A stretch of 64,000 nucleotides of DNA from Streptomyces subrutilus (GCF_008704535.1 NZ_CP023701.1:1116001-1180000); one strand, 5' to 3'; shown: positions 1 through 64,000, counted from the stretch's first letter. Program-made: numbers and translations. The notes: generated from the sequence alone by a model not told the origin.

Positions 1-320
1 ACGGGCCAGAAACCGGTGACGGTCTTGGCGGCGCCCTCCTCGTCGTCGTCGCCGCCGCTGCGCAGCAGGACGAACGCGCCGAAGGCGAACAGGGCCGCCG
101 AGACGAGCTTGACGGCGATGTCCGGGAGCATGCCGAGCAGGCTTCCGGCGCCGACGGCGATGGCGACGTGCACGATGAACGCGGTCGAGGTGCCGAACCA
201 CACGTACAGCGGACGCATCCGGGTGCCCATGGCCAGCGAGGCGAACATGGTCTTGTCGGGGAGTTCCGCGAGGAAGATCAGCCCGAAGGCGGTGATGAGC
301 GCCAGGGGGTCGAAGGTCAT
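1..320 (-). CDS. GDT1/UPF0016 (TMEM165-like) cation exporter, partial (3' end outside window)
   Basis: About 106 N-terminal residues are visible, read leftward from the ATG at 318-320. The first helix carries E-L-P-D-K-T at residues 19-24, the signature of the UPF0016/GDT1 family (consensus E-x-G-D-[KR]-[ST]); a second hydrophobic helix and an acidic GGDDDEE loop follow. Family members export Mn2+ (MneA/MntX type) or exchange Ca2+/Mn2+ at the cytoplasmic membrane. The leader carries a Mn2+-type riboswitch, which fits a Mn2+ efflux role. The second E-x-G-D-type repeat expected in the full protein lies beyond base 1, so completeness cannot be judged. Confidence 0.85.
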   Translation of the reverse strand, partial: MTFDPLALITAFGLIFLAELPDKTMFASLAMGTRMRPLYVWFGTSTAFIVHVAIAVGAGSLLGMLPDIAVKLVSAALFAFGAFVLLRSGGDDDEEGAAKTVTGFWP

Positions 321-439
321 TCCCTTGCTTTCTGCTGGGGCCGGGCCGTCAGCTCGCACGACACCCAGAAGGCGACGGGAAGAACCACTCGGCCCGGCAC
401 GACGGAGCGGACCGCACCGGAGGTGCGGACCTGGTCATG

Positions 440-548
440 CCTTGGCCGAAGGTCTCGTCCGCCCCGCACAGTGTGCGGCGGCCCGGTGGCCGGGGCGTCC
501 AAGGACGCCCAGTATGTCGACCAGCGGTTTTCGGGACTACTCCCCTTC
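440..548 (-). promoter_or_regulatory. yybP-ykoY manganese riboswitch
   Basis: Read on the minus strand, this leader has the two conserved halves of the yybP-ykoY aptamer: GGGGAGTAG (complement of 537-545) at the 5' side and CGAGACCTTCGGCC (within the complement of 444-459) at the 3' side, joined by paired arms. These correspond to the L1/L3 Mn2+-binding loops. It lies about 120 nt upstream of the GDT1-family start at 320, the classical partner of this riboswitch. Known family behaviour is to switch the downstream gene on at high Mn2+; the expression platform between 320 and 440 was not resolved. Confidence 0.88.
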
Positions 549-565
549 GCTGTTCCCAGCCTACC

Positions 566-605
566 AGCCGCCTTCCGGGCCCCTCCGGGGGCCCGGAAGG
601 CGGCT
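566..605. terminator. strong GC hairpin, terminator
   Basis: A near-perfect inverted repeat, CCGCCTTCCGGGCCCC facing GGGGCCCGGAAGGCGG, lies just after the stop of the small secreted protein (611) and just before the Mn2+ riboswitch. It would isolate the two leftward units. Confidence 0.75.
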
Positions 606-610
606 GGCCG

Positions 611-853
611 CTACGGGTAGACGTACAGCGCCCACCTGGCGCCCTTGCGGACGCAGGCGTGCTCGCCGACGATCTCCTGGCCGGCCGCGAAGCAGGCGTC
701 GAGGGTGTCGTAGTACCCGATGAGGACGGGCCCGGCCGGAGCCGTCGCGGCGGGCGCGACCCCGGCCGGGCCCGCCGCGACGGCGGTCGTGGCGCCGCCG
801 GCCAGTACGACGGCGCCGAGTGCGAGTCCGACGGCCCAGATCCTGGTGCGCAT
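611..853 (-). CDS. small secreted protein, function unknown
   Basis: 80 residues. ATG at 851-853 is preceded by GGGAGGGG about 7 nt upstream, which favours this start over longer in-frame options. Residues 1-28 form a Sec signal peptide (MRTRIWAVGL start, long Ala/Val/Leu core, cleavage near AVAA-GP). After an Ala/Pro-rich linker, the mature part has a short conserved-looking module with G-Y-Y-D-T-L, two Cys (DACFAAG and EHACVRKG) and an aromatic end (LYVYP). The two Cys probably form one disulfide. I do not recognise the family; similar short exported proteins are common in Streptomyces. It is monocistronic, bounded by a hairpin at 566-605. Confidence 0.7.
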   Translation of the reverse strand: MRTRIWAVGLALGAVVLAGGATTAVAAGPAGVAPAATAPAGPVLIGYYDTLDACFAAGQEIVGEHACVRKGARWALYVYP

Positions 854-1055
854 GTGGTCCCCTCCCTGTGGTCCGGTCCTGCCTACGCCGGCAACCTCGC
901 ACGGGGCTCCGGGGGCGGCAAGGCCGGTCGGGGGTGATTGGCCGGATGCGACGGCGTGTCCCGGTGCGCGGGCGGTCTTCGGCCGGATCGCGCGCGCGTG
1001 CGGGCCGCGACGGGCGGCGGTGTGCGCCTCGCGGGCGGTGGTCACGGGCCGCGGT

Positions 1056-2045
1056 TCACGGTACGACCACGATCTTGCGGCCGCGGCCGGCCCGGAACCG
1101 GTCGAGGGCGTGCGGGTACTCGGTGAGGGGGAGGCGGTCGCTGATGAAGAAGTCGGGGTCGAGCACGCCCGCGGCGAAGAGGTCGGCGGCGCGTTCGTAG
1201 CTGTGCAGGACGGCCATGGATCCCGTGATGGTGATCTCCTGGTTGTAGATGCGGTACGGCTCGATGGTGGCGCGGGCCGCGTAGTCGGCCACGCCGAACT
1301 GGAGGTAGGTGCCGCCGCGGGCGACGCGGCCGATGCCGTCCTGGATCGCGGACTGGCTGCCGGTGGCGTCGATGACCACGTCCCAGCCGCACGGGCGCTC
1401 GAACTCGGCGGCGGCAGCGGCGGCCCCGGTGCACTCCAGTGCGCGGGCGGCCCGGAGCCGGTCGGGGTTGAGGTCCACGACGTCCACCGTGGCCGCTCCG
1501 GTCCGCTTGGCCAGTTCGAGCATCATCAGTCCCATGGTGCCCGCGCCGTAGATGAGCACATGACTGGCCAGCGGGGCGCGCAGCACGTCGTAGCCCCGGA
1601 CGGCGCAGGACAGCGGCTCGACGAGGACGGCGTCCTCGGTGCGGACGTGGTCGGGGAGCCGGACGCAGTTGGCCGCCGGGGCGACGGCGAACTCGGCCGC
1701 CGCGCCGGAGGTGGTCACGCCGATCGCCGCGTAGCGCTCGCACAGGTTGTTGCGGCCGGCCCGGCAGTAGCGGCACTCGTTGCAGTAGAGCGAGGGGTCG
1801 ACGGCGACCCGGTCGCCGGGGTGCAGTGCGGTGACCTCGCGGCCCGTGGCGACGACCTCCCCGGCGAACTCGTGGCCCGGGACCAGGGGCAGGCTGGGGG
1901 CGAACTCGCCCCGGAGGATGTGCAGGTCGGTGCCGCACAGTCCGCAGGCCGCGACGCGGACGACGACGTCCCGGGGGCCGGGGGCGGGGTCGGGGACCGT
2001 CTCGACCGACACGGCTCCGGGTGCGTGGATCACGGCTGCTTTCAC
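1056..2045 (-). CDS. zinc-dependent alcohol/polyol dehydrogenase (MDR family)
   Basis: 329 residues; GTG start whose GTGA overlaps the stop of the upstream permease, implying translational coupling. MDR layout: catalytic zinc region near C-G-L-C-G-T-D and GHEFAGEV, then the four-Cys structural zinc lobe (C-N-E-C-R-Y-C...C), then a Rossmann domain with G-A-G-T-M-G-L for NAD(P). The sorbitol/xylitol/threonine dehydrogenase subgroup has this form. As the last gene of a sugar ABC operon controlled by DeoR, it probably oxidises the imported polyol or sugar derivative. The exact substrate cannot be read from the sequence. Confidence 0.9.
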   Translation of the reverse strand: MKAAVIHAPGAVSVETVPDPAPGPRDVVVRVAACGLCGTDLHILRGEFAPSLPLVPGHEFAGEVVATGREVTALHPGDRVAVDPSLYCNECRYCRAGRNNLCERYAAIGVTTSGAAAEFAVAPAANCVRLPDHVRTEDAVLVEPLSCAVRGYDVLRAPLASHVLIYGAGTMGLMMLELAKRTGAATVDVVDLNPDRLRAARALECTGAAAAAAEFERPCGWDVVIDATGSQSAIQDGIGRVARGGTYLQFGVADYAARATIEPYRIYNQEITITGSMAVLHSYERAADLFAAGVLDPDFFISDRLPLTEYPHALDRFRAGRGRKIVVVP

Positions 2046-2908
2046 TTGACGGCTCCCAGGGACAGGCCCTGGACCAGCTTGTCCTGGGCGGCGAATCCGG
2101 CGACGAGCACGGGCAGGGACACGCAGGCGGCTGCGGCGCACACCTTCGCCAGGAAGAGGCCCTGGCTGGTGACGAATCCGGTGAGGAAGACGGGGGCGGT
2201 GCCGGCGACGACCCCGGTGAGCACGCGGGCGAAGAGGAGTTCGTTCCAGCTGAAGATGAAGGAGATCAGCGCGGTGGCCGCGATGCCGGGCGCCGCGACC
2301 GGGGCGACGATGCGCAGCAGAACGGTGGGGAGCGCCGCGCCGTCGATGGAGGCGGCTTCGATGATCTCGACCGGGACTTCGGCGAGGAAGGAGCGCATCA
2401 TCCACACCGCGACCGGCAGGTTCATCGAGGTGTAGAGGACGACGAGCAGCCAGACGGTGTCGAGGGTGCCGGTGTTGCGCGCGATGAGGTAGACGGGCAG
2501 GAGGCCGGCGACGGCGGGCAGCATCTTCGTGGAGAGGAAGAAGAAGAGGACGTCGGTCCACTTGCGGACGGGCCGGATGGACAGGGCGTACGCGGCCGGG
2601 ACGGCGAGGAGCAGGACGAGGGCGGTGGAGAGCGTGCTGGCGGTGAGCGAGTTGAGCAGGGGCGGCCACGGGGCGGCGCCGTCGGCCGCTCCGAAGAACG
2701 CGCGGTAGCCGTCGAGGGTGAGCGGGGCGCCCCAGGCGGGCGGGTTGGTGGCGGCGTCCGGCTCGGCGTGCAGGGAGGTCAGCACCATCCAGGCGAAGGG
2801 CAGGAAGAAGATGAGGCCGCAGCACCAGGCGGTCAGGCCCCGCAGGTACCGGCGCGGCGCGAGGGGGTGTCGTCGGGCCCGTCCGGCCGGGCCGCGTGGG
2901 GGCTTCAC
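2042..2908 (-). CDS. carbohydrate ABC transporter permease (MalG type)
   Basis: 288 residues with six predicted transmembrane segments and the cytoplasmic EAA loop (E-A-A-S-I-D-G-A near residue 190) that docks the ATPase. GTG start at 2906-2908 follows GGAGG and overlaps the stop of the upstream permease gene as GTGA. It pairs with the MalF-type permease encoded by the next gene upstream. No ATPase is encoded in the operon; in streptomycetes the shared ATPase MsiK energises many such CUT1 systems (family knowledge, not seen here). Confidence 0.93.
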   Translation of the reverse strand: MKPPRGPAGRARRHPLAPRRYLRGLTAWCCGLIFFLPFAWMVLTSLHAEPDAATNPPAWGAPLTLDGYRAFFGAADGAAPWPPLLNSLTASTLSTALVLLLAVPAAYALSIRPVRKWTDVLFFFLSTKMLPAVAGLLPVYLIARNTGTLDTVWLLVVLYTSMNLPVAVWMMRSFLAEVPVEIIEAASIDGAALPTVLLRIVAPVAAPGIAATALISFIFSWNELLFARVLTGVVAGTAPVFLTGFVTSQGLFLAKVCAAAACVSLPVLVAGFAAQDKLVQGLSLGAVK

Positions 2909-3924
2909 GCGTTCGCCTCCTTGAACAGCGACGACACCGTACGCAGCGCGAAGGTGGCGATGACCATCGTGCAGACGACGGCGATCACGCCCTCCGCGGA
3001 GGCCCGGCCGTAGTCGTGCGCCTGGTAGAAGGTCGCGTAGACGGTGTAGGGCAGGTTGGCGGTGCCGAGGCCGCCCGAGGTGAGGGTGAAGACGGCGTCG
3101 AAGTTCTGGACGACGTGGATGCTGCCGAGCAGGGCGGACAGTTCCAGGTAGCGGCGCAGGTGCGGGAAGGTGAGGTGGCGGAAGACCTGCCGGCTCCCGG
3201 CTCCGTCCACCCGGGCCGCCTCGACGGTGTCCGGGGAGCGGCTCTGGAGTCCGGCGAGCAGGATGAGCGTCATGAACGGGGTCCACTGCCAGATCAGGGA
3301 CACCTCGACGGCGACCAGGGGCACCGAGGACATCCAGTCGGGCTGCGGGGCCGCGTCGCTGCCGAAGAGCGCCCACAGCCAGGTCAGCGAGCCGTTCAGC
3401 AGGCCGTACGAGGCGTTGTAGAGGGCGTGCTTCCACAGCAGGGCGGCCGCGGCGGGGACGACCAGGAACGGGGTGATGATCATGGTGCGGACCAGCCCGC
3501 GGCCCCGGAAGGGGCCGTCGAGGAGCAGCGCGAGTCCGAGCCCGAGGGCCAGGCTCACCAGGACCACGACGGCCGTGAGGACGACGGTGGTGAGCAGCGC
3601 GGCGCGCAGGTCGGGGTCGGTGAAGGCGGCCCGGTAGTTGTCGAGGCCGCCGAAGCCGCGGTCGTCGGGTGCGAGGGCGTTCCAGCGCATGAAGGAGATC
3701 ACCAGCGTGCCGACGAAGGGCAGTTGGGTGACGGCGATCAGAAAGACCAGGGCGGGCAGCAGCGGGGCGCGCCGGGACCGGGCGGCGGCGCGGCCCTGGA
3801 CCGGTCGGGCGGTGCGCGCGGTACGGGCGCCGTGCGCGGTGCGGGCCGGGTGGCCGGGCGGCGGGCCCGGCGTCCCTCGTTCGGCGGCGGCGCCGGCCGG
3901 GCGGGCGTCGGAGGGTGCGGCCAT
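2905..3924 (-). CDS. carbohydrate ABC transporter permease (MalF type)
   Basis: 339 residues. A roughly 45-residue Ala/Arg/Pro-rich cytoplasmic N-terminus precedes six transmembrane helices; the EAA motif (E-A-A-R-V-D-G-A-G) is near residue 235. The ATG lies one base after the stop of the binding-protein gene, and its own stop overlaps the next permease start. It forms the heterodimeric membrane channel with the MalG-type partner. Confidence 0.93.
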   Translation of the reverse strand: MAAPSDARPAGAAAERGTPGPPPGHPARTAHGARTARTARPVQGRAAARSRRAPLLPALVFLIAVTQLPFVGTLVISFMRWNALAPDDRGFGGLDNYRAAFTDPDLRAALLTTVVLTAVVVLVSLALGLGLALLLDGPFRGRGLVRTMIITPFLVVPAAAALLWKHALYNASYGLLNGSLTWLWALFGSDAAPQPDWMSSVPLVAVEVSLIWQWTPFMTLILLAGLQSRSPDTVEAARVDGAGSRQVFRHLTFPHLRRYLELSALLGSIHVVQNFDAVFTLTSGGLGTANLPYTVYATFYQAHDYGRASAEGVIAVVCTMVIATFALRTVSSLFKEANA

Positions 3925-3925
3925 G

Positions 3926-5290
3926 TCAGCGCCCCCGGCGGGCGGCGCCGACCGCGGCGGCGCGCTCCTGCCCGGTGCGCAGGGCGTCGGCGACGCTGGT
4001 GCGGCCCGCGATGGCGGCGCTGATCTGCTGGGACACCTGGGTGCCGAGGGCGGTGAACTCGGGTATGCCGACGAACTGGATGCCCGGTGCCGGGCGGGGC
4101 TGGACGCCCGGGTCCAGCGGCCGGGCGGAGGAGATGGCGTCCTTGGTCGCGGCGGCGAAGGCGGACGCCGCCTTGAGGTAGCGGGGGTCGGCGTAGGTGG
4201 AGGCGCGTTTGCCCGCCGGGATCCGGGACCAGCCGAGCTGTTCGCCGACGAGGGTCTCGTAGCGCGCGCCGGAGGCCCAGGAGATGAACTTCCAGGTGTC
4301 GTCCTGGTGCTTGCCGGCCTTCTGCATGCCCCAGGCCCAGGTGTAGAGCCAGCCCGAGGCGTTGGTCTTCTCGACGGGGGCGGGGGCGTAGCCGATCTTC
4401 CCGGCCACCGGTGAGCCCTCGGCCTCCAGTGCGCCGGCGGCCGAGGTGGCGTCGTACCACAGGGCCACCCTGCCCTGGCTCATGTCGTTCAGGCACTCCG
4501 TGAAGCCGGCCTGGGGCGCGCCCGCCTCGCCGTGCGCCCGTACCAGGTCGACGTAGAAGCCGACCGCGCGCGCGAACTCGGGGCTGTCGAGCCGTGCGTT
4601 CCAGTCCTTGTCGAACCAGGTGCCGCCCATGGTGTTCACGACGGTGGTCAGGGGGGCGGTCAGCTCGCCCCAACCGGGCTGTCCGCGCAGGCAGATGCCC
4701 TTCATGCCGGGCCGTGCGCCGTCGGTGGCCGCCGCCAGGTCGGCGACCTGCTGCCAGGTGGGGTGTTCGGGCATGGCGAGGTGGCGATCGGCGAGCACGT
4801 CCTTGCGGTACATCAGGAAGGACGACTCCCCGTAGAAGGGCTCCGCGTAGATCCGGCCGTCCACCGTCAGGGAGTCCCGGATGGGCGGCAGGATGTCGTC
4901 CTGGGCGAACTCCGTGTCGGCGCGGGCCCGTTCGGTGAGGGGGGCGAGCCAGCCGTTCGCGGCGTAGATCGGCGTCTCGTAGTTGCTGATGGTCGCCGCG
5001 TCGTACTGTCCGGCCTGGCCGGAGAAGTCCTGGCTGATCTTGTCGCGCACGTCGTTCTCCGGCAGGAGGGTGAAGTTGACCTTGATGCCGGTCTGGCGGG
5101 TGAAGTGCTCGGCGGTCAGCCTCCGAAGGTCGGCCATCTGCGGGTTGTTGACCATGAGGACGTTGATCGCGTGCTGTTGCGGGTCGGTGGCCGATCCGCC
5201 GCCGGCGCCCGCGCACGCCACCGGCAGGGAGCCGCAGAGCAGGAGGGCGCAGGCGCGGGCGGCGCCCCTCGGGTACGTCCGGTTCGTCAC
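3926..5290 (-). CDS. extracellular solute-binding lipoprotein of sugar/polyol ABC transporter
   Basis: 454 residues. An N-terminal basic region and hydrophobic core end at L-P-V-A-C-A-G, a lipobox-like lipidation site (unusual Pro at -3), followed by a Gly/Ser linker and a type-1/MalE-family periplasmic-binding fold (INVLMVNNPQM start, later the typical G-x-W...FISWAS region). It captures an oligosaccharide or polyol for the two permeases encoded immediately downstream. It heads the transporter operon, 99 bp after the DeoR-type regulator on the same strand. Confidence 0.92.
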   Translation of the reverse strand: MTNRTYPRGAARACALLLCGSLPVACAGAGGGSATDPQQHAINVLMVNNPQMADLRRLTAEHFTRQTGIKVNFTLLPENDVRDKISQDFSGQAGQYDAATISNYETPIYAANGWLAPLTERARADTEFAQDDILPPIRDSLTVDGRIYAEPFYGESSFLMYRKDVLADRHLAMPEHPTWQQVADLAAATDGARPGMKGICLRGQPGWGELTAPLTTVVNTMGGTWFDKDWNARLDSPEFARAVGFYVDLVRAHGEAGAPQAGFTECLNDMSQGRVALWYDATSAAGALEAEGSPVAGKIGYAPAPVEKTNASGWLYTWAWGMQKAGKHQDDTWKFISWASGARYETLVGEQLGWSRIPAGKRASTYADPRYLKAASAFAAATKDAISSARPLDPGVQPRPAPGIQFVGIPEFTALGTQVSQQISAAIAGRTSVADALRTGQERAAAVGAARRGR

Positions 5291-5389
5291 GGCGGTGGTC
5301 CTTCCGATACGTCGGCTGCTGTGCCGGTTGCGTCATGCGCATGCCAGTTCGATCCATGACGGGGCGCACGGACCGGGGGTGCGGGCGGC

Positions 5390-6151
5390 TCAGACCCGGA
5401 TGATCCGGGGCCCCAGGAGGGAGTAGCGGTGGGCCTCGGCCGCGGCCAGTCCGGTATCGGTGACGATCGCCTCGAAGTCGGCGACCTCGGCGAAGCGGCA
5501 GAAACCGCCGGCCCCGAACTTGCCGTGGTGGCCGAGGAACACGCGGCGCCGCGACACCTCCAGCGCCTTGGCCTTCACGTCGGCCACCACCGGGTCGGGG
5601 GTGGTGAGGCCGGACTCCCGCGAAATGCCGTCGGACCCGATGTACGCCAGGTCGATCACGAATCCGGAGAGCATGGCCGCGGCCCACGAGCCGGCGGTGG
5701 CCGGGGTCGGCGTCCGCACCCGGCCGCCCAGCAGCAGCACCGTGGTGTTCGGCGACCCGGCGAGGGCGGCGGCCGTCGGGAGCGAGGCCGTGACCACCGT
5801 CAGCGGCCGGTCGGCGGGCAGCAGCGACGCGAGCAGCCGCGGCGTGTGGCCCTCGTCGACGAAGACCGTCTCCGCCCCGCCGAGCAGCCGCACCCCTTCC
5901 GCCGCGATCCGCCGCTTGTCCTCCACGTGCAGGGTGCCCCGGCGCGCGAGGTCGGTCTCGAAGCCGGCGCTCTCGACCGGGTAGGCCCCGCCGTGGGTGC
6001 GCCGCACCAGTCCGCGGCGCTCCAGCCCGCTCAGGTCGCGCCGCACGGTCTCGACCGCCACCCCCAACTCCCGCGCGATCGAGGCCACTTCGACGCGACC
6101 CTCACTCCTCGCCCAGGCCAGCAGCCTCTGGTGCCGTTCCTCCGCCCGCAT
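5390..6151 (-). CDS. DeoR-family transcriptional regulator
   Basis: 253 residues. An N-terminal DeoR-type winged helix (residues about 3-58, with the V-E-T-V-R-R-D-L recognition helix and R-R-T-H-G-G wing) is followed by the DeoRC sugar-phosphate-sensing domain (FVDEGHT, LLGGRV, GSDGI, then the C-terminal T-D-T-G region). The ATG at 6149-6151 was chosen because the DeoR N-terminal motif begins there; a longer in-frame start adds only low-complexity sequence. It sits directly upstream of, and co-directional with, the sugar ABC/dehydrogenase operon, so it is the probable local repressor, with a phosphorylated intermediate as inducer. Confidence 0.9.
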   Translation of the reverse strand: MRAEERHQRLLAWARSEGRVEVASIARELGVAVETVRRDLSGLERRGLVRRTHGGAYPVESAGFETDLARRGTLHVEDKRRIAAEGVRLLGGAETVFVDEGHTPRLLASLLPADRPLTVVTASLPTAAALAGSPNTTVLLLGGRVRTPTPATAGSWAAAMLSGFVIDLAYIGSDGISRESGLTTPDPVVADVKAKALEVSRRRVFLGHHGKFGAGGFCRFAEVADFEAIVTDTGLAAAEAHRYSLLGPRIIRV

Positions 6152-6410
6152 GCCGATGCCCCGCCCTCCCGCGCCCGTTCGGGCGTCCGCCGCCCGCATG
6201 GGCCTGCCAGGTTCTATACCCGCGACGCCTCGCGCGCAGCCTGCCCGAGTCCCACGGGTACCCGCCCGCCTCGGCCCGTTTCCCGCACCCCGCGACCACC
6301 GCCGACCAGGGCCTTTCACCGCCGGCCCGGGAACCGGATGCCCGTCCGGGGGGTCGAGGGGCTCCGTGTCGTGCGAACGGCGCGGCGGTCCGCGGTGCGG
6401 GCAGGCGGGT

Positions 6411-7190
6411 TCAGCCGCCCTGGTAGCGGGTGGCGAGCCGGGGGCTCTGCCCCCCGAAGGCCGCGAGGTCGGCGCGGAAGACGGCGTCGAGCAGGGCGGC
6501 GTCCTCCACGCCCGGGGCGGTGACGACCTCGCCGAGTTCCAGACCGCGCAGGCCCGCGGTGACCACGTCGTCTGCGGACATGCGGGGGACGGCGCTCAGG
6601 TCGAGGCCCTGGCGCTCGTGGAACTCGGTGGCGACGACGCCGGGGCACACCACCTGCACCGCGACGCCGGTGCCTTCGAGTTCCGCGGCGAGCGCCTGGG
6701 TCATGGCGACGAGGTGGGCGAGCGTGCCCGCGTAGACGGCGCGGCGGGGCATCACCGAGCTCGGGGCCGGGCCGCTGAAGGCGATCATGCCGGCGACGTT
6801 GACGAGGGCGCCCGCACCGCGGTCCCGCATGCCCGCCACGGCGGCCCGGGCGAGCAGGGTGGGGGCGACGACCTTCACGTGGACCAGTTCGCGCGCCTTG
6901 TCGGCCGGGAGTTCGGCCAGGGGCATGTAGTGCGCGACGCCCGCGTTGTTGACCAGCATGTTCAGCGGCTCCGCCGCGCAGACCGCGGCGACGGCGTCGA
7001 CACCGTCGTCGGTGGACAGGTCGGCGGCCAGGACGCGGACCCCGACCTCGGGGTGGTCCGCGGCGAACGCCTCCAGCCGGTCCTCGCGGCGGCCGACGAC
7101 GATCAGGTCGTGGCCGGTGCCGGCCAGCCGCTCGGCGTAGGCCCTGCCGATGCCGGAGGTGGCTCCGGTGACGAGTGCGAGCTTGCTCAT
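6411..7190 (-). CDS. short-chain dehydrogenase/reductase with atypical active site
   Basis: 259 residues. Classical SDR cofactor motif T-G-x3-G-I-G at residues about 8-15, NNAG at about 88-91 and P-G motif (CPGVV). The catalytic Tyr is present in VYAGTLAHL, but the position of the obligatory Lys in Y-x3-K is Leu (Y-A-G-T-L). This suggests altered chemistry or a non-catalytic or binding role, unless another Lys substitutes. ATG start at 7188-7190 is preceded by GAAGAAGGGCC. Flanked by a DeoR gene and a glutaminase gene without overlap, it looks monocistronic. Confidence 0.85.
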   Translation of the reverse strand: MSKLALVTGATSGIGRAYAERLAGTGHDLIVVGRREDRLEAFAADHPEVGVRVLAADLSTDDGVDAVAAVCAAEPLNMLVNNAGVAHYMPLAELPADKARELVHVKVVAPTLLARAAVAGMRDRGAGALVNVAGMIAFSGPAPSSVMPRRAVYAGTLAHLVAMTQALAAELEGTGVAVQVVCPGVVATEFHERQGLDLSAVPRMSADDVVTAGLRGLELGEVVTAPGVEDAALLDAVFRADLAAFGGQSPRLATRYQGG

Positions 7191-7321
7191 GGCCCTTCTT
7201 CCTCTCGGAGGCCGGCCGGTGCCCCGGCAGCGGGCCACCGGCGGACCGGCCGTCAGACACCCACTGTGCGGAGCGAAGACGCGTGCGGCCGGGAGACCCG
7301 CCCGCCGGCACCCGCTCGGGT

Positions 7322-8245
7322 TCAGAAGATGGACCAGCCGGTGAGGGTGGTGAAGGCGTCCAGGGCCGTGACGGCGGCGAGGGAGTTGCCGTGCCCGTCC
7401 AGCGCCGGGCCCCAGGCGCACAGGGTGCAGCGCCCCGGGATGATGGCGACGATGCCGCCACCGACACCGCTCTTGGCGGGGAGGCCGACGCGGTGGGCGA
7501 ATTCGCCGGCGGCGTCGTAGGTGCCGCCGATGAGCATGACCGCGTTGACGCGCTTGGCCTCGCTGCGGGTGAGCAGGCGGCTGTGGTCGGCGCGCAGGCC
7601 GTGCCGGGCCAGGAAGCCCGCGGCGCGCGCCAGGTCCCGGCAGTTCATCGTCAGGGAGCACTGCCAGAAGTAGTGTTCGAGGACGGCTTCGACGGGATTG
7701 TCCAGTCTTCCCAGGTCGGCCAGGAGATGGGCGAGGGCCGAGTTGCGGTGGCCGTGCCGCTGTTCGGATTCGGCCACCCGGGCGTCGAAGTCGACGTCCG
7801 GGTTCCCGCTTTCGGCGCGCAGGAACTCGCGCAGGGCGGTCCGGGCGTCGCCGGTCAGGGTCAGCAGCCGGTCGGTGACGATGAGGGCACCCGCGTTGAC
7901 GAAGGGGTTGCGGGGGATGCCGCGCTCCCGCTCCAGTTGGGCGAAGGAGTTGAAGGGAGCCCCCGAGGGCTCCTTGCCCACGCGGTTCCACAGCGCGTCG
8001 CCGTCCACCGCCAGAACCAGTGCCAGGGTAAAGATTTTGGAAATGGATTGGATGGAGAACGGGACCTTCCAGTCCCCTGTGCCACACGTGCACGTGGCCA
8101 GGTCCGCCACGGCGAAACCGAACCGCGCGGGGTCCACACGGGCCAGCGCGGGGATGTAATCGGCCACCTGCCCACCCCCCAGAACCGGCCCCACCGCACG
8201 GGTGACCTGCTCGAACAGCACCTCGTAATCCGGCACCATGCACAT
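7322..8245 (-). CDS. glsA: glutaminase
   Basis: 307 residues from the chosen ATG (MCMVPDYEV); another ATG two codons later and a longer in-frame start at 8290 are possible. This length fits the usual 300-310 for bacterial GlsA. Serine-dependent beta-lactamase-like motifs are present: S-I-Q-S-I-S-K (the S-x-x-K nucleophile motif, residue about 64-70), N-P-F-V-N-A-G-A substrate loop, Y-x-x-C/Q region (HYFWQCS) and the C-terminal K-S-G-V-G-G-G motif. The enzyme hydrolyses glutamine to glutamate and ammonia in the cytoplasm. It is transcribed divergently from the small gene at 8425. Confidence 0.95.
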   Translation of the reverse strand: MCMVPDYEVLFEQVTRAVGPVLGGGQVADYIPALARVDPARFGFAVADLATCTCGTGDWKVPFSIQSISKIFTLALVLAVDGDALWNRVGKEPSGAPFNSFAQLERERGIPRNPFVNAGALIVTDRLLTLTGDARTALREFLRAESGNPDVDFDARVAESEQRHGHRNSALAHLLADLGRLDNPVEAVLEHYFWQCSLTMNCRDLARAAGFLARHGLRADHSRLLTRSEAKRVNAVMLIGGTYDAAGEFAHRVGLPAKSGVGGGIVAIIPGRCTLCAWGPALDGHGNSLAAVTALDAFTTLTGWSIF

Positions 8246-8381
8246 GTGCGCCGCCCCCGCCCCGCCACGTCCCACCCTCGGATCGGCCACCGTTCAGGAT
8301 GCGCCCGAGAAGACGCGGCCCGGAAGGGAACCGGTTCGCGGGAGCCACACAAGGGGGCGGTACCAGCCATTCCGGTGTGGC

Positions 8382-8416
8382 TACAATACGTTGCGATGTA
8401 CCTACTTTGAGTAGTG
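8382..8416 (+). promoter_or_regulatory. putative promoter and inverted repeat upstream of the gene at 8425
   Basis: An AT-rich patch, unusual here, contains TACAAT (8382-8387), a good -10 candidate, and the inverted repeat CTACT-TTG-AGTAG (about 8403-8415) just before the GTGGAGG ribosome site. The repeat sits where a repressor would block transcription or initiation. Confidence 0.4.
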
Positions 8417-8424
8417 GAGGCGGC

Positions 8425-8775
8425 ATGCTGGGACTTACGCCCGGCACGGACGAAGTCACCGGGTCCGGCACGGCGGGCACCCGGACACTCGAACTGTCGG
8501 AGATCCTCACCAGGCCCGAGGTCTTCAAGTGCATGGGCCGCAGTTACAGCGTCCTGCGCCGCGAGGAGGCGGTGGTCATCCAGGACATCACCGACATCAC
8601 CCGCCCGCTCCTGCTCGGCACGGCCGAGCCCGGCGACACGGGCCTGTGGGACCTGCGTACTCCGCAGGGGCTGGCGGCCGGCCGGACGTGCGGCACGCTC
8701 CAGGCCATCGCCGCGCTCCGCGCGGCCGCCTGGCCGCCCCGCGACCCGTTCGCCGCCCGGCGGTGGACCGGCTGA
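8425..8775 (+). CDS. hypothetical protein, 116 residues
   Basis: ATG at 8425 follows GTGGAGG with 4-nt spacing. The product is soluble, without signal peptide or membrane segment: a flexible 20-residue N-terminus, then a compact region (LSEILTRPEVFKCMGRSYSVL...VVIQDITDITRP) with a single Cys. I do not recognise a family. It is divergent from the glutaminase gene, and the 323 bp after it hold no gene. G/C third-position bias supports real coding sequence. Confidence 0.65.
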   Translation: MLGLTPGTDEVTGSGTAGTRTLELSEILTRPEVFKCMGRSYSVLRREEAVVIQDITDITRPLLLGTAEPGDTGLWDLRTPQGLAAGRTCGTLQAIAALRAAAWPPRDPFAARRWTG

Positions 8776-9098
8776 CCCCCGGTCGTATACGGACGCCGAA
8801 CTCGGCCGCCGTCGGACCTCCTTCGACACCCCGACCGGACGCGGCGGCACGGCCGGGAACGGGGCCGGCGCGGGGCCGGCGGAGCACGCCGGGACCCGGG
8901 GACCGGCAACGCCCCCGAAACAAAGACCGGAACCCGCCCGGCGCCGCACCCGGCACGTTTCGACGGCCGTACGCGGCGTCACGCACCGCGACGGCGGGAG
9001 CCGTGCGCTCGGCCCGCCCGCCCGGCGCGGGGCGGCGGCCGACGGCTGCGGACGGCGCCGCAACCGCGCCCCGCGCACGGCCCGTTCGGCGCCGACGC
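8776..9098. other. gene-free stretch
   Basis: Convergent gap between the 116-residue gene and the KimA-like permease. It is very GC-rich with only shadow reading frames. I see no clear hairpin, repeat or RNA signature. Confidence 0.5.
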
Positions 9099-10607
9099 CT
9101 ACCGCGGCGGCCGGGCGCCGGCCCGGCGGTGGGCGCGGTGGACCCGCTCGAAGCCGAGGACGAGCAGCGGCAGGGCGAGGACGACCAGCCAGGCGCCCTC
9201 GGTGAACCTGGTCGCGGTGACGACGACGGCCGCGGTCCCGGTGAGCAGCGCCCCGGAGCCGTTCAGTACGGCCTTCGCGCGCCAGCGGCCGGTCCGCTCG
9301 GCCCGCCAGTGCCGGACCATGCCGGTCTGGCAGAGGGTGAACCCGACGAACACGCCGATCGCGAAGAGCGGCACGAGGGTGTTGGTGTCGCCGCCGGAGG
9401 CGGCCAGCAGGACCGCGGAGACCGCGGCGAGGGCGAGCACTCCGTAACGGTGCACCTCTCGGCCGGTCTTGAGGGCGAAGAGGTGCGGCAGGTAGCGGTC
9501 GCGGGCCAGCAGGCCCAGCAGGACCGGCAGTCCGCCGAAGGAGGTGTTCGCGGCGAGCGCCAACAGCAGCATGGTGGCGAACTGGACGACGTAGAAGGCC
9601 GTCCCGTGCCCGAAGGAGGCGTCCGCGATCTGGGCGAGGACGGTCACGCCTTCGACCGGCTGGAGGTGGAAGCGCCCGATGAGGACCGACAGGCCGATCA
9701 GCATCACCCCGAGCAGTGCGCCGAGCGCCACCTCGGTGCGCTGCGCGCGGCGGGCGGCCGGGGCGCGGAAGGACGGCACGGCGTTGGCCACGGCTTCGAC
9801 GCCCGTCAGTGCGGAGCAGCCGGCCGCGAACGCCTTCAGCAGCAGCAGCGCGCCGACGGCTCCCGCCCCGTCGCCGAGGGCGTCCCCGGCCGGGACGGCG
9901 GCGGACGCGGCGCCCACCGGGCCGTCCCGGAGCAGCCCGACCGCGATCATGGCGAGGATCGAGCCGACGAACACGGCGGTGGGCAGCAGGAAGGCCCTGG
10001 CGGAGTCGACGATGCCGCGCAGGTTGAGGGCGGTGACCAGGGTCAGGACGCCGAGGCAGAGCCCGATCCGATCGTCGTACAGCCCGGGGAAGGCCGAGGT
10101 CAGGGCGGCCACGCCGGCGGTGACGGAGACGGCGACGTTCAGGACGTAGTCGAGGACCAGGGAGGCGGCCGCCACCAGGCCGGTCCGTCGTCCGAGGTGC
10201 TTCGCGGCCACGGCGTACGACCCGCCGCCGTCGGGGAAGGCGGCGATGACCTGCCGGTAGGAGGCCACCAGGACGGTCAGCAGCGCGGCGACGGCGAGCG
10301 TGACGGGCAGGGCGTACCCCATCCCGTGGGCGCCGGCCGCGGCCAGCACCAGGACCACGGCCTCCGGCCCGTAGGCGACGGAGGCCATCGCGTCCAGAGC
10401 GAGCGCGGCCAGCCCCTGGAGCGCGGTGAGCCTGTGCCGGTCCCCCGCCCCGGTGCCGGTGGGCTCCGGGGCGCGGGCGGCGGCCGGGCACGTGCCGGTG
10501 CCGGCTGCTGTGCCTGCAACGCTGCCTGCGCCGCTGCCCGCGCCGTCGCCGGTGCCCGCGCGTCCTCCCGGTGCCGTCGTCGTGGGCTCGCCCGTCTGCA
10601 TGGCCAT
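9099..10607 (-). CDS. KimA-like APC-superfamily potassium/amino-acid importer (short form)
   Basis: 502 residues. ATG at 10605-10607 follows GGGGAGGA. About 50 low-complexity Ala/Gly/Thr residues precede an APC fold of about 12 helices. The first helices carry A-S-V-A-Y-G-P-E, S-Y-R-Q-V-I-A-A-F-P-x-G-G-G-S-Y and D-Y-V-L-N-V-A-V-S motifs, the same landmarks as in Bacillus KimA (YdaO), a high-affinity K+/H+ symporter regulated by c-di-AMP. It lacks the C-terminal cytosolic USP-like domain of the longer paralogue at 19600. Proximity to kdp supports K+ uptake, but an amino-acid substrate cannot be excluded. Confidence 0.82.
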   Translation of the reverse strand: MAMQTGEPTTTAPGGRAGTGDGAGSGAGSVAGTAAGTGTCPAAARAPEPTGTGAGDRHRLTALQGLAALALDAMASVAYGPEAVVLVLAAAGAHGMGYALPVTLAVAALLTVLVASYRQVIAAFPDGGGSYAVAAKHLGRRTGLVAAASLVLDYVLNVAVSVTAGVAALTSAFPGLYDDRIGLCLGVLTLVTALNLRGIVDSARAFLLPTAVFVGSILAMIAVGLLRDGPVGAASAAVPAGDALGDGAGAVGALLLLKAFAAGCSALTGVEAVANAVPSFRAPAARRAQRTEVALGALLGVMLIGLSVLIGRFHLQPVEGVTVLAQIADASFGHGTAFYVVQFATMLLLALAANTSFGGLPVLLGLLARDRYLPHLFALKTGREVHRYGVLALAAVSAVLLAASGGDTNTLVPLFAIGVFVGFTLCQTGMVRHWRAERTGRWRAKAVLNGSGALLTGTAAVVVTATRFTEGAWLVVLALPLLVLGFERVHRAHRRAGARPPR

Positions 10608-10676
10608 GGTGCCGGTTCCTCCCCTGTGTCCGAGTCGAGGGACAGCATCGGGGCCGCGGGGCTGCGGGTCCGGCGG

Positions 10677-10695
10677 TCTTGGCGCCCTCCATACG
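10677..10695 (-). promoter_or_regulatory. kdp-type repeat motif upstream of the KimA-like gene
   Basis: On the minus strand this reads CGTATGGAGGGCGCCAAGA, matching the tandem repeats upstream of the kdp genes (CGTATGGA, then CGTCAAGAG) at 15 of 19 positions. It lies about 70 bp upstream of the leftward permease start. Candidate binding site for a shared K+-responsive regulator such as KdpE. Confidence 0.5.
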
Positions 10696-10743
10696 CCCGC
10701 CCTCCCGCCCTTCACGCGTTCCGTACGGCGCGACCGCGGCGGC

Positions 10744-10763
10744 CGTAGGGAGCGCGTCAAAAG
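10744..10763 (+). promoter_or_regulatory. kdp-type repeat motif upstream of DUF4118 gene
   Basis: CGTAGGGAGCGCGTCAAAAG differs at only two positions from the second kdp-upstream repeat (11679-11698). It is about 100 bp upstream of the DUF4118/GAF gene, in the same orientation. Confidence 0.5.
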
Positions 10764-10866
10764 ACCGCGGTCTCCCTCCCCCCGGCGGCCGGGCGGGGCA
10801 GGCTGGAGGTGTGCGGTGCGGGGTCCGGCCCGGGCCACGCGCGAGGTCCGCCGCAGGAGGCATCGG

Positions 10867-11628
10867 ATGTCCGGTCGCCGGTTCCACCGTCCCACCGCCC
10901 TGGTCGCGGCCCTCGTGGTCCCGTTCCTCGCGGCGCTCGCGCTCGTACCGGTGCGCACCGGCCTCGCGCCCTCGAACGCCGCCCTGGTCCTCGTGGTGGC
11001 CGTGGTGGCCGTCGCCGCCCTCGGCACCCGGGAGTCCGCGGCGCTGGCCGCGCTCTCGGCGGCCGCCTGGTTCGACTTCTTCCTCACCCGGCCCTACGGG
11101 CACTTCGCCGTCGCCGACCGGGGAGACGTCCTGACGGCCGTCCTGCTGCTGGTCGTCGGCCTGGCCGTCTCCCGGCTCGCCGTGCGCACCCGGCGCCTGC
11201 GCGGCACCGTGCTCACGGACACGGCCGACCTGTCGCTGCTGGAGGGCACGGCCCGGCTCGCCGAGGACGGTGGTTCCCCCGACGCCGTGGTCGAGCACGT
11301 GCGCCGCGAGCTCGTGGGCCTGCTGGGGCTGCGCGACTGCCGCTTCGCGTACGGCTCCCTCGTCGGTCGGCTGCCGCGGCTGGAGCACGATGGCAACCTG
11401 TGGCTCGGGCTGGAGCGGGGCGCGGCCGGGGCCGCCTTCTGGCCCGACCGGTGGCCGGACGGCGAGGTGGAGCTGCGGGCGATCGGCGGCGGCCACTACT
11501 ACGGCCGCTTCCTCCTCGTGCCGGAGCCCGGCCCGCTCCCCTCGCGGCAGGCCCGTCTGGTGGCCGTCGCCCTCGCCGCGCAGGCCGGGGCCGCCCTGGA
11601 CACGGCGGGGCTGACGCACCGCGGCTGA
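10867..11628 (+). CDS. DUF4118 membrane protein with GAF-like domain (KdpD middle-region homologue)
   Basis: 253 residues; ATG 7 nt after AGGAGG. Residues about 10-105 form four transmembrane helices in DUF4118 arrangement, with the F-D-F-F-L-T-R-P-Y-G-H-F motif that also marks the KdpD membrane core. A linker and a roughly 120-residue GAF-like domain follow. Neither the N-terminal KdpD/USP sensor domains nor a histidine kinase core is present, so it cannot phosphorylate a response regulator by itself. Location just before kdp, with a kdp-like promoter motif, suggests a K+ sensing accessory or a KdpD modulator (inference). Confidence 0.82.
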   Translation: MSGRRFHRPTALVAALVVPFLAALALVPVRTGLAPSNAALVLVVAVVAVAALGTRESAALAALSAAAWFDFFLTRPYGHFAVADRGDVLTAVLLLVVGLAVSRLAVRTRRLRGTVLTDTADLSLLEGTARLAEDGGSPDAVVEHVRRELVGLLGLRDCRFAYGSLVGRLPRLEHDGNLWLGLERGAAGAAFWPDRWPDGEVELRAIGGGHYYGRFLLVPEPGPLPSRQARLVAVALAAQAGAALDTAGLTHRG

Positions 11629-11646
11629 GCCGCCCGGGCGGGGTCG

Positions 11647-11698
11647 CGTATGGACCCCGTCAAGAGATCCGCCGTGCCCGTATGGAGCCCGTCAAAAG
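11647..11698 (+). promoter_or_regulatory. tandem direct repeats in kdp promoter region
   Basis: Two copies of a 20-bp unit (11647-11666 and 11679-11698; CGTATGGA then CCCGTCAARAG) start exactly 32 bp apart, about three helical turns. Tandem same-face repeats are typical of OmpR-family response-regulator sites, so KdpE is the natural candidate. Confidence 0.6.
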
Positions 11699-11784
11699 GG
11701 CTTAGCACCCGGCTGAGCTCGGGGTTTGCTCTACATCGGCCACACCGGCCGATTCCATCTCTTCACTTCATCCAGGAGCTCACG

Positions 11785-11868
11785 ATGGCCGATCTGGCCT
11801 TCGTCGTCACCACGGTCGCGGTCTTCGCGCTGGTGGCCCTCATCGCCAAGGGGGTGACCAAGCTGTGA
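11785..11868 (+). CDS. 27-residue single-span membrane peptide at head of kdp operon
   Basis: ATG at 11785 follows CCAGGAG with a good spacing. The product is one hydrophobic helix ([16 protein letters not shown]) with a short basic end (K-G-V-T-K-L). Its stop codon overlaps the GTG of kdpF (GTGA), so the two are translationally coupled. It resembles KdpF in size and topology but is a separate gene. A likely role is stabilising or tuning the KdpABC complex (inference). Confidence 0.75.
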
Positions 11869-11954
11869 GCGTCGAGAACATCGTCGGCCTGCTCGTGGCC
11901 GTCTCCCTGCTGGGTTACCTGATCCTCGCCCTCGTGTACCCGGAGAGGTTCTGA
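11865..11954 (+). CDS. kdpF: KdpF, small K+-ATPase subunit
   Basis: 29 residues ([10 protein letters not shown] start, ending Y-P-E-R-F). The single transmembrane helix followed by Y-P-E-[RK]-F is the KdpF signature. GTG start overlaps the stop of the preceding 27-residue gene, and kdpA follows 8 bp later. KdpF stabilises the KdpFABC high-affinity K+ uptake complex. Confidence 0.93.
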
Positions 11955-11962
11955 GCGCCGAC

Positions 11963-13627
11963 ATGAGCCCCGTAACCGCTGGTGTGCTCCAGTTGCTCGC
12001 GCTGATAGCCGCGCTCGCCCTGGCGTACCGTCCGCTCGGTGACCACATGGCCCGGGTCTACTCCTCCGAGAAGCACTACAGACCGGAGAAGTGGATCTAC
12101 AAGGCCATCGGCGCCAACCCGGCGGCCGAGATGCGCTGGCCCGCCTACCTGCGCTCCGTCCTCGCCTTCTCGGCCGTGAGCGTCCTCTTCCTCTACGCCC
12201 TCCAGCGCCTCCAGGGCAGCCTGCCCGGCTCGCTCGGCTTCGTGTCGATCGACCCCGACCAGGCCTTCAACACCGCCGCGTCGTTCGTGGCGAACACCAA
12301 CTGGCAGTCGTACTACGGCGAGCAGGCCATGGGCCACGTCGTGCAGACCGGCGGCCTGGCGGTGCAGAACTTCGTCTCCGCGGCCGTCGGCATGGCCGTC
12401 GCGGTGGCCCTCGTACGGGGCTTCGCGCGCTCCCGCACCGGCGAGCTCGGCAACTTCTGGTCCGACCTGGTCCGCGGCACGGTCCGCATCCTGCTGCCGA
12501 TCTCCGTGGTCGGCGCACTGGTGCTGGTGGCCTGCGGCGTGATCCAGAACTTCGCCGGGATCCACGAGGTCGGCCAGTTCCTGGGCGGTACGCAGCAGTG
12601 GAACGGTGGTGCGGTCGCCTCGCAGGAGGTCATCAAGGAGCTGGGCACGAACGGCGGCGGCTACTTCAACGCCAACTCTTCGCACCCGTTCGAGAACCCC
12701 ACCCCGTTCACGAACCTCTTCGAGATCTTCCTGATCCTGCTGATCCCCTTCGCGCTGACCCGCACCTTCGGCCGCATGGTCGGCAACCTGCGGCAGGGCT
12801 ACGCGATCCTCGCGACGATGGCGACCATCTGGCTCGCCTTCACCGCGCTGATGATGTGGACCGAGTTCGCCCACCAGGGGCCCGCGCTCCAGGCGGCCGG
12901 CGGGGCGATGGAGGGCAAGGAGACCCGGTTCGGCGTCGCCGGGTCCTCCCTCTTCGCCGTGGCGACCACGCTGACCTCGACCGGCGCGGTCAACTCCTTC
13001 CACTCCTCCTACACCGGCTTCGGCGGCGGCATCACCCTGCTGGGCATGCAGCTCGGCGAGATCGCTCCCGGCGGCGTCGGCTCCGGCCTCTACGGCATGC
13101 TGATCATGGCGGTCATCGCGGTGTTCCTCGCGGGCCTGATGGTGGGCCGCACCCCCGAGTACCTCGGCAAGAAGCTCGGCACCCGCCAGATCAAGTTCGC
13201 CGCCTGCTACATCCTCGTCACCCCGGCGCTCGTGCTGTGCTTCACCGCCGCCGCGATGGCCCTGCCCACCCCGGGCAACTCGATGGCCAACCCCGGCGCG
13301 CACGGCTTCTCCGAGATCCTCTACGCCTATACCTCGGGCGCGAACAACAACGGCTCCGCCTTCGCCGGCCTGAACGCCGACACCCAGTGGTTCAACACCA
13401 CCATCGGCATCGCCATGCTCCTGGGCCGCTTCCTGCCCATGGTCTTCGTCCTGGCTCTGGCCGGCTCGCTCGCCGAACAGCAGCCGGTCCCGGCCACGGC
13501 GGGCACGCTGCGCACCGACAAGCCGCTCTACGCGGGGCTGCTCGTCGGCACGATCCTCATCGTCACCGGCCTCACCTACTTCCCGGCCCTCGCGCTGGGT
13601 CCGCTTGCCGAAGGGCTCGCCTCATGA
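11963..13627 (+). CDS. kdpA: KdpA, K+-translocating subunit of KdpFABC
   Basis: 554 residues, the normal family length, with about 10 transmembrane helices and the four pseudo-repeats of the SKT superfamily. The conserved [10 protein letters not shown]-x-H-P-F-E-N-P segment near residue 230 belongs to a K+ selectivity-filter region. The stop overlaps the kdpB ATG (ATGA). KdpA binds and conducts K+ from outside into the KdpB-linked tunnel. Confidence 0.98.
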
Positions 13628-15723
13628 GCACCATCACCCCGACCCGAGCCCCGCACGACGACCTGCCCACGGGGCACCAGCCCGCCGCCGGCCGGGTCGG
13701 CGGGGGCCTGTTCGACCCGAAGCAGCTGATCAGGTCCTTCCCGGACGCGGTGCGCAAGCTCGACCCGCGCACCATGATCAAGTCGCCGGTCATGTTCGTC
13801 GTGCTCATCGGCTCGGTCGTCACCACGGTGCTGGCGGCCGCGGACCCGACGGACTGGTTCGGCTGGGCGATCACGGCCTGGCTGTGGCTGACCACGATCT
13901 TCGCGAACCTGGCCGAGGCCGTCGCCGAGGGCCGCGGCAAGGCCCAGGCCGACACGCTGCGCAAGGCCAAGACCGACACCGTCGCCCGCCGGCTCAGCGG
14001 CCGGACGGAGGAGCGGGTGCCCGGCACCGCGCTGCGCATCGGCGACCTGGTCGTCTGCGAGGCCGGTGACGTCATCCCCGGCGACGGCGACGTCGTCGAG
14101 GGCGTCGCCTCCGTCGACGAGTCCGCCATCACCGGCGAATCGGCCCCCGTCATCCGCGAATCGGGCGGCGACCGCTCCGCCGTCACCGGCGGCACCAAGG
14201 TCCTCTCCGACCGGATCGTCGTCAAGATCACGACGAAGCCCGGCGAGACCTTCATCGACCGCATGATCGCCCTCGTCGAGGGCGCGGCCCGGCAGAAGAC
14301 GCCGAACGAGATCGCGCTGAACATCCTCCTCGCGTCCCTCACGATCGTCTTCCTGCTGGCCGTCGTCACCCTCCAGCCCTTCGCGGTCTACGCGGGCGCC
14401 GAGCAGTCGCTGATCGTGCTGGCCGCACTGCTCGTCTGTCTGATCCCCACCACCATCGGCGCCCTGCTCTCCGCGATCGGCATCGCCGGCATGGACCGCC
14501 TGGTCCAGCGCAACGTCCTGGCCATGTCCGGGCGGGCGGTCGAAGCCGCCGGTGACGTCTCCACGCTGCTCCTCGACAAGACCGGCACCATCACCCTCGG
14601 CAACCGCCAGGCCGCGGAGTTCGTCCCGGTCACGGGCGTGACCGAGGCCGAACTGGCCGACGCCGCCCAGCTGTCGTCGCTCGCGGACGAGACCCCCGAG
14701 GGGCGCTCCATCGTCGTCCTGGCGAAGGAGAAGTACGGACTGCGGGAGCGCCACCAGGGCGACCTGGCGCACGCCGAGTGGATCGCCTTCACCGCGCAGA
14801 CCCGGATGTCGGGCGTGGACGTCGAGGGCCGCAAGACCCGCAAGGGCGCGGCCGGTTCGGTCATCGCGTGGGTACGGGAACGCGGCGGGCGGGTGTCCGA
14901 GGACGCCGGCGTGCTCGCCGACCGGATCTCCGGAGCCGGCGGCACCCCGCTGCTGGTGGCCGTCGAGGACGCGAAGGGCGCCCGGGTTCTGGGCGTCGTC
15001 CACCTCAAGGACGTGGTCAAGGAGGGCATGCGCGAGCGGTTCGAGGAACTGCGCCGCATGGGCATCAAGACCGTCATGATCACGGGCGACAACCCGTTGA
15101 CCGCGAAGGCCATCGCGGAGGAGGCCGGCGTCGACGACTACCTCGCCGAGGCCACCCCCGAGGACAAGATGGCCCTGATCAAGCGGGAGCAGGCCGGCGG
15201 CAAGCTCGTCGCGATGACCGGTGACGGCACCAACGACGCCCCCGCCCTCGCCCAGGCCGACGTCGGCGTCGCCATGAACACCGGGACCTCGGCCGCCAAG
15301 GAGGCCGGGAACATGGTGGACCTCGACTCCAACCCCACCAAGCTCATCGAGATCGTCGAGATCGGCAAGCAGCTCCTGATCACCCGGGGAGCCCTGACCA
15401 CGTTCTCCATCGCCAACGACGTGGCCAAGTACTTCGCGATCATCCCCGCCATGTTCGCCGTGGTCTACCCGGGCCTCGACAAGCTCAACGTCATGGGCCT
15501 GCACTCGCCGCAGTCCGCCATCCTCTCCGCCGTCGTCTTCAACGCCCTCGTCATCGTCGCGCTCGTCCCGCTCGCCCTCAGGGGCGTCCGCTACAAGCCG
15601 GCCAGCGCCGACCGGATGCTCCGCCGCAACCTGGCCGTCTACGGACTCGGCGGCCTCGTCGCCCCGTTCATCGGCATCAAGCTCATCGACCTCCTCATCA
15701 CCCTCATCCCCGGAATCGGCTGA
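13624..15723 (+). CDS. kdpB: KdpB, P-type ATPase subunit
   Basis: 699 residues. P-type landmarks: actuator T-G-E-S (near residue 169), phosphorylation motif D-K-T-G-T-I with Asp near residue 318, nucleotide-binding domain, and hinge [10 protein letters not shown]. Translationally coupled to kdpA by a 4-bp overlap and followed 6 bp later by kdpC. It hydrolyses ATP to drive K+ uptake when external K+ is very low. The N-terminus is somewhat extended by a roughly 35-residue polar tail. Confidence 0.98.
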
Positions 15724-15729
15724 TCGGCT

Positions 15730-16407
15730 ATGAACACCTCTGTCGGCAACACCGCCCGCCTGCTCGGGGCCGGTCTGCGCGCGCTCCTCGTCCTGACCGT
15801 CCTGTGCGGCGTCCTCTACCCGCTGGCCGTCACCGGCATCGCCCAGGCCGCCTTCCCCGGCCGGGCCAACGGCTCCGAGATCGAGGACGCGAGCGGCCGG
15901 GTCGTCGGCTCCTCCCTCATCGGCCAGAGCTACCACCTGCCCAAGCAGAACCCCGACGACCCGGACGAGGCCCCCCGCCCCGACCTGAAGTGGTTCCAGC
16001 CGCGCCCCTCGGCCGGCCTCGGCTCCAACACCGTCAACCAGCAGTACGCGCTGATCCTCTCCGGCGCCACCAACAAGGCCGCGGACAACCCCGACCTCGT
16101 CACCATGGTCACCGAGGCGAAGGCCGCCGTCGTCGCCGACAACACCACGGCCTCCTACCGGGTCGACCCGTCCGAGGTACCGGCCGACGCCGTCACCTCC
16201 TCCGCGTCCGGCCTGGACCCGGACATCTCCCCCGCCTACGCCCGGCTCCAGGCGCACCGCGTCGCCGAGCGCAACGGCCTCGACGTCGCGCAGGTCGAGA
16301 AGCTCGTCGCCGAGCACACCAGCGGCCGCGTCCTCGGCTTCATGGGCGAACCGCGTGTCAACGTCCTGGAGCTCAACACCGCGCTCGGCGCGCTGACCAA
16401 GGGCTGA
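15730..16407 (+). CDS. kdpC: KdpC, K+-ATPase C chain
   Basis: 225 residues: one N-terminal transmembrane helix (LLVLTVLCGVLYPLAVTGI) and a large extracytoplasmic domain with G-S-x-L-I-G-Q, W-F-x-x-R-P-S and the D-x-S-P-x-A-A-x-x-Q-x-x-R-V-A-x-x-R-like C-terminal region (DISPAYARLQAHRVAERNG). It stabilises KdpFABC. A 144-bp gap precedes kdpD. Confidence 0.97.
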   Translation: MNTSVGNTARLLGAGLRALLVLTVLCGVLYPLAVTGIAQAAFPGRANGSEIEDASGRVVGSSLIGQSYHLPKQNPDDPDEAPRPDLKWFQPRPSAGLGSNTVNQQYALILSGATNKAADNPDLVTMVTEAKAAVVADNTTASYRVDPSEVPADAVTSSASGLDPDISPAYARLQAHRVAERNGLDVAQVEKLVAEHTSGRVLGFMGEPRVNVLELNTALGALTKG

Positions 16408-16551
16408 GCGCCCCCGTCGCACGGCCGGAGGACCCCGGTGGGGCGCGCGGACCGGACGCCCCGACGGGCGCCCGGTCCGCGCGCCCGGCGGACGGCCGTA
16501 CCCCCCGACGCACCCGATGACCGAACCGAGCGGAACGAGAAGCCGGCACCC

Positions 16552-19083
16552 ATGAGACGCGGAAAGCTCCGGATCCACCTCGGCTCGGCGCCGGGCGTCG
16601 GGAAGACGTACGCGATGCTCGCCGAGGCCCACCGCAGGGTCGAGCGCGGCACCGACTGCGTCGTCGGCTTCGTCGAGCACCACCACCGGCCGCGCACCGA
16701 AGTGATGCTGCACGGCCTGGACGTCGTCGCACGGCGCGAACTCGCGCACCGCGAGAGCGTGTTCACGGAGATGGACGTGGACGCGGTGCTCGCGCGCCGG
16801 CCGGCCGTCGCCCTCGTCGACGAGCTCGCGCACACCAACGTCCCCGGCTCGCGCAACACCAAGCGCTGGCAGGACGTGGAGGAGCTGCTGCGGGCCGGCA
16901 TCGACGTGGTCACCACCCTGAACATCCAGCACCTGGAGTCGCTCGGCGACGTGGTCGAGTCGATCACCGGCGTCCGCCAGCGCGAGACGGTGCCGGACGA
17001 GGTGGTGCGCCGGGCCGACCAGATCGAGCTGGTCGACATGGACCCGCAGGCCCTGCGCCGCCGGATGGCCCACGGCAACATCTACCGGCCGGACAAGGTC
17101 GACGCCGCCCTCTCCAACCACTTCCGCCCCGGCAACCTCACCGCGCTGCGCGAACTCGCCCTGCTCTGGGTGGCCGACCACGTCGACGAGTACCTCCGGC
17201 AGTACCGCGGCGAGCACGACATCCGCTCGACCTGGCAGGCCCGCGAGCGCATCGTCGTCGGGCTGACCGGCGGCCCGGAGGGTCACACCCTCATCCGGCG
17301 GGCCGCGCGCCTCGCCGAGAAGGGGGCCGGCGGCGAGGTCCTCGCCGTCTACGTCTCGGCCGGCGACGGCCTGTCCGCCGCCTCCCCCAAGGAGCTCGCC
17401 GTCCAGCGGACCCTGGTCGAGGGCCTCGGCGGCACGTTCCACCACGTCATCGGCGAGGACGTCCCGCACGCGCTGCTGGAGTTCGCCCGCGGCGTCAACG
17501 CGACCCAGATCGTCCTCGGCGTCAGCCGGCGCAGGCCCTGGCAGTACGTCCTCGGCCGCGGGGTCAGCGCCACCGTGGCCGTCGAGTCGGGCCCGGACAT
17601 CGACGTGCACCTGGTCACCCACGACGCCGTCGCCAAGGGCCGCGGCCTGCCGGTGGCCCGCGGTGCCCGGCTCGGCCGGTCCCGCGTCACCTGGGGATGG
17701 CTGACCGGGACCGCCGGACCGGCCGCGCTCGCGCTCCTGCTCCACGAGGCCGGCCCCGAGCTCGGCCTGGCCAACGACATGCTGCTCTTCCTCACCTTCA
17801 CCGTCGCCGCCGCGCTGCTGGGCGGCCTGCTGCCCGCGCTCGCGTCGGCCGCGTTCGGGTCCCTGCTGCTGAACTACTTCTTCACTCCGCCGCTGTACCG
17901 GCTCACCGTGTCCGACCCCCGCAACATCGTCGCCATCTCGATCTTCGTCGGCGTGGCCGTCTCGGTGGCCTCCGTCGTCGACCTGGCCGCCCGCCGCACC
18001 CACCAGGCGGCCCGGCTGCGCGCCGAGTCCGAGATACTCTCCTTCCTCGCCGGCAGCGTCCTGCGCGGCGAAAGCTCCCTGGACGCCCTGCTGGAGCGGC
18101 TGCGGGAGACTTTCGCCATGCGGTCCGTGGCCCTGTTGGAGCGGGCCGGCGAGACCGAGCCCTGGACCACGGCCGCCGCCGTGGGCGCCCACCCGGCCGG
18201 CCGGCCCGAGGACGCGGACGTCGACCTGCCGGTCGGCGAACACCTGGCCCTCGCGCTGACCGGCCGGGTGCTGCCCGCCGAGGACCGCCGGGTGCTCGGT
18301 GCCTTCGGCGCCCAGGCCGCCGTCGTCCTGGACCGGCAGCGCCTGGTCGACGAGGCAGGCAGGGCCCGCGAACTCGCCGAGGGCAACCGCATCCGCACCG
18401 CCCTGCTGGCCGCCGTCAGCCACGACCTGCGCACCCCGCTCGCCGGCATCAAGGCCTCCGTCACCTCCCTGCGCTCCGCGGACGTGGAGTGGTCCGAGGA
18501 CGACCGCGCCGCACTGCTGGCGGGCGTCGAGGAGGGCGCCGACCGCCTCGCCGCGCTGATCGGCAACCTCCTCGACATGTCCCGACTGAACACCGGGGCC
18601 GTCGTCCCGCTGATCCGCGAGACCGACCTCGACGAGGTGGTCCCGATGGCGCTGCGCGGCGTACCGGAGGACAGCGTCGAGCTCGACATCCCCGAGACCC
18701 TGCCGATGGTCGCGGTGGACCGCGGACTGCTGGAGCGGGTGGTGGCCAACGTGGTCGAGAACGCCGTCAAGCACAGCCCCGGCGGGGAGCCGGTGCTGGT
18801 GTCCGCCAGCTCCCTGCTCGGCCGGGTCGAGCTGCGGGTCGTCGACCGCGGGCCCGGTGTGCCCGAGGAGGCCAAGGAGCGCATCTTCGAACCCTTCCAG
18901 CGGCACGGCGACGCCCCGCGCGGAGCCGGGGTCGGCCTCGGGCTCGCCGTGGCCCGCGGCTTCACCGAGGCCATCGGGGGCACCCTGACCACCGAGGACA
19001 CCCCGGGCGGCGGCCTGACCATGGTCCTCAGCCTGCCCACCGCGCGGCCCGCGTCCCCGGTCCGCCCGGGACCGTCGCGTTGA
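16552..19083 (+). CDS. kdpD: KdpD, K+-responsive sensor histidine kinase
   Basis: 843 residues from ATG 16552, where the conserved MRRGKLRIHLG N-terminus begins; an in-frame GTG at 16438 would add 38 low-complexity residues. Domain order: KdpD N-terminal domain with Walker A-like G-x-x-P-G-V-G-K-T (residues about 13-20), USP-like domain (about 235-360), four transmembrane helices/DUF4118 (about 375-475), GAF region, HisKA with phospho-acceptor His at about residue 624 (V-S-H-D-L-R-T-P-L), HATPase with N-box E-N-A-V-K-H-S near 737. It controls kdp expression through KdpE in known systems. No kdpE lies downstream; a leaderless VOC gene follows instead. Confidence 0.97.
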   Translation: MRRGKLRIHLGSAPGVGKTYAMLAEAHRRVERGTDCVVGFVEHHHRPRTEVMLHGLDVVARRELAHRESVFTEMDVDAVLARRPAVALVDELAHTNVPGSRNTKRWQDVEELLRAGIDVVTTLNIQHLESLGDVVESITGVRQRETVPDEVVRRADQIELVDMDPQALRRRMAHGNIYRPDKVDAALSNHFRPGNLTALRELALLWVADHVDEYLRQYRGEHDIRSTWQARERIVVGLTGGPEGHTLIRRAARLAEKGAGGEVLAVYVSAGDGLSAASPKELAVQRTLVEGLGGTFHHVIGEDVPHALLEFARGVNATQIVLGVSRRRPWQYVLGRGVSATVAVESGPDIDVHLVTHDAVAKGRGLPVARGARLGRSRVTWGWLTGTAGPAALALLLHEAGPELGLANDMLLFLTFTVAAALLGGLLPALASAAFGSLLLNYFFTPPLYRLTVSDPRNIVAISIFVGVAVSVASVVDLAARRTHQAARLRAESEILSFLAGSVLRGESSLDALLERLRETFAMRSVALLERAGETEPWTTAAAVGAHPAGRPEDADVDLPVGEHLALALTGRVLPAEDRRVLGAFGAQAAVVLDRQRLVDEAGRARELAEGNRIRTALLAAVSHDLRTPLAGIKASVTSLRSADVEWSEDDRAALLAGVEEGADRLAALIGNLLDMSRLNTGAVVPLIRETDLDEVVPMALRGVPEDSVELDIPETLPMVAVDRGLLERVVANVVENAVKHSPGGEPVLVSASSLLGRVELRVVDRGPGVPEEAKERIFEPFQRHGDAPRGAGVGLGLAVARGFTEAIGGTLTTEDTPGGGLTMVLSLPTARPASPVRPGPSR

Positions 19084-19170
19084 GCCGCCTCGGGCGGAGC
19101 CGGGCCCCCCGCCCTCCCGCACCCGCCCGGCGCGGCGCACCGGGCCGGTCCACCCCGTAGATTCGGAGCC

Positions 19171-19557
19171 ATGGTGCACGTACTCGGCAGCAGGGTCCTG
19201 CTGCATCCCACGGATCCGGAACGCTCCCGCGCCTTCTACGGCGGCGCCCTGGGCCTCGCCGTCTACCGCGAGTTCGGGACCGGCCCGGAACGGGGAACGG
19301 TCTACTTCCTCGGCGGCGGTTTCCTGGAGGTCTCCGGCCGCTCCGACACCCCGCCCGTGCCCGGCCTCCAGCTCTGGCTCCAGGTCGACGACGTGCGGGC
19401 GGCGCACGCCGAGCTGCTCGGGGCGGGGGTGCGGGTGCTGCGGCCGCCCGTGAAGGAGCCCTGGGGGCTGATCGAGATGTGGCTCGCGGATCCGGACGGC
19501 GTGCGGATCGCCGTGGTCGAGGTGCCGTCGGACCACCCGCTGCGCTACCGCCCCTGA
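19171..19557 (+). CDS. VOC-family (glyoxalase/bleomycin resistance-like) protein
   Basis: 128 residues in the beta-alpha-beta-beta-beta VOC fold, with paired half-modules (V-L-L-H-P-T-D-x-E-R-S-R-A-F-Y early, then LWLQVDDVRAAHAELL, and P-W-G-L-I-E-M-W-L-A-D-P-D-G at the end). Possible metal ligands are a His near the start and the late Glu. TAGATT ends 7 nt before the ATG, so the mRNA is probably leaderless. The function could be small-molecule binding, resistance or isomerisation. Confidence 0.85.
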   Translation: MVHVLGSRVLLHPTDPERSRAFYGGALGLAVYREFGTGPERGTVYFLGGGFLEVSGRSDTPPVPGLQLWLQVDDVRAAHAELLGAGVRVLRPPVKEPWGLIEMWLADPDGVRIAVVEVPSDHPLRYRP

Positions 19558-19566
19558 CGGTCCGCG

Positions 19567-19596
19567 CGACGGGCCGGCCACCCGGCCGGCCCGTCG
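19567..19596. terminator. bidirectional terminator hairpin
   Basis: Perfect 13-bp stem CGACGGGCCGGCC / GGCCGGCCCGTCG with a 4-nt loop, placed between the convergent VOC and KimA-like genes. Confidence 0.85.
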
Positions 19597-19599
19597 GCG

Positions 19600-21918
19600 C
19601 TACGGCAGGTGGAAGGGGACCGTGGTGATGACGATCTTGGGCAGGGGGCGCAGGGAGCGGCGCAGGCGCGACGCGGTCCGGCTGTGCAGCAGTTGGTGTC
19701 TGCGGCGGCGGGTGACGATCTCCGGCAGGATCACGGTGAGGGTGAGCTCCGGGTGCCGGTGGTGCAGCGCCTCCAGGTAGTGGACCAGGGGCGCGACGAC
19801 CGCCCGGTACGGGGAGACGATGACCTCCATCGGGAGGTGGTCGCCCCACAGGGTCCAGTAGTCGCGGAAGCGCCGGCCCTCGTGGTCGGACAGGCTGATG
19901 TGGAGCACGAGCACGGGCTGCTGGAGCGAGGCGGCGTAGGCGAGGGTGCGCATGCTCGCGAGGTCGAGGGTGGCCAGTGCGACGACGGACAGGTTCCGGA
20001 CCTCTGCGGGCAGTTCCTCGTCCTCCCCGGTGCCGGGCGCCCCGCCCCCCTGCGCGGCCCGCCGTCCGACGGCCCCTCCTGCGACGGCCTGTCCGAGGGC
20101 CGGGGCCGGGGCCGGGGCCGGGCCCGCGTGGGGCGGCGGCGCCGCGGCGGCGCGGGCGGGCAGTTCCAGGGCCTGCGCGTGCAGGCGCAGGGCCGCGCGG
20201 GCCGACGCGTAGTGGCGTCGGATGCGGGTGGTGACGTAGAGGAAGACGCCCACGGCGACGATCGCCACCCAGGCCCCTTCGGTGAACTTGGTGATGCCCG
20301 CCGTGAGGAAGACGAGCGCGGACAGCAGGGCGCCGACGGCGTTGAACAGCATGCTCTTGCGCCAGTGCCGGTCGCGCCGCCGCCACCAGTGGACGACCAT
20401 GCCGGTCTGCGACAGGGTGAAGGCGAGGAAGACGCCGACCGCGTACAGCGGGATCAGCGCGCCGGTCCGGCCGTCGAAGGCGACGAAGACCAGGGCGGCC
20501 GCGACGGAGAGCAGCAGGACGCCGTTGCTGTACGCGAGCCGGTCGCCCAGCCGCATGAAGACGCGGGGCGCGTAGTCGTCGCGTGCCAGGAGGGACAGGA
20601 CGCGGGGGAAGTCGTTGTACGCCGTGTTCGCCGCCAGCAGCAGTACGGCGGCCGTGGCCGCCTGGACGAAGACGTACATCGCTCCCGAGCCGAAGCCGAG
20701 GTGCGCGAGCTGGGAGAGCACGGTCTCGCGCGCGTCCGGCACCACTCCGGTGAGCTGGATGAGGGCCACGATGCCGGCGAACATGGCGATGAGCAGGCCC
20801 ACCATCCAGGTCAGGGTGGTGCGCGCGTTGCGCCATTCGACCGGCTTGAAGGCGGGCACGGCGTTGGAGATCGCCTCGATGCCGGTCATCGCGGTGGCAC
20901 CGGAGGAGAAGGCCCGCATGACCAGCAGCAGGCCGGCCGTCTCCGTCACGGGCAGCGGCGGGGTGGGGCGGGGCTCGAAGTCGTGGCCGGCGGCGGTCAC
21001 CAGTCCGGCGACGACCAGCGCGAACACGGCGCCGATGAAGAGGTAGGTGGGGGCGGCGAAGAGGGCGCCCGCCTGCCGGATGCCGCGCAGGTTGCCGGCG
21101 AGGAGCAGGACGATCACGCCCACGCCGAGGGGGACGGTCGCGGCGGTCAGGGAGGGGACGGCCGAGGTGATGGCGGCCACCCCGGAGGCGATCGACACCG
21201 CGACGGTCAGGACGTAGTCCGTCATCAGTCCGGCCGCCGCGATCAGACCGGCCGACGGGCCGAGGTTGGCACCGGCGACGATGTACGAGCCGCCGCCGTG
21301 CGGGTAGGCGCGGATGGTCTGACGGTACGACAGGCCGACGGCCAGCATCAGGAACGCGATCGCCCCGGCGACGGGCAGCGCGTGGGCGAGCCCGGCCGTC
21401 CCGGCCAGCACCAGGACCGCGAGCATCGCCTCGGGGCCGTACGCGACCGACGAGAGCGCGTCGGCGGACAGCACCGGCAGCGCCACCAGCTTGCGCATGC
21501 GCTCGCTCGCCACCGCGGAGCTCTTGAGCGCTTCCCCCAGCAGCAGCCGGCGCGTCCGCGCCCCGGCCCGCCGCACCGGCCCCGACGGCCGCTCGCCGGT
21601 CGCGAACCGGCCCTCCCGTACCTCCCCGGCCTCCGCCGCCGTGTCCGACGCCGTGTCCGGCGGCGGTCCGACCACGGAGACCGTCACCAGCCGGCCGAAG
21701 CGGCCCGGCCGCACCTCGGCCGGGAGCGGGAACCGGCCCAGATCGGGATCGACCGGCAGGGCCCGCCGCCACGCCTCGGGCGGGGCCGACGACCGGCCCC
21801 ACTCCCGGCCCACCCGCCTCAGCACACGCTGCTGTTCCTCGTCCAGACCCGGCAGCGAGGCAGCGGGACCCGGTGGACCCGCCGAATCCGGTTCACGGGT
21901 TCCCTGCGCATCCGTCAC
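19600..21918 (-). CDS. KimA-like APC-superfamily potassium importer with cytosolic C-terminal domain
   Basis: 772 residues. About 130 N-terminal residues (a D-E-E-Q-Q-R-V-L-like helix and an Arg/Pro-rich stretch) precede 12 APC helices with K-L-x-x-L-P-V-x-S-x-D-A-L-S-S-V-A-Y-G-P-E, S-Y-R-Q-T-I-x-A-Y-P-H-G-G-G-S-Y and D-Y-V-L-T-V-A-V-S, almost the textbook KimA pattern. The roughly 190-residue C-terminal cytosolic part is USP-like (VLVLHISLSDHE, RDYWTLWGDHLP, PLVHYLEAL). In KimA this domain binds c-di-AMP to shut the transporter. It is probably a K+/H+ symporter; the middle of the tail carries a Pro/Ala-rich insert. Confidence 0.87.
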   Translation of the reverse strand: MTDAQGTREPDSAGPPGPAASLPGLDEEQQRVLRRVGREWGRSSAPPEAWRRALPVDPDLGRFPLPAEVRPGRFGRLVTVSVVGPPPDTASDTAAEAGEVREGRFATGERPSGPVRRAGARTRRLLLGEALKSSAVASERMRKLVALPVLSADALSSVAYGPEAMLAVLVLAGTAGLAHALPVAGAIAFLMLAVGLSYRQTIRAYPHGGGSYIVAGANLGPSAGLIAAAGLMTDYVLTVAVSIASGVAAITSAVPSLTAATVPLGVGVIVLLLAGNLRGIRQAGALFAAPTYLFIGAVFALVVAGLVTAAGHDFEPRPTPPLPVTETAGLLLVMRAFSSGATAMTGIEAISNAVPAFKPVEWRNARTTLTWMVGLLIAMFAGIVALIQLTGVVPDARETVLSQLAHLGFGSGAMYVFVQAATAAVLLLAANTAYNDFPRVLSLLARDDYAPRVFMRLGDRLAYSNGVLLLSVAAALVFVAFDGRTGALIPLYAVGVFLAFTLSQTGMVVHWWRRRDRHWRKSMLFNAVGALLSALVFLTAGITKFTEGAWVAIVAVGVFLYVTTRIRRHYASARAALRLHAQALELPARAAAAPPPHAGPAPAPAPALGQAVAGGAVGRRAAQGGGAPGTGEDEELPAEVRNLSVVALATLDLASMRTLAYAASLQQPVLVLHISLSDHEGRRFRDYWTLWGDHLPMEVIVSPYRAVVAPLVHYLEALHHRHPELTLTVILPEIVTRRRRHQLLHSRTASRLRRSLRPLPKIVITTVPFHLP

Positions 21919-22056
21919 GCCGCACAGTGTTGCCGACGGCGCGTCACCGGATCGGCACCGACATGGGCGGGCGGTGCGGACGCACCCGCGCAGCGCACGG
22001 TTCGCCCCCGCGCACCCTCGCCCCCGCGCGTCCAGGGGAAGTCTTTGCCGTGGTGC

Positions 22057-22076
22057 CTCTGATGCAGAGCTAAAAT
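22057..22076 (+). promoter_or_regulatory. MarR operator overlapping a leaderless promoter
   Basis: Inverted repeat CTCTG-ATG-CAGAG (22057-22069) abuts TAAAAT (22071-22076), which lies 6 nt before the GTG start. A repressor on the repeat would cover the -10 region, consistent with MarR autoregulation of the three-gene operon. Confidence 0.6.
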
Positions 22077-22082
22077 GGGTTC

Positions 22083-22538
22083 GTGGCTTCCGTCGAGTTC
22101 CCCGACTCGCTCGCCGACGTGCTGGCAGGAGTGCAGCGCATGGTCCGGCGGCGGCTGCGGCACGGTACGCCGGCCCCGGCCCTGCGGGGCGCGCAGGTCG
22201 AACTGCTGCGGCTGGTCGTCTCCCGGCCCGGGATCAGGGTGTCGGAAGCGGCACGGGAGCTGTACCTCGCCGGGAACTCCGTCTCCACGCTGGTCCACCA
22301 ACTGAGCCGCGCCGGGTTCCTGCGGCGCGAGACCGATGCCGCCGACCGCCGCTCCGTGCGGCTGCTGCCCACCACGGCGGCGGCCTCGCGCCTGGCGGAC
22401 TGGGAGCAGCGCCGGTCCGCCCTGGTGCGCGAGCAGGTGGCGCGCCTGCCGGCCGACGAGCGGGCGGCCCTCGCCGCGGCCCTGCCGGCGCTGCGCAGAC
22501 TGGCCCGGAACCTGCACGAGGACGTGGAGGGCGCATGA
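22083..22538 (+). CDS. MarR-family transcriptional regulator
   Basis: 151 residues with the MarR winged helix: R-G-A-Q-V-E-L-L-R-L-V (H1-H2), V-S-E-A-A-R-E-L and N-S-V-S-T-L-V-H-Q-L recognition helix, D-R-R-S-V-R-L wing. GTG start at 22083. Its stop overlaps the ATG of the ABC ATPase gene, so regulator and exporter are co-expressed; a drug-like ligand that relieves repression is the usual arrangement. Confidence 0.9.
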   Translation: MASVEFPDSLADVLAGVQRMVRRRLRHGTPAPALRGAQVELLRLVVSRPGIRVSEAARELYLAGNSVSTLVHQLSRAGFLRRETDAADRRSVRLLPTTAAASRLADWEQRRSALVREQVARLPADERAALAAALPALRRLARNLHEDVEGA

Positions 22539-23428
22539 ACCACAGGACCGCACCCGCGACCGGAGCGGCGCCCGCCGACAGGGCGGCCACCGAGGCCGTG
22601 CGCTGCCGCGGGCTGGACTACGCGTTCGGCGAGACCCGGGCCGTGGCCGGCCTCGACCTGTCCGTACGGGCCGGCGAGGTCTTCGGCCTCCTCGGCCCCA
22701 ACGGCGCCGGGAAGACCACCGCGATCCGCTGTGTCACCACCCTTCTGCCCGTTTCCCCGGGCACGGTGTCGGTGTTCGGCCACGACGCGGCGAAGGAGAA
22801 GATGGCGGTGCGCCGCCTGCTGGGCTACGTACCGCAGCAGTTGTCCGCGGACGCCGGGATGACGGGCCGGGAGAACGTGGCGCTCTTCGCCCGCGTCTTC
22901 GACGTCGCGCGCCGCGAGCGCGCCGCGCGGGTCGCCCAGGCACTGGCCGCCGTCGACCTCACCGGCGCGGCCGACCGGATGGCCAAGACCTATTCGGGCG
23001 GCATGATCCGTCGGCTGGAGCTCGCGCAGGCGCTGGTCAGCGCGCCCCGGCTGCTGATGCTCGACGAGCCGACGATCGGTCTCGACCCCATCGCCCGCAC
23101 CACCGTCTGGGACCGCATCACCACCGTGCGGCGGGCCACGGGCATGACGGTGCTGGTGACCACGCACTCCATGGAGGAGGCCGAGCAGTACTGCGACCGG
23201 GTGGGGCTGATGCACCGGGGCCGCATCCACGCGCTCGGCACCCCGGCCGCGTTGCGCGCGGAGCTGCGCGCCCGGCGGCGCACGGCCGCGGACGCGTCGG
23301 CGCGGGCGGACGTGCTGCCCACGCTGGAGGACGTCTTCCGCGAGGTCGCGGGCCGGGGGCTCGACGAGGAGGGAGGCGACTTCCACGATGTCAGGAACGC
23401 ACGCCATACGGCGGCCCGGCTCGGCTGA
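22535..23428 (+). CDS. ABC exporter ATPase (DrrA/drug-resistance type)
   Basis: 297 residues. Walker A G-P-N-G-A-G-K-T-T (about residue 55), Q-loop P-Q-Q, signature Y-S-G-G-M-I-R-R, Walker B L-L-M-L-D-E-P and H-loop T-T-H-S-M, then the DrrA-type tail (P-T-L-E-D-V-F). It couples ATP hydrolysis to the permease encoded by the overlapping next gene. Substrate unknown; daunorubicin-resistance-type exporters usually extrude drugs or lipids. Confidence 0.93.
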   Translation: MNHRTAPATGAAPADRAATEAVRCRGLDYAFGETRAVAGLDLSVRAGEVFGLLGPNGAGKTTAIRCVTTLLPVSPGTVSVFGHDAAKEKMAVRRLLGYVPQQLSADAGMTGRENVALFARVFDVARRERAARVAQALAAVDLTGAADRMAKTYSGGMIRRLELAQALVSAPRLLMLDEPTIGLDPIARTTVWDRITTVRRATGMTVLVTTHSMEEAEQYCDRVGLMHRGRIHALGTPAALRAELRARRRTAADASARADVLPTLEDVFREVAGRGLDEEGGDFHDVRNARHTAARLG

Positions 23429-24248
23429 GCCCGCGGGCGGCGGGCCCTTCGACCTGCTGCTCGTCCCGCCGAACCCGCGTATGGGCTGGCGGGTGCTGCC
23501 CGCCCGGGTCGTGGCCATGTGCGTGGTCGAACTGCAGAAGCTGCGCCACGACCGGACCGAGCTCTACACCCGCGCCGTCCAGCCGGCACTCTGGCTGCTG
23601 ATCTTCGGCGAGACCTTCACCCGCATCAAGGCCATCCCGACCGGCGGCATCCCGTACATCGACTTCCTCGCGCCGGGCATCATCGCCCAGTCCGCGATGT
23701 TCATCGCGATCTTCTACGGCATCATGATCATCTGGGAGCGGGACGCCGGCATCCTGACCAAGCTCCTCGTGACCCCGACCCCCCGGTCCGCCCTGATCAG
23801 CGGCAAGGCGTTCGCCTCCGGGGTGAAGGCTCTGATCCAGGCCGCCGTGGTGATCGTCATCGCCACCGTCCTGGGCGTGGCCATGACCTGGAACCCGCTG
23901 AAGCTGCTCGGGGTCGCGGTCGCCGTCGTGCTCGGCTCGGCCTTCTTCTCCTGCCTGTCGATCACGATCGCGGGCATCGTGCTCACCCGGGACCGGCTCA
24001 TGGGCATCGGCCAGGCCATCACGATGCCGCTCTTCTTCGCGTCGAACGCGCTGTACCCGGTGGCGATCATGCCCGGCTGGCTCCGGGCGATCAGCCTGGT
24101 CAACCCGCTCACCTACCAGGTGGACGCACTGCGCGGGCTGCTCCTCGGCACCCCTTCCCACCTGCTGCTCGACTACGGCGTCCTGGCCTTCGCCGCCGTC
24201 CTGGGCATCACGGCCGCCTCGTCCCTCCTGGGCCGGCTGGCCCGCTGA
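23388..24248 (+). CDS. ABC-2 type exporter permease (DrrB type)
   Basis: 286 residues. A roughly 35-residue cytoplasmic tail precedes six transmembrane helices with the ABC-2 pattern (F-L-A-P-G-I-I-A-Q, W-E-R-D-A-G-I-L-T-K-L-L-V-T-P, and N-P-L-T-Y-Q-V-D-A-L-R near the end). It overlaps the ATPase gene by 41 bp, suggesting tight coupling. Last gene of the MarR operon. Confidence 0.92.
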   Translation: MSGTHAIRRPGSAEPAGGGPFDLLLVPPNPRMGWRVLPARVVAMCVVELQKLRHDRTELYTRAVQPALWLLIFGETFTRIKAIPTGGIPYIDFLAPGIIAQSAMFIAIFYGIMIIWERDAGILTKLLVTPTPRSALISGKAFASGVKALIQAAVVIVIATVLGVAMTWNPLKLLGVAVAVVLGSAFFSCLSITIAGIVLTRDRLMGIGQAITMPLFFASNALYPVAIMPGWLRAISLVNPLTYQVDALRGLLLGTPSHLLLDYGVLAFAAVLGITAASSLLGRLAR

Positions 24249-24311
24249 CGGTCCCGGCCCGGGCGGGGCGCCGGGCCGGGCCGGGCCGGCCGGTCCGACC
24301 CGCGAGCCGGG

Positions 24312-25550
24312 TCAGAAGGCGTACCTGATCCGCAGCCACGGCGCGTGCGCGGCGACGAGCTCGCGCATCGTCTCGACCGCCCCGGCCTTCACGCCGCCGC
24401 GGTAGCGCACGTTCCAGCTGCCGTTCTCCGAGCGCTTGGGCTGTTGCAGGTCGGGGCGCCACAGGACGTCCTCCGCGCGCGGGTGCCAGCCGAGGTTCAG
24501 CTCGTGCAGGCCCTCGTTGTGCGTCAGCATGATGACCTCCGCGGCGGCCTGGGCCTTGACCGGGGCGGGCAGCACCTCGTCCATGTGCCGCAGCAGCAGC
24601 GACCAGTCCCGGGCCCAGCCCGGTCGCAGCACCACGGGCGAGAGGTTGAAGTGGACCTCGTACCCCGCCTCCAGGAAGTCCCCGGCGGCGGCGATCCGGC
24701 TCTCGACGGGGCTGGTGCGGATGTCCAGGAGCCGGGAGTCCTCCTGCGGCATGAGGGAGAACCGCACGCGGGTGCGGCCCCGGGGGTCGAGCAGCAGGAG
24801 GTCCGGGTTGACGAACTTCGTCGCGAAGGAGGCCTTGGCAGCGGGCCACCGGGCGAAGGCGCGCACCAGGTCGGCGACGTTGTCGCTGATCAGAGCGTCG
24901 ACGGAGCAGTCGCTGTTCTCCCCGATGTCGTAGACCCACGCGGCCGGATCGCACTGGTTCGGCTCGGTCTTCGGGCCGAGGCGCGCGAGGTGCCGGGAGA
25001 GGTGGGCGATGGTGCGGTCGATGTTGGTGAAGACGGTGACGGGGTTGGCGTAGCCCTTGCGGCGCGGGACGTAGCAGTAGGCGCACGCCATGGCGCAGCC
25101 GTTGGCGGACCCGGGGGCGATCCAGTCCGCGGAGCGGCCGTTGGGCCGGGTGGTGAGCGTCTTCTTCTCCCCCAGGACCAGGACCTCGCTCTTGATCCTG
25201 ACCCAGCGGTCCACGTTGCCCTCGTCGCCGTGGAGGTCCGCGATCCGCCAGTGCGAGTCCACGGGCACGACCTCGGCGTCGGGGAAGCGGGCCAGGACCT
25301 GCCGGCCGCGGGGGGAGGCCGCGGCCGCGGGCTCGGCGCGGATCTGCCGTACGGAGAGCATCCTGCGGGCGGCCGGGGAGTCGCGGAAGAGCGGTCGGGC
25401 GCCGGCCGGCGCGCGGGATTCCCGCCCGAGGTCGAGGTCGTCGAGGGCGAAGAGGGCGTCCACGTCCGCGTCGTCGGGGCGGGCACGGTCCGGGCGGGGG
25501 TCTTCGGGGCGGCGGTCTTCGGGGCGGCCCCTGCGCGGCTCGGCGCCCAT
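24312..25550 (-). CDS. spore photoproduct lyase-like radical SAM protein
   Basis: 412 residues. After about 75 charged, probably disordered residues comes the SPL fold: radical SAM C-x3-C-x2-C at Cys152, 156 and 159 (C-A-M-A-C-A-Y-C) followed by Tyr, as in SplB. A further Cys in S-D-C-S-V-D-A-L is a candidate for the H-donor Cys141 of Bacillus SPL (inference). ATG 25548-25550 follows GGAGAAG. SplB directly reverses 5-thyminyl-5,6-dihydrothymine in spores; streptomycete homologues are known by annotation, but their substrate is less clear. Probably transcribed after the photolyase gene upstream (122-bp gap). Confidence 0.88.
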   Translation of the reverse strand: MGAEPRRGRPEDRRPEDPRPDRARPDDADVDALFALDDLDLGRESRAPAGARPLFRDSPAARRMLSVRQIRAEPAAAASPRGRQVLARFPDAEVVPVDSHWRIADLHGDEGNVDRWVRIKSEVLVLGEKKTLTTRPNGRSADWIAPGSANGCAMACAYCYVPRRKGYANPVTVFTNIDRTIAHLSRHLARLGPKTEPNQCDPAAWVYDIGENSDCSVDALISDNVADLVRAFARWPAAKASFATKFVNPDLLLLDPRGRTRVRFSLMPQEDSRLLDIRTSPVESRIAAAGDFLEAGYEVHFNLSPVVLRPGWARDWSLLLRHMDEVLPAPVKAQAAAEVIMLTHNEGLHELNLGWHPRAEDVLWRPDLQQPKRSENGSWNVRYRGGVKAGAVETMRELVAAHAPWLRIRYAF

Positions 25551-25672
25551 CGTCTTCTCCTGCGGGATCTTCGCGGCCGCCCCCGTGGGGGTCGTGCGCG
25601 GCGGAACGGTCCGGGCCCCGTGCTCCCCGGGCCCTCCACTGTAGGCCGCCCGGTGCGCGGCCGCGGGCCGTC

Positions 25673-27178
25673 TCAGGGCGGTGCGTCGCCGGCCTCCCGG
25701 TGCGCCCGGACGACCTGCGCCGCGTCGGCGAGCCGGTCCAGCCCGCGCACGGCCTGCGCCGTGCGCGGGTTGCCCTCCCACCGGGCGCGGTGGCGGTGCA
25801 GGAAGGACCAGTAGCCGACGGTGTACGGGCAGGCCCGCTCGCCGGTGCGGTCCGCGGGCCGGTACCGGCAGCCCGCGCACAGGTCGCTCATCCGGTGGAT
25901 GTAGGCCCCGCCGGAGGTGTAGGGCTTGGTGGTGATCAGTCCGCCGTCCGCGTACTGCGACATGCCGACCACGTTGGGCAGCATCACCCAGTCGTAGCCG
26001 TCCACGAAGCAGCGGTGGAACCAGTCCGTCACCGCCGCCGGGTCCCAGCCCCGCTGGAGGGCGTGGCTGCCGAGGACCATCAGCCGGGGGATGTGGTGCG
26101 TCCATCCCGTGTCGCGGACCTGCGCCAGGACGGTCGCCAGGCAGCGGGCCCGCGGGGCGTCCGCGTCCAGCTCCGCGAACCACTCGGGCACCGGGGCGGT
26201 GTGCCGCAGTGCGTTGCGGTGCCGGTACTCCTCGCCGAGGTGCCAGTACAGGTTCCACACGTACTCGCGCCAGCCGCAGACCTGCCGGACGAACCCCTCG
26301 GCGCTGTTGAGCGGGACGTCCCCGGCCCGCCAGGCGTCCTCCGCCCGTCTCACGCACTCCAGCGGATCGAGCAGTCCGAGGTTGAGGGAGGACGAGAGCA
26401 GGCTGTGGCTCATCACGGGGTCGGCGGCCAGCACGGCGTCCTCGTGTGCGCCGAAGCCCGCCAGGCGGTGGGTGACGAAGTGGTCGAGCGCGGCCAGGGC
26501 CTCGCGGCGGCTCGCGGGGAAGAGGCGCGGGCCGTCGCGGCCCACGAAGTCGATGCCCTCCTCGCGCTCCCAGCGGTCCAGGTCGCGCCGCACCTCCGCG
26601 TCGATCTCGTCCTCCCGGGGCCGGTAGGGCGGCGGGGCGCCCAGGGTGGTCCGGCCGCGGGGCGGGGGCTCGCGGTTGTCGCGGTCCAGGTTCCAGCGGC
26701 CGCCGGCGGGCCGGTCGCCCTCCATGAGGATGCCGTGGGTGCGCCGGGTGTGCTCGTACAGGTTCTCCTGGAGCAGCCGGCGTCCGGTCTGCCGGGCGGC
26801 CCATTCGGCGAACTCCCGGTGGCCGACGAGGAACCCGCGGGCCGGGTGGACCGTCACCTGCGGCAGCGAGGCCACCAGGGCGGCGGCGGCCCGGGAGGTG
26901 GGGTGGTGCACGGAGACGGGTGCGTCGCCCATGGCCCGCGCCAGTCCCTCCCGGTAGGTCTCCGCCGTGACGTACCGGGCGCGCTCCCCCAGTTCGGCCG
27001 CCCGGTGGCGCATGGCGCTGAGGACCAGATGGGCCTTGGCCCGGTGGAAGCGGCGGCGGCGGAAGACGGCCCGCGACTCGATCAGCAGCCACCGGGTGTT
27101 CCTCGGCGTTCCGCCGGCGGCGGTGGCGGTGAAGTGCGGGCCGAGCTGGTCACCGAACAGCCAGTGCACTGGACTCAT
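25673..27178 (-). CDS. FeS-BCP cryptochrome/photolyase (PhrB/CryB-like)
   Basis: 501 residues from ATG at 27176-27178 (MSPVHWLFGDQLGPHF, the family N-terminus). It has an N-terminal photolyase-related alpha/beta domain and a C-terminal FAD domain. The four Cys of the 4Fe-4S iron-sulfur bacterial photolyases are present: one in Q-V-C-G-W-R-E-Y, then C-x2-C-x12-C in D-L-C-A-G-C...A-C-P-Y. Agrobacterium PhrB of this group repairs (6-4) photoproducts. The adjacent SPL gene suggests a UV-lesion repair pair. Light-driven signalling is the alternative role. Confidence 0.92.
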   Translation of the reverse strand: MSPVHWLFGDQLGPHFTATAAGGTPRNTRWLLIESRAVFRRRRFHRAKAHLVLSAMRHRAAELGERARYVTAETYREGLARAMGDAPVSVHHPTSRAAAALVASLPQVTVHPARGFLVGHREFAEWAARQTGRRLLQENLYEHTRRTHGILMEGDRPAGGRWNLDRDNREPPPRGRTTLGAPPPYRPREDEIDAEVRRDLDRWEREEGIDFVGRDGPRLFPASRREALAALDHFVTHRLAGFGAHEDAVLAADPVMSHSLLSSSLNLGLLDPLECVRRAEDAWRAGDVPLNSAEGFVRQVCGWREYVWNLYWHLGEEYRHRNALRHTAPVPEWFAELDADAPRARCLATVLAQVRDTGWTHHIPRLMVLGSHALQRGWDPAAVTDWFHRCFVDGYDWVMLPNVVGMSQYADGGLITTKPYTSGGAYIHRMSDLCAGCRYRPADRTGERACPYTVGYWSFLHRHRARWEGNPRTAQAVRGLDRLADAAQVVRAHREAGDAPP

Positions 27179-27420
27179 GCCCGCATCCAACCAACCCGGT
27201 CCGCCGTCGTGCCGGCAGACGCGGCCGCGCCGCGGGTTCGAACGCCCGTCCCGTCGGCCCGGGCCGTCCCGTCGGCCGGTGCGGCGTACGGGGCCGGTCG
27301 CGCCGGGGGGGCGCTGCGACACCACTCGCCGCGCCCCCCGGCGCTCGCGCGCACCTCCGGCGCACCCCCTCGGGCCCGGAGGTCTGCCGGGACGCTCAGT
27401 CCCGGCCGTACGGGGGGAAC

Positions 27421-27453
27421 CCGGTGCGGCCCCGCGCGCGGGGGCCGCACCGG
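27421..27453. terminator. terminator hairpin after the secreted toroid gene
   Basis: Perfect 13-bp stem CCGGTGCGGCCCC / GGGGCCGCACCGG with a 7-nt loop, 9 bp downstream of the leftward stop at 27462. Confidence 0.85.
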
Positions 27454-27461
27454 GAGGCGGG

Positions 27462-28874
27462 TCAGACGCCCCAGCGCAGGGCGATGGTGTCGCCCACGTT
27501 GACGACCTTCTCGCGCAGCGCGCCCGCGAAGGAGGAGCCGTCGACGCTCACCTTCCAGGTGGTGGAACCGCTGTTGGCCTTGCCGTTGACGTTGGTGAGG
27601 GCGCCGCTGCCCGAGGCGGGGGTCACGCTCGTGACACAGCCCGAGGGAGTGGCGGCGCTCGTGGCGGCGGCCAGGACGTCGCCGAGGGTGGTGGTGGCGG
27701 CGGTCGGGGTGAAGGCCACCGAGCACACCTTCAGGTTGCCCGCGCCGTCGTCGACGCTCAGCGCCAGCTTGGTGGCGGTGCCGGCGGTGAAGGCGGACTG
27801 GGCGACCCACTGCGGGGCTCCGGGGGTGACCGGGACGGGCGGGGCCGTGGTGAAGCCGCCGCCCGCGACGGCGCGCAGCGCGTCGATGGAGGAGTAGGCG
27901 GAGGGGCTGGTGTCGGACGGCTGGTACTTGAAGCCGCCCGCCGGGTTGTACTGGTTGGCGATCAGGAAGTCGATCGGGGTCTTGCCGCCGGCGGTGAGGA
28001 AGTCGCCGGTCTGCGGGTTGAATCCGCAGGCGTTGAGTCCGGCCACGCCCCAGCCGTTGGAGCTGGTGTTGATCCCGTAGAGGGAGTTGAAGGCGCCGCT
28101 GCCGGAGACGAGCGTGCTCTTGAGGAAGTTCTTGGCCTGGACGACGTCGGTGTCGGTGTTGGGCACTCCGGAGACGCACAGGGCCGCCATCGCGGCGCCG
28201 GTCATGTCGACGTCGCTCGCGGAGTTCAGGACGGTGGGGTTGCCCTCGCCCTTCTGGTAGGTCCAGCCGCCGTCCACGTGCTGGTTGGCGCGGATGCGGG
28301 TGACCATCGCGTCGGTGAGCGCCTGGGGGATGCGCTGGTTGCCGCCCTGGGTCTTGGCCCCTCTCAGCGAAAGGGCCGCGAAGACCGTGCCGTTGAAGTT
28401 CGCGGACGGCCCGAAGTAGCCCGCCTCGGCCGTCTGCCAGAAGGAGTAGACGTGCGCGACGAGGTTCCGCGACGCCGAGACGCGGGCCGGGTCGATGCCC
28501 GCCGCGTACGCGTTCAGCGTGCCGCGCTCGTAGTCGGTGACGACGGGGGCGCCGGAGGGCCAGCCCGCCGTCGACAGCAGGTTGCGGTAGACGGCGCGGG
28601 CGTTCTTCGTGGTGTCGCCGCCGGGGTAGACGTCCACCACGGCGGTGCCGGCGGCGGCGAAGGTGCTGAACGCCCATTCGCCGGACAGGCCGGAGCCCGC
28701 GTACGAACCGTCGGCGGCCTGCAGCGACTTGAGGTAGGCGACGCCGTTCGTCTTGGACGTGGCGATCTGCGCGGGGCTGGAGGTCGCGGCGGCGGGCAGC
28801 ACGGTGAGGGCGAGGGCGCCGAGCGCCGCCGGTACGGCGAGCGCGAGGCGGCGGGAGGTGCGGGGACGGGACAT
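27462..28874 (-). CDS. secreted alpha-toroid + DUF4430-like protein (intrinsic factor/transcobalamin architecture)
   Basis: 470 residues; ATG at 28872-28874 follows CCAGGAG. Residues 1-32 are a Sec signal peptide (ends A-A-A-T-S). Residues about 40-310 contain prenyltransferase/squalene-cyclase-like helical repeats (VAYLKSLQAADGSY, NQHVDGGWTYQKG, ANQYNPAGGFKYQ). The C-terminal roughly 110 residues form a DUF4430-like beta domain (T-L-G-D-V-L-A-A-A, W-K-V-S-V-D-G, V-N-V-G-D-T-I-A-L-R-W). This helical-barrel plus beta-domain order is that of animal intrinsic factor and transcobalamin. No membrane or wall anchor is seen, so it should be released. A cobalamin riboswitch in its leader supports B12 binding. 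Confidence 0.82.
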   Translation of the reverse strand: MSRPRTSRRLALAVPAALGALALTVLPAAATSSPAQIATSKTNGVAYLKSLQAADGSYAGSGLSGEWAFSTFAAAGTAVVDVYPGGDTTKNARAVYRNLLSTAGWPSGAPVVTDYERGTLNAYAAGIDPARVSASRNLVAHVYSFWQTAEAGYFGPSANFNGTVFAALSLRGAKTQGGNQRIPQALTDAMVTRIRANQHVDGGWTYQKGEGNPTVLNSASDVDMTGAAMAALCVSGVPNTDTDVVQAKNFLKSTLVSGSGAFNSLYGINTSSNGWGVAGLNACGFNPQTGDFLTAGGKTPIDFLIANQYNPAGGFKYQPSDTSPSAYSSIDALRAVAGGGFTTAPPVPVTPGAPQWVAQSAFTAGTATKLALSVDDGAGNLKVCSVAFTPTAATTTLGDVLAAATSAATPSGCVTSVTPASGSGALTNVNGKANSGSTTWKVSVDGSSFAGALREKVVNVGDTIALRWGV

Positions 28875-28994
28875 GGCCTGCTCCTGGAATCGGCGGACGC
28901 CGGCCGCCCTGCGCACGCCGCACGGGACCGTGCACGGCACGGTCGGGGCATGTCGGAGCGCCGCCGTCCGGAACGCGTGGTACGGCTTCCTGTG

Positions 28995-29125
28995 GTGCGT
29001 CGCCGTATGGGCATTCGGGCTCGGAACGGCCCCCGCCGTCCCACACCGCTGCGCGTCAGCTCCGGCTTCCCACCGGATTCCCCCATCTGGCAGCCCAGGA
29101 CGCTACCCGAGTGATCACGGGACCG
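28995..29125 (-). promoter_or_regulatory. cobalamin riboswitch (leftward)
   Basis: On the minus strand the segment contains GGGGGAATCCGGTGGGAAGC, then C-C-G-G-A-G-C-T-G-A-C, and later CCGAGCCCGAATGCCC, the order of conserved B12-box elements in AdoCbl riboswitches. The usual CCCGCAAC is degenerate here (GCGCAGC). It sits about 120 nt before the start of the secreted toroid gene, so B12 should repress that gene. Confidence 0.72.
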
Positions 29126-29224
29126 CCAGCCACCCGGACGGCCGATCCGCACGGGGTCCGGACGCCGGGCCCCGGCCAGGGCCCGGTGAGAGGCGGGCAC
29201 CTTGACGCGTCACCGACATCCGTG

Positions 29225-29345
29225 TTGCACTCCGGCTGATAACTGCTCAGCACCAGGGGAAGCCGGTCGAATTCCGGCGCTGACCCGCAACCGTAGGCCC
29301 GGGACCGCCCGGGTGAGCCGGACTGCCTGGTGCCGGGCCACAGTA
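29225..29345 (+). promoter_or_regulatory. cobalamin riboswitch (rightward)
   Basis: Near-consensus aptamer: CAGCACCAGGGGAAGCCGGT, then G-A-A-T-T-C-C-G-G-C-G-C-T-G-A, CCCGCAACCGTAGGC, GGTGAGCCGGACTGCC and a closing TGGTGCC that pairs with the initial GGCACC-type arm (CAGCACCAGG with GCCTGGTGCC). It is followed by about 115 nt of expression platform before the GTG at 29461. Confidence 0.94.
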
Positions 29346-29387
29346 CGAAGAGCGCCGTCGCGGATTGCGGTGTGGTCGTCGCAGCCT

Positions 29388-29411
29388 CCCCACGGCACGT
29401 GCCGTGCGGGG
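29388..29411 (+). terminator. hairpin in the riboswitch expression platform
   Basis: CCCCACGGCACGTGCCGTGCGGGG forms a long stem with one bulged base, between the aptamer and the GTG. It is a candidate B12-dependent terminator, or part of a ribosome-site sequestering structure. Confidence 0.5.
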
Positions 29412-29460
29412 GCGCATTGCCACGCACCCGGGGTCCCCTGCGGCAGAGACGAGGACCGCG

Positions 29461-32202
29461 GTGGGGACCGAACAGCAGGCGAAACGGACGTCGGGGACGA
29501 GACGGCGGTTCCTCTCGTTCGTCACCGCCTCCCTCCTGACGCTCGGTGCGGGCGCGGCCTTCCTCACGGTGCCCTCCGCGAGCGCCGATCCGATCGGACA
29601 GTGCACCGCCACGAACGGCGCCGTCGTCGCCGTGGACTTCGGCCCCTTCGGCGGGGCGGTCGAGCGGGGCTGCGACACCACCCCCACCACCGGTTACGAG
29701 TTGCTGCACGCCGCCGGTTTCACCACCGAGGGCACGGTCCACGACGGTGACGCGTTCGTCTGCCGCATCGGCAAGGGCTCCGGTGCGCGCCACCCCGCTC
29801 CGGACAAGGAGGACTGCGTCCTCACCCCGCAGGCCACCGCGTACTGGTCGTACTGGATCGCCTCGCCCGGCCAGCGCAAGTGGACCTACAGCCCGCTGGG
29901 CGCCATGGAGCGGACCCTGAAGCCCGGTGACGTGGACGCCTGGGTCTTCGGCGGCACCGACATCGGCGGCACCAAGGGCAGGCCCGGCTTCACCCCCGAC
30001 GACGTCCGGGGCCTGTCCACGCCCGATCCGACCGTCCCGACCGCGCCGCCCGGGGTGCCCGCGGGCTCGGTCGACGTCCCCGCCGCCACCCGCTGGATCG
30101 CCGGGAGCCTCACCGACGGCGAGCGCGTCGTCGACGAGGGCGCCACCACCGCGAACCACTTCCTCACCACGGAGGCCGTGTTCGCCCTGGCCGCGACCGA
30201 CCGCACGAGCCCGGTCGCGAGGAAGGCCGCCGCGTTCCTCGCCGCGCCCGCGCAGACCGACGCGTACGCGTACCCCTCCGGCAAGGACGGCATACCCGAC
30301 GCCACCGCCGCCGCCCGCCTGGCGCTCGTCGCCGAGGCCACCGGCCTCGACCCGCGCGCGTTCGGCGGCCACGACCTCCTCGGCGACCTCGTGACGTACG
30401 TCTGCCCGCGCGACATCGGCGACGGCGAGACCGTCGACGGCTGCTACACCAAGGGCGACTTCCGCACCGCCGGTTACGCCGACGGCCAGGCCATGGCCGT
30501 CATCGCCCTGGTCAACGGCGGAGTGGCGCCGCCCGCCCACGCCGTGAGCCGGCTGACCGCCCTCCAGTGCGAGGACGGCGGCTTCACCAGCATCCTGATC
30601 CGGTCCGGCGGAGCCTGCCAGAGCGAGGCCTCCGCCACCGCCCTGACCACCCTGGCCCTGGCCCGGGCAGGCGGCCACGAGGACGCCGTCCAGCGGGCCC
30701 GCGCCCACCTCAAGAGGTCCCAGCTGCCCACCGGGGCCTGGCCCGCCGCCGCCTACGAGACGACGGGCAACCCGGCCGCCACCGCCTGGGCCGCCCAGGC
30801 ACTGCGCGCCCTCGGCGACGAGACGTTCGCCGACGCCGGCGCCTCCTGGCTCTCCAGGCACCAGCTCCCCGCGGGCGGTTTCGGCTTCGCCGAGGACGAC
30901 ACCGACACGCGCCTGTTCCCCACCGCCACGGCCGCCATCGCCGGCGCCGGCAGCGATCTGGTCGCGCTCGCCACCAAGCGGACCGACCCGCCCACCACAC
31001 CGCCGACCACCCCGCCCGTCACCCCTCCGGCCGGTGACGGCCCGGACCTGAAGAAGGGCGTGGCCTACCTCACCCACCCCGGCCGGCTGGTCCAGGGCCG
31101 CTACTACGAGGCCGGTGCGGGCACCGGCCACGCCGACTACGGCATGACCATCGACGGCGCCTACTCCCTCGCCGCCACCGGCATGGACAACGCCACCCTG
31201 CGCAACATCGTCGACTTCCTCGACAAGGGCGGCAAGGACGGCAAGGGCCGGGGCATCCAGGACTGGACGCTCGTCGGCACCGCGTACGCCGGCGGCGGCT
31301 CCATCGGCAAGGCGGCCCTCCTCGCGGAGGCCGTCGGCCGCGACCCCCGCGACTTCGGGGGCCGGGACCTGATCGCCGCTCTCGCCAAGAGCACCTGCGC
31401 CGCCAAGACCTCGACCCGCCAGGAGTGCGCGGGCAAGGGCAACTACACGTACGCGACCTCCGTGTTCTCCCAGTCCCTCGGCGTCATCGCGCAGATCCGG
31501 GCGGGCGAGACGGCTGCCGCGGCCGAACCGGTCGGCTACCTCAAGAGCCTCCAGACGCCCTCGGGCGCATGGGTCAGCCTGATCGGCGAACCGAGCGCCG
31601 CCGAGGTCGACTCCACCGCCATGGCCGCCATGGCCGTCGACCTGCTGCCCGATGCCGCCTCCCAGGCAGCCGTGGACAAGGCCCTCGCCTGGCTGGCGGC
31701 CCAGCAGAAGGAGGACGGCGGCTTCCCCGGCGCCTCCGGGAACTCCGTCAACTCCGCCGCCCTCGCGATCCAGGGGCTCTCCCTGGACGCCCCCAGGTAC
31801 GGAGCCCGGATCGCCAGGGCCCGCGCGTTCCTGGCGAGCCAGCAGAACGCCGACGGCGGCTTCACCATCGCCAAGGGCGGCCAGCCCGGATCCGACGTCC
31901 GCGCCTCCGCGCAGGCCGTGGGCGGTGCCACCGGCGTCTCCTTCGGCACCCTCGCCCGCAGCCTGGACGGCACCACCCCGCAGCCCCTCCCCGGCAGCCG
32001 GGTCACCGCGTCCGCGCCCGTCATCGTGACCCCCGGCGAAGCGGCGGGCAGCGCGGGCGGCGGCACGGGCGGCGGGGACCTCGCGTCCACCGGCGTCCAG
32101 GTCACCGGACTCGCCGCGATGGCCGCGGCGTTGGTGCTCACCGGCTGGGCCGTGACGCGGGCGGCCCGGCGCCGCCGCGGGACCACCGGGGGCCGGGCAT
32201 GA
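29461..32202 (+). CDS. cell-wall-anchored (LAXTG) protein with DUF4430-like and two alpha-toroid domains, putative B12 receptor
   Basis: 913 residues; GTG start follows GACGAGGACC. Order: signal peptide (T-R-R-R-F-L...PSASA), DUF4430-like beta domain (about 40-185; ELLHAAG, FVCRIG, YWSYW, LKPGDVDAWVFGG), first helical toroid (about 205-500; LQCEDGGFTS, LPTGAWPAAAYE), a Thr/Pro linker (about 505-525), second toroid (about 530-850; QQKEDGGFPGASG, QQNADGGFTI), a Gly-rich spacer, L-A-S-T-G at 874-878, a transmembrane helix and an Arg tail. LAXTG is the class E sortase motif of Streptomyces. First gene of a B12-riboswitch operon ending in an ECF importer; it probably captures cobalamin at the cell wall. 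Confidence 0.85.
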   Translation: MGTEQQAKRTSGTRRRFLSFVTASLLTLGAGAAFLTVPSASADPIGQCTATNGAVVAVDFGPFGGAVERGCDTTPTTGYELLHAAGFTTEGTVHDGDAFVCRIGKGSGARHPAPDKEDCVLTPQATAYWSYWIASPGQRKWTYSPLGAMERTLKPGDVDAWVFGGTDIGGTKGRPGFTPDDVRGLSTPDPTVPTAPPGVPAGSVDVPAATRWIAGSLTDGERVVDEGATTANHFLTTEAVFALAATDRTSPVARKAAAFLAAPAQTDAYAYPSGKDGIPDATAAARLALVAEATGLDPRAFGGHDLLGDLVTYVCPRDIGDGETVDGCYTKGDFRTAGYADGQAMAVIALVNGGVAPPAHAVSRLTALQCEDGGFTSILIRSGGACQSEASATALTTLALARAGGHEDAVQRARAHLKRSQLPTGAWPAAAYETTGNPAATAWAAQALRALGDETFADAGASWLSRHQLPAGGFGFAEDDTDTRLFPTATAAIAGAGSDLVALATKRTDPPTTPPTTPPVTPPAGDGPDLKKGVAYLTHPGRLVQGRYYEAGAGTGHADYGMTIDGAYSLAATGMDNATLRNIVDFLDKGGKDGKGRGIQDWTLVGTAYAGGGSIGKAALLAEAVGRDPRDFGGRDLIAALAKSTCAAKTSTRQECAGKGNYTYATSVFSQSLGVIAQIRAGETAAAAEPVGYLKSLQTPSGAWVSLIGEPSAAEVDSTAMAAMAVDLLPDAASQAAVDKALAWLAAQQKEDGGFPGASGNSVNSAALAIQGLSLDAPRYGARIARARAFLASQQNADGGFTIAKGGQPGSDVRASAQAVGGATGVSFGTLARSLDGTTPQPLPGSRVTASAPVIVTPGEAAGSAGGGTGGGDLASTGVQVTGLAAMAAALVLTGWAVTRAARRRRGTTGGRA

Positions 32203-33122
32203 GCCGCCACCGCCTCCTGCGGGCCGTCGCCCGTACGGCCGCCGCACTCGGGCTGGCGGTGGCGGCGTTCGCCGCCACCGCGGCCCCCGCCGGCGCCGAG
32301 CCGCTGCCCATGGGCCAGTGCACCACCTCCTCCGGCGTGGTCCTCGCCGTGGACTTCAGCCGCTGGGGCGGCCCCGTCTACCGCTCCTGCGGGACGACGC
32401 CCACCACCGGCCACGAGCTCCTCAACCAGGGCGGCTGGGCCACCACCGGCACCGGGCACGACGGCCCCGCCTTCATCTGCCGCATCGGCTACAGCGGTCA
32501 CCAGGGCGGCAGGCAGTTCCCGACCCCGCAACAGGACGACTGCGTACGCACCCCGCCCGCCTCGGCCTACTGGTCGTACTGGCACGCGGGCCCCGGCCAG
32601 AGCACCTGGGAGTACAGCCAGCTCGGCGCCATGCTCTACCAGCCGAAGCCCGGCAGCGTCGACCTGTGGATCTTCGGCGGCACCGACATCGAGGGCACCG
32701 AGGGCAAGCCCACCGTCACCCCCGACCAGCTGCGCGCCAAGAACACCAGGCCGACCGGCGGACCCGCACCCCAGGACACCCGTACGGCGGCGCCCCTGCC
32801 GCCGAACGTGAACACCGGCCCCAGGCCCCAGGATCCGCCGCCGTCCGCCGCGCCCCCTCCCGCGACGACCCCGGCGCCCGTCCCCGCGGCCTCGGCGAGC
32901 CCCTCCGCCAGCGCCTCCCCGACCCCGTCCGCGACGCCCCCGTCGAACGCCCCGGCCGCGGCCGCGCCCCCGCCCGGCCCCCAGGTCGTCGAAGCGGCCC
33001 CCGCCGCCGACGCGGAGCACGACACGGGCTCGTACCTGCCCGCCGTCGCCACCGGAGCGCTGGTGCTGCTGATCGGCGCCGGCGCCGTGTTCGCGGCCAG
33101 GCGCCGCCGTCGTACGGAGTAG
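32199..33122 (+). CDS. membrane-anchored DUF4430-like domain protein of the B12 operon
   Basis: 307 residues; ATGA overlap with the preceding gene. Signal peptide (about 1-36, ends A-G-A-E-P), then a roughly 150-residue domain clearly paralogous to the N-terminal domain of the upstream protein (shared landmarks M/I-G-Q-C-T, A-V-D-F, C-x-T-T-P-T-T-G, F-I/V-C-R-I-G, D-D/E-C-V, YWSYW, G-G-T-D-I). A Pro/Ala/Ser linker of about 90 residues spans the wall, and a C-terminal transmembrane helix with an Arg-rich stop follows. There is no toroid and no clear LAXTG. It may pass B12 from the wall receptor to the ECF importer (inference). Confidence 0.82.
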   Translation: MSRHRLLRAVARTAAALGLAVAAFAATAAPAGAEPLPMGQCTTSSGVVLAVDFSRWGGPVYRSCGTTPTTGHELLNQGGWATTGTGHDGPAFICRIGYSGHQGGRQFPTPQQDDCVRTPPASAYWSYWHAGPGQSTWEYSQLGAMLYQPKPGSVDLWIFGGTDIEGTEGKPTVTPDQLRAKNTRPTGGPAPQDTRTAAPLPPNVNTGPRPQDPPPSAAPPPATTPAPVPAASASPSASASPTPSATPPSNAPAAAAPPPGPQVVEAAPAADAEHDTGSYLPAVATGALVLLIGAGAVFAARRRRRTE

Positions 33123-33125
33123 CGC

Positions 33126-34313
33126 GTGCCACCCACCACGACGAGGGCAGCGGCCGCGCCGCCCGCGTCCGGCCCCGCGCCGGACGCGGGCGGCCGCCGT
33201 CTGCCCCGCACCCTGCACCCGGTCGCCTGGTGGATCTGGGCCCTGGCCCTCGCCACCGCCGTCAGCCGCACCAACAACCCGCTGCTGCTCTCCCTCGTCC
33301 TGGCCGTCCTCGGCTACGTGATCACCGTGCGGCGCACCGAGGCCCCCTGGGCGCGCGGCTTCAAGTACTACCTGTACCTGGCGCTGACCGTCGTCGCGAT
33401 CCGGGTGCTGTTCCGCGCGGTCTTCGCCACCGGGATCACCCCCCGCGACCACTTCCTCTTCGCCCTCCCCCACATCCCCACCCCCGACTGGTACGCCGGC
33501 ATCCGGCTCGGCGGCCCGGTCTCGCTGGAGGCGCTGCTCTCCGCCGCCACCGACGGGCTGCGCCTGGCCTGCATGCTCTGCTGCATCGGCGCGGCCAACA
33601 CCCTCGCCAACCCCAAGCGCGCCCTGCGGATCCTGCCCGGCGCCCTGTACGAACTCGGCGTGGCCGTCACCGTCTCCCTCAGCGTCGCCCCGCAGCTCGT
33701 CCAGAGCGTCCAGCGCGTGCACCGGGCCAAGCGGCTGCGGGCCGGCCCCGCCAAGGGGCTGCGCGCCCTGCGCGGCATCATCGTCCCCGTCCTCGAAGAC
33801 GCCCTGGAACGCTCGCTGCGGCTGGCCGCCGCCATGGACTCGCGCGGCTACGGCCGGGCCGGCACCGCCACCCGGCGCTCGCGGCGGGCCACCGGCGCCC
33901 TCATGCTGCTCGGCATGTGCGGCCTGTGCGCCGGCGCCTACGGCCTGCTCGACGCCACCGCCCCGAAGCTGCTGGGTCTGCCCGCCATGGGCGCGGGCGC
34001 CCTGCTGTGCTTCGCCGGGCTGCGCCTCGGCGGACACCGCATCACCCGGACCACCTACCGGCCCGACCCCTGGCGCTTCGCCGAATGGGCCGTCGCCGGC
34101 TGCGGTGTCCTCTCGGCCGTCCTCCTCTTCGCGAACGTCGGATTCAACGCCGCCGAACTCAACCCCTCGATCCATCCGCTCAGTTGGCCCACCCTGCCGC
34201 TCGTCCCCGCCGCCGCGATCCTGCTCGCCGGAGCCGCCGGCTTCCTGGCGCCGCCCCCGGCCGCCCCCGCCCGTCCGGCCATCCCCGCCCAGCGCACCGA
34301 GGAACCCACGTGA
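33126..34313 (+). CDS. ECF transporter T component (EcfT/CbiQ family)
   Basis: 395 residues, GTG start 3 bp after the preceding stop. Multi-span membrane protein with the long cytoplasmic coupling helices and the CbiQ-type A-M-D-S-R-G-Y-G motif that contacts the ATPases. It is longer than typical EcfT (about 260) because of three extra C-terminal membrane segments and a Pro-rich tail. It provides the scaffold linking the S component to the fused ATPase. Stop overlaps the ATPase GTG (GTGA). Confidence 0.92.
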   Translation: MPPTTTRAAAAPPASGPAPDAGGRRLPRTLHPVAWWIWALALATAVSRTNNPLLLSLVLAVLGYVITVRRTEAPWARGFKYYLYLALTVVAIRVLFRAVFATGITPRDHFLFALPHIPTPDWYAGIRLGGPVSLEALLSAATDGLRLACMLCCIGAANTLANPKRALRILPGALYELGVAVTVSLSVAPQLVQSVQRVHRAKRLRAGPAKGLRALRGIIVPVLEDALERSLRLAAAMDSRGYGRAGTATRRSRRATGALMLLGMCGLCAGAYGLLDATAPKLLGLPAMGAGALLCFAGLRLGGHRITRTTYRPDPWRFAEWAVAGCGVLSAVLLFANVGFNAAELNPSIHPLSWPTLPLVPAAAILLAGAAGFLAPPPAAPARPAIPAQRTEEPT

Positions 34314-35962
34314 TCACCTTCGACCAGGTCACCGTCCGCTACGAGGACACGGCCGAGCCCGTGCTGCGCGGGGTGGACCTGACCGTGGAGGAGGGCGAGC
34401 TCTGCCTCGTCGTCGGCCACACGGGCGTCGGCAAGTCCACCCTGCTGGGCGCCGTGAACGGGCTCGTCCCGCACTTCACCGGCGGCACCCTGTACGGCCG
34501 GGTCGTCGTCGACGGCCGCGACACCGCCGACCATCCGCCGCGCGAACTCGCCGACGTGGTGGGAGTCGTGGGGCAGGACCCGCTCGACGGGTTCGTCACC
34601 GATACCGTCGAGGAGGAACTCGCCTACTCCATGGAGCAGTTGGCGGTGCCCCCGGCCACCATGCGCAAGCGCGTCGAGGAGACCCTCGACCTGCTCGGCC
34701 TCGCCGACCTGCGCCACCGGGCCCTGCACGAGCTCTCCGGCGGCCAGCAGCAGCGCGTGGCCATCGGCTCGGTCCTCACCGCCCATCCGAGGGTGCTGGT
34801 GCTGGACGAGCCCACCTCCGCCCTGGACCCCACGGCGGCCGAAGAGGTCCTGGCGGCCGTCACCCGCCTCGTCCACGACCTCGGGGTCACGGTGCTGCTG
34901 GCCGAACACCGCCTGGAGCGGGTCGTCCAGTACGCCGACCGCGTCATCCACCTCCCCGGCGACGGCCGCGTCGTGTCCGGGACCCCCGCCGAGGTCTTCC
35001 GCAGCTCGTCCATCGCACCGCCGATCGTGGAACTGGGCCGCGCCGTCGGCTGGTCACCGCTCCCGCTCTCGATCCGCGACGCCCGGCGCGCGGCCGCGCC
35101 GCTGCGCGCCGCACTGTCCGCCGCCGTCCCCCCGCCGGTACGGCCCGTCCCCGGCGGGGACCGGCCGGAGCTGCTCACGGCGCGCGGCGTCACCGTGGCC
35201 TACCAGGGCGTACCGGCCGTGCGCGAGGTCGACCTCACCCTGCACGGCGGCGAGGTGACCGCGCTCATGGGGCGCAACGGCTCCGGCAAGTCGTCCCTGC
35301 TCTGGGCCCTCCAGGGCTCCGGCCCCCGCAAGGCCGGCACCGTGGCCGTCAGCTCCGACGGCCCGAAGTCGAAGGACCCCCGGAAGCTGTCCGCGGCGCA
35401 GGCCCGGCAGCTGGTCGGCCTGGTCCCGCAGACCCCCACCGACCTGCTCTACCTGGAATCCGTCGCGCAGGAACTCGACCAGGCGGACACCGAATCCGGC
35501 GTCGCGGCCGACGGCGTCCGGGCCCGCACCATCCTCGACCGCCTGGCACCCGGCATCCCGGACACCACCCACCCCCGCGACCTGTCCGAGGGCCAGAAGC
35601 TCGCCCTGGTCCTGGCCGTGCAGCTGACGGCCGCACCCCGGGTGCTGCTGCTGGACGAGCCCACCCGAGGTCTGGACTACCGCGCCAAGAGCGAACTGGT
35701 CCGCATCGTCGACGGCCTCGCCGCGGAGGGCCGCGCCGTGGTGATCTCCACCCACGACGTCGAGTTCGTGGCCCGGGCCGCCGACCGCGTGGTGGTGATG
35801 GCCGAGGGCGACGTGGTCGCGGACGGCCCCACCACCGAGGTCATCGTCGCCTCCCCCGTCTTCGCCCCCCAGACGGCCAAGATCCTCTCGCCCCTCCCCT
35901 ACCTCACGGTCGCCCAGGTGGCCGCGACCCTTCCCGCCGACGAGACGGACCCGGACTCATGA
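34310..35962 (+). CDS. ECF transporter fused ATPase (EcfA1-EcfA2)
   Basis: 550 residues with two ABC domains. Domain 1: Walker A G-H-T-G-V-G-K-S-T (about 38-46), L-S-G-G-Q-Q-Q-R signature, VLVLDEPTSALD. Domain 2 (from about 285): Walker A G-R-N-G-S-G-K-S-S, divergent signature L-S-E-G-Q-K-L-A, VLLLDEPTRGLD and H-loop S-T-H-D-V-E-F. Coupled by overlaps to both neighbours. Fused ATPases are frequent in actinobacterial ECF systems. Confidence 0.96.
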   Translation: MITFDQVTVRYEDTAEPVLRGVDLTVEEGELCLVVGHTGVGKSTLLGAVNGLVPHFTGGTLYGRVVVDGRDTADHPPRELADVVGVVGQDPLDGFVTDTVEEELAYSMEQLAVPPATMRKRVEETLDLLGLADLRHRALHELSGGQQQRVAIGSVLTAHPRVLVLDEPTSALDPTAAEEVLAAVTRLVHDLGVTVLLAEHRLERVVQYADRVIHLPGDGRVVSGTPAEVFRSSSIAPPIVELGRAVGWSPLPLSIRDARRAAAPLRAALSAAVPPPVRPVPGGDRPELLTARGVTVAYQGVPAVREVDLTLHGGEVTALMGRNGSGKSSLLWALQGSGPRKAGTVAVSSDGPKSKDPRKLSAAQARQLVGLVPQTPTDLLYLESVAQELDQADTESGVAADGVRARTILDRLAPGIPDTTHPRDLSEGQKLALVLAVQLTAAPRVLLLDEPTRGLDYRAKSELVRIVDGLAAEGRAVVISTHDVEFVARAADRVVVMAEGDVVADGPTTEVIVASPVFAPQTAKILSPLPYLTVAQVAATLPADETDPDS

Positions 35963-36759
35963 CCGCACGCGCCGCCGCCATCCGGATCAACGCACGGGCC
36001 GGCGTCGTCATCTCCATGGCCGCCTTCCTCGGCGTCGTCGCGTTCTTCTGGCCGTTCCTGGTCGCCCCCGGGAAGTTCGGCTCGAACTACGCCCCGCCGC
36101 TGATCTTCGGCGTGCTGCTCGTCGTCGTGCTCTGCGTGGTGGTCTCCGAGATCGCCGAGGGCGGCATCGACTCCAAGGCCCTGGCCATGCTCGGCGTCCT
36201 GTCGGCCGTCAACGCGGCCGTCCGCCCGCTGGGCGCGGGCACCGCGGGCATCGAGACGGTCTTCTTCATCCTGGTCCTCGCCGGGCGGGTCTACGGGCCC
36301 GGTTTCGGCTTCACCCTCGGCTGCACCTCGCTCTTCGCCTCCGCCCTCATCACGGGCGGGGTCGGGCCCTGGATGCCGTACCAGATGTTCGGGTGCGCCT
36401 TCGTCGGCATGCTGGCCGGATTCCTGCCGAAGGCCGCCGGCCGCCGCGAGGTGGCCCTGCTCGCCGTCTACGGGTCGCTCTCCGGCTACCTCTTCGGCTT
36501 TCTCCTCAACCTGTCCTTCTGGCCCTTCTCGCTGGACCCGAACAGTTCCATCGCCTATCTGCCGGGGCTGCCGTTCACCGAGCAGTTCCACCGCTATCTC
36601 GCCTTCGACCTGACCACCTCCCTCGGCTGGGACACCGGCCGCGCCGTCACCAACTTCGTCTGCATCTGCCTGGCCGGACCGGCCGTCCTCACGGTGTTCC
36701 GGCGCGCCGCCCGCAAGGCCCGCTTCCAGGCCCCGATCCGTTTCGCACCCCGCCCGTGA
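35959..36759 (+). CDS. ECF transporter S component, putative cobalamin-specific
   Basis: 266 residues with six or more transmembrane helices and the EcfS-like central G-I-E-T-V-F-F-I-L-V-L-A-G-R-V-Y-G-P-G-F-G-F region with small-residue packing. ATG overlaps the ATPase stop. Substrate specificity is inferred from the B12 riboswitch at the head of the operon; CbrT of Lactobacillus is a characterised B12-specific ECF S component. Last gene of the operon; a hairpin at 36918 follows. Confidence 0.85.
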   Translation: MTARAAAIRINARAGVVISMAAFLGVVAFFWPFLVAPGKFGSNYAPPLIFGVLLVVVLCVVVSEIAEGGIDSKALAMLGVLSAVNAAVRPLGAGTAGIETVFFILVLAGRVYGPGFGFTLGCTSLFASALITGGVGPWMPYQMFGCAFVGMLAGFLPKAAGRREVALLAVYGSLSGYLFGFLLNLSFWPFSLDPNSSIAYLPGLPFTEQFHRYLAFDLTTSLGWDTGRAVTNFVCICLAGPAVLTVFRRAARKARFQAPIRFAPRP

Positions 36760-36917
36760 ACGTACCGGCCCGGCCCCGTTCCGCGCCTTTCCACAGAGCC
36801 GTACGGTGACGCTCCCGCGGCTTTCGGCGTTCCCTCACGACGATTACCGGTGCGCGTCCGTGGAATTCCCGCCGACGGGAAAAGGGGGGCGCGGTGGGGC
36901 TGCGCCCGCGCGCACGG

Positions 36918-36945
36918 CGGCCCCGCACCGGCAGGTGCGGGGCCG
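36918..36945. terminator. bidirectional terminator hairpin
   Basis: Perfect stem CGGCCCCGCACC / GGTGCGGGGCCG with a GGCA loop, between the convergent ECF operon and the molbindin gene. Confidence 0.85.
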
Positions 36946-36992
36946 TCGGTGGTGGACCCGGCGCCCGGGGTACGGGAGCCGGACGCGGCGGA

Positions 36993-37412
36993 TCAGGCGG
37001 AGGCGAGGGAGATCTCGGTCGACTTGATCAGGGCGACGACGGAGGTGCCGGCGGTGAGGCCGAGGGCCTCGACGGCGTCCTTGGTGATGGCCGCGGTCAG
37101 CTCGCCGCCCTCGACGGAGACCTTGACGGAGCCCATGGCGCCGCCGGTGGCGACGTCGGTGACGGTGCCGGCGAGCTGGTTGCGGATCGAGATGCCCTCG
37201 ACCGGGCCGGTGGCGAGGGAGACCTCGGTGGACTTCACGAGCGCCTTGACGGAGGCGCCCTCGGCGAAGCCGAGGTCCTTGACGGCGTCGGTGGTGATCG
37301 CGGCCGTGATGTCCTGACCGCCCACCAGGCGGACCTTCACCGTGGACATGGCCTCGCCGGCCGTCACGGAGGTGATGGTGCCGGGAATCTGGTTGCGGAT
37401 GCTCAGGCTCAT
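36993..37412 (-). CDS. molbindin-like protein with two TOBE/Mop domains
   Basis: 139 residues made of two tandem Mop repeats of about 68 residues, each starting S-I-R-N-Q and containing V-K-V and V-K-A-L-V-K-S-T-E-V / V-V-A-L-I-K-S-T-E-I. Di-Mop proteins bind molybdate or tungstate oxyanions in the cytoplasm for storage or homeostasis. No mod transporter adjoins it here. The ATG at 37410-37412 follows an AGTGAGGCG-like site. Confidence 0.92.
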   Translation of the reverse strand: MSLSIRNQIPGTITSVTAGEAMSTVKVRLVGGQDITAAITTDAVKDLGFAEGASVKALVKSTEVSLATGPVEGISIRNQLAGTVTDVATGGAMGSVKVSVEGGELTAAITKDAVEALGLTAGTSVVALIKSTEISLASA

Positions 37413-37998
37413 GAAAGTAACGCCTCACTGAAAATCGGCGGGGAAGGCGGCCGACGGGCCGCCACGTCCCTCACGCTATCCACAAACATCACGGCCCGCC
37501 CGCGGCCCCTCGCAGGCGCCAGGCACATTCCCTTGACCGCGTGGCATTTTCGCGTCCGCCGAACGTCACGACAATACGGGACGTCATTCCTCCCCCGTTC
37601 GAGGGCGGAATTCTCCAAGGGTGCCGCAGGTGCGGCGGATCTCCAGGATCCGGTGGGCCGGCCAGCCCCCCTCCCCGGTGCGGCGCAGCGGCCGGTCGTC
37701 GCCCGGGCCGATGAAGGCGTGGGCGCCCGCTCCGGGACCGCCCGCGCCGGGACCTTGGTCCCCCGGGCCGCGCCGCCGCCGGCCCGGTCGCCCCTACCGC
37801 GCGCCGGGTCGCGGTCGTGGAGGCCCGGGCGGCCGCCCTCGGGACCAAGGTCCTGACGTGCGCGGCCGTGCACCGGGTAGGCGCTGCGGAGCTGCCGGTA
37901 CCGGAAGCGGGCCGGGGCCCGCGTCCGGCCGGTCGCCCCGTATCCGACGGCGGGCCGCGCCTCGCGGCCCCCACTCTTCTTCCCCGAGGGCATTGATC
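37413..37998. other. long divergent intergenic region
   Basis: 586 bp between the molbindin and the phosphatase genes. The first 200 bp on the molbindin side are relatively AT-rich and probably hold its promoter. An inverted GGGACCTTGGTCCC-type patch lies near 37750, and a similar GGGACCAAGGTCC near 37840, so the same palindromic core occurs twice about 95 bp apart. No gene assigned. Confidence 0.5.
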
Positions 37999-39135
37999 GT
38001 GCAACGGTTCGAAGTACCGACGGCCCGCGCGGCGACGACGCACGTCCACCGGGTGCTGCCCTGGGGCCTGTGGGGCCTGAGCATCGCGGCAGAGCTCTGG
38101 ACCGGCCAGGACGTACGGCTGGGGCCGCTCCTCGCGGCCGTGCCGGCCCTCGCCGCGGCCAGCCACACCTGGCGTTCGGTGCTCGCCTTCGGCGCCCTCT
38201 CGCTGGTCACCCTGGGCGCGTTCCGCTGGTACGAGCCCGCGGGGCGCCCGTCGGCCCTCGTCGTGGTCCTGGCCATCGCGGCGGGTACGGCCGCGGGCGC
38301 CCTGTCCGCCGCGGGCCGCGCGCGTGAGCAGCGCCGCCTGGACGAGCTGCGGGCCACGGTGGGCAAGGTCCAGCAGGCGGTGTTGCGGCCGCTGCCCGAG
38401 TCCGTGGCCGGCTACCAGGTGGCGGGCTTCTACCGGGCGGCCGGGGCCGAGAACAAGGTCGGGGGCGACTTCTACGAAGCCCTGAACACCCCGAACGGCC
38501 TGCGCCTGGTCATCGGCGACGTGTGCGGCAAGGGGCTGCCGGCCGTCGACGCGACGGTCACCCTCCTGGGCGCCTTCCGCGAGGCCGCCTTCCTGGAGGT
38601 CGACCTCGCCCGGGTCGCCCACCGGATGGACCAGGCACTGGTACGACGCCAGGAGTCCACCGGGGACAGCAGGTTCGCGAGCGTGCTGCTGATCCAGGCG
38701 GATGCCGACGGCCGGCTGACCCTGGTGAACTGCGGCCACGTGCCGCCCCTGCACATCGACCACGACGCACGGGTACGGGAACTGCGGCTGCGGCCCGGCC
38801 GCCTCCTCGGCCTCCCGGCCGGGGGCCCACAGCTCCCGGCGACCGCGACGCACGAGCTGCCTCCGGGTGCGTGCCTGCTGGCCACCACCGACGGCATCAC
38901 CGAGGCCCGCGACGACCGGCGCGCCTTCTTCGACGTCGCCGCCGCCGTCGCGCACCACCGGCACACCAGCGCCGGCCACCGCATGCAGACCCTGCTCGAC
39001 GAGCTCCACCGCCACACCGGAGGCCGTCTCGACGACGACGCCGCCGCGATCGCGATCGCCACACCCGCCACCGCGGACGCCCCGCACGGCCCGGACGCTC
39101 CGCACCACGAGCTCGGCGACGCAGCTCCGGCCTAG
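37999..39135 (+). CDS. SpoIIE/RsbU-type PP2C serine phosphatase, membrane-bound
   Basis: 378 residues from GTG 37999, which is 9 nt after GAGGG; an upstream TTG is less well spaced. Residues about 20-100 are hydrophobic (three to four helices); a short coiled linker (REQRRLDELRATVGKVQQAVL) leads to the PPM/SpoIIE domain with the metal-binding G-G-D-F-Y-E, G-D-V-C-G-K-G, T-D-G-I-T-E-A and D-D-D-A-A-A motifs. Such phosphatases act on anti-anti-sigma factors. The TAG stop coincides with the left end of the palindromic repeat at 39132, so the C-terminus may have been altered by insertion. Confidence 0.92.
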   Translation: MQRFEVPTARAATTHVHRVLPWGLWGLSIAAELWTGQDVRLGPLLAAVPALAAASHTWRSVLAFGALSLVTLGAFRWYEPAGRPSALVVVLAIAAGTAAGALSAAGRAREQRRLDELRATVGKVQQAVLRPLPESVAGYQVAGFYRAAGAENKVGGDFYEALNTPNGLRLVIGDVCGKGLPAVDATVTLLGAFREAAFLEVDLARVAHRMDQALVRRQESTGDSRFASVLLIQADADGRLTLVNCGHVPPLHIDHDARVRELRLRPGRLLGLPAGGPQLPATATHELPPGACLLATTDGITEARDDRRAFFDVAAAVAHHRHTSAGHRMQTLLDELHRHTGGRLDDDAAAIAIATPATADAPHGPDAPHHELGDAAPA

Positions 39136-39300
39136 GCCGTCTCTTTCGGATCTTGCCGGGCCCGCGGCGCCTGGCACCGTGCCTGGCCGCACTGCCGAGG
39201 CGACCACGTACGTCCAGTACGCGAGCGCCCCGGCAGCACGCCCAGGCACGGCACCAGACGCCGCGGGCTCGGCCGACAAGATCCGAAAGAGACGGCCTAG
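39132..39300. repeat. 169-bp imperfect palindromic element, MITE-like, CTAG-flanked
   Basis: The two ends are exact inverted repeats (CTAGGCCGTCTCTTTCGGAT at left; its complement at right), and the complementarity continues with mismatches nearly to the centre (GCCCGCGGCGCCTGG / CCAGACGCCGCGGGC, GTGCCTGG / CCAGGCAC). It contains no gene. Both outer ends are CTAG, which would fit a 4-bp YTAR-type target duplication as made by IS5-group elements (inference). I recall closely similar elements scattered in Streptomyces genomes, but copies cannot be checked here. Confidence 0.8.
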
Positions 39301-39313
39301 CGGGAACGGTCAC

Positions 39314-39345
39314 GGGGGTGCCGGCCGGTGTGCGTCGGCACCCCC
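39314..39345 (+). terminator. terminator hairpin
   Basis: Stem GGGGGTGCCG / CGGCACCCCC with a 12-nt loop. Probably the original terminator of the phosphatase gene, now separated from it by the palindromic element. Confidence 0.7.
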
Positions 39346-39920
39346 ACGCTCTCAAAGCCCTTCGCCCCCGCGCTTCATACGATCCACCGAAAAAGGCCCG
39401 CCGATCCGCCTCCCTTTTGGTGCTCCGCACCGATGCCGAGCAGCTGAAACAGGGGCCGGGATCCGGCGAACCGACCGGAGCTGTCCTGTCCTTGACAGAA
39501 TCATGAAACCGTGAGGAACTGACTCGGCCCGGTGACACCGGAGCCGCTTGCCGCCACGTGGACACCACGGCGGAGCGGCCCCTCCGGTCGATCGGCACCA
39601 CCCCGGGACACCATCCCCGTCCCGGGCGCCGATCCCCATCACCGACGCTCACACCGGACTCCCGCCGCACCGCGCCCCGTGGGAACCACCGGCCCGGGAG
39701 GTCCTGCCGGCGCCTCCGCGCATCAGCGCGCCACCGGCCCCTCCCCTCGCCCGGCCTCCACCGGCACGCCCGGCCGCTTCGCCGCGTCCGCGCCCGTGCC
39801 GCACCCCCTCGCATCCGACCGCACGCCGCGCGGCCGGCCCCTCCCGCACGCCCAGGTCCGTGTGCGCGACGCCGGTCGTGCCACCGACCGTGCCCAGCCC
39901 AGCCCAGGAGTGACCCGACC
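39346..39920. other. gene-free stretch upstream of the NCS2 permease
   Basis: 575 bp. A TTGACA hexamer is at 39492-39497 in an AT-richer patch (39485-39515), but no convincing -10 follows at 17 bp. The rest is GC-rich with shadow frames only. I see no known riboswitch. Confidence 0.4.
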
Positions 39921-41297
39921 ATGAACGAACCCCGCGGCGTCGAGCCCGAGGCGGCCACGCACCCCGTCGACCAGACGCTGCCGCCGGCCAGGCTCATCGG
40001 CGCCGGTCTGCAGCACGTGGCCGCGATGTACGCGGGCGTCGTCGCCCCGCCCCTCGTCGTGGGCATCGGCGTCGGCCTGTCCACCGCCGACATCGCCTTC
40101 CTGATGAGCGCGAGCCTGTTCGCCTCGGGCATCGCCACGCTGCTGCAGACCCTCGGCTTCTGGAAGATCGGCGCCCGGCTCCCCTTCGTCAACGGGGTCT
40201 CCTTCGCGGGCGTCGCCCCGATGCTGGCCATCGCCAAGGCGCAGAGCCCCGAGGACGCGCTGCCGGTGATCTACGGCGCCGTCATGGTCGCGGGTGTGTT
40301 CGGCTTCCTGCTGGCGCCCTGGTTCTGCAAGCTGGTCCGCTTCTTCCCGCCGATCGTCACCGGTACGGTCATCACCCTCATCGGGGTCTCGCTCCTGCCG
40401 GTCGCCTTCAACTGGGCGCAGGGCGGCAACCGCAAGGCCGCCGACTACGGCAGCCTCACCAACATCGGGCTGGCCGTCGCGAGCCTGCTGATCACCGTGG
40501 TGCTCCGCCGCTTCCTGCGCGGCTTCCTCAAGCAGCTCTCGATCCTGCTGGGGCTGGTCGCCGGCACCCTGATATCCCTGCCGCTCGGCGTGGCCGACTT
40601 CAGCGGGGTCACCGACGCCGACCTCATCGGCTTCCCCACCCCGTTCCACTTCGGCGCCCCGCAGTTCGCGGCCGCCGCGATCGTGTCCATGTGCATCGTG
40701 ATGCTGGTGGTCATGACCGAGTCGACCGCGGACGTCCTCGCGCTCGGCGAGATCGTCGAGCGCCCGGCCGACGAGAAGACCCTGGCCGCCGCCCTGCGCG
40801 CCGACGGCCTCGGCACCGCGATCAGCCCCTTCTTCAACGGGTTCGCCGCCAGCGCCTTCGCCCAGAACGTCGGCCTGGTCGCCATCACCAGGATCCGCAG
40901 CCGCTTCGTCGTCGCGGCGGCGGGCGGCATCCTGATCCTGCTCGGGCTCTGCCCCATGCTGGCGTCGCTCGTCGCCCTGATCCCGCAGCCCGTGCTGGGC
41001 GGCGTCGGCATCACCCTGTTCGGCACCATCGCCGCCAGCGGCGTACAGACCCTCACCAAGGCCTCGCTGGAACGGGGCGACAACGTCCTCATCGTGGCCA
41101 TCTCGCTGGGCGCCGGCATCATCCCCATGGCGGCCCCGGAGTTCTACCACGCCTTCCCCGAGAGCATGCGCATCATCCTGGACTCGGGCATCAGCGCCGG
41201 CTGCGTCGTCGCGGTCCTGCTGAACCTCGCGTTCAACCACCTCGGCCGGACCCCGGAGCCGGTCCCGTCCGAGGCCGCACCGCAACCGGTGCACTGA
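39921..41297 (+). CDS. NCS2 family nucleobase (xanthine/uric acid/uracil) permease
   Basis: 458 residues. 14 membrane segments of the 7+7 UraA fold. The signature region is present: Q-H-V-A-A-M-Y-A-G-V-V-A-P at about residue 33, A-S-A-F-A-Q-N-V-G-L-V-A-I-T-R in TM10, and F-x-G-x-x-A/S-S-G-V-Q in the second half. The Q-N-V-G-L-V form is seen in xanthine/urate transporters. It probably imports a purine base with H+ or Na+. A hairpin at 41352 follows. Confidence 0.92.
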   Translation: MNEPRGVEPEAATHPVDQTLPPARLIGAGLQHVAAMYAGVVAPPLVVGIGVGLSTADIAFLMSASLFASGIATLLQTLGFWKIGARLPFVNGVSFAGVAPMLAIAKAQSPEDALPVIYGAVMVAGVFGFLLAPWFCKLVRFFPPIVTGTVITLIGVSLLPVAFNWAQGGNRKAADYGSLTNIGLAVASLLITVVLRRFLRGFLKQLSILLGLVAGTLISLPLGVADFSGVTDADLIGFPTPFHFGAPQFAAAAIVSMCIVMLVVMTESTADVLALGEIVERPADEKTLAAALRADGLGTAISPFFNGFAASAFAQNVGLVAITRIRSRFVVAAAGGILILLGLCPMLASLVALIPQPVLGGVGITLFGTIAASGVQTLTKASLERGDNVLIVAISLGAGIIPMAAPEFYHAFPESMRIILDSGISAGCVVAVLLNLAFNHLGRTPEPVPSEAAPQPVH

Positions 41298-41351
41298 CCC
41301 GTCGCCAGGACGGCCCGAGCCGGAGCGCGAGCCGCCGACCGGGTGAAATCT

Positions 41352-41381
41352 TCGCTCCCGCCGTCGCGGCGGCAGGAGCGA
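41352..41381 (+). terminator. terminator hairpin after NCS2 permease
   Basis: TCGCTCC and CGCCG pair with CGGCG and GGAGCGA around a TCG loop with a 3-nt bulge, 55 bp after the permease stop. Confidence 0.65.
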
Positions 41382-41462
41382 TTCTCCGGTGTCTAAGGGC
41401 ACCGGGGCGGGCGACCGGGCCCGTATCGGCGCCCTGGCCGGCGCACGGGGAGGAACGCTTCC

Positions 41463-41508
41463 GCACACCGGGGCCGGCCCACCACGCACCGCACACCGGG
41501 GCCGGCCC
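41463..41508. repeat. short direct repeat
   Basis: GCACACCGGGGCCGGCCC occurs twice (41463-41480, 41491-41508) with a 28-bp period, in the leader region of the small secreted gene. Confidence 0.6.
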
Positions 41509-41620
41509 CGGGCGTCGTCGCCCGGCGTTTCCCGGATCCGGGACGGTCGTTGGCAGACCTGTTGGGTCCCGCGCGCGCCGATCGGCGCGGCCGCCGGGAA
41601 CGGACCGGGAAGGGCGTGTG

Positions 41621-41920
41621 GTGAGCATGGTGTCGGGTACGGGTCTGCAGCAGGCGGGGCGTCGGGCCGTGGTGACGGGTACGGCCGTGGGAGCGGTACT
41701 GGTGCCCGTGGGCGCGGCGCACGCGAGTGTCGTCGGGATCGGGAACGCGGTCTTCGGCAACACCTGCGCGAGCCACGGGGACGCGCGCGCCGAAGGGGGT
41801 ACGGCCGCCGCCAGCGGGTCCGCGAGCGGCAACTTCGCCGCGTTGCCGCTCAGTCTGCCGCGCAACCACTGCGGCAACAGCGGCATCGTCTGCACCGCCG
41901 TCTTCGGCTCCTCCGTGTGA
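41621..41920 (+). CDS. small secreted chaplin-like protein
   Basis: 99 residues from GTG 41621 (preceded by GGAAGGG); an in-frame ATG at 41627 is possible. Signal peptide of about 35 residues ends at A-H-A-S. The mature 60 residues contain S-V-V-G-I-G-N-A-V-F-G-N-T-C, an Ala/Ser/Gly stretch, and L-P-L-S-L-P-R-N-H-C-G-N-S-G, reminiscent of the chaplin N-x-C-G-N-S motif, then a third Cys (I-V-C-T). The chaplin resemblance is partial. Its stop overlaps an upstream GTG of the TPR gene, so the two are probably coupled. Confidence 0.72.
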   Translation: MSMVSGTGLQQAGRRAVVTGTAVGAVLVPVGAAHASVVGIGNAVFGNTCASHGDARAEGGTAAASGSASGNFAALPLSLPRNHCGNSGIVCTAVFGSSV

Positions 41921-41931
41921 GAGTGGGGGCG

Positions 41932-43233
41932 GTGACGGAAGGGGGCGCCGGGACGGCCGGGGAGTCCGCGGTGCGGGAGCTGGCCTCGCTGAGCGGGCGC
42001 GCGGTGCCCCTGCTCCGGGAGTGGGCGGCCGGCTCGCCGCGGTGCGGGGAGGCCAGGGCGCTGCTGGTGCTCGCGACGAGCGACGGCCTCGGCGACGCCG
42101 AGCTGCGGACGGAGCTGGTGCGGGCCCACCACGACGCCCGGGCCGCGGGGCCGCGGGCGGTGAGCCTGGTGCACGGGGTGTTCCTCTTCGCGCACCGGCA
42201 GTACCCGATGGCCGCGGACCACGTGGAGGCGCACCTGGGCACGTGGCCCGGCGACGAGCAGGCCGCGCCGATGCTGGACGCCTTCGCCGCCGCCGGCGAC
42301 GCCGGACACGCCGGATACCGGGAGCGCGGCGACGCGTTGGCGCAGCGGCAGTACGCGCTGGCCGGTCCGGAGAGCTGGGTGTGGGCCGGCAGGCTGGCCT
42401 GGGTGCGGGCGGAGCAGGGGCGCCCGTACGAGGCGTACGAGCTGGCGGCCTCCGCCCTGGCGCGCAATCCGCGGGCGGGGCTGGCCGTCCACGCGAAGGC
42501 CCATGCCGAGCAGGACACCGGTGCGGGGCCCGCCTCCACCGCCTTCATCGACCGGTGGCTGGCCGGTGACCCGCGGGCCGTGCAGTTCAGGCACCTGAAC
42601 TGGCACGCCGCCCTCCAGTCGCTGGCCGCCGGCGACTTCGCCGACGCCCGACGGCGGGCCGACCGCGTGCTGGACCGAGCGGACGTCGGCATGCGCGCCT
42701 CGACGAACTGGCGCCTGCTGCTGGCCGGGCAGGCCCCGGCGCGGCGCTGCGAGCTCGGGCACGTACGGGAGCTGCTGGCCGCCCCGGAGGGTACGGCGGA
42801 GGTGTTCCACACCTTCAACCTGGCCCTCGCGCTGGCCGTCGAGGCCGCCACCGACGACCTGACCGCCCTGGCCCGCCGGGCCGCGGCCGACGGGCGGAGC
42901 GAGTTCAGCCAGGTGCTCGCGCCCGTGGTGCGGGCCCTGGCGCACCTCACCGCCGGCCGGCCCGACGCCGCGGTGGACCTGCTGGCCGGGCTGGGCCGCG
43001 CGGTGGAGCGGCTGGGCGGCGTACGGGTGGAGCGGGAGATCGTCCAGGACACCCTGGCCCGCGCCCTCGTCGACGCCGGCGACCCCGGCCGTGCGGCCGG
43101 ACTCCTGCACCGGCGCAGGGCCGCCCGCCGCCACCACGTATACGAGGACCTCCTCGTCACCGCCGGTGCGGCCCGGACCCCGGCGCCCGCCCCCACCCCG
43201 AACCCAGTCCCCCGGGAGACGCTCCGTGGCTGA
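41932..43233 (+). CDS. TPR-like tetratricopeptide/helical repeat protein
   Basis: 433 residues; the start is uncertain among GTG 41917, 41923 and 41932, of which 41932 has the best G-rich site upstream. It is entirely helical with degenerate TPR repeats (A-x3-L-x-W-V-R-A-E-Q-G-R-P-Y-E-A-Y-E-L-A-A-S-A-L-A-type units), no signal and no membrane span. It resembles tetratricopeptide proteins annotated next to small secreted proteins in actinobacteria. It overlaps the next gene by 8 bp. Probably a scaffold for the sulfotransferase and its substrate (inference). Confidence 0.8.
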   Translation: MTEGGAGTAGESAVRELASLSGRAVPLLREWAAGSPRCGEARALLVLATSDGLGDAELRTELVRAHHDARAAGPRAVSLVHGVFLFAHRQYPMAADHVEAHLGTWPGDEQAAPMLDAFAAAGDAGHAGYRERGDALAQRQYALAGPESWVWAGRLAWVRAEQGRPYEAYELAASALARNPRAGLAVHAKAHAEQDTGAGPASTAFIDRWLAGDPRAVQFRHLNWHAALQSLAAGDFADARRRADRVLDRADVGMRASTNWRLLLAGQAPARRCELGHVRELLAAPEGTAEVFHTFNLALALAVEAATDDLTALARRAAADGRSEFSQVLAPVVRALAHLTAGRPDAAVDLLAGLGRAVERLGGVRVEREIVQDTLARALVDAGDPGRAAGLLHRRRAARRHHVYEDLLVTAGAARTPAPAPTPNPVPRETLRG

Positions 43234-44197
43234 ACCGCAGTTGATCGCCGTCTCCCTGCGCGGCAGCGGCACGCACCTGCTCGCCGAGGCCGTCGGCGCC
43301 CTCGGCTACACCCCGTACGGCACGATGAGCGGCACCCAGCCCGACACCGGCGAGCCCGTCGGAGCGGGCGAGGTGTACCCGCTCCTGGAGACCGCGTACG
43401 GCGCCGAGCGGGCCGGCCGCCTGCTGCGCGAGGAGCACGCGTCCCTGGCCCGGGCCTTCGAGACGGCGGTCAACGCCCTGTGGCGGGTGTGGTGGCGGCG
43501 ACTGGGCCAGCCGGTCACCCACGCCTCGCCCGTCGACGCGGAGCTGGAGACGCGTCTGCTGCGGGTGCCCGATCCCGACCTGGCGCGGCTGCTGCCGGGC
43601 CGGGGCTGCTGGTACGTCAACGGCCTCGACCTGGAGCGCGCGGACGCCGGCTTCCTCCGCTCCTGGCGGCTCGGCGGCGGGCCGCCGGTCCTCTTCCACC
43701 ACCGCGACGTCCGCGACCGGATCGTCGCCCGCATCCGCTTCCTGTCCCGGCCCGCCGACCTGATCGGCACCCAGCCCGAGGACCTCGTCTACCACGACAT
43801 CCTCGGCGCCCTGCCCGACATGGACGCACGGATCACCCTCGCCCTGACCGATCCCGACTTCCCCGGCATGCGCGAGGCCCGCCGCTCCCGGTGGCTGCTC
43901 CACCACCCCGCGGTCCACGTCGTCACCCACGAGGAACTCGCCGGCCCCCGTCTCGGCGGCAGCGCCGAGGCCCGCGACCGGGCCCTGGACCGGCTGCTGC
44001 GCGCCACCGGACACCCGCGCTCCGCGAACCGGGTCCCCGCGCGGGACACCGGCGCCGACGGGGGCGCCGGCACCGGCGCGCCCTGCGACGCCTTCGTGGT
44101 CGGGGCCTGGCGCGCCCACTTCACCCCCGAGCACGAGCGGCTGCTGCGCCTGCACGGCGCGGACTTGCTGACGCGCCACGGGGCCGAGCCGCACTGA
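43226..44197 (+). CDS. sulfotransferase-like protein
   Basis: 323 residues, GTG start within the TPR gene. The N-terminal P-loop-like I-A-V-S-L-R-G-S-G-T-H-L-L matches the 5'-phosphosulfate loop of PAPS sulfotransferases, and V-L-F-H-H-R-D-V-R-D-R-I-V-A matches the 3'-phosphate loop (R-D-P-R-D-x-x-x-S type). The C-terminal part is long enough for a complete sulfotransferase fold. It would transfer sulfate from PAPS to a hydroxyl; the acceptor is unknown, and the coupled secreted peptide is a candidate. Confidence 0.75.
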   Translation: MAEPQLIAVSLRGSGTHLLAEAVGALGYTPYGTMSGTQPDTGEPVGAGEVYPLLETAYGAERAGRLLREEHASLARAFETAVNALWRVWWRRLGQPVTHASPVDAELETRLLRVPDPDLARLLPGRGCWYVNGLDLERADAGFLRSWRLGGGPPVLFHHRDVRDRIVARIRFLSRPADLIGTQPEDLVYHDILGALPDMDARITLALTDPDFPGMREARRSRWLLHHPAVHVVTHEELAGPRLGGSAEARDRALDRLLRATGHPRSANRVPARDTGADGGAGTGAPCDAFVVGAWRAHFTPEHERLLRLHGADLLTRHGAEPH

Positions 44198-44253
44198 CCG
44201 CACCGCGCGGGCGTTCCGCCGGTCGGTCCGTGCGGTCGGTCCGTGCGGTCCGG

Positions 44254-44805
44254 TCAGGGCGCGAGTTCCGGCGCCGCGAGCAGGGCGACGGCGTGCCGGG
44301 AGCGCACCAGCCGGAGCATCGGGCAGCGCTCGTCGGCGGCGGCGAGCAGGGCGGTGCGCCGTTCGGCGGAGACCGGGCCCGTCAGCAGGACCGACGCCGT
44401 GAGGTCGTACGGCACCGGCGGAGCCTCGGTGGGCACGTCGAAGAAGCGGGCGTCGTTGTTGCGGGCCCGGACCCGTACCTCGACCCGGTCCAGCGGGGTC
44501 CCTTCCAGGGCGGCTATGCACATCACGGTGTGGGTCAGGCAGGTGCTGATCACCGCGCAGAGCAGCTCCGGCGAGGAGGGGCCGAGGCCGAAGCCGCCGA
44601 TGTCCGGACCCCCGTCGCCGATGAACGACCAGTCGCCGACGCGGACCTTGCGCACGCCGGTCGCGTCGTCGGCGACGCACACGGCGCCGATCTCCTCGTC
44701 CCAGTCGGTGTCACGGGGGCGGCGGGCCGCGGCGGCCCGCATGGCGGCGCCCTTGTCCTGGAGGTGTTCCGCGAGGCCGGGGGTACGGGCGGGAGTGATC
44801 GTCAT
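44254..44805 (-). CDS. OsmC/Ohr-like family protein
   Basis: 183 residues. OsmC fold with E-L-L-C-A-V-I-S-T-C-L-T-H-T, in which the two Cys (S-P-E-L-L-C and S-T-C) surround the expected peroxidatic region, preceded by F-x-x-D-E-P-like V-G-D-W-S-F-I-G-D-G-G-P-D-I-G-G. Family members reduce organic hydroperoxides or take part in thiol/sulfur chemistry; the exact substrate is unclear. Convergent with the sulfotransferase gene. Confidence 0.85.
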   Translation of the reverse strand: MTITPARTPGLAEHLQDKGAAMRAAAARRPRDTDWDEEIGAVCVADDATGVRKVRVGDWSFIGDGGPDIGGFGLGPSSPELLCAVISTCLTHTVMCIAALEGTPLDRVEVRVRARNNDARFFDVPTEAPPVPYDLTASVLLTGPVSAERRTALLAAADERCPMLRLVRSRHAVALLAAPELAP

Positions 44806-45013
44806 GCCGGGAAGCCTACGGGCTCACCGGAACCCGCCGAGGGCCCGGGCCTCCCGTCGCGATCACCCAACTACCGCTTGAGGACAGGGGGTTTAGGTGC
44901 GGGAGGCCATCGAGCGGGTGTGCCGGTCCCGATCGGCCAGGCCGGAAGACCGGACCGCCCGGGCGGCGAGCGGCCGCGCGCCGTCCCGCCCGCCGGGTCA
45001 GCGGACCCGCGGG

Positions 45014-45565
45014 CTACCGGGGCTCGGGTACGTACGTGTAGCCCACGCGCCGCACCGTGGCGATGCGGCCCCGGTGGGCGGGGCCGAGCTTGCGGCGCAG
45101 CCGCGCCACGTGGACGTCGACGGTGCGGCCGTCGCCGATGTGCCCGTAGCCCCAGACGCCGGAGATGAGCGCGTCGCGCGTGTGCACCGTGTGCGGATGG
45201 CTGGCGAGGTGGTCCAGGAGGCTGAACTCCATGTAGGTCAGGTCCAGTTCGCGTCCGTCGACCGAGACCAGCCGGCGCGCCCGGTCGATCCGGATGCCGC
45301 CCCCGGAACGGACGGCTTCGAAGCGCGGGGCGGATGGGGAGGCGGAGGCCGCCGACCGGCCGGGCTCCAGGGTGCGCAGTTCCGGGCGCACGCCGTGGGC
45401 CCGCATCAGCGCCACCGGGTCGACGTCGGCCGGCAGGAACACGAGGTACGCGACGCGGGCTGCGGCCGCCCCCTCGGCGGGGGCGCCGGCCGGGCGCTCG
45501 CCGACCAGGTGGAGACGGGGGTTGGGAGAACGGCGGGCGGAGGATGCGGGAAGCGCGGTGGTCAC
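45014..45565 (-). CDS. OmpR/PhoB-type winged-helix DNA-binding protein without receiver domain
   Basis: 183 residues from GTG 45563-45565 (AGGGGCTCACC before it). The N-terminal roughly 75 residues have no recognisable receiver (no DD..D..K set). The C-terminal roughly 95 residues are a Trans_reg_C domain: L-T-Y-M-E-F-S-L-L-D-H-L, V-H-T-R-D-A-L-I-S-G-V-W-G, D-G-R-T-V-D-V-H-V-A-R-L-R-R-K-L, V-R-R-V-G-Y-T-Y. A sulfur-type leader peptide lies about 275 bp upstream on the same strand, suggesting sulfur-responsive expression. Confidence 0.88.
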   Translation of the reverse strand: MTTALPASSARRSPNPRLHLVGERPAGAPAEGAAAARVAYLVFLPADVDPVALMRAHGVRPELRTLEPGRSAASASPSAPRFEAVRSGGGIRIDRARRLVSVDGRELDLTYMEFSLLDHLASHPHTVHTRDALISGVWGYGHIGDGRTVDVHVARLRRKLGPAHRGRIATVRRVGYTYVPEPR

Positions 45566-45839
45566 GGTGAGCCCCTTCGGCTGCTCGGAGTGGCGTGCGG
45601 ATGCCGGGTGTTCGGGGTGTCGGGTGGGCCGGGTGTCGGGTGGGCCGGATGTCGCGGCGTGCGGCCACGACGGGACGCGACGGGGCGCGGGGCCCGGACG
45701 CCGCGGAGGCGACCGGGACGGAGGGGGCGCCGCACGCGGACGGACCGTACGGCCGGAAGGAGGGGCCGCGGGAGGAGCGCGGCGCACGGGCACGCGCGGC
45801 GGCCCGTGGCCCCGCGCGCTGCGGAGGATGCCCCGGGAA

Positions 45840-45929
45840 TCAGTCCTGGACGGGTCGGCAGACGGCGCTGGCGATGCGACGGAGGTCGACGTGCCTGCGG
45901 CGTACGAGCAACGGCTGCGACGGGGACAT
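45840..45929 (-). CDS. putative sulfur-responsive leader peptide 1 (RRH type)
   Basis: 29 residues: MSPSQPLLV, then R-R-R-H-V-D-L-R-R-I-A-S-A-V-C-R. The R-R-H-[VI]-D-L...S-A-[IV]-C core is the hallmark of streptomycete leader peptides that precede sulfur-metabolism genes. The terminal Cys codon suggests cysteine-dependent ribosome stalling/attenuation. GAGG lies just before the ATG, and the shared operator at 45969 is 40 bp upstream. First downstream gene: the winged-helix regulator. Confidence 0.85.
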   Translation of the reverse strand: MSPSQPLLVRRRHVDLRRIASAVCRPVQD

Positions 45930-45968
45930 GGCCTCAGAGTGGGGTGCGCGACAGGCACCCGTCAAGGC

Positions 45969-45993
45969 TTCCCTACCGATCCGATAGGAAATT
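45969..45993 (-). promoter_or_regulatory. shared sulfur operator, copy 1
   Basis: Read leftward, TTCCTATC-N5-GGTAGGGAA, an imperfect inverted repeat. GATAAT, a good -10, abuts it on the upstream side, so the site covers the transcription start of leader 1. Confidence 0.6.
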
Positions 45994-46039
45994 ATCGCCC
46001 GGCGAACGGGGTCCGCACCGACAGCGGCTGACCGTGCGT

Positions 46040-46078
46040 CATCTCCCATGCCAAGACGCGACTGTCCACCATGCGGTC
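46040..46078 (+). promoter_or_regulatory. conserved 39-bp upstream element, copy A
   Basis: Matches 48117-48155 at 30 of 39 positions, with C-A-T-G-S-C-A-A-G-A-C and GTCCACCATGYGGTC blocks. It precedes the -35 of the oxidoreductase promoter; a possible activator site. Confidence 0.55.
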
Positions 46079-46110
46079 GCACTCTTGCCGGGAGGGTCCC
46101 GTCGGGCGAG

Positions 46111-46135
46111 TATCCCTATCAATCCGATGGGAAAC
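46111..46135 (+). promoter_or_regulatory. shared sulfur operator, copy 2, with promoter
   Basis: TCCCTATC-N5-GATGGGAAA. Upstream is TTGCCG (46085-46090), a 17-bp spacer and GAGTAT (46108-46113), so the operator begins at the end of the -10. It drives the 25-codon ORF and the DszC/SfnB-type gene. Confidence 0.6.
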
Positions 46136-46264
46136 ATGGGGAAGTGCCCAGGTGTCCCGCACCGGCGCCGACCTCGGCCGGCTCCCGCCCCGTCCGCCCA
46201 CCGCGCACCCCCCGCTCCCCCGCCACCGGCCCACGCCGCCCGACTACGTTCCGGAGTACCCGAC

Positions 46265-46342
46265 ATGGCCACCGCCATCCCCCGTGGCACCGCTGCCCGC
46301 CCAGATCCCGCACCCCTCCGCGGCGCCCGGGCCTGTCGGTGA
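46265..46342 (+). CDS. 25-codon ORF coupled to the oxidoreductase gene, possible Cys leader
   Basis: Starts M-A-T-A-I-P-R-G and ends G-A-R-A-C-R-stop. Its TGA overlaps the GTG of the next gene (GTGA). The penultimate codon is Cys, as near the end of the RRH leader peptides, but the R-R-H core is absent. It may be a coupling leader or a chance frame. Confidence 0.4.
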   Translation: MATAIPRGTAARPDPAPLRGARACR

Positions 46343-47544
46343 CACCCGTGCCGACCACACCGGGCTCCACCGGCGTCCGCTCCGCCGACGAGCGGCGCCG
46401 CACGCTCCTGCGTACCGCCCGCGACGTCGCGGACGACCTCGCCGCGGACGCCATCGCCCGCGACCAGGCGGGCGAGCCGCCGGTCGACGAGGCGGACCGG
46501 CTGCGCGAAGCCGGGCTGCCGGCGGCCCTCACCCCGCCGGGTCCGGAGCGCGGGACGGACTGGCGCACCGGCTGCGCCGTCGTACGGAAGGTCGCCGCGG
46601 CGGACAGCGCCGTCGGCGACCTCCTCGCCCGCCACTACGTGCACACGTGGAGCGGGCGCTTCTACGGGGGGCACCACGAGGCGGCCGCCCTCGAAGAGGA
46701 ATCGGTGCGCGAACAGTGGCTGTGGACCGGCGCGGTCGCCGCTCCCGCGGACGACACCGACGCACCGGACCTCGCACTGCGGCCCCGCGACACCGGCTAC
46801 GTGCTGAGCGGGCGCCGGTTCGTGGAGACCGCGGTGGCCGTCGCCGACCAGATCGTGGTCGACGCCGTCTGCGCCGTGACCGGCGACGTCCTGCTCGTAC
46901 GGATCCCCGCCGGCGCCCGGGGCATGACCGTCGAACCGGCCCGCGACCGGCTCGGACAGCGCGTCGGCGGCGCGGGCGAGATCGTCCTCGACCGGGTCAC
47001 CGTCCCGCCCGGGCAGGTGCTGGGCCGCCGGCCGGACGACGAGGAGGCCGGCGCGCCCTTCACCGCGCTCGCCGAACCCGCGCTCCGCCTCGCCCTGTGC
47101 CACGTCGGCCTCGGCATCGTCGAGGGCGCCCTCACCGAGGCGCGCGACCTCAGCAGGGGCGGTCACGCGTACCGGCTGCCGGGCGCGGACCCCGACCTCT
47201 TCCTCACCTACGGCGAACTCGCCTCCGCCGCCCAGACGGCCACCGCCGTGGTCGACCGGGCGACGGAGGTGATGGCGCAGGCCCTCGACGCGGCTGCGCA
47301 GCTCCACGCCGAGGAACCCGCGGGCATCGCCGCCCTGGTCGCCACGGCCGAGACGGTGACGTCGAGGGCGGCCCTGCACGTCACCACCCGCGTGCTGGAG
47401 CTCGCCGACACCCCCGGCCTGGACCGCTTCTGGCGCAACGCCCGCGTCCTGACCGCCCACCATCCCGCCGCGCACCGGCTGCGCTCCATCGGCGAGCACT
47501 ACCTCAACGGTTCCCACCGCGCGGTGGCCGCCGCCTTCCACTGA
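46339..47544 (+). CDS. DszC/SfnB-like flavin monooxygenase of acyl-CoA dehydrogenase fold (sulfur acquisition)
   Basis: 401 residues, GTG overlapping a short upstream ORF. Acyl-CoA-dehydrogenase fold: N-terminal helices (D-L-A-A-D-A-I-A-R-D-Q-A), a central beta region with G-Y-V-L-S-G-R-R-F-V-E-T, and a C-terminal helical domain ending H-Y-L-N-G-S. The catalytic Glu of true acyl-CoA dehydrogenases is not evident, as in DszC and SfnB, which use FMNH2 and O2 to oxidise organosulfur compounds. The promoter shares elements with the sulfonate locus, supporting sulfur scavenging. Substrate unknown. Confidence 0.85.
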   Translation: MTPVPTTPGSTGVRSADERRRTLLRTARDVADDLAADAIARDQAGEPPVDEADRLREAGLPAALTPPGPERGTDWRTGCAVVRKVAAADSAVGDLLARHYVHTWSGRFYGGHHEAAALEEESVREQWLWTGAVAAPADDTDAPDLALRPRDTGYVLSGRRFVETAVAVADQIVVDAVCAVTGDVLLVRIPAGARGMTVEPARDRLGQRVGGAGEIVLDRVTVPPGQVLGRRPDDEEAGAPFTALAEPALRLALCHVGLGIVEGALTEARDLSRGGHAYRLPGADPDLFLTYGELASAAQTATAVVDRATEVMAQALDAAAQLHAEEPAGIAALVATAETVTSRAALHVTTRVLELADTPGLDRFWRNARVLTAHHPAAHRLRSIGEHYLNGSHRAVAAAFH

Positions 47545-47569
47545 CGCCGGACGCCCCGGGGCACCGCGT

Positions 47570-47621
47570 CGGCCCCGGCCCGCGTCGGCCCCGGCCCGCG
47601 GGCCGACGCGGGCCGGGGCCG
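47570..47621 (+). terminator. very strong terminator hairpin
   Basis: A 22-bp perfect stem begins CGGCCCCGGCCCGCGT at 47570, ends at 47621 and has an 8-nt loop. It separates the oxidoreductase gene from the Rrf2 gene. Confidence 0.85.
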
Positions 47622-47625
47622 TACG

Positions 47626-47638
47626 GGATAATGCCCCC
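47626..47638 (+). promoter_or_regulatory. leaderless promoter of rrf2-type gene
   Basis: GATAAT ends 7 nt before the ATG at 47639, and no ribosome-binding site fits between the terminator stem and the start. The transcript is therefore probably leaderless. Confidence 0.55.
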
Positions 47639-48097
47639 ATGCGGATCTCAGCCAGGGCGGACTACGCGGTACGTGCCGCACTGCAGCTCGCCGCGTCCCA
47701 GGACGACGGGCCGTTGAAGGCCGAGGCCATCGCCGAGGCCCAGGACATCCCGCACAAGTTCCTCGAAGGCATCCTGAACGACATGCGCCGGGGCGGGCTC
47801 GTGCTCAGCCAGCGCGGCGGCAACGGCGGCTACCGGCTGGCCAAGCCGGCCCGCTCCATCAGCATCGCGGACGTCATCCGCGTCGTGGACGGACCGCTCG
47901 TCGCCGTACGCGGGGTCCGGCCCCCCGACCTGTCCTACACCGGCCCCGCCCAGGCCCTGCTCCCCCTGTGGATCGCGCTGCGGGCCAATGTGCGCGAGAT
48001 CCTCGACGGGGTGAGCCTCGCCGACGTCGCGGCGTCCGACCTGCCGGCCGACGTCGCCGCGCTGACCGACGCCCCGGACGCCTGGACCAACCCCTGA
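47639..48097 (+). CDS. Rrf2-family regulator, probable sulfur regulator
   Basis: 152 residues. N-terminal winged helix M-R-I-S-A-R-A-D-Y-A-V-R-A-A-L, with recognition helix I-P-H-K-F-L-E-G-I-L and wing R-G-G-N-G-G-Y-R-L. The three-Cys iron-sulfur motif of IscR/NsrR is absent, so it is of the CymR/YwnA type, which respond to cysteine-pathway metabolites. It sits between two promoters that share the operator, making it the best local candidate repressor. Confidence 0.92.
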   Translation: MRISARADYAVRAALQLAASQDDGPLKAEAIAEAQDIPHKFLEGILNDMRRGGLVLSQRGGNGGYRLAKPARSISIADVIRVVDGPLVAVRGVRPPDLSYTGPAQALLPLWIALRANVREILDGVSLADVAASDLPADVAALTDAPDAWTNP

Positions 48098-48116
48098 TTC
48101 CCCGCTCCACCTGCGT

Positions 48117-48155
48117 CTTCTCACATGGCAAGACCAACCCGTCCACCATGTGGTC
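48117..48155 (+). promoter_or_regulatory. conserved 39-bp upstream element, copy B
   Basis: Counterpart of 46040-46078 (30 of 39 identical), placed the same 35 bp before its operator. Confidence 0.55.
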
Positions 48156-48188
48156 AGCCCCTTGGGGCGGATGTCCGCGTCTGCCAAT

Positions 48189-48213
48189 ATTCCTACCGAC
48201 CAGGTGGGGAACC
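48189..48213 (+). promoter_or_regulatory. shared sulfur operator, copy 3, with promoter
   Basis: TTCCTACC-N5-GGTGGGGAA. Upstream TTGGGG (48162-48167), 17-bp spacer, CAATAT (48185-48190). It lies 22 bp before leader peptide 2. Confidence 0.6.
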
Positions 48214-48234
48214 CAGGAATCGAGGGAGGCGGCC

Positions 48235-48333
48235 GTGCGCACACCGCATCACGCGGGCCGGACGCTGCCCTTGACGTCCCGCCGGCACATCGACCTGGTC
48301 CGCACCTCCAGCGCCATCTGTCAGTCTGCCTGA
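48235..48333 (+). CDS. putative sulfur-responsive leader peptide 2 (RRH type)
   Basis: 32 residues from GTG 48235, preceded by GAGGGAGG. Contains L-T-S-R-R-H-I-D-L-V-R-T-S-S-A-I-C-Q-S-A, the classic streptomycete sulfur-gene leader peptide with a Cys codon three codons before the stop. It precedes the sulfonate-binding lipoprotein gene by 258 bp. Confidence 0.92.
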   Translation: MRTPHHAGRTLPLTSRRHIDLVRTSSAICQSA

Positions 48334-48591
48334 CACCTTCCACCAGGGCCCGGCCCCACCCGCGGACACACCGCCGGCCGCCGTGCCGCCGCGTCCTCCG
48401 CGACCGGGCGGGCCCCTCGGCCGATCCCCGCAGCCCCGCGCGCCTGAGGGCGCGGGTGCGCCGTGCACGGACCCGGCACCCCTCCCCGTACCGCTGCGAC
48501 GCGGCCGGGCGCGGGTGACGGGTGCGCCGATGGCTCGCGTCGCTCCTTCTTCCGTACCCTCCCGAGCCCCATTCCGTGAAAGGACACCTCC
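48334..48591 (+). promoter_or_regulatory. possible attenuator region between leader 2 and binding protein
   Basis: 258 bp without a gene. Two adjacent hairpins are visible, CGCGCC-TGAG-GGCGCG (about 48448-48463) and GGGTGC...GCACCC (about 48463-48492). They could form the terminator/antiterminator of a Cys-codon attenuation system (inference). Confidence 0.35.
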
Positions 48592-49707
48592 GTGTCTCCC
48601 GCCAGACCGCTCACCGCCCTGCGCGCCATCGCCGTCACCGCGACGCTCCCCCTGCTGCTCACCGCCTGCGGGTACGGCTCCGAGGCGAAGAAGGACGAGC
48701 CGAAGGCCGATGCGGCCGCCTCCGCCGACACCGGGAAGAAGCTCTCCGCCCCCGAAGTCCGCATCGGCTACTTCCCCAACCTCACCCACGCCACCGCACT
48801 CGTCGGCCTCCAGGAAGGCCTCATCGAGAAGGAACTCAACGGCACCAAGATCAAGCCGCAGTCCTTCAACGCCGGCCCCTCCGAAATCGAAGCCCTCAAC
48901 GGCGGCTCCCTCGACATCGGCTTCATCGGCCCCTCCCCCTCCATCAACGGCTACGTCAAATCCAAGGGCACCAACCTCCGCATCATCTCCGGCTCCGCCT
49001 CCGGCGGCGTCAAGCTCGTCGTCAACCCCGACAAGATCAAAACCCTCGACGACCTCAAGGGCAAGAAAATAGCCACGCCCCAAAAGGGCAACACCCAAGA
49101 CGTCGCCTTCCTCAACTGGATCTCCGAAAAGGGCTGGAAGGTCGACCCCGAATCCGGCAAGGGCGACGTCTCCGTCGTCCGCACCGACAACAAGGTCACC
49201 CCCGACGCCTTCAAGCAGGGCTCCATCGACGGCGCCTGGGTCCCCGAACCCACCGCCTCCAAACTCGTCTCCGACGGCGGCACCGTCCTCCTCGACGAAA
49301 CCGACCTCTGGCCCGACAAGAAGTTCGTCATCACGAACATCATCGTCTCCCAGAAATTCCTCAAGGAGCACCCCGACGTCGTCGAGGCCGTCCTCAAGGG
49401 CACCGTCAAAACCAACGAGTGGATCAACGCCAACCCCGACAAGGCCAAGGAATCCGCCAACGCCCGCCTCGCGGCCGAAGGCGGCAAGCCCCTCGAAGCC
49501 AAGGTCATCGACCCCGCCTGGAAGAGCATCCTCGTCACCGACGACCCCCTCGCCTCCACCCTCAAGACCGAATCCGAATGGGCCGTCAAGGCCAAGCTCA
49601 TCGAACAACCCGAACTCACCGGCATCTACGACCTCACCCTCCTCAACAAGGTCCTCAAGGCCGCCGGCAAGCCCGAAGTCTCCGACGCCGGCCTCGGCGC
49701 CAAGTAG
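48592..49707 (+). CDS. aliphatic sulfonate/taurine ABC transporter substrate-binding lipoprotein
   Basis: 371 residues; GTG start after GAAAGGACAC. Lipobox L-L-L-T-A-C at about residue 27, then an NMT1/SsuA-like fold with I-G-Y-F-P-N-L-T-H-A-T-A-L and I-G-F-I-G-P-S-P motifs and G-x-W-V-P-E-P in the second lobe. Codon use differs from the neighbours, with many GAA/AAA and C-ending codons and long C runs. No permease or ATPase follows, so partners must lie elsewhere or be lost. The leader peptide and operator upstream indicate sulfur control. Confidence 0.92.
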   Translation: MSPARPLTALRAIAVTATLPLLLTACGYGSEAKKDEPKADAAASADTGKKLSAPEVRIGYFPNLTHATALVGLQEGLIEKELNGTKIKPQSFNAGPSEIEALNGGSLDIGFIGPSPSINGYVKSKGTNLRIISGSASGGVKLVVNPDKIKTLDDLKGKKIATPQKGNTQDVAFLNWISEKGWKVDPESGKGDVSVVRTDNKVTPDAFKQGSIDGAWVPEPTASKLVSDGGTVLLDETDLWPDKKFVITNIIVSQKFLKEHPDVVEAVLKGTVKTNEWINANPDKAKESANARLAAEGGKPLEAKVIDPAWKSILVTDDPLASTLKTESEWAVKAKLIEQPELTGIYDLTLLNKVLKAAGKPEVSDAGLGAK

Positions 49708-49882
49708 CTCCCCACGGGACGCTCCCGACGGGGCCGGGTACGCCGCCGCGCGGGCGTCCCGGCCCCTCGCCGGCCCCGCGCCGGAGCCGGGCGGGGCCAC
49801 GTAAGGCCCAAGCCCGCCGGGGTGCGCCGCCACCTCCGGGTCCGTCCGTCGTTTGACCTCCGACCACCTGGAGGGAGATCCC

Positions 49883-51358
49883 GTGACGCGTACGAGGTCG
49901 GCCGTGCTGTCCGTGACGCTCCTGGCGGGCCTGCTGGGCGGTGCGGGCGCCCCGGCCGCGGCCGGAAGGGCCGCCGTCGGCGTCGACGGGCGGCCCGTAC
50001 ACGGCGCCGCCCCGGGCGGGATCGGACGGTGCGCGCGGACGGAGGCCTGCCACGTGACCACCGATCCGCCGGAGCGCAGTTCGGGCCTGTTCTCCAACGG
50101 GACGGCCACCGAGGCGGTCACGCCGGCGCTGGCGGCCGGCGCCTCGTACGTGCAGGGCGGCAACGTGCTGCGCCTGCCGTCGGGCCGGTGGCAGTACCTG
50201 CCCGCGGGAGCGACCCGCTCCGTGGTCGTCGACGCCGGTGACGCCGGCGCCCTGGCGCAGATCGCCGCCTCGCGCGCGTGGCTCGCGTCCGGCCGGGTCC
50301 CGGGCGCGCCCGGCGTCCGGCGCGAGGGCGCGGAGCGCGCCCTGCTGTCGATGCGCGCGCTGCTCCGGCCGAACGGCGCGTTCGCGGCGGCCTGGTATCC
50401 GTTCTGGGACTTCTCCTGGCCCCGCGACTCCAGTTTCGCGGCCGCCGCGTTCGCGCACACCGGCCACGACGAGGAGGCATACCGGATCCTCGGCCACAAC
50501 GCCCGGACCCAGCGCGCGGACGGCACCTGGGAGGCCCGCACCCGGCTCGACGCGTCCGGTCCTCCCGATGCCCGGCCGTGGCAGCTGGACGCCAACGGCT
50601 GGGTGCCCTGGGCCGCGTGGCAGTGGTACCGGACGGCGCCCGAGGCGGGACGCACCGCCCGGCTGGAGGCGCTGTACCCGATGCTGCGCAAGGCCGCCGA
50701 CTACGCGGCCGGCTCGCTCGACGCCGAGGGGCTGCCGCCCGCCTCGCCCGACTACTGGGAACTGCCCACCACCACGCCCAACATCGGCACCGCCGCCCCG
50801 CTGCTGGCCGGCCTCGACGCCGCCGCCGACCTCGCCCGCGACCTCGGGCGCTCCGCCGACGCCGCGCGGTGGTCGGACGCCGCGCGGCGGCTCTCCGCGG
50901 GCATCGCGGCCCGGTTCGCACCGCTCGGCTACCAGCGCACCCTCGACGGCCTGCACGGCCGCGACAGCGCGGCCGCCTTCATGGCGCCCCCCTTCAACAC
51001 CGCTCCCGCCGACCTGCCCGCGGCCCTCGACGACACCTACGGGGCGCTGCTGCGGCCCAACGGGGGGCTGGTCCCCGGCGACGATCCCGAGACCCGGTGG
51101 GGGGACATCACCTGGACGGCCTGCACGTCCTTCTTCGCCCTCGCCTGGTCCGGGCTGGGCGAGGAGCAGAAGGCGGGCGAGGTCGTCGACTGGGTCCTGT
51201 CCCGGCGCAACGTCCTCGGCGAACTGCCCGAAACGGTCACGGCCGACGGCCGTCCCAAAGCCGTCGTACCGCTGGGCTGGACCGACGCGATCGTCCTGAT
51301 GGCCCTGCTGGGCACCGACGGCGCACCCCTCCCCGTACCGCCGCCGCCCCGGCCCTGA
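49883..51358 (+). CDS. secreted GH15/six-hairpin glycosidase-like protein
   Basis: 491 residues; GTG 49883 after GGAGGGAGATC. Signal peptide ends near A-A-A-G. An N-terminal beta-rich part (residues about 45-150) is followed by an (alpha/alpha)6 domain with W-P-R-D-S-S-F, L-D-A-N-G-W, S-P-D-Y-W-E and the late G-W-T-D-A-I motif. These are GH15 glucoamylase-like landmarks, with Glu in D-Y-W-E a candidate acid. It would cleave glucosidic bonds of extracellular polysaccharides. Exact specificity is unknown. Confidence 0.85.
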   Translation: MTRTRSAVLSVTLLAGLLGGAGAPAAAGRAAVGVDGRPVHGAAPGGIGRCARTEACHVTTDPPERSSGLFSNGTATEAVTPALAAGASYVQGGNVLRLPSGRWQYLPAGATRSVVVDAGDAGALAQIAASRAWLASGRVPGAPGVRREGAERALLSMRALLRPNGAFAAAWYPFWDFSWPRDSSFAAAAFAHTGHDEEAYRILGHNARTQRADGTWEARTRLDASGPPDARPWQLDANGWVPWAAWQWYRTAPEAGRTARLEALYPMLRKAADYAAGSLDAEGLPPASPDYWELPTTTPNIGTAAPLLAGLDAAADLARDLGRSADAARWSDAARRLSAGIAARFAPLGYQRTLDGLHGRDSAAAFMAPPFNTAPADLPAALDDTYGALLRPNGGLVPGDDPETRWGDITWTACTSFFALAWSGLGEEQKAGEVVDWVLSRRNVLGELPETVTADGRPKAVVPLGWTDAIVLMALLGTDGAPLPVPPPPRP

Positions 51359-51384
51359 CGCGCCCGGGCGGCCGGCCGACGGTT

Positions 51385-51406
51385 CCTTCCACGGAATCGT
51401 GGAAGG
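51385..51406. terminator. hairpin after glycosidase gene
   Basis: Perfect stem CCTTCCACG / CGTGGAAGG with a GAAT loop, 27 bp after the stop; an operator for the next gene is the alternative. Confidence 0.5.
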
Positions 51407-51511
51407 GCCTGCCGCGGGGCGCCGGCGCCGCAACAATGTGTTGAAGATCGGTTCTGCTGCGTGACCGCGGCCCGCGGCCGCGCGCAGGACCGCCCGGCAT
51501 GAAGGAGAAGC

Positions 51512-52255
51512 GTGCACCCACCGCGCCCCCGCACCACCGCAGTCCGCGCCCTGGCCGTGGCCGGCTGCCTGGCCCTGACGGCCGCCCTGCCCGCCGCCTC
51601 GGCGCGGGCCGCCGCGGACGACGCCCCGCCCGCGGCCGTGGACTGGCGGGTCGGCCTCGCGGTGACCGCCGCCCACAACAAGGGTCAGTGCGACGAACTC
51701 GCCAGCCAGGCCTACGCCACCGCCGCGGCGTTGGAAGGGGCCTGGGTGATCCAGGACGACCACCTCCTGAAGTCCTTCAAGCCCCTGATCACGAACGCGG
51801 CGGGCGAGGACGTCTACACCAGCGTGTGCGGCGAGCCCCGGCCCCCGCTCGGCGCGGCCTTCCCGGCGGGCGCCTTCAAGGAATGGCGCCCCGTCGCCTC
51901 CGGGGACGAGGACGCCCTGCGCGCGGCCGTCGCCCGCGGCCCGGTCCGCACGAAGATCGACGCCTCGCACGCGAGCTTCGCGCTCTACGGCGCGGGCGTC
52001 TACGACGAGCCGCTGTGCTCGTCGACCGAGACGGACCACTGGGTCACCATCGTCGGCTACGGCACCACCCTCGGCGGCGAGAAGTACTGGACCGTCAAGA
52101 ACGACTACGGCACGCTCTGGGGCGAGCTCGGCTTCATCCGGATGTCCCGCGACCAGGACAACCAGTGCGGCATCGCCACCGCCGCCGAGGAACCGGTCCT
52201 CAACCCGGCTCCCTACACCGCGCCTTCGCAGAACCCCTGGCCGGTCTTCCCGTAG
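51512..52255 (+). CDS. secreted papain-fold (C1A-like) protein lacking the catalytic Cys
   Basis: 247 residues; GTG after GAAGGAGAAGC. Signal peptide (about 1-34). The mature part starts like mature papain (V-D-W-R-x-G-x-A-V-T), reaches N-K-G-Q-C (Cys60 aligns with papain Cys22) but continues [10 protein letters not shown] instead of G-S-C-W-A-F. The catalytic position is Ser65 if anchored on A-Y-A-T, or Leu63 by strict spacing, and oxyanion Gln19 is Lys. His ([11 protein letters not shown]) and Asn ([11 protein letters not shown]) are kept. There is no propeptide. It is probably a non-proteolytic binder or a Ser variant. Confidence 0.85.
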
Positions 52256-52307
52256 CGGCGGACCGACCGCCGGCCGGACGACGTACTCGAACAGGGAGGG
52301 GATACCC

Positions 52308-53492
<1,185 letters not shown>

Positions 53493-53501
53493 CACCCCGG
53501 A

Positions 53502-53530
53502 GTCCGGGGCCCCGCGGCGGGGTCCCGGAC
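53502..53530. terminator. bidirectional terminator
   Basis: GTCCGGGGCCCCG / CGGGGTCCCGGAC with a 3-nt loop and one mismatch, between the convergent tuf and glycosyltransferase genes. Confidence 0.8.
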
Positions 53531-53543
53531 GCCGGGAGGGGCG

Positions 53544-54662
53544 CTACCCGAGGGCTTCGAAGGAGGCGACGAGGCCGGCGGGGGAAGGCAGCGCGTCGAT
53601 GTCGGCCCGGGTGGCGGCGGCGGCCTTGCGCAGGGCGTCGTCGCCGAGCAGCCGGCCGAGCAGCGCGGCGTCCACGGCGTCGCCCTGCGCGCGGAGGGCG
53701 AAGCCCAGCTCGGTCGCGGCGGCGACGTTGATGAAGTGGTCGGCGCCCTGCGGGAGGATCAGCTGCGGGACGCCGCGGGCCGCGGCGGTGAGCATGGTGC
53801 CGGCGCCGCCGTGGTGCACGATCGCGTCGGCCGTGTCGAGCAGTTGGGCCAGCGGCACCCAGGGCAGCGGGCGTACGTTGGCGGGAAGGGTACCGAGCGG
53901 GCCCAGGTCGGTGTCGGCGACGGCGAGCAGGAACTCGGCGTCGACGGAGGCGGCCTCGGCGATCAGCCGGGCGACCGGGCCGACGCCCGTGTACGCGGTC
54001 ACCACCGTCCCGAGCGTGACCGCGATCCGGGGCCGGGCGCCACGGGCCAGCAGGTCGCCGGGCACGGTGCCGCCGCCGTTGTAGGGCACGTAGCGGACCC
54101 GCCAGCCGGTGCCGTCCCCGCCGAGGGGGGCCGGTACGACGTCGAGGACCGTGTGGGCGGCCGGGCCTTCGACCCCGCGGGCCCGGTACTCGCCGGCCAG
54201 CAGCGCGGCGAGCCGGTCGACCATGCCGGAGCCCGGCATCGGGCCGAAGTTGTGCACCACGGCGGGTATCCCGAGGGCTGCCGAGACCAGGGGTGCGGCG
54301 GCCTGGAAGGCGGCGTGGACGAGGACGTCCGGGCGCCAGGCGGTGGCGACGGCGAGGAGGTCGTCGATGGTGACCCGGCCGTGTTCGGCGAAGCCGGCCG
54401 CGGCCCGCTCCTCGGTGTCCTCCGGGCTGCTGCCGTCGGAGACGAACTGCGGTTCGGCGCCGTCCGAGGCGCGCCGGAAGGCCTCCGAGAGCGTCGACCC
54501 GTCGCCGATCCCGACGACGGGCAGGCCGGTCTGCCGCAACTGGTCGAGCGGGGCCGAACCGGCGAACAGCACCTGGTGTCCGGCGGCTTGGAGTGCCTGG
54601 GCGGTCGGCACCATCGGGAACAGGTGGCCCGCCGAAGCGGGGCCGGTGAAGAGGATGCGCAC
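53544..54662 (-). CDS. GT1-family glycosyltransferase (macrolide/antibiotic type)
   Basis: 372 residues. N-terminal acceptor domain starts M-R-I-L-F-T-G-P-A-S-A-G-H-L-F-P, the GT-B start with the conserved Gly-His. The C-terminal donor domain has the H-H-G-G-A-G-T motif followed by P-Q-L-I-L-P-Q-G-A-D-H, typical of natural-product GTs (OleD/DesVII group). ATG preceded by GAGGAG. It transfers a sugar from an NDP-sugar to a small molecule, possibly for inactivation or tailoring. No other biosynthetic genes adjoin it. Confidence 0.92.
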   Translation of the reverse strand: MRILFTGPASAGHLFPMVPTAQALQAAGHQVLFAGSAPLDQLRQTGLPVVGIGDGSTLSEAFRRASDGAEPQFVSDGSSPEDTEERAAAGFAEHGRVTIDDLLAVATAWRPDVLVHAAFQAAAPLVSAALGIPAVVHNFGPMPGSGMVDRLAALLAGEYRARGVEGPAAHTVLDVVPAPLGGDGTGWRVRYVPYNGGGTVPGDLLARGARPRIAVTLGTVVTAYTGVGPVARLIAEAASVDAEFLLAVADTDLGPLGTLPANVRPLPWVPLAQLLDTADAIVHHGGAGTMLTAAARGVPQLILPQGADHFINVAAATELGFALRAQGDAVDAALLGRLLGDDALRKAAAATRADIDALPSPAGLVASFEALG

Positions 54663-54809
54663 GGCGTTACTCCTCGGGTGGAGCTCCTTGATTCCTCTGA
54701 CAAAGCGTCGAACATACCGGCCGCCGCATCCATTTCTATCGAGATGGACGAGTTTCAGCCGATCCCGAGAGCCGGACCCCGCGGCCCGTCGGATGCGCCC
54801 CGGCGCCCG

Positions 54810-56087
54810 TCAGAGAGCGCTCGGGGCCGGATGCGGAGCCGGCTCGGCGGGGTGCGCCGCCGCGCGGCGGGGCAGCAGCAGCGGGGTGGCCAGCAGGAGC
54901 ACGCCGGCCAGGCCGATGGCCGTACGCGGACCGAGCAGGCCGCCCAGTACGCCCCAGACGGCCGTCAGGAGCGCGGTCGAGGCCTTGGACGTGACGGCCC
55001 AGGCGGACAGGGTGCGGGCGACCCGGTCCGTCGCGGTGCGCTCCAGGCGGTAGGTGGCGCAGACGGGGTTGAAGACGCCGCAGCAGAAGATCAGCCCGAG
55101 CTCGACGCCGATCACCAGCAGCAGTCCGCCGGTGCCCGGCCCGAGGAAGGCCAGGCCGACGGGCCAGAGCGCGCGCAGCGTCCCCGACGCGACCAGCACC
55201 CGGTGCTGTCCGAACCGGGCGGCGAGCGGTCGGGCCAGCCGCGAACCGAGCAGGCCGCCGACCGCGGGCGCGGCGAAGGCGAGGCCGTACTGCCAGGGCG
55301 CGAACCCGAGGCGGCCGAGCATCAGGACGGCCAGCAGCGGCTGGGTGGCCATGACCAGCCCGTTGAACAGGGCCGTGTTGAAGAACAGCGGCCGCAGCAC
55401 GGCGTCGGCGAGCAGGTACCGCCAGCCGTCGAGCAGGTCCCCGGCCCGCATGCGGGCGGCGTCCCGGCGCTCGGGCGGCGGCTCGTGCCCGGCGCCCATC
55501 GCGCGCAGGCCCGCCGCCGAGAGGAGGTAGCTGACCGCGTCGGCCACCACGGTCGCCACCGGGCCGAGGAGCCCGACGAGCGCACCGCCCAGCGGCGGGC
55601 CGATGATCGTGGTCGTCCAGGCCGTGGACTCGAAACGGGCGTTGGCGAGGAGCAGCTCCTCCGGCGCCAGCAGCGTCTTCAGGTACGCGCCGGAGGCGGC
55701 GCGGAAGCCGATGTCGGCCGCCGCGACGACGATCGACACCAGCAGGAGCTGGGTGAAGGTGAGCGCGTCGCACGCGAACGCGGCGGGGACCGTCAGCAGC
55801 GCCCCGCACCGCACCAGGTCCATCGTGATCAGCACCGGCCGTTTGCGGCGGAACTCCACCCACGGGCCGAGCGGCAGCGCGACGACCGCGCCCACCGCGG
55901 CCCCGGCGGAGGAGAGGGCGGCGACCTCGGCCGGCCCGGCGTGCAGCACCTGGACGGCGATCAGGGGGAACGCGCCGAAGGCGAGCCAGGTGCCGAGCGC
56001 GCTCGTCGCGTACGCACCCCAGAGCCACCCGAACGGCCGTCCCGACCGGTGCCCGAGCCGCCGTCCCTTCCGGTGCCCGCTCCGCAT
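54810..56087 (-). CDS. MFS exporter (DHA3/macrolide-efflux type)
   Basis: 425 residues from ATG 56085-56087, 7 nt after GGAGGG; a GTG two codons earlier is possible. Twelve transmembrane helices, starting L-W-G-A-Y-A-T-S-A-L-G-T-W and with a DHA3-like R-R-K-R-P-V-L loop after TM2. Probably extrudes a drug-like compound. Same strand as and upstream of the glycosyltransferase gene (147-bp gap). Confidence 0.9.
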   Translation of the reverse strand: MRSGHRKGRRLGHRSGRPFGWLWGAYATSALGTWLAFGAFPLIAVQVLHAGPAEVAALSSAGAAVGAVVALPLGPWVEFRRKRPVLITMDLVRCGALLTVPAAFACDALTFTQLLLVSIVVAAADIGFRAASGAYLKTLLAPEELLLANARFESTAWTTTIIGPPLGGALVGLLGPVATVVADAVSYLLSAAGLRAMGAGHEPPPERRDAARMRAGDLLDGWRYLLADAVLRPLFFNTALFNGLVMATQPLLAVLMLGRLGFAPWQYGLAFAAPAVGGLLGSRLARPLAARFGQHRVLVASGTLRALWPVGLAFLGPGTGGLLLVIGVELGLIFCCGVFNPVCATYRLERTATDRVARTLSAWAVTSKASTALLTAVWGVLGGLLGPRTAIGLAGVLLLATPLLLPRRAAAHPAEPAPHPAPSAL

Positions 56088-56192
56088 GCCCACGCCCTCC
56101 GGCCCTCCCGTGCCCGTACAACCGATCCGCGATCGGGAGCATCAAAGCGAGCGGCTCGCACCGGGGTCAAACAACCTCCGGACCGCTCAGCC

Positions 56193-56207
56193 ACAACCAC
56201 TGGTTGT
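56193..56207. promoter_or_regulatory. perfect inverted repeat, LysR operator
   Basis: ACAACCA-C-TGGTTGT between the divergent MFS and LysR genes. TAGCAT follows a few bases later, 6 nt before the LysR ATG (leaderless promoter). The position fits a LysR site controlling both genes. Confidence 0.65.
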
Positions 56208-56224
56208 ACGTCTAGCATGGCGGC

Positions 56225-57166
56225 ATGGACCTCGACACCGTCCGGACGTTCGTCGCCGCCGCCGACGCGGGGCGCTTCCAGGAGGCCGCCGCCGAGCTGG
56301 CGGTGACCCAGCAGGCCGTCTCCAAGCGCATCGCCGCGCTGGAGCGGAGCCTCGGCGTACGGCTGTTCACCCGCACCGCGCGCGGCGCCGAGCTCACCAT
56401 CGACGGGCAGGCCTTCCTGCCCCACGCACGGGAGCTGCTGCGCGTCGCCGAGCGCGCGGCCGCGTCCGTGCGCAGCGGCCGCCGTCCGCTGCGCGTCGAC
56501 GTGATCGCCTCGCGCGGCGCGGCGTCGGGCCTGATGCGCGGCTTCCACCGCGCGCACCCCGAGGTCGACCTCGACGTGGTGATGCTGTTCGAGATCGAGG
56601 CGGCCGTCGCCGCCGTCCGGTCCGGGGCGATCGACGCGTCCTTCCGCGCCGTCGCCGTCCCCGGCCGTCCCCTTCCCCCGGACATCGAGTCGGTCCGGGT
56701 GCTCGACGAACCCCTCCAGCTCCTCACCGGCCCCGCCCACGCGCTGGCTGCCGCCCGGTCGGTGCCCCTGGCCCGGCTCGCCGGGCACCGGATCTGGATG
56801 CCCGGCATCGTTCCCGGCACCGAGTGGGCCGCCTACTACGCGGACCTCGTCGCCGAGTTCGGCCTCACCATCGAGGCGACCGGCCCCAACTTCGGTTCCG
56901 ACGCGCTGCTCGACACCATCGCCGACACCCCGGCCCTGGCCACCTTCACGGGCGGCCACACCCGCCTGGTCTGGCCCGACGGCCACGGACTGCGCCGCAT
57001 CCCGGTGACCGACCCGACGCCCGTGTACCCGCACTCGCTCCTCTGGCACCGCGACAACCCGCACCCGGCGCTGACCACCCTGCGCGCCCACCTCGCGGCG
57101 ACGGCGACGGGCCACGACGCCGCCGGTACCTGGAGCCCGGCCTGGGTGACCGGCGACGCCGCCTGA
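56225..57166 (+). CDS. LysR-family transcriptional regulator
   Basis: 313 residues. HTH: M-D-L-D-T-V-R-T-F-V...A-A-A-E-L-A-V-T-Q-Q-A-V-S-K-R-I-A-A-L-E, then a two-lobed effector domain (R-P-L-R-V-D-V-I at about 88, ending L-L-W-H-R-D-N-P-H). Divergent from the MFS exporter, whose expression it probably controls. The A of the ATG is 7 nt after TAGCAT. Confidence 0.94.
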   Translation: MDLDTVRTFVAAADAGRFQEAAAELAVTQQAVSKRIAALERSLGVRLFTRTARGAELTIDGQAFLPHARELLRVAERAAASVRSGRRPLRVDVIASRGAASGLMRGFHRAHPEVDLDVVMLFEIEAAVAAVRSGAIDASFRAVAVPGRPLPPDIESVRVLDEPLQLLTGPAHALAAARSVPLARLAGHRIWMPGIVPGTEWAAYYADLVAEFGLTIEATGPNFGSDALLDTIADTPALATFTGGHTRLVWPDGHGLRRIPVTDPTPVYPHSLLWHRDNPHPALTTLRAHLAATATGHDAAGTWSPAWVTGDAA

Positions 57167-57297
57167 CGCGCGCCCCCGCCGGGCCCGCGAGGGCGAGGGG
57201 ACCGAATGGCGCAGTGCGAGCCGGTGTCGGCCGCGGTGGGGGCGAATCACCGGGGAGATCCTTGAGACCGGTCCTTTCCGCATGATCACCTCGCCTC

Positions 57298-58527
57298 GTG
57301 AACACACGCATCAAGATCGCGCTCACGACCGCCGTCACCGCGGCCGCCGCCCTCACCGGCCCCCTCGCCGCCGGCCCGGCCGACGCCTCCGCCACGCCGA
57401 AAACAGAACCCGCGCCGCTGATCCGCGCGGCCAAACCGGTTCCCGGCAAGTACATCGTCACCCTCGACGAGCTCGTCGACCCGGCCGCGGCCGCGGCCGC
57501 CCTCGGGCTGAAGCCCGCCTTCCTCTACAGCAGGGCCCTCAACGGCTTCGCCGTCCCCCTCACCCCGCTCCAGCTGACGGCCGTCCGCAACGCTCCCGGC
57601 GTGAAGACGGTGGAGGAGGACGCGAAGATCTCCGCTCCGGCGACGGCGACGGCGACGGCGGCCGGCTCGGCCCCGTCCGCCGCCCGCGGCCCGGCCCCCA
57701 CCTGGGGCCTGGACCGCATCGACCAGCGCGACCTACCGCTCGACGGCACCTTCACCACCGCGGGCGACGGCGCAGGGGTCACCGCCTACATCCTCGACAC
57801 CGGCATCGACTACGGGCACGCCGAGTTCGGCGGCCCCGACAGCAGCCGCGCCTCGTTCGGCTTCGACGCCGTCGGCGACGGACGCCAGGGCACGGACTGC
57901 AACGGCCACGGCACCCATGTCGCCGGTACGGTCGCGGGCCGGACCTACGGCGTCGCCCGGAAGGCCGGCCTCGTCAGCGTCCGCGTCCTGAACTGCGAGG
58001 GCCAGGGCGAGTACTCCGGGATGATCGCTGGCCTGGACTGGGTGGCGAAGAACGCCGTGCAGCCCGCCGTCCTCAACGGTTCCCTCGGCGGCGACAAGTC
58101 CACGGCCCTCGACAACGCCGTGACCGCCCTGTCCGACGCGGGCGTCCTGCCGGTCCTCGCCGCCGGCAACGACGCCAAGGACGCCTGCGGCGTGTCCCCC
58201 GCATCCGCCGACCGGGTCCTGACCGTCGCCGCCGCCGACCGGTACGACGAGGAGACCGACTTCTCCAACTGGGGCCCCTGCGTGAGCCTCTACGCCCCCG
58301 GCGAGGACGTCCTCTCCGCGAAGCTCGGCGGCGGGTCCGTCTCCCTGAGCGGCACCTCGATGGCCGCCCCCCACGCCACCGGGGTCGCCGTCCTCTACAA
58401 GCAGGCCCACCCCGCGGCCGACTCCGCCGAGGTCGCCGCGTGGATCGACGAGCAGTCCACCAAGGACGTCCTGAAGAGCGTCGGCAAGGGCACCGCCAAC
58501 CACCTCCTCTTCACCGACGGCCTTTAG
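57298..58527 (+). CDS. secreted subtilisin-like serine protease (S8A)
   Basis: 409 residues; GTG start (M-N-T-R-I-K) with a signal peptide of about 30 residues. An I9 propeptide (P-G-K-Y-I-V-T-L...E-E-D) covers about 50-110 and the S8 catalytic domain about 135-405: Asp in I-L-D-T-G-I-D (about 167), His in G-H-G-T-H-V-A-G (about 204), oxyanion Asn in A-A-G-N-D, Ser in S-G-T-S-M-A-A-P-H-A-T-G (about 353). A complete streptomycete extracellular proteinase K-like enzyme without C-terminal binding domains. Confidence 0.95.
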   Translation: MNTRIKIALTTAVTAAAALTGPLAAGPADASATPKTEPAPLIRAAKPVPGKYIVTLDELVDPAAAAAALGLKPAFLYSRALNGFAVPLTPLQLTAVRNAPGVKTVEEDAKISAPATATATAAGSAPSAARGPAPTWGLDRIDQRDLPLDGTFTTAGDGAGVTAYILDTGIDYGHAEFGGPDSSRASFGFDAVGDGRQGTDCNGHGTHVAGTVAGRTYGVARKAGLVSVRVLNCEGQGEYSGMIAGLDWVAKNAVQPAVLNGSLGGDKSTALDNAVTALSDAGVLPVLAAGNDAKDACGVSPASADRVLTVAAADRYDEETDFSNWGPCVSLYAPGEDVLSAKLGGGSVSLSGTSMAAPHATGVAVLYKQAHPAADSAEVAAWIDEQSTKDVLKSVGKGTANHLLFTDGL

Positions 58528-58531
58528 GCGT

Positions 58532-59701
58532 TCACGGTCCGTCCGGCCCGCTGCCCCATGCGGCGGCCGTGGCGGCGTCCGTCGCGTGGTCGGCGCGCTC
58601 GGTGCGGGTCTGGCCGGTGGCCGCGGCGAGGGTGCGGCAGGCGCGGGCGAAGTGCGCGGCCGCCTCCGGCCCGGCACCCGGTTCGAGGGAGGCCCGCTGA
58701 ACGGTGAGGGCGCCGTCGCGGCGCGCGAAGTCGGCGCGGCCGATCAGCCGGCCGTCGGCGAGGAGCGGGCAGACGTAGTAGCCGTGCCGGCGGAGGGCCG
58801 GCGGCTTGTACGCCTCGAAGACCTGGGTGAAGCCGAACAGGCGCTGCACGCGCGGCCGGTACCACACCAGGTTGTCGAACGGCCCGAGGAACACCGGCGC
58901 GCGGCGGGGCCCGGCGGGCTCGGCGAGCGCCCTCGGGTCGGCCCAGGCCGGCCCCCAGCCCTCGACCCGTACGGCGGTGAGCCGGGTGTCGGGCAGGATG
59001 CGCGCGGCGACCGGGACGGGGACGCGGAGGTAGTCGGCGAGGTCGTCCGTCGTGGCGACGCCGAGCGCGGCCCCGGCGTGGCCCAGGAGCCGGGTCAGGC
59101 ACGCGTCGTCGGAGTGCGCGTCGCTCAGGGAGGCGGCCGGGACGCAGCGTTCGGCGAGGTCGAAGAGGCGCTGGCCGCCGGTACGGCGGGTGCAGGCGAG
59201 TTCGCCGGACCAGACGAGGAACTCCACGGCGGTCTTGGTCGGGCTCCAGTCCCAGCCGGCGCCCGGCTCGGCCCCTTCGCGCAGCCGGCGCAGGGGCAGC
59301 GGTCCGTCGCGTTCGATGCGGGCGAAGAGTGCGGCGCGGACCTCCTGGCCGGGGTACCGGGGGCGGCGGCGGGTGGCACGGCGGCGGAAGGCCCACAGGG
59401 GCCAGTCGGCGAGCGGGACGAGGGCCAGCGCGTGGGCGGGGTAGTCGAACGCGAGCGGCTCGGGGCCGTGGTGGAGGGCGCCGTCGACGTCCACGGTGGT
59501 CGCGCCCGGTACGCGTGCGCTCAGGGTGAGCTGGTGGGCGCGGGCCAGGGTGCTGATGCCGTCGAGCTGGACGGCGCGCAGACGGGCGAGGGCCGCGGCC
59601 ACGTCGGGGAAGCCGTCGGCGGGGAGGGCGGCGGCGACGGCGATGTCCCGGGCCTCGGCCAGGGACAGTTCGGTCGCGGGGGGCGGCGTCGGGGCGGTCA
59701 C
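58532..59701 (-). CDS. AlkZ/YcaQ-type winged-helix DNA glycosylase family protein
   Basis: 389 residues; GTG overlaps the stop of the MFS gene (GTGA). HTH_42/YcaQ family: L-x-R-L-R-A-V-Q-L-D-G-I-S near residue 45 (the Q-phi-[QD] catalytic-type motif in its Q-L-D form), central winged helices (R-R-R-P-R-Y-P-G) and a late L-G-P-F-D-N-L-V-W-Y-R-P-R block. AlkZ-type glycosylases unhook interstrand crosslinks or excise bulky alkyl adducts. In natural-product clusters they provide self-resistance, which may matter here. Confidence 0.88.
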   Translation of the reverse strand: MTAPTPPPATELSLAEARDIAVAAALPADGFPDVAAALARLRAVQLDGISTLARAHQLTLSARVPGATTVDVDGALHHGPEPLAFDYPAHALALVPLADWPLWAFRRRATRRRPRYPGQEVRAALFARIERDGPLPLRRLREGAEPGAGWDWSPTKTAVEFLVWSGELACTRRTGGQRLFDLAERCVPAASLSDAHSDDACLTRLLGHAGAALGVATTDDLADYLRVPVPVAARILPDTRLTAVRVEGWGPAWADPRALAEPAGPRRAPVFLGPFDNLVWYRPRVQRLFGFTQVFEAYKPPALRRHGYYVCPLLADGRLIGRADFARRDGALTVQRASLEPGAGPEAAAHFARACRTLAAATGQTRTERADHATDAATAAAWGSGPDGP

Positions 59702-61032
59702 GGGCGCGGCTCCGCCGCGGGGGTCTTGGCCGGGCCCGGTGCCGCGGCACGGCCGGGCCGCGCCGCGGGCAGGGAGGTGGGCGGCGCGGCCGGGCGGCGG
59801 CCGGGGGCCAGGAGCGCGCCGAGGGCGCCGACCGTCGCACAACAGGTGAGGGTGAGCAGGGCGGTGTCCCATCTCTGGTGTTGGACGAGGGCGCCGATGA
59901 CGACGGCCGTGACGCCGCCGGTGATGTCGGTGGAGGCGCCGACCCAGGTGTTCGCCTCGACGCGGGTGTCGTCGGTGGCGGTGGCGTCGATGAGGAGGAA
60001 GGCGTTGATGAACAGCGGGGTGACGAACAGCCCGGCCAGGAGCAGCAGGGCGGCGAGGAGCCAGAGGGGGCGGGCGAGGAAGAGGAGCATGGCGGGGAGG
60101 GTGAAGCCGAGGGTCAGGAGGCGGTACGTGCGCCACAGCCCGGCCTTCCAGTCGATCATGGCGTAGAGGATGCCGCCGATGACCCCGCCGGTGCTGACGG
60201 CGGCGAGGAGCGGGCCGAGCCAGACGGTGGCGTGCTGGCTCTGGGTGTAGGCGGGGACGAGGACGCCGGTACCGCCGAAGACGCACCCCATGACGGACAG
60301 GGGCAGGAGGATCGCGGTCGTGCCCGGGGTGGCGAGCGGCCCGAGCCACCGGCGCGACCGCGGGCCGACGCGTGCGGGGCCCGGTTCGGCCGGTGCGGGG
60401 CGGGTGGTGCCGAGGTGGTGGCGGCGGGCGGCGGCCAGGTAGAGGGCGGTGACCGCGACGAAGGCGGCGGCGGCCGTCTCGTAGGCGTGGCGGGGGCCGA
60501 GCAGGGTGATCGCGGCGCCGGCGGTGAGCGGTGCCAGGACGAAGCCCGCCTCCTCCAGCACGGAGTCGGCGCTGTGCACCGCCTTGAGCTGGGCCTCGTC
60601 GGCGGCCAGCCGTCGCCAGGACGAGCGCAGGGCGGCGTTCAGCGGCGGACTGGCCAGGCCGGCGGTCACGACGAGCGGCAGCGTCGTCCACCACGGCCAC
60701 CGGAACTCGACGCTGCAGGCGACCAGTCCCAGGAGCAGCGCGGTCGCGGCGCCCAGCCGGGTGAGCGCGCGGTGGGCGCCGTACCGGTCGAGGAGGCGTC
60801 CGCGCAGCGGGGCGCAGAGGGCGATCACGAAGGTGTAGCCGCCGCCGACGAGCGCGGCGCGGGCGTAGCCGTGGGACTCGGCGAGCGCCAGGAGCAGGGT
60901 GACGGGCAGGACGGCGGCGGTGGTGCGGGCGAGGAACGCGAGCGTGAGGAGGCCCCGTACGGGCGGGCGGGCCAGGTGCCGCAGCACGTCGGCGGGGCGC
61001 CGGCGGTGGCCCTGCCCGGCGCGGGCGGTCAC
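59698..61032 (-). CDS. MFS transporter
   Basis: 444 residues; GTG overlaps the preceding stop, and its own stop overlaps the AlkZ-like start, so the three genes are translationally coupled. Twelve predicted helices, with the cytoplasmic R-G-R-L-L-D-R-Y-G-A-H-R-A-L MFS motif A between TM2 and TM3. Pro/Ala-rich C-terminal tail. Probably an exporter for a product of the neighbouring enzymes. Confidence 0.9.
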   Translation of the reverse strand: MTARAGQGHRRRPADVLRHLARPPVRGLLTLAFLARTTAAVLPVTLLLALAESHGYARAALVGGGYTFVIALCAPLRGRLLDRYGAHRALTRLGAATALLLGLVACSVEFRWPWWTTLPLVVTAGLASPPLNAALRSSWRRLAADEAQLKAVHSADSVLEEAGFVLAPLTAGAAITLLGPRHAYETAAAAFVAVTALYLAAARRHHLGTTRPAPAEPGPARVGPRSRRWLGPLATPGTTAILLPLSVMGCVFGGTGVLVPAYTQSQHATVWLGPLLAAVSTGGVIGGILYAMIDWKAGLWRTYRLLTLGFTLPAMLLFLARPLWLLAALLLLAGLFVTPLFINAFLLIDATATDDTRVEANTWVGASTDITGGVTAVVIGALVQHQRWDTALLTLTCCATVGALGALLAPGRRPAAPPTSLPAARPGRAAAPGPAKTPAAEPRP

Positions 61033-61778
61033 CGGCCGGCCTCCGGGTCGCCCGGGACCGCACCGCCGGGTTCGGCCGGATCGGGTTCGGGACCCGCTTC
61101 GGGGGGATCGGTGCGGGCGGTGGTGCGCAGGGAGTCGGGGTGCAGCAGCACGATGCGGGCGATCTCCTGTCCGCGGTGGACGGTGACGGGCTGTTCGGGC
61201 CGGACGGCGATGCTCATCCCGCCGCGCTCCGCCATGGCGTTGACGGCCTTGGCGGGGATCACGCCGACCGGCACCCGCAGGGCGTCCGGTGCGTGGTCGG
61301 GCAGCGGCATGACCATCAGGAAGGTGCCGGCGGGGAGCGTGGCGGCCCAGCCCAGGCGCCATTCGAGGGTGCCCTGTCCGTTGGGGACGAACATGCCCTC
61401 CCAGCCTCCGGTGGCGCCGCGGTGGTCGCCGAGGTGGAGCCAGTCCGCGTCGCGGGCGGCGATCCACTCCTGACCGCGCTGCCACATGCCCGCCCCGCCC
61501 AGGCGCCGGCCGGCCCGGTGCGGGTCCTCGCCCTCGGGGACGGCGAAGCCGATGTCGGCCAGCGGCTTCATCGTGAGGGTCAGCGGTGACCGCACGCTCC
61601 AGCCGAGCTCCTGGCCCAGGACCCACGGCGGGCAGTCCGCGGGCAGGCGCGGGACGCGCAGGTAGCGGAACGACTCCCGGTAGGCGTCGCGTTCGGCGCG
61701 GGCGGCCGCCCGGTCGATGCGCGGCTTGTCGGGCGGCAGTGCCCAGGGCCGGAGCGGGCGGAAGGTGACCTCGGCCAT
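61029..61778 (-). CDS. conserved hypothetical protein of unknown function
   Basis: 249 residues from ATG 61776-61778; no signal or membrane segment. Distinctive features: W-A-L-P-P-D-K-P-R-I near the N-terminus, P-P-W-V-L-G-Q-E-L-G-W, a central W-L-H-L-G-D-H-R-G, and P-V-G-V-I-P-A-K-A-V-N-A near the end, possibly an all-beta (cupin-like) fold. It may belong to a DUF found in actinobacterial natural-product-like clusters; I cannot name it with certainty. First gene of a coupled trio with the MFS and AlkZ-like genes. Confidence 0.75.
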   Translation of the reverse strand: MAEVTFRPLRPWALPPDKPRIDRAAARAERDAYRESFRYLRVPRLPADCPPWVLGQELGWSVRSPLTLTMKPLADIGFAVPEGEDPHRAGRRLGGAGMWQRGQEWIAARDADWLHLGDHRGATGGWEGMFVPNGQGTLEWRLGWAATLPAGTFLMVMPLPDHAPDALRVPVGVIPAKAVNAMAERGGMSIAVRPEQPVTVHRGQEIARIVLLHPDSLRTTARTDPPEAGPEPDPAEPGGAVPGDPEAGR

Positions 61779-61983
61779 GCTCGCTGCTCTCTCTCGAAGG
61801 GCCGGCTGTCCGGGAGGGCCGCGGCCCCCGGCCCCGTCCGTGTGGAGGAGGAGGGACCGGGGGTCGCGGGGCGCCGCCGGGCCCGGCCGGGGCTGGTCCG
61901 GCGCGGGCGGTGGGGCGGCGGGGCCGGGGCCCGGGCGGTGGCACCTGCGCCGCGGGCCCCGGTGGCAGGGGGGTGGGGCCTGC

Positions 61984-62060
61984 GGGCCGGGCACCCGCTG
62001 GTGCCCGGCCCGGAGGCTGCCGGGGGGGAGGGCCGGGTCCGGGCGCTGCCGCCCGGACCC
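61984..62060 (-). terminator. two tandem perfect hairpins
   Basis: GGGCCGGGCACC / GGTGCCCGGCCC (61984-62011) and GGGTCCGGGCG / CGCCCGGACCC (62035-62060). They follow the beta-propeller gene and should end most upstream transcription before the gene at 61778. Confidence 0.8.
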
Positions 62061-62070
62061 GGCGCCGGGA

Positions 62071-63120
62071 TCAGGCGGGGGTGCCGGCGCGGCCGAGGCG
62101 GCGCAGGCGCTCGGGCTCGGAGAGGGTGTCGAGGTCGAACAGGACCACGGAGCAGGGTCCGTAGCCCACGGTGATCTCCTCGTAGGTGAAGACGCCCTCG
62201 TCCCGGTCGAGGGGGGCGGAGGTCAGGTCGACCATGGTGAGGGAGTTGGGGGCGAAGTGGGGGTGGGCGGCGCTCATCATGCCGGCGCGGGCGAAGTTGG
62301 TGACGTAGACGGTCTGGTCGCCCTGGTCGACGACGAGGCCGCGGGGGCCGGAGCCGGTGGGGATCTGGCGGGTGACCCGCAGGGTGGCGACGTCGATGAC
62401 GGCGATCGTGGACGAGTTCTCGACGGTCACCAGGGCGTACCGGCCGTCGGTGGTGAACGCGACGCCGCGGCCGCCGGTCGAGCCGACGTCGACGCGGTGC
62501 GTCTCGTCGGTGGCGACGTCGATGACGGTCACGTAGGAGGCCTGGGTGTTCGCGACGAACACCCGGGCGCCGGACGGGTCGATGCCGAGGCTGTAGGGGT
62601 GGGCTTCGCGGTCGACGGGGATCTGCGCGAGTTCGGTGACGCCCTGCGGGTCGCCTGCGGCGAGGGGGCTGATGTCGAGCTTGCTGATGTAGCCGCCGCC
62701 CCAGACGCAGACGTAGGCGATGGTGCCGGCCTGGTTGATGCCCATGTGGCGGGGGTCGCGGCCGGTGGGGATCCGGTGGACCTCCAGGTTCAGCTCCAGG
62801 TCGACGACGGAGACGGTGTCGGAACCGGAGTTGGAGACGAGGAGGTACTTGTCGCCGGGCAGCAGGCCCTGGCCGCGGGGGCCGTGGCCGACCTCGATGC
62901 GGCGTACCTCGGTGAGGGCGACGGCGTCGATTTCGGAGATCGTGTTCTGCGAGGTGTTGCAGACGAATCCGCGGCCGTCCTTGGTGAACTTCACTCCTCC
63001 GCGGGGCGCGTTGCCGATGGGAATCTGTGCGATGGCGCGGTGCTCGCCCGCACCGGTCTTGGCGACGACGGAGACGACTCCGTCGTCGGTGTCGGTGGAG
63101 AAGAACTGGATATTGCGCAT
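62071..63120 (-). CDS. cytoplasmic YVTN/YncE-type beta-propeller protein
   Basis: 349 residues without a signal peptide. Seven YVTN-like blades are visible (I-P-I-G-N-A-P-R-G-G, I-E-V-G-H-G-P-R-G-Q, I-P-T-G-R-D-P-R-H-M, V-D-V-G-S-T-G-G-R-G, I-P-T-G-S-G-P-R-G-L and others). Most family members are secreted or surface proteins, so the cytosolic form is unusual. ATG is preceded by AGGAGAAAAGGAAG, a very strong site. It follows the 2OG oxygenase gene by 84 bp, suggesting one operon. Function unknown; a scaffold or lactonase-like enzyme is possible. Confidence 0.88.
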   Translation of the reverse strand: MRNIQFFSTDTDDGVVSVVAKTGAGEHRAIAQIPIGNAPRGGVKFTKDGRGFVCNTSQNTISEIDAVALTEVRRIEVGHGPRGQGLLPGDKYLLVSNSGSDTVSVVDLELNLEVHRIPTGRDPRHMGINQAGTIAYVCVWGGGYISKLDISPLAAGDPQGVTELAQIPVDREAHPYSLGIDPSGARVFVANTQASYVTVIDVATDETHRVDVGSTGGRGVAFTTDGRYALVTVENSSTIAVIDVATLRVTRQIPTGSGPRGLVVDQGDQTVYVTNFARAGMMSAAHPHFAPNSLTMVDLTSAPLDRDEGVFTYEEITVGYGPCSVVLFDLDTLSEPERLRRLGRAGTPA

Positions 63121-63204
63121 GGCGGGACTTCCTTTTCTCCTGCGGGATGGAAACCGGAATGTGGGACCTTTCCGGCCGGATTCGGCTGACCGTGGAATTC
63201 TTCG

Positions 63205-63900
63205 TCAGCCGAGGGTGTAGTTCAGGTTCCAGGCGACGGACACACGGGGTGCCTCGTCCCGGAACGGCGGTACGGCGTGCCGGAGCCAGCCGGGGAAGAC
63301 CAGCAGCTCGCCGGGCGTGCAGGCGAGGCGGACGCGGTGGCTCTCGCCGGCCAGGGTGATGCCCGGGTCGTAGTAGTCGACGGCCGGGCGGGGGTCGATC
63401 AGGTCGATCTCGCACACGCCGGGCGCGGCCACGTAGTAGACCGCGGAGAGGGCGGTGTTGGGGTGGAAGTGCGGCTCGTGCCGGTCGCCGGCCCGGTAGT
63501 GGGAGGCCCAGCTGCGGGTCACGCCCACCGCCACCGCCCGCACCTCGCCCGCCTCCCGCTCGGCCTCGCGGTCCAGCGAGCGACCGAAGGCCTCCGCGAG
63601 CGGCATCCCGGTCAGGGACTCGGTGAACCTGCCGGCCACCGCGCACACCCACCGGCTGAGCCGGACGGCGTCCTGGCCTCCCCACCGGGTGAACTCCCCC
63701 GCGGTCTCCCGCTTGTAGCCGAACTCCTTCACCCCCGCACCGGTCCGCTCGGCCAGCAGGCCGGCCAGGCGGCCGTTGACCTCGTCGGCGAACGGGCACC
63801 GGGTGCGGGCGACGGCGGTGGCGAACAGCTGCATGACGGTCGCCCGGGTGGCATCGGCCGCCCGGGGCCCCGGACTCTGGGCTTTCTCGGAAACGGGCAT
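63205..63900 (-). CDS. 2-oxoglutarate/Fe(II)-dependent oxygenase
   Basis: 231 residues. A helical N-terminal half precedes a double-stranded beta helix with H-x-P-H-F-H-P-N (iron-binding His in place of the usual H-x-D start), then L-V-F-P-G-W-L-R-H-A-V-P-P with the distal His and R-V-S-V-A-W-N with the 2OG-binding Arg. The N-terminus resembles the putative 2OG-Fe(II) oxygenase family (TIGR02466 type). First gene of the leftward cluster; substrate unknown. Confidence 0.85.
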   Translation of the reverse strand: MPVSEKAQSPGPRAADATRATVMQLFATAVARTRCPFADEVNGRLAGLLAERTGAGVKEFGYKRETAGEFTRWGGQDAVRLSRWVCAVAGRFTESLTGMPLAEAFGRSLDREAEREAGEVRAVAVGVTRSWASHYRAGDRHEPHFHPNTALSAVYYVAAPGVCEIDLIDPRPAVDYYDPGITLAGESHRVRLACTPGELLVFPGWLRHAVPPFRDEAPRVSVAWNLNYTLG

Positions 63901-63934
63901 GAGACAGCAACCCCCCTCGACAATCAGCGGAGAC

Positions 63935-63993
63935 AGAGAATGCGGGAAGTGCAGACAACGCAGGGAATGCAGGGAATGCAGAGAATGCGAGAT
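63935..63993. repeat. degenerate short tandem repeats at window end
   Basis: Several copies of a 9-bp unit close to AATGCAGGG (for example GGGAATGCAGGGAATGCAG and AGAGAATGCG) lie upstream of the 2OG oxygenase gene, in its leader or promoter region. It is the least GC-rich part of this end of the window. Confidence 0.6.
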
Positions 63994-64000
63994 GACCGGA

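Follow-up and report, generated by a model that had tools for sequence, protein, structure and literature searches.

The analysed window, a 64,000-nucleotide stretch of the 7.6-Mb chromosome of Streptomyces subrutilus, carries what we consider a fairly probable corrinoid capture and import cluster, induced by B12 scarcity, in which surface proteins arranged in tiers would feed an ECF importer. The three exported proteins of this cluster end in three different ways: one (P3) carries no anchor, one (P1) carries a sorting signal for the cell wall, and one (P2) carries a membrane helix. This graded anchoring is real, is conserved, and occurs above chance expectation.

Organization of the locus and its riboswitches

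The plus strand between 29461 and 36759 holds a five-gene operon with the order P1-P2-EcfT-EcfA-EcfS, in which neighbouring genes overlap or are separated by a gap of a few bases; the stop codon of P1 and the start codon of P2 share the sequence ATGA. The P3 gene (27462-28874, minus strand) is divergent from this operon, and two cobalamin riboswitches are located back to back between P3 and P1, one for each side. The riboswitch before P3 (29009-29083, minus strand) matched RF00174 above the gathering score (33.4 bits, E 1.8e-6). The one before the operon (29216-29326, plus strand) matched the same family with 31.2 bits (E 7.5e-6), slightly below the Rfam cut-off of 31.5 bits. Both riboswitches were found at the same place in all 14 of the Streptomyces relatives searched, and divergent riboswitches also separate the two sides of the cluster in Dactylosporangium and Catellatospora, where they score above the cut-off. 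In two Streptomyces relatives that were examined, a further riboswitch lies on the far side of P3, in front of a gene for a secreted DUF4430 protein.

Anchoring of the three exported proteins

P3 is an exported protein of 470 aa with a signal peptide. Its C-terminus is a beta strand (GDTIALRWGV) and it has no helix beyond the signal peptide, which agrees with the preliminary description of this protein as released. P1 (29461-32202, plus strand, GTG start) is an exported protein of 913 aa whose sorting signal (32080-32199) is made up of LASTG at residues 874-878 (nt 32080-32094), a hydrophobic helix and the cluster RRRR. P1 has one more such motif, LAATG at residue 570, but this copy lies inside the protein and does not act as a sorting signal. 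The LAXTG motif is recognised by class E sortases (PMC5148588), and the genome encodes four class E sortases that score at or above the NF033747 cut-off, together with three class F sortases. With both motif and enzymes present, a class E sortase would be expected to link P1 to the cell wall, as the preliminary description had proposed.

P2 (32199-33122, plus strand) is an exported, membrane-tethered protein of 307 aa. Its folded domain is followed by a linker of 94 aa (residues 183-276; 32745-33026) that is 63% Pro/Ala/Ser, by the juxtamembrane motif VVEAAPAADAEHDTGS (32985-33032), and by a membrane helix at about residues 281-301 (33039-33101) with the Arg cluster RRRRR behind it, so that the linker of roughly 90 residues and the helix described previously were both recovered. 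The linker varies in length among the relatives (median 111 residues, range 40-239). The persistence of a VxDAxP-type juxtamembrane motif in 69 of 77 orthologues despite this variation hints at a docking function. The C-terminus of P2 has no LAXTG, and L[AP]xTG was found in none of the 77 P2 orthologues. The possibility that P2 is a degenerate sortase substrate, with EHDTG before the helix, was discarded, since the orthologues do not retain the T; the residue before GS in the orthologues is S, A, T, V, P or R.

The conservation of these endings was assessed in 80 named loci from Streptomyces, Kitasatospora, Actinacidiphila, Dactylosporangium, Catellatospora, Micromonospora, Hamadaea and uncultured actinobacteria. 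A sorting motif was present in 69 of 74 P1 proteins (43 with LASTG and 13 with LAATG, plus LPVTG or MPVTG in Micromonosporaceae), compared to an expectation of 2.4% for random tails of the same composition. The remaining five P1 proteins, all of uncultured organisms, have a plain membrane anchor without a sorting motif. None of 61 P3 proteins has a C-terminal extension. The gene order P3 / P1-P2-T-A-S is kept across Streptomyces, Kitasatospora and Micromonosporaceae, and the overlapping P1 and P2 genes stay together in nearly all loci. This conservation of the anchoring layout across several genera indicates that it is under selection.

P3 is an optional part of the cluster, absent from 12 of the 74 loci with enough upstream sequence. 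In a genus-wide search, in which the P2 query was the folded domain alone, P3, P1 and P2 each turned up in one identical set of 15 out of 150 Streptomyces genomes, and P3 was found in none of the 135 genomes that lack window-type P1 and P2. These counts bear on the proposal that P3 acts outside the producer's own uptake, as a public or exclusionary trap that withholds corrinoids from competitors. A released protein under its own riboswitch, in an organism with corrin biosynthesis genes, would suit such a trap, but the restriction of P3 to genomes with P1 and P2 points to recovery through these two proteins, and we regard the trap as improbable.

Folds of the exported proteins and their relation to B12 carriers

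The P3 model, which is of high confidence (mean pLDDT 90), consists of an alpha/alpha toroid (approximately 27867-28766, minus strand) followed by a C-terminal beta domain (approximately 27468-27773, minus strand). Transcobalamins (human, rat and bovine) were the best PDB matches and were followed by intrinsic factor; haptocorrin was also significant. P3 has the same toroid-then-beta order as these animal proteins, but it is only 12-15% identical to them and the orientation of the domains in the model is different; the large rmsd (about 19 A) means that the domains superpose singly while their mutual orientation differs. The P3 beta domain has no Pfam hit, and hhalign aligned it with DUF4430, the family known as transcobalamin C-terminal-like, with E 2.4e-5 and a probability of 75; the DUF4430 model itself matched nothing in this genome. 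A B12-related role of P3 is well supported by the fold together with the riboswitch, and P3 would accordingly be predicted to bind B12.

P1 differs from the animal carriers in that it holds such modules in another combination and with an anchor, as does P2. The N-terminal domain of P1 (29590-29985) is a four-Cys beta domain, modelled with low confidence, that is about 60% identical to the beta domain of P2 (32298-32714), which has four invariant Cys and an AYWSYW motif. In P1 this domain is followed by two toroids that were modelled with high confidence, the first at 30076-30945 (residues 163-452), with matches to Pfam toroid families, and the second at 31048-31926 (residues 487-779). Foldseek returned only general toroids for P1, cyclases among them. 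These hits and the toroid family matches would be expected if the toroid proteins were enzymes resembling terpene cyclases or prenyltransferases. An enzymatic role is nevertheless very improbable, given that the proteins are exported and riboswitch-controlled and that the best matches of P3 are B12 carriers, and a terpene cyclase role in particular was discarded because P1, P2 and P3 all lack a DxDD motif.

The beta domain shared by P1 and P2 had no Pfam match. In hhalign it gave no significant match to DUF4430 (probability 0.8%) or to the P3 beta domain, and an iterated HMM search did not reach DUF4430, so the identification of this domain with either of them was dropped. The order of its motifs is suggestive, with AYW near one strand and G and W near the last one. 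It is the riboswitch, the gene neighbours and the toroids that suggest a B12 role for P1 and P2; B12 binding by their beta domain is putative, and its kinship to the transcobalamin beta domain is unproven.

The ECF transporter

The ECF complement downstream of P2 is complete. It comprises an EcfT of the CbiQ family (PF02361; 33126-34313), a fused double ATPase with two ABC_tran stretches (34310-35962), and an S component (35959-36759) that matches PF12822 at the cut-off (30.5 bits against 30.7), all on the plus strand. For the S component, no solved chain with detectable similarity in sequence was found, and the candidate assignment as a close relative of CbrT was set aside for this reason. 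A corrinoid is the likely substrate of the transporter, the riboswitch being its one link to cobalamin. The ECF-CbrT cobalamin transporter of Lactobacillus delbrueckii has the same set of EcfT, ATPases and S component, and B12 is the likely substrate of the window transporter too. In the sections consulted, CbrT is described without surface partner proteins (PMC5997447).

Related clusters in actinobacteria

Three types of cluster were distinguished in actinobacteria, namely the window type, a divergent type and a core type. The divergent type, found in about 10 other genomes, consists of a beta protein, T, A, S and a toroid protein; most of its toroid proteins end in LA[SDR]TG, whereas a plain helix closes its beta proteins. 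The core type (SCO2321-SCO2325) has its beta protein in 77 of 81 Streptomyces and is also present in this genome, at 5.21-5.22 Mb, downstream of a riboswitch. It shares with the window cluster the cobalamin riboswitch, a toroid protein, a beta protein and an ECF transporter. It differs in that its surface proteins occur only in membrane-tethered versions, the SCO2321-type toroid protein ending in a plain membrane helix (LAXTG in 0 of 29), in that no released protein was found with it, and in that its beta domain is seemingly permuted. When the SCO2322-type domain was compared to the P1/P2 beta domain, the alignment covered 47 columns and scored 57.5; with the profile rotated, it covered 106 columns and scored 63.7, where column shuffles scored at most 20. 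The SCO2322-type domain thus appears to be circularly permuted relative to the P1/P2 domain; the gain in score is moderate, and the conserved order of the cysteines and motifs carries more weight. P1 and P2 both fall below the curated cut-offs of the corresponding NCBIfam families, P1, which is longer, with 136.7 against 300 for SCO2321, and P2, in which the order is unpermuted, with 22.5 against 85 for SCO2322.

Dactylosporangium, Catellatospora, several uncultured actinobacteria and one further genome have a toroid protein and a beta protein, both released, next to the anchored toroid protein and the membrane-bound beta protein. The ECF transporter is present in these loci wherever the contig reaches it, and in Catellatospora the released pair is also located downstream of a riboswitch. 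The persistence of a released set beside an anchored set and an ECF transporter, despite the changing make-up of the released proteins, argues most strongly for a shared pathway.

Possible routes of B12 to the importer

In the proposed mechanism, low B12 would allow the two divergent riboswitches to permit expression, as expected from the known riboswitch class. P3 would be released as a soluble binder similar to intrinsic factor, judging from its modelled fold, and would serve as an optional outer collector. The exported P1 would be attached to the wall by a class E sortase. P2, as its sequence shows, is a membrane-tethered protein whose beta domain is carried outside by a long, flexible arm. 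Toroid and beta halves would sandwich B12 as in transcobalamin, exchange between the beta domains of P1 and P2 would move B12 from wall to membrane, and the ECF transporter would import the corrinoid.

The preliminary description had gone further and arranged the released, wall and membrane proteins and the ECF transporter as a spatial hand-off chain. The three anchor states, the ECF transporter, the two cobalamin riboswitches and the conserved layout all stand. A chain that is obligatory in this form does not, since P3 is absent from 12 of 74 loci, five P1 proteins are membrane-anchored, and the core type lacks wall anchoring. A strict serial transfer from P3 to P1 to P2 to the ECF transporter is a plausible but, on balance, somewhat doubtful account, and the role in capture is the likelier of the two.

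The toroid and beta halves are often located on separate proteins, as in the divergent clusters, the core cluster and the released pairs of Micromonosporaceae. This frequent separation leads us to favor a mechanism in which the halves jointly hold B12 and swap partners inward. We propose only tentatively the full form of this mechanism, a split transcobalamin whose interchangeable halves may be released, wall-bound or membrane-bound and between which B12 changes partners on its way to the ECF transporter. The same separation would equally suit a split transcobalamin without any relay, in which the P1 toroid on the wall side and the P2 beta domain on the membrane side make up a single B12 clamp that spans the gap between wall and membrane. 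P3, a fusion of both kinds of half, would then be the soluble version of this clamp. P1 in the window already has a beta domain, however, and the unproven kinship of the P1/P2 domain with that of transcobalamin also weighs against the clamp, which we hold to be possible rather than probable.

Alternatively, P1, P2 and P3 could each collect corrinoids and raise their local concentration, with the S component taking up free B12 and no transfer taking place between proteins. The optional presence of P3 is compatible with such parallel capture, as is the membrane tethering of the nearly universal core cluster; furthermore, the solitary CbrT of Lactobacillus binds B12 at nanomolar level without a helper protein (PMC5997447). 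On the other hand, P2 is a single beta domain without a toroid and would be a poor binder by itself if the transcobalamin model applies, and the overlap and near-constant pairing of the P1 and P2 genes also count against it. Parallel capture, in which anchoring would do no more than set the place where each protein works, is rather unlikely. Taken as a whole, the facts fit parallel capture and the bridging clamp as well as they fit the relay.

Comparison with known systems

Bacterial proteins that combine SLBB domains and toroids, secreted or wall-anchored and predicted to bind B12, have been described (Burroughs et al. 2007, PMC1796856). The window-type clusters have a counterpart to these transcobalamin-like SLBB proteins in the DUF4430 proteins that adjoin them in relatives, but the DUF4430 model does not recognise the P1/P2 domain. 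Precedents thus exist both for surface proteins of the SLBB-toroid kind in bacteria and for ECF transporters of cobalamin (PMC1796856, PMC5997447). PMC1796856 makes no mention of Streptomyces, the sections consulted do not describe graded anchoring together with an ECF operon, and no description of the tiered arrangement or of SCO2321 function was found in a literature search that largely covered papers outside subscription.

The haem relays of the Isd/NEAT and Shr-Shp-HtsA systems (PMC2515342, PMC3359286) have similar tiers, with released, wall and membrane proteins that lead to a transporter, and also carry a tetrapyrrole cofactor. Their folds and ligand are unrelated to those considered here, and transfer has been measured in those systems whereas in the window cluster we infer it. 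The lipoproteins BtuG and BtuH of Bacteroides likewise bind B12 at the surface and deliver it to a transporter, and the passage from BtuG to BtuB provides a precedent for B12 hand-off in another envelope (PMC10404256). Unlike the window proteins, they belong to the outer membrane, have unrelated folds and depend on TonB.

Significance for the organism and the family

Elsewhere in this genome, cobalamin riboswitches are located in front of genes for CbiM, MetE, CobN, ribonucleotide reductase, CobD/CobQ and BtuF-FecCD, and the corrin biosynthesis genes that it carries include CbiC. It is therefore probable that the organism synthesises B12 and that its corrinoid uptake systems with a riboswitch number at least three, which suggests that the cluster is a salvage device. 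With corrin biosynthesis and a riboswitch-linked BtuF-FecCD system in place, the cluster need not be essential, and its loss may be visible perhaps only in a sensitised strain.

The passage of a cofactor of the size of B12 through the thick wall of a Gram-positive mycelium has been little studied, and the defined tiers of this cluster make a relay testable. If true, the relay would extend to B12 the principle of transfer across the wall that is known for haem, as an actinobacterial counterpart of Isd, and would explain what the widespread SCO2321/SCO2322-type proteins do. There would then be bacterial relatives that carry the two halves of the animal B12 carriers as separate proteins, and the fused carriers of animals may have arisen from such split halves.

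Variation of the cluster proteins and their genomic settings

A conserved VVEAAPAADAEHDxGS motif was found in P2, the membrane-tethered beta-domain protein (window positions 32985-33032), with the helix on one side and a variable linker on the other, and it is possibly a docking site. The gene for P1, the wall-type toroid protein, is split between loci L032 and L084 in genome G012, where its start lies approximately 650 kb from the rest of the operon and on the opposite strand, as if an inversion had broken the gene. A frameshift in P1 immediately ahead of LASTG in genome G005 (L040, about 6800-7150) is either real or a sequencing error.

In relatives, P3, the released toroid and beta protein, is adjoined by a stand-alone secreted DUF4430 protein (L033:574-1239, +; L034:12353-13015, -) with an extra cobalamin riboswitch ahead of it; such a riboswitch-preceded protein beside P3 is absent from the window's own genome. 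Other cluster compositions were also observed. One genome carries a released toroid, a released beta protein and an LPTTG-anchored toroid near the ECF genes (L188:8185-12561, -), which a fourth beta-domain gene also adjoins, with the whole set on a single strand. A divergent-type cluster includes an additional toroid protein, which is large and carries a plain membrane helix (L080:8582-11527, -).

The window's own genome contains a second ECF cluster with a cobalamin riboswitch (L202:6299-12647, -), which is of the genus-wide core type and has both its toroid and beta proteins membrane-anchored. The beta domain of P1 and P2 appears circularly permuted in its SCO2322-type protein (L202:10364-11173, -; about 5.216 Mb on the chromosome, G000:C1).
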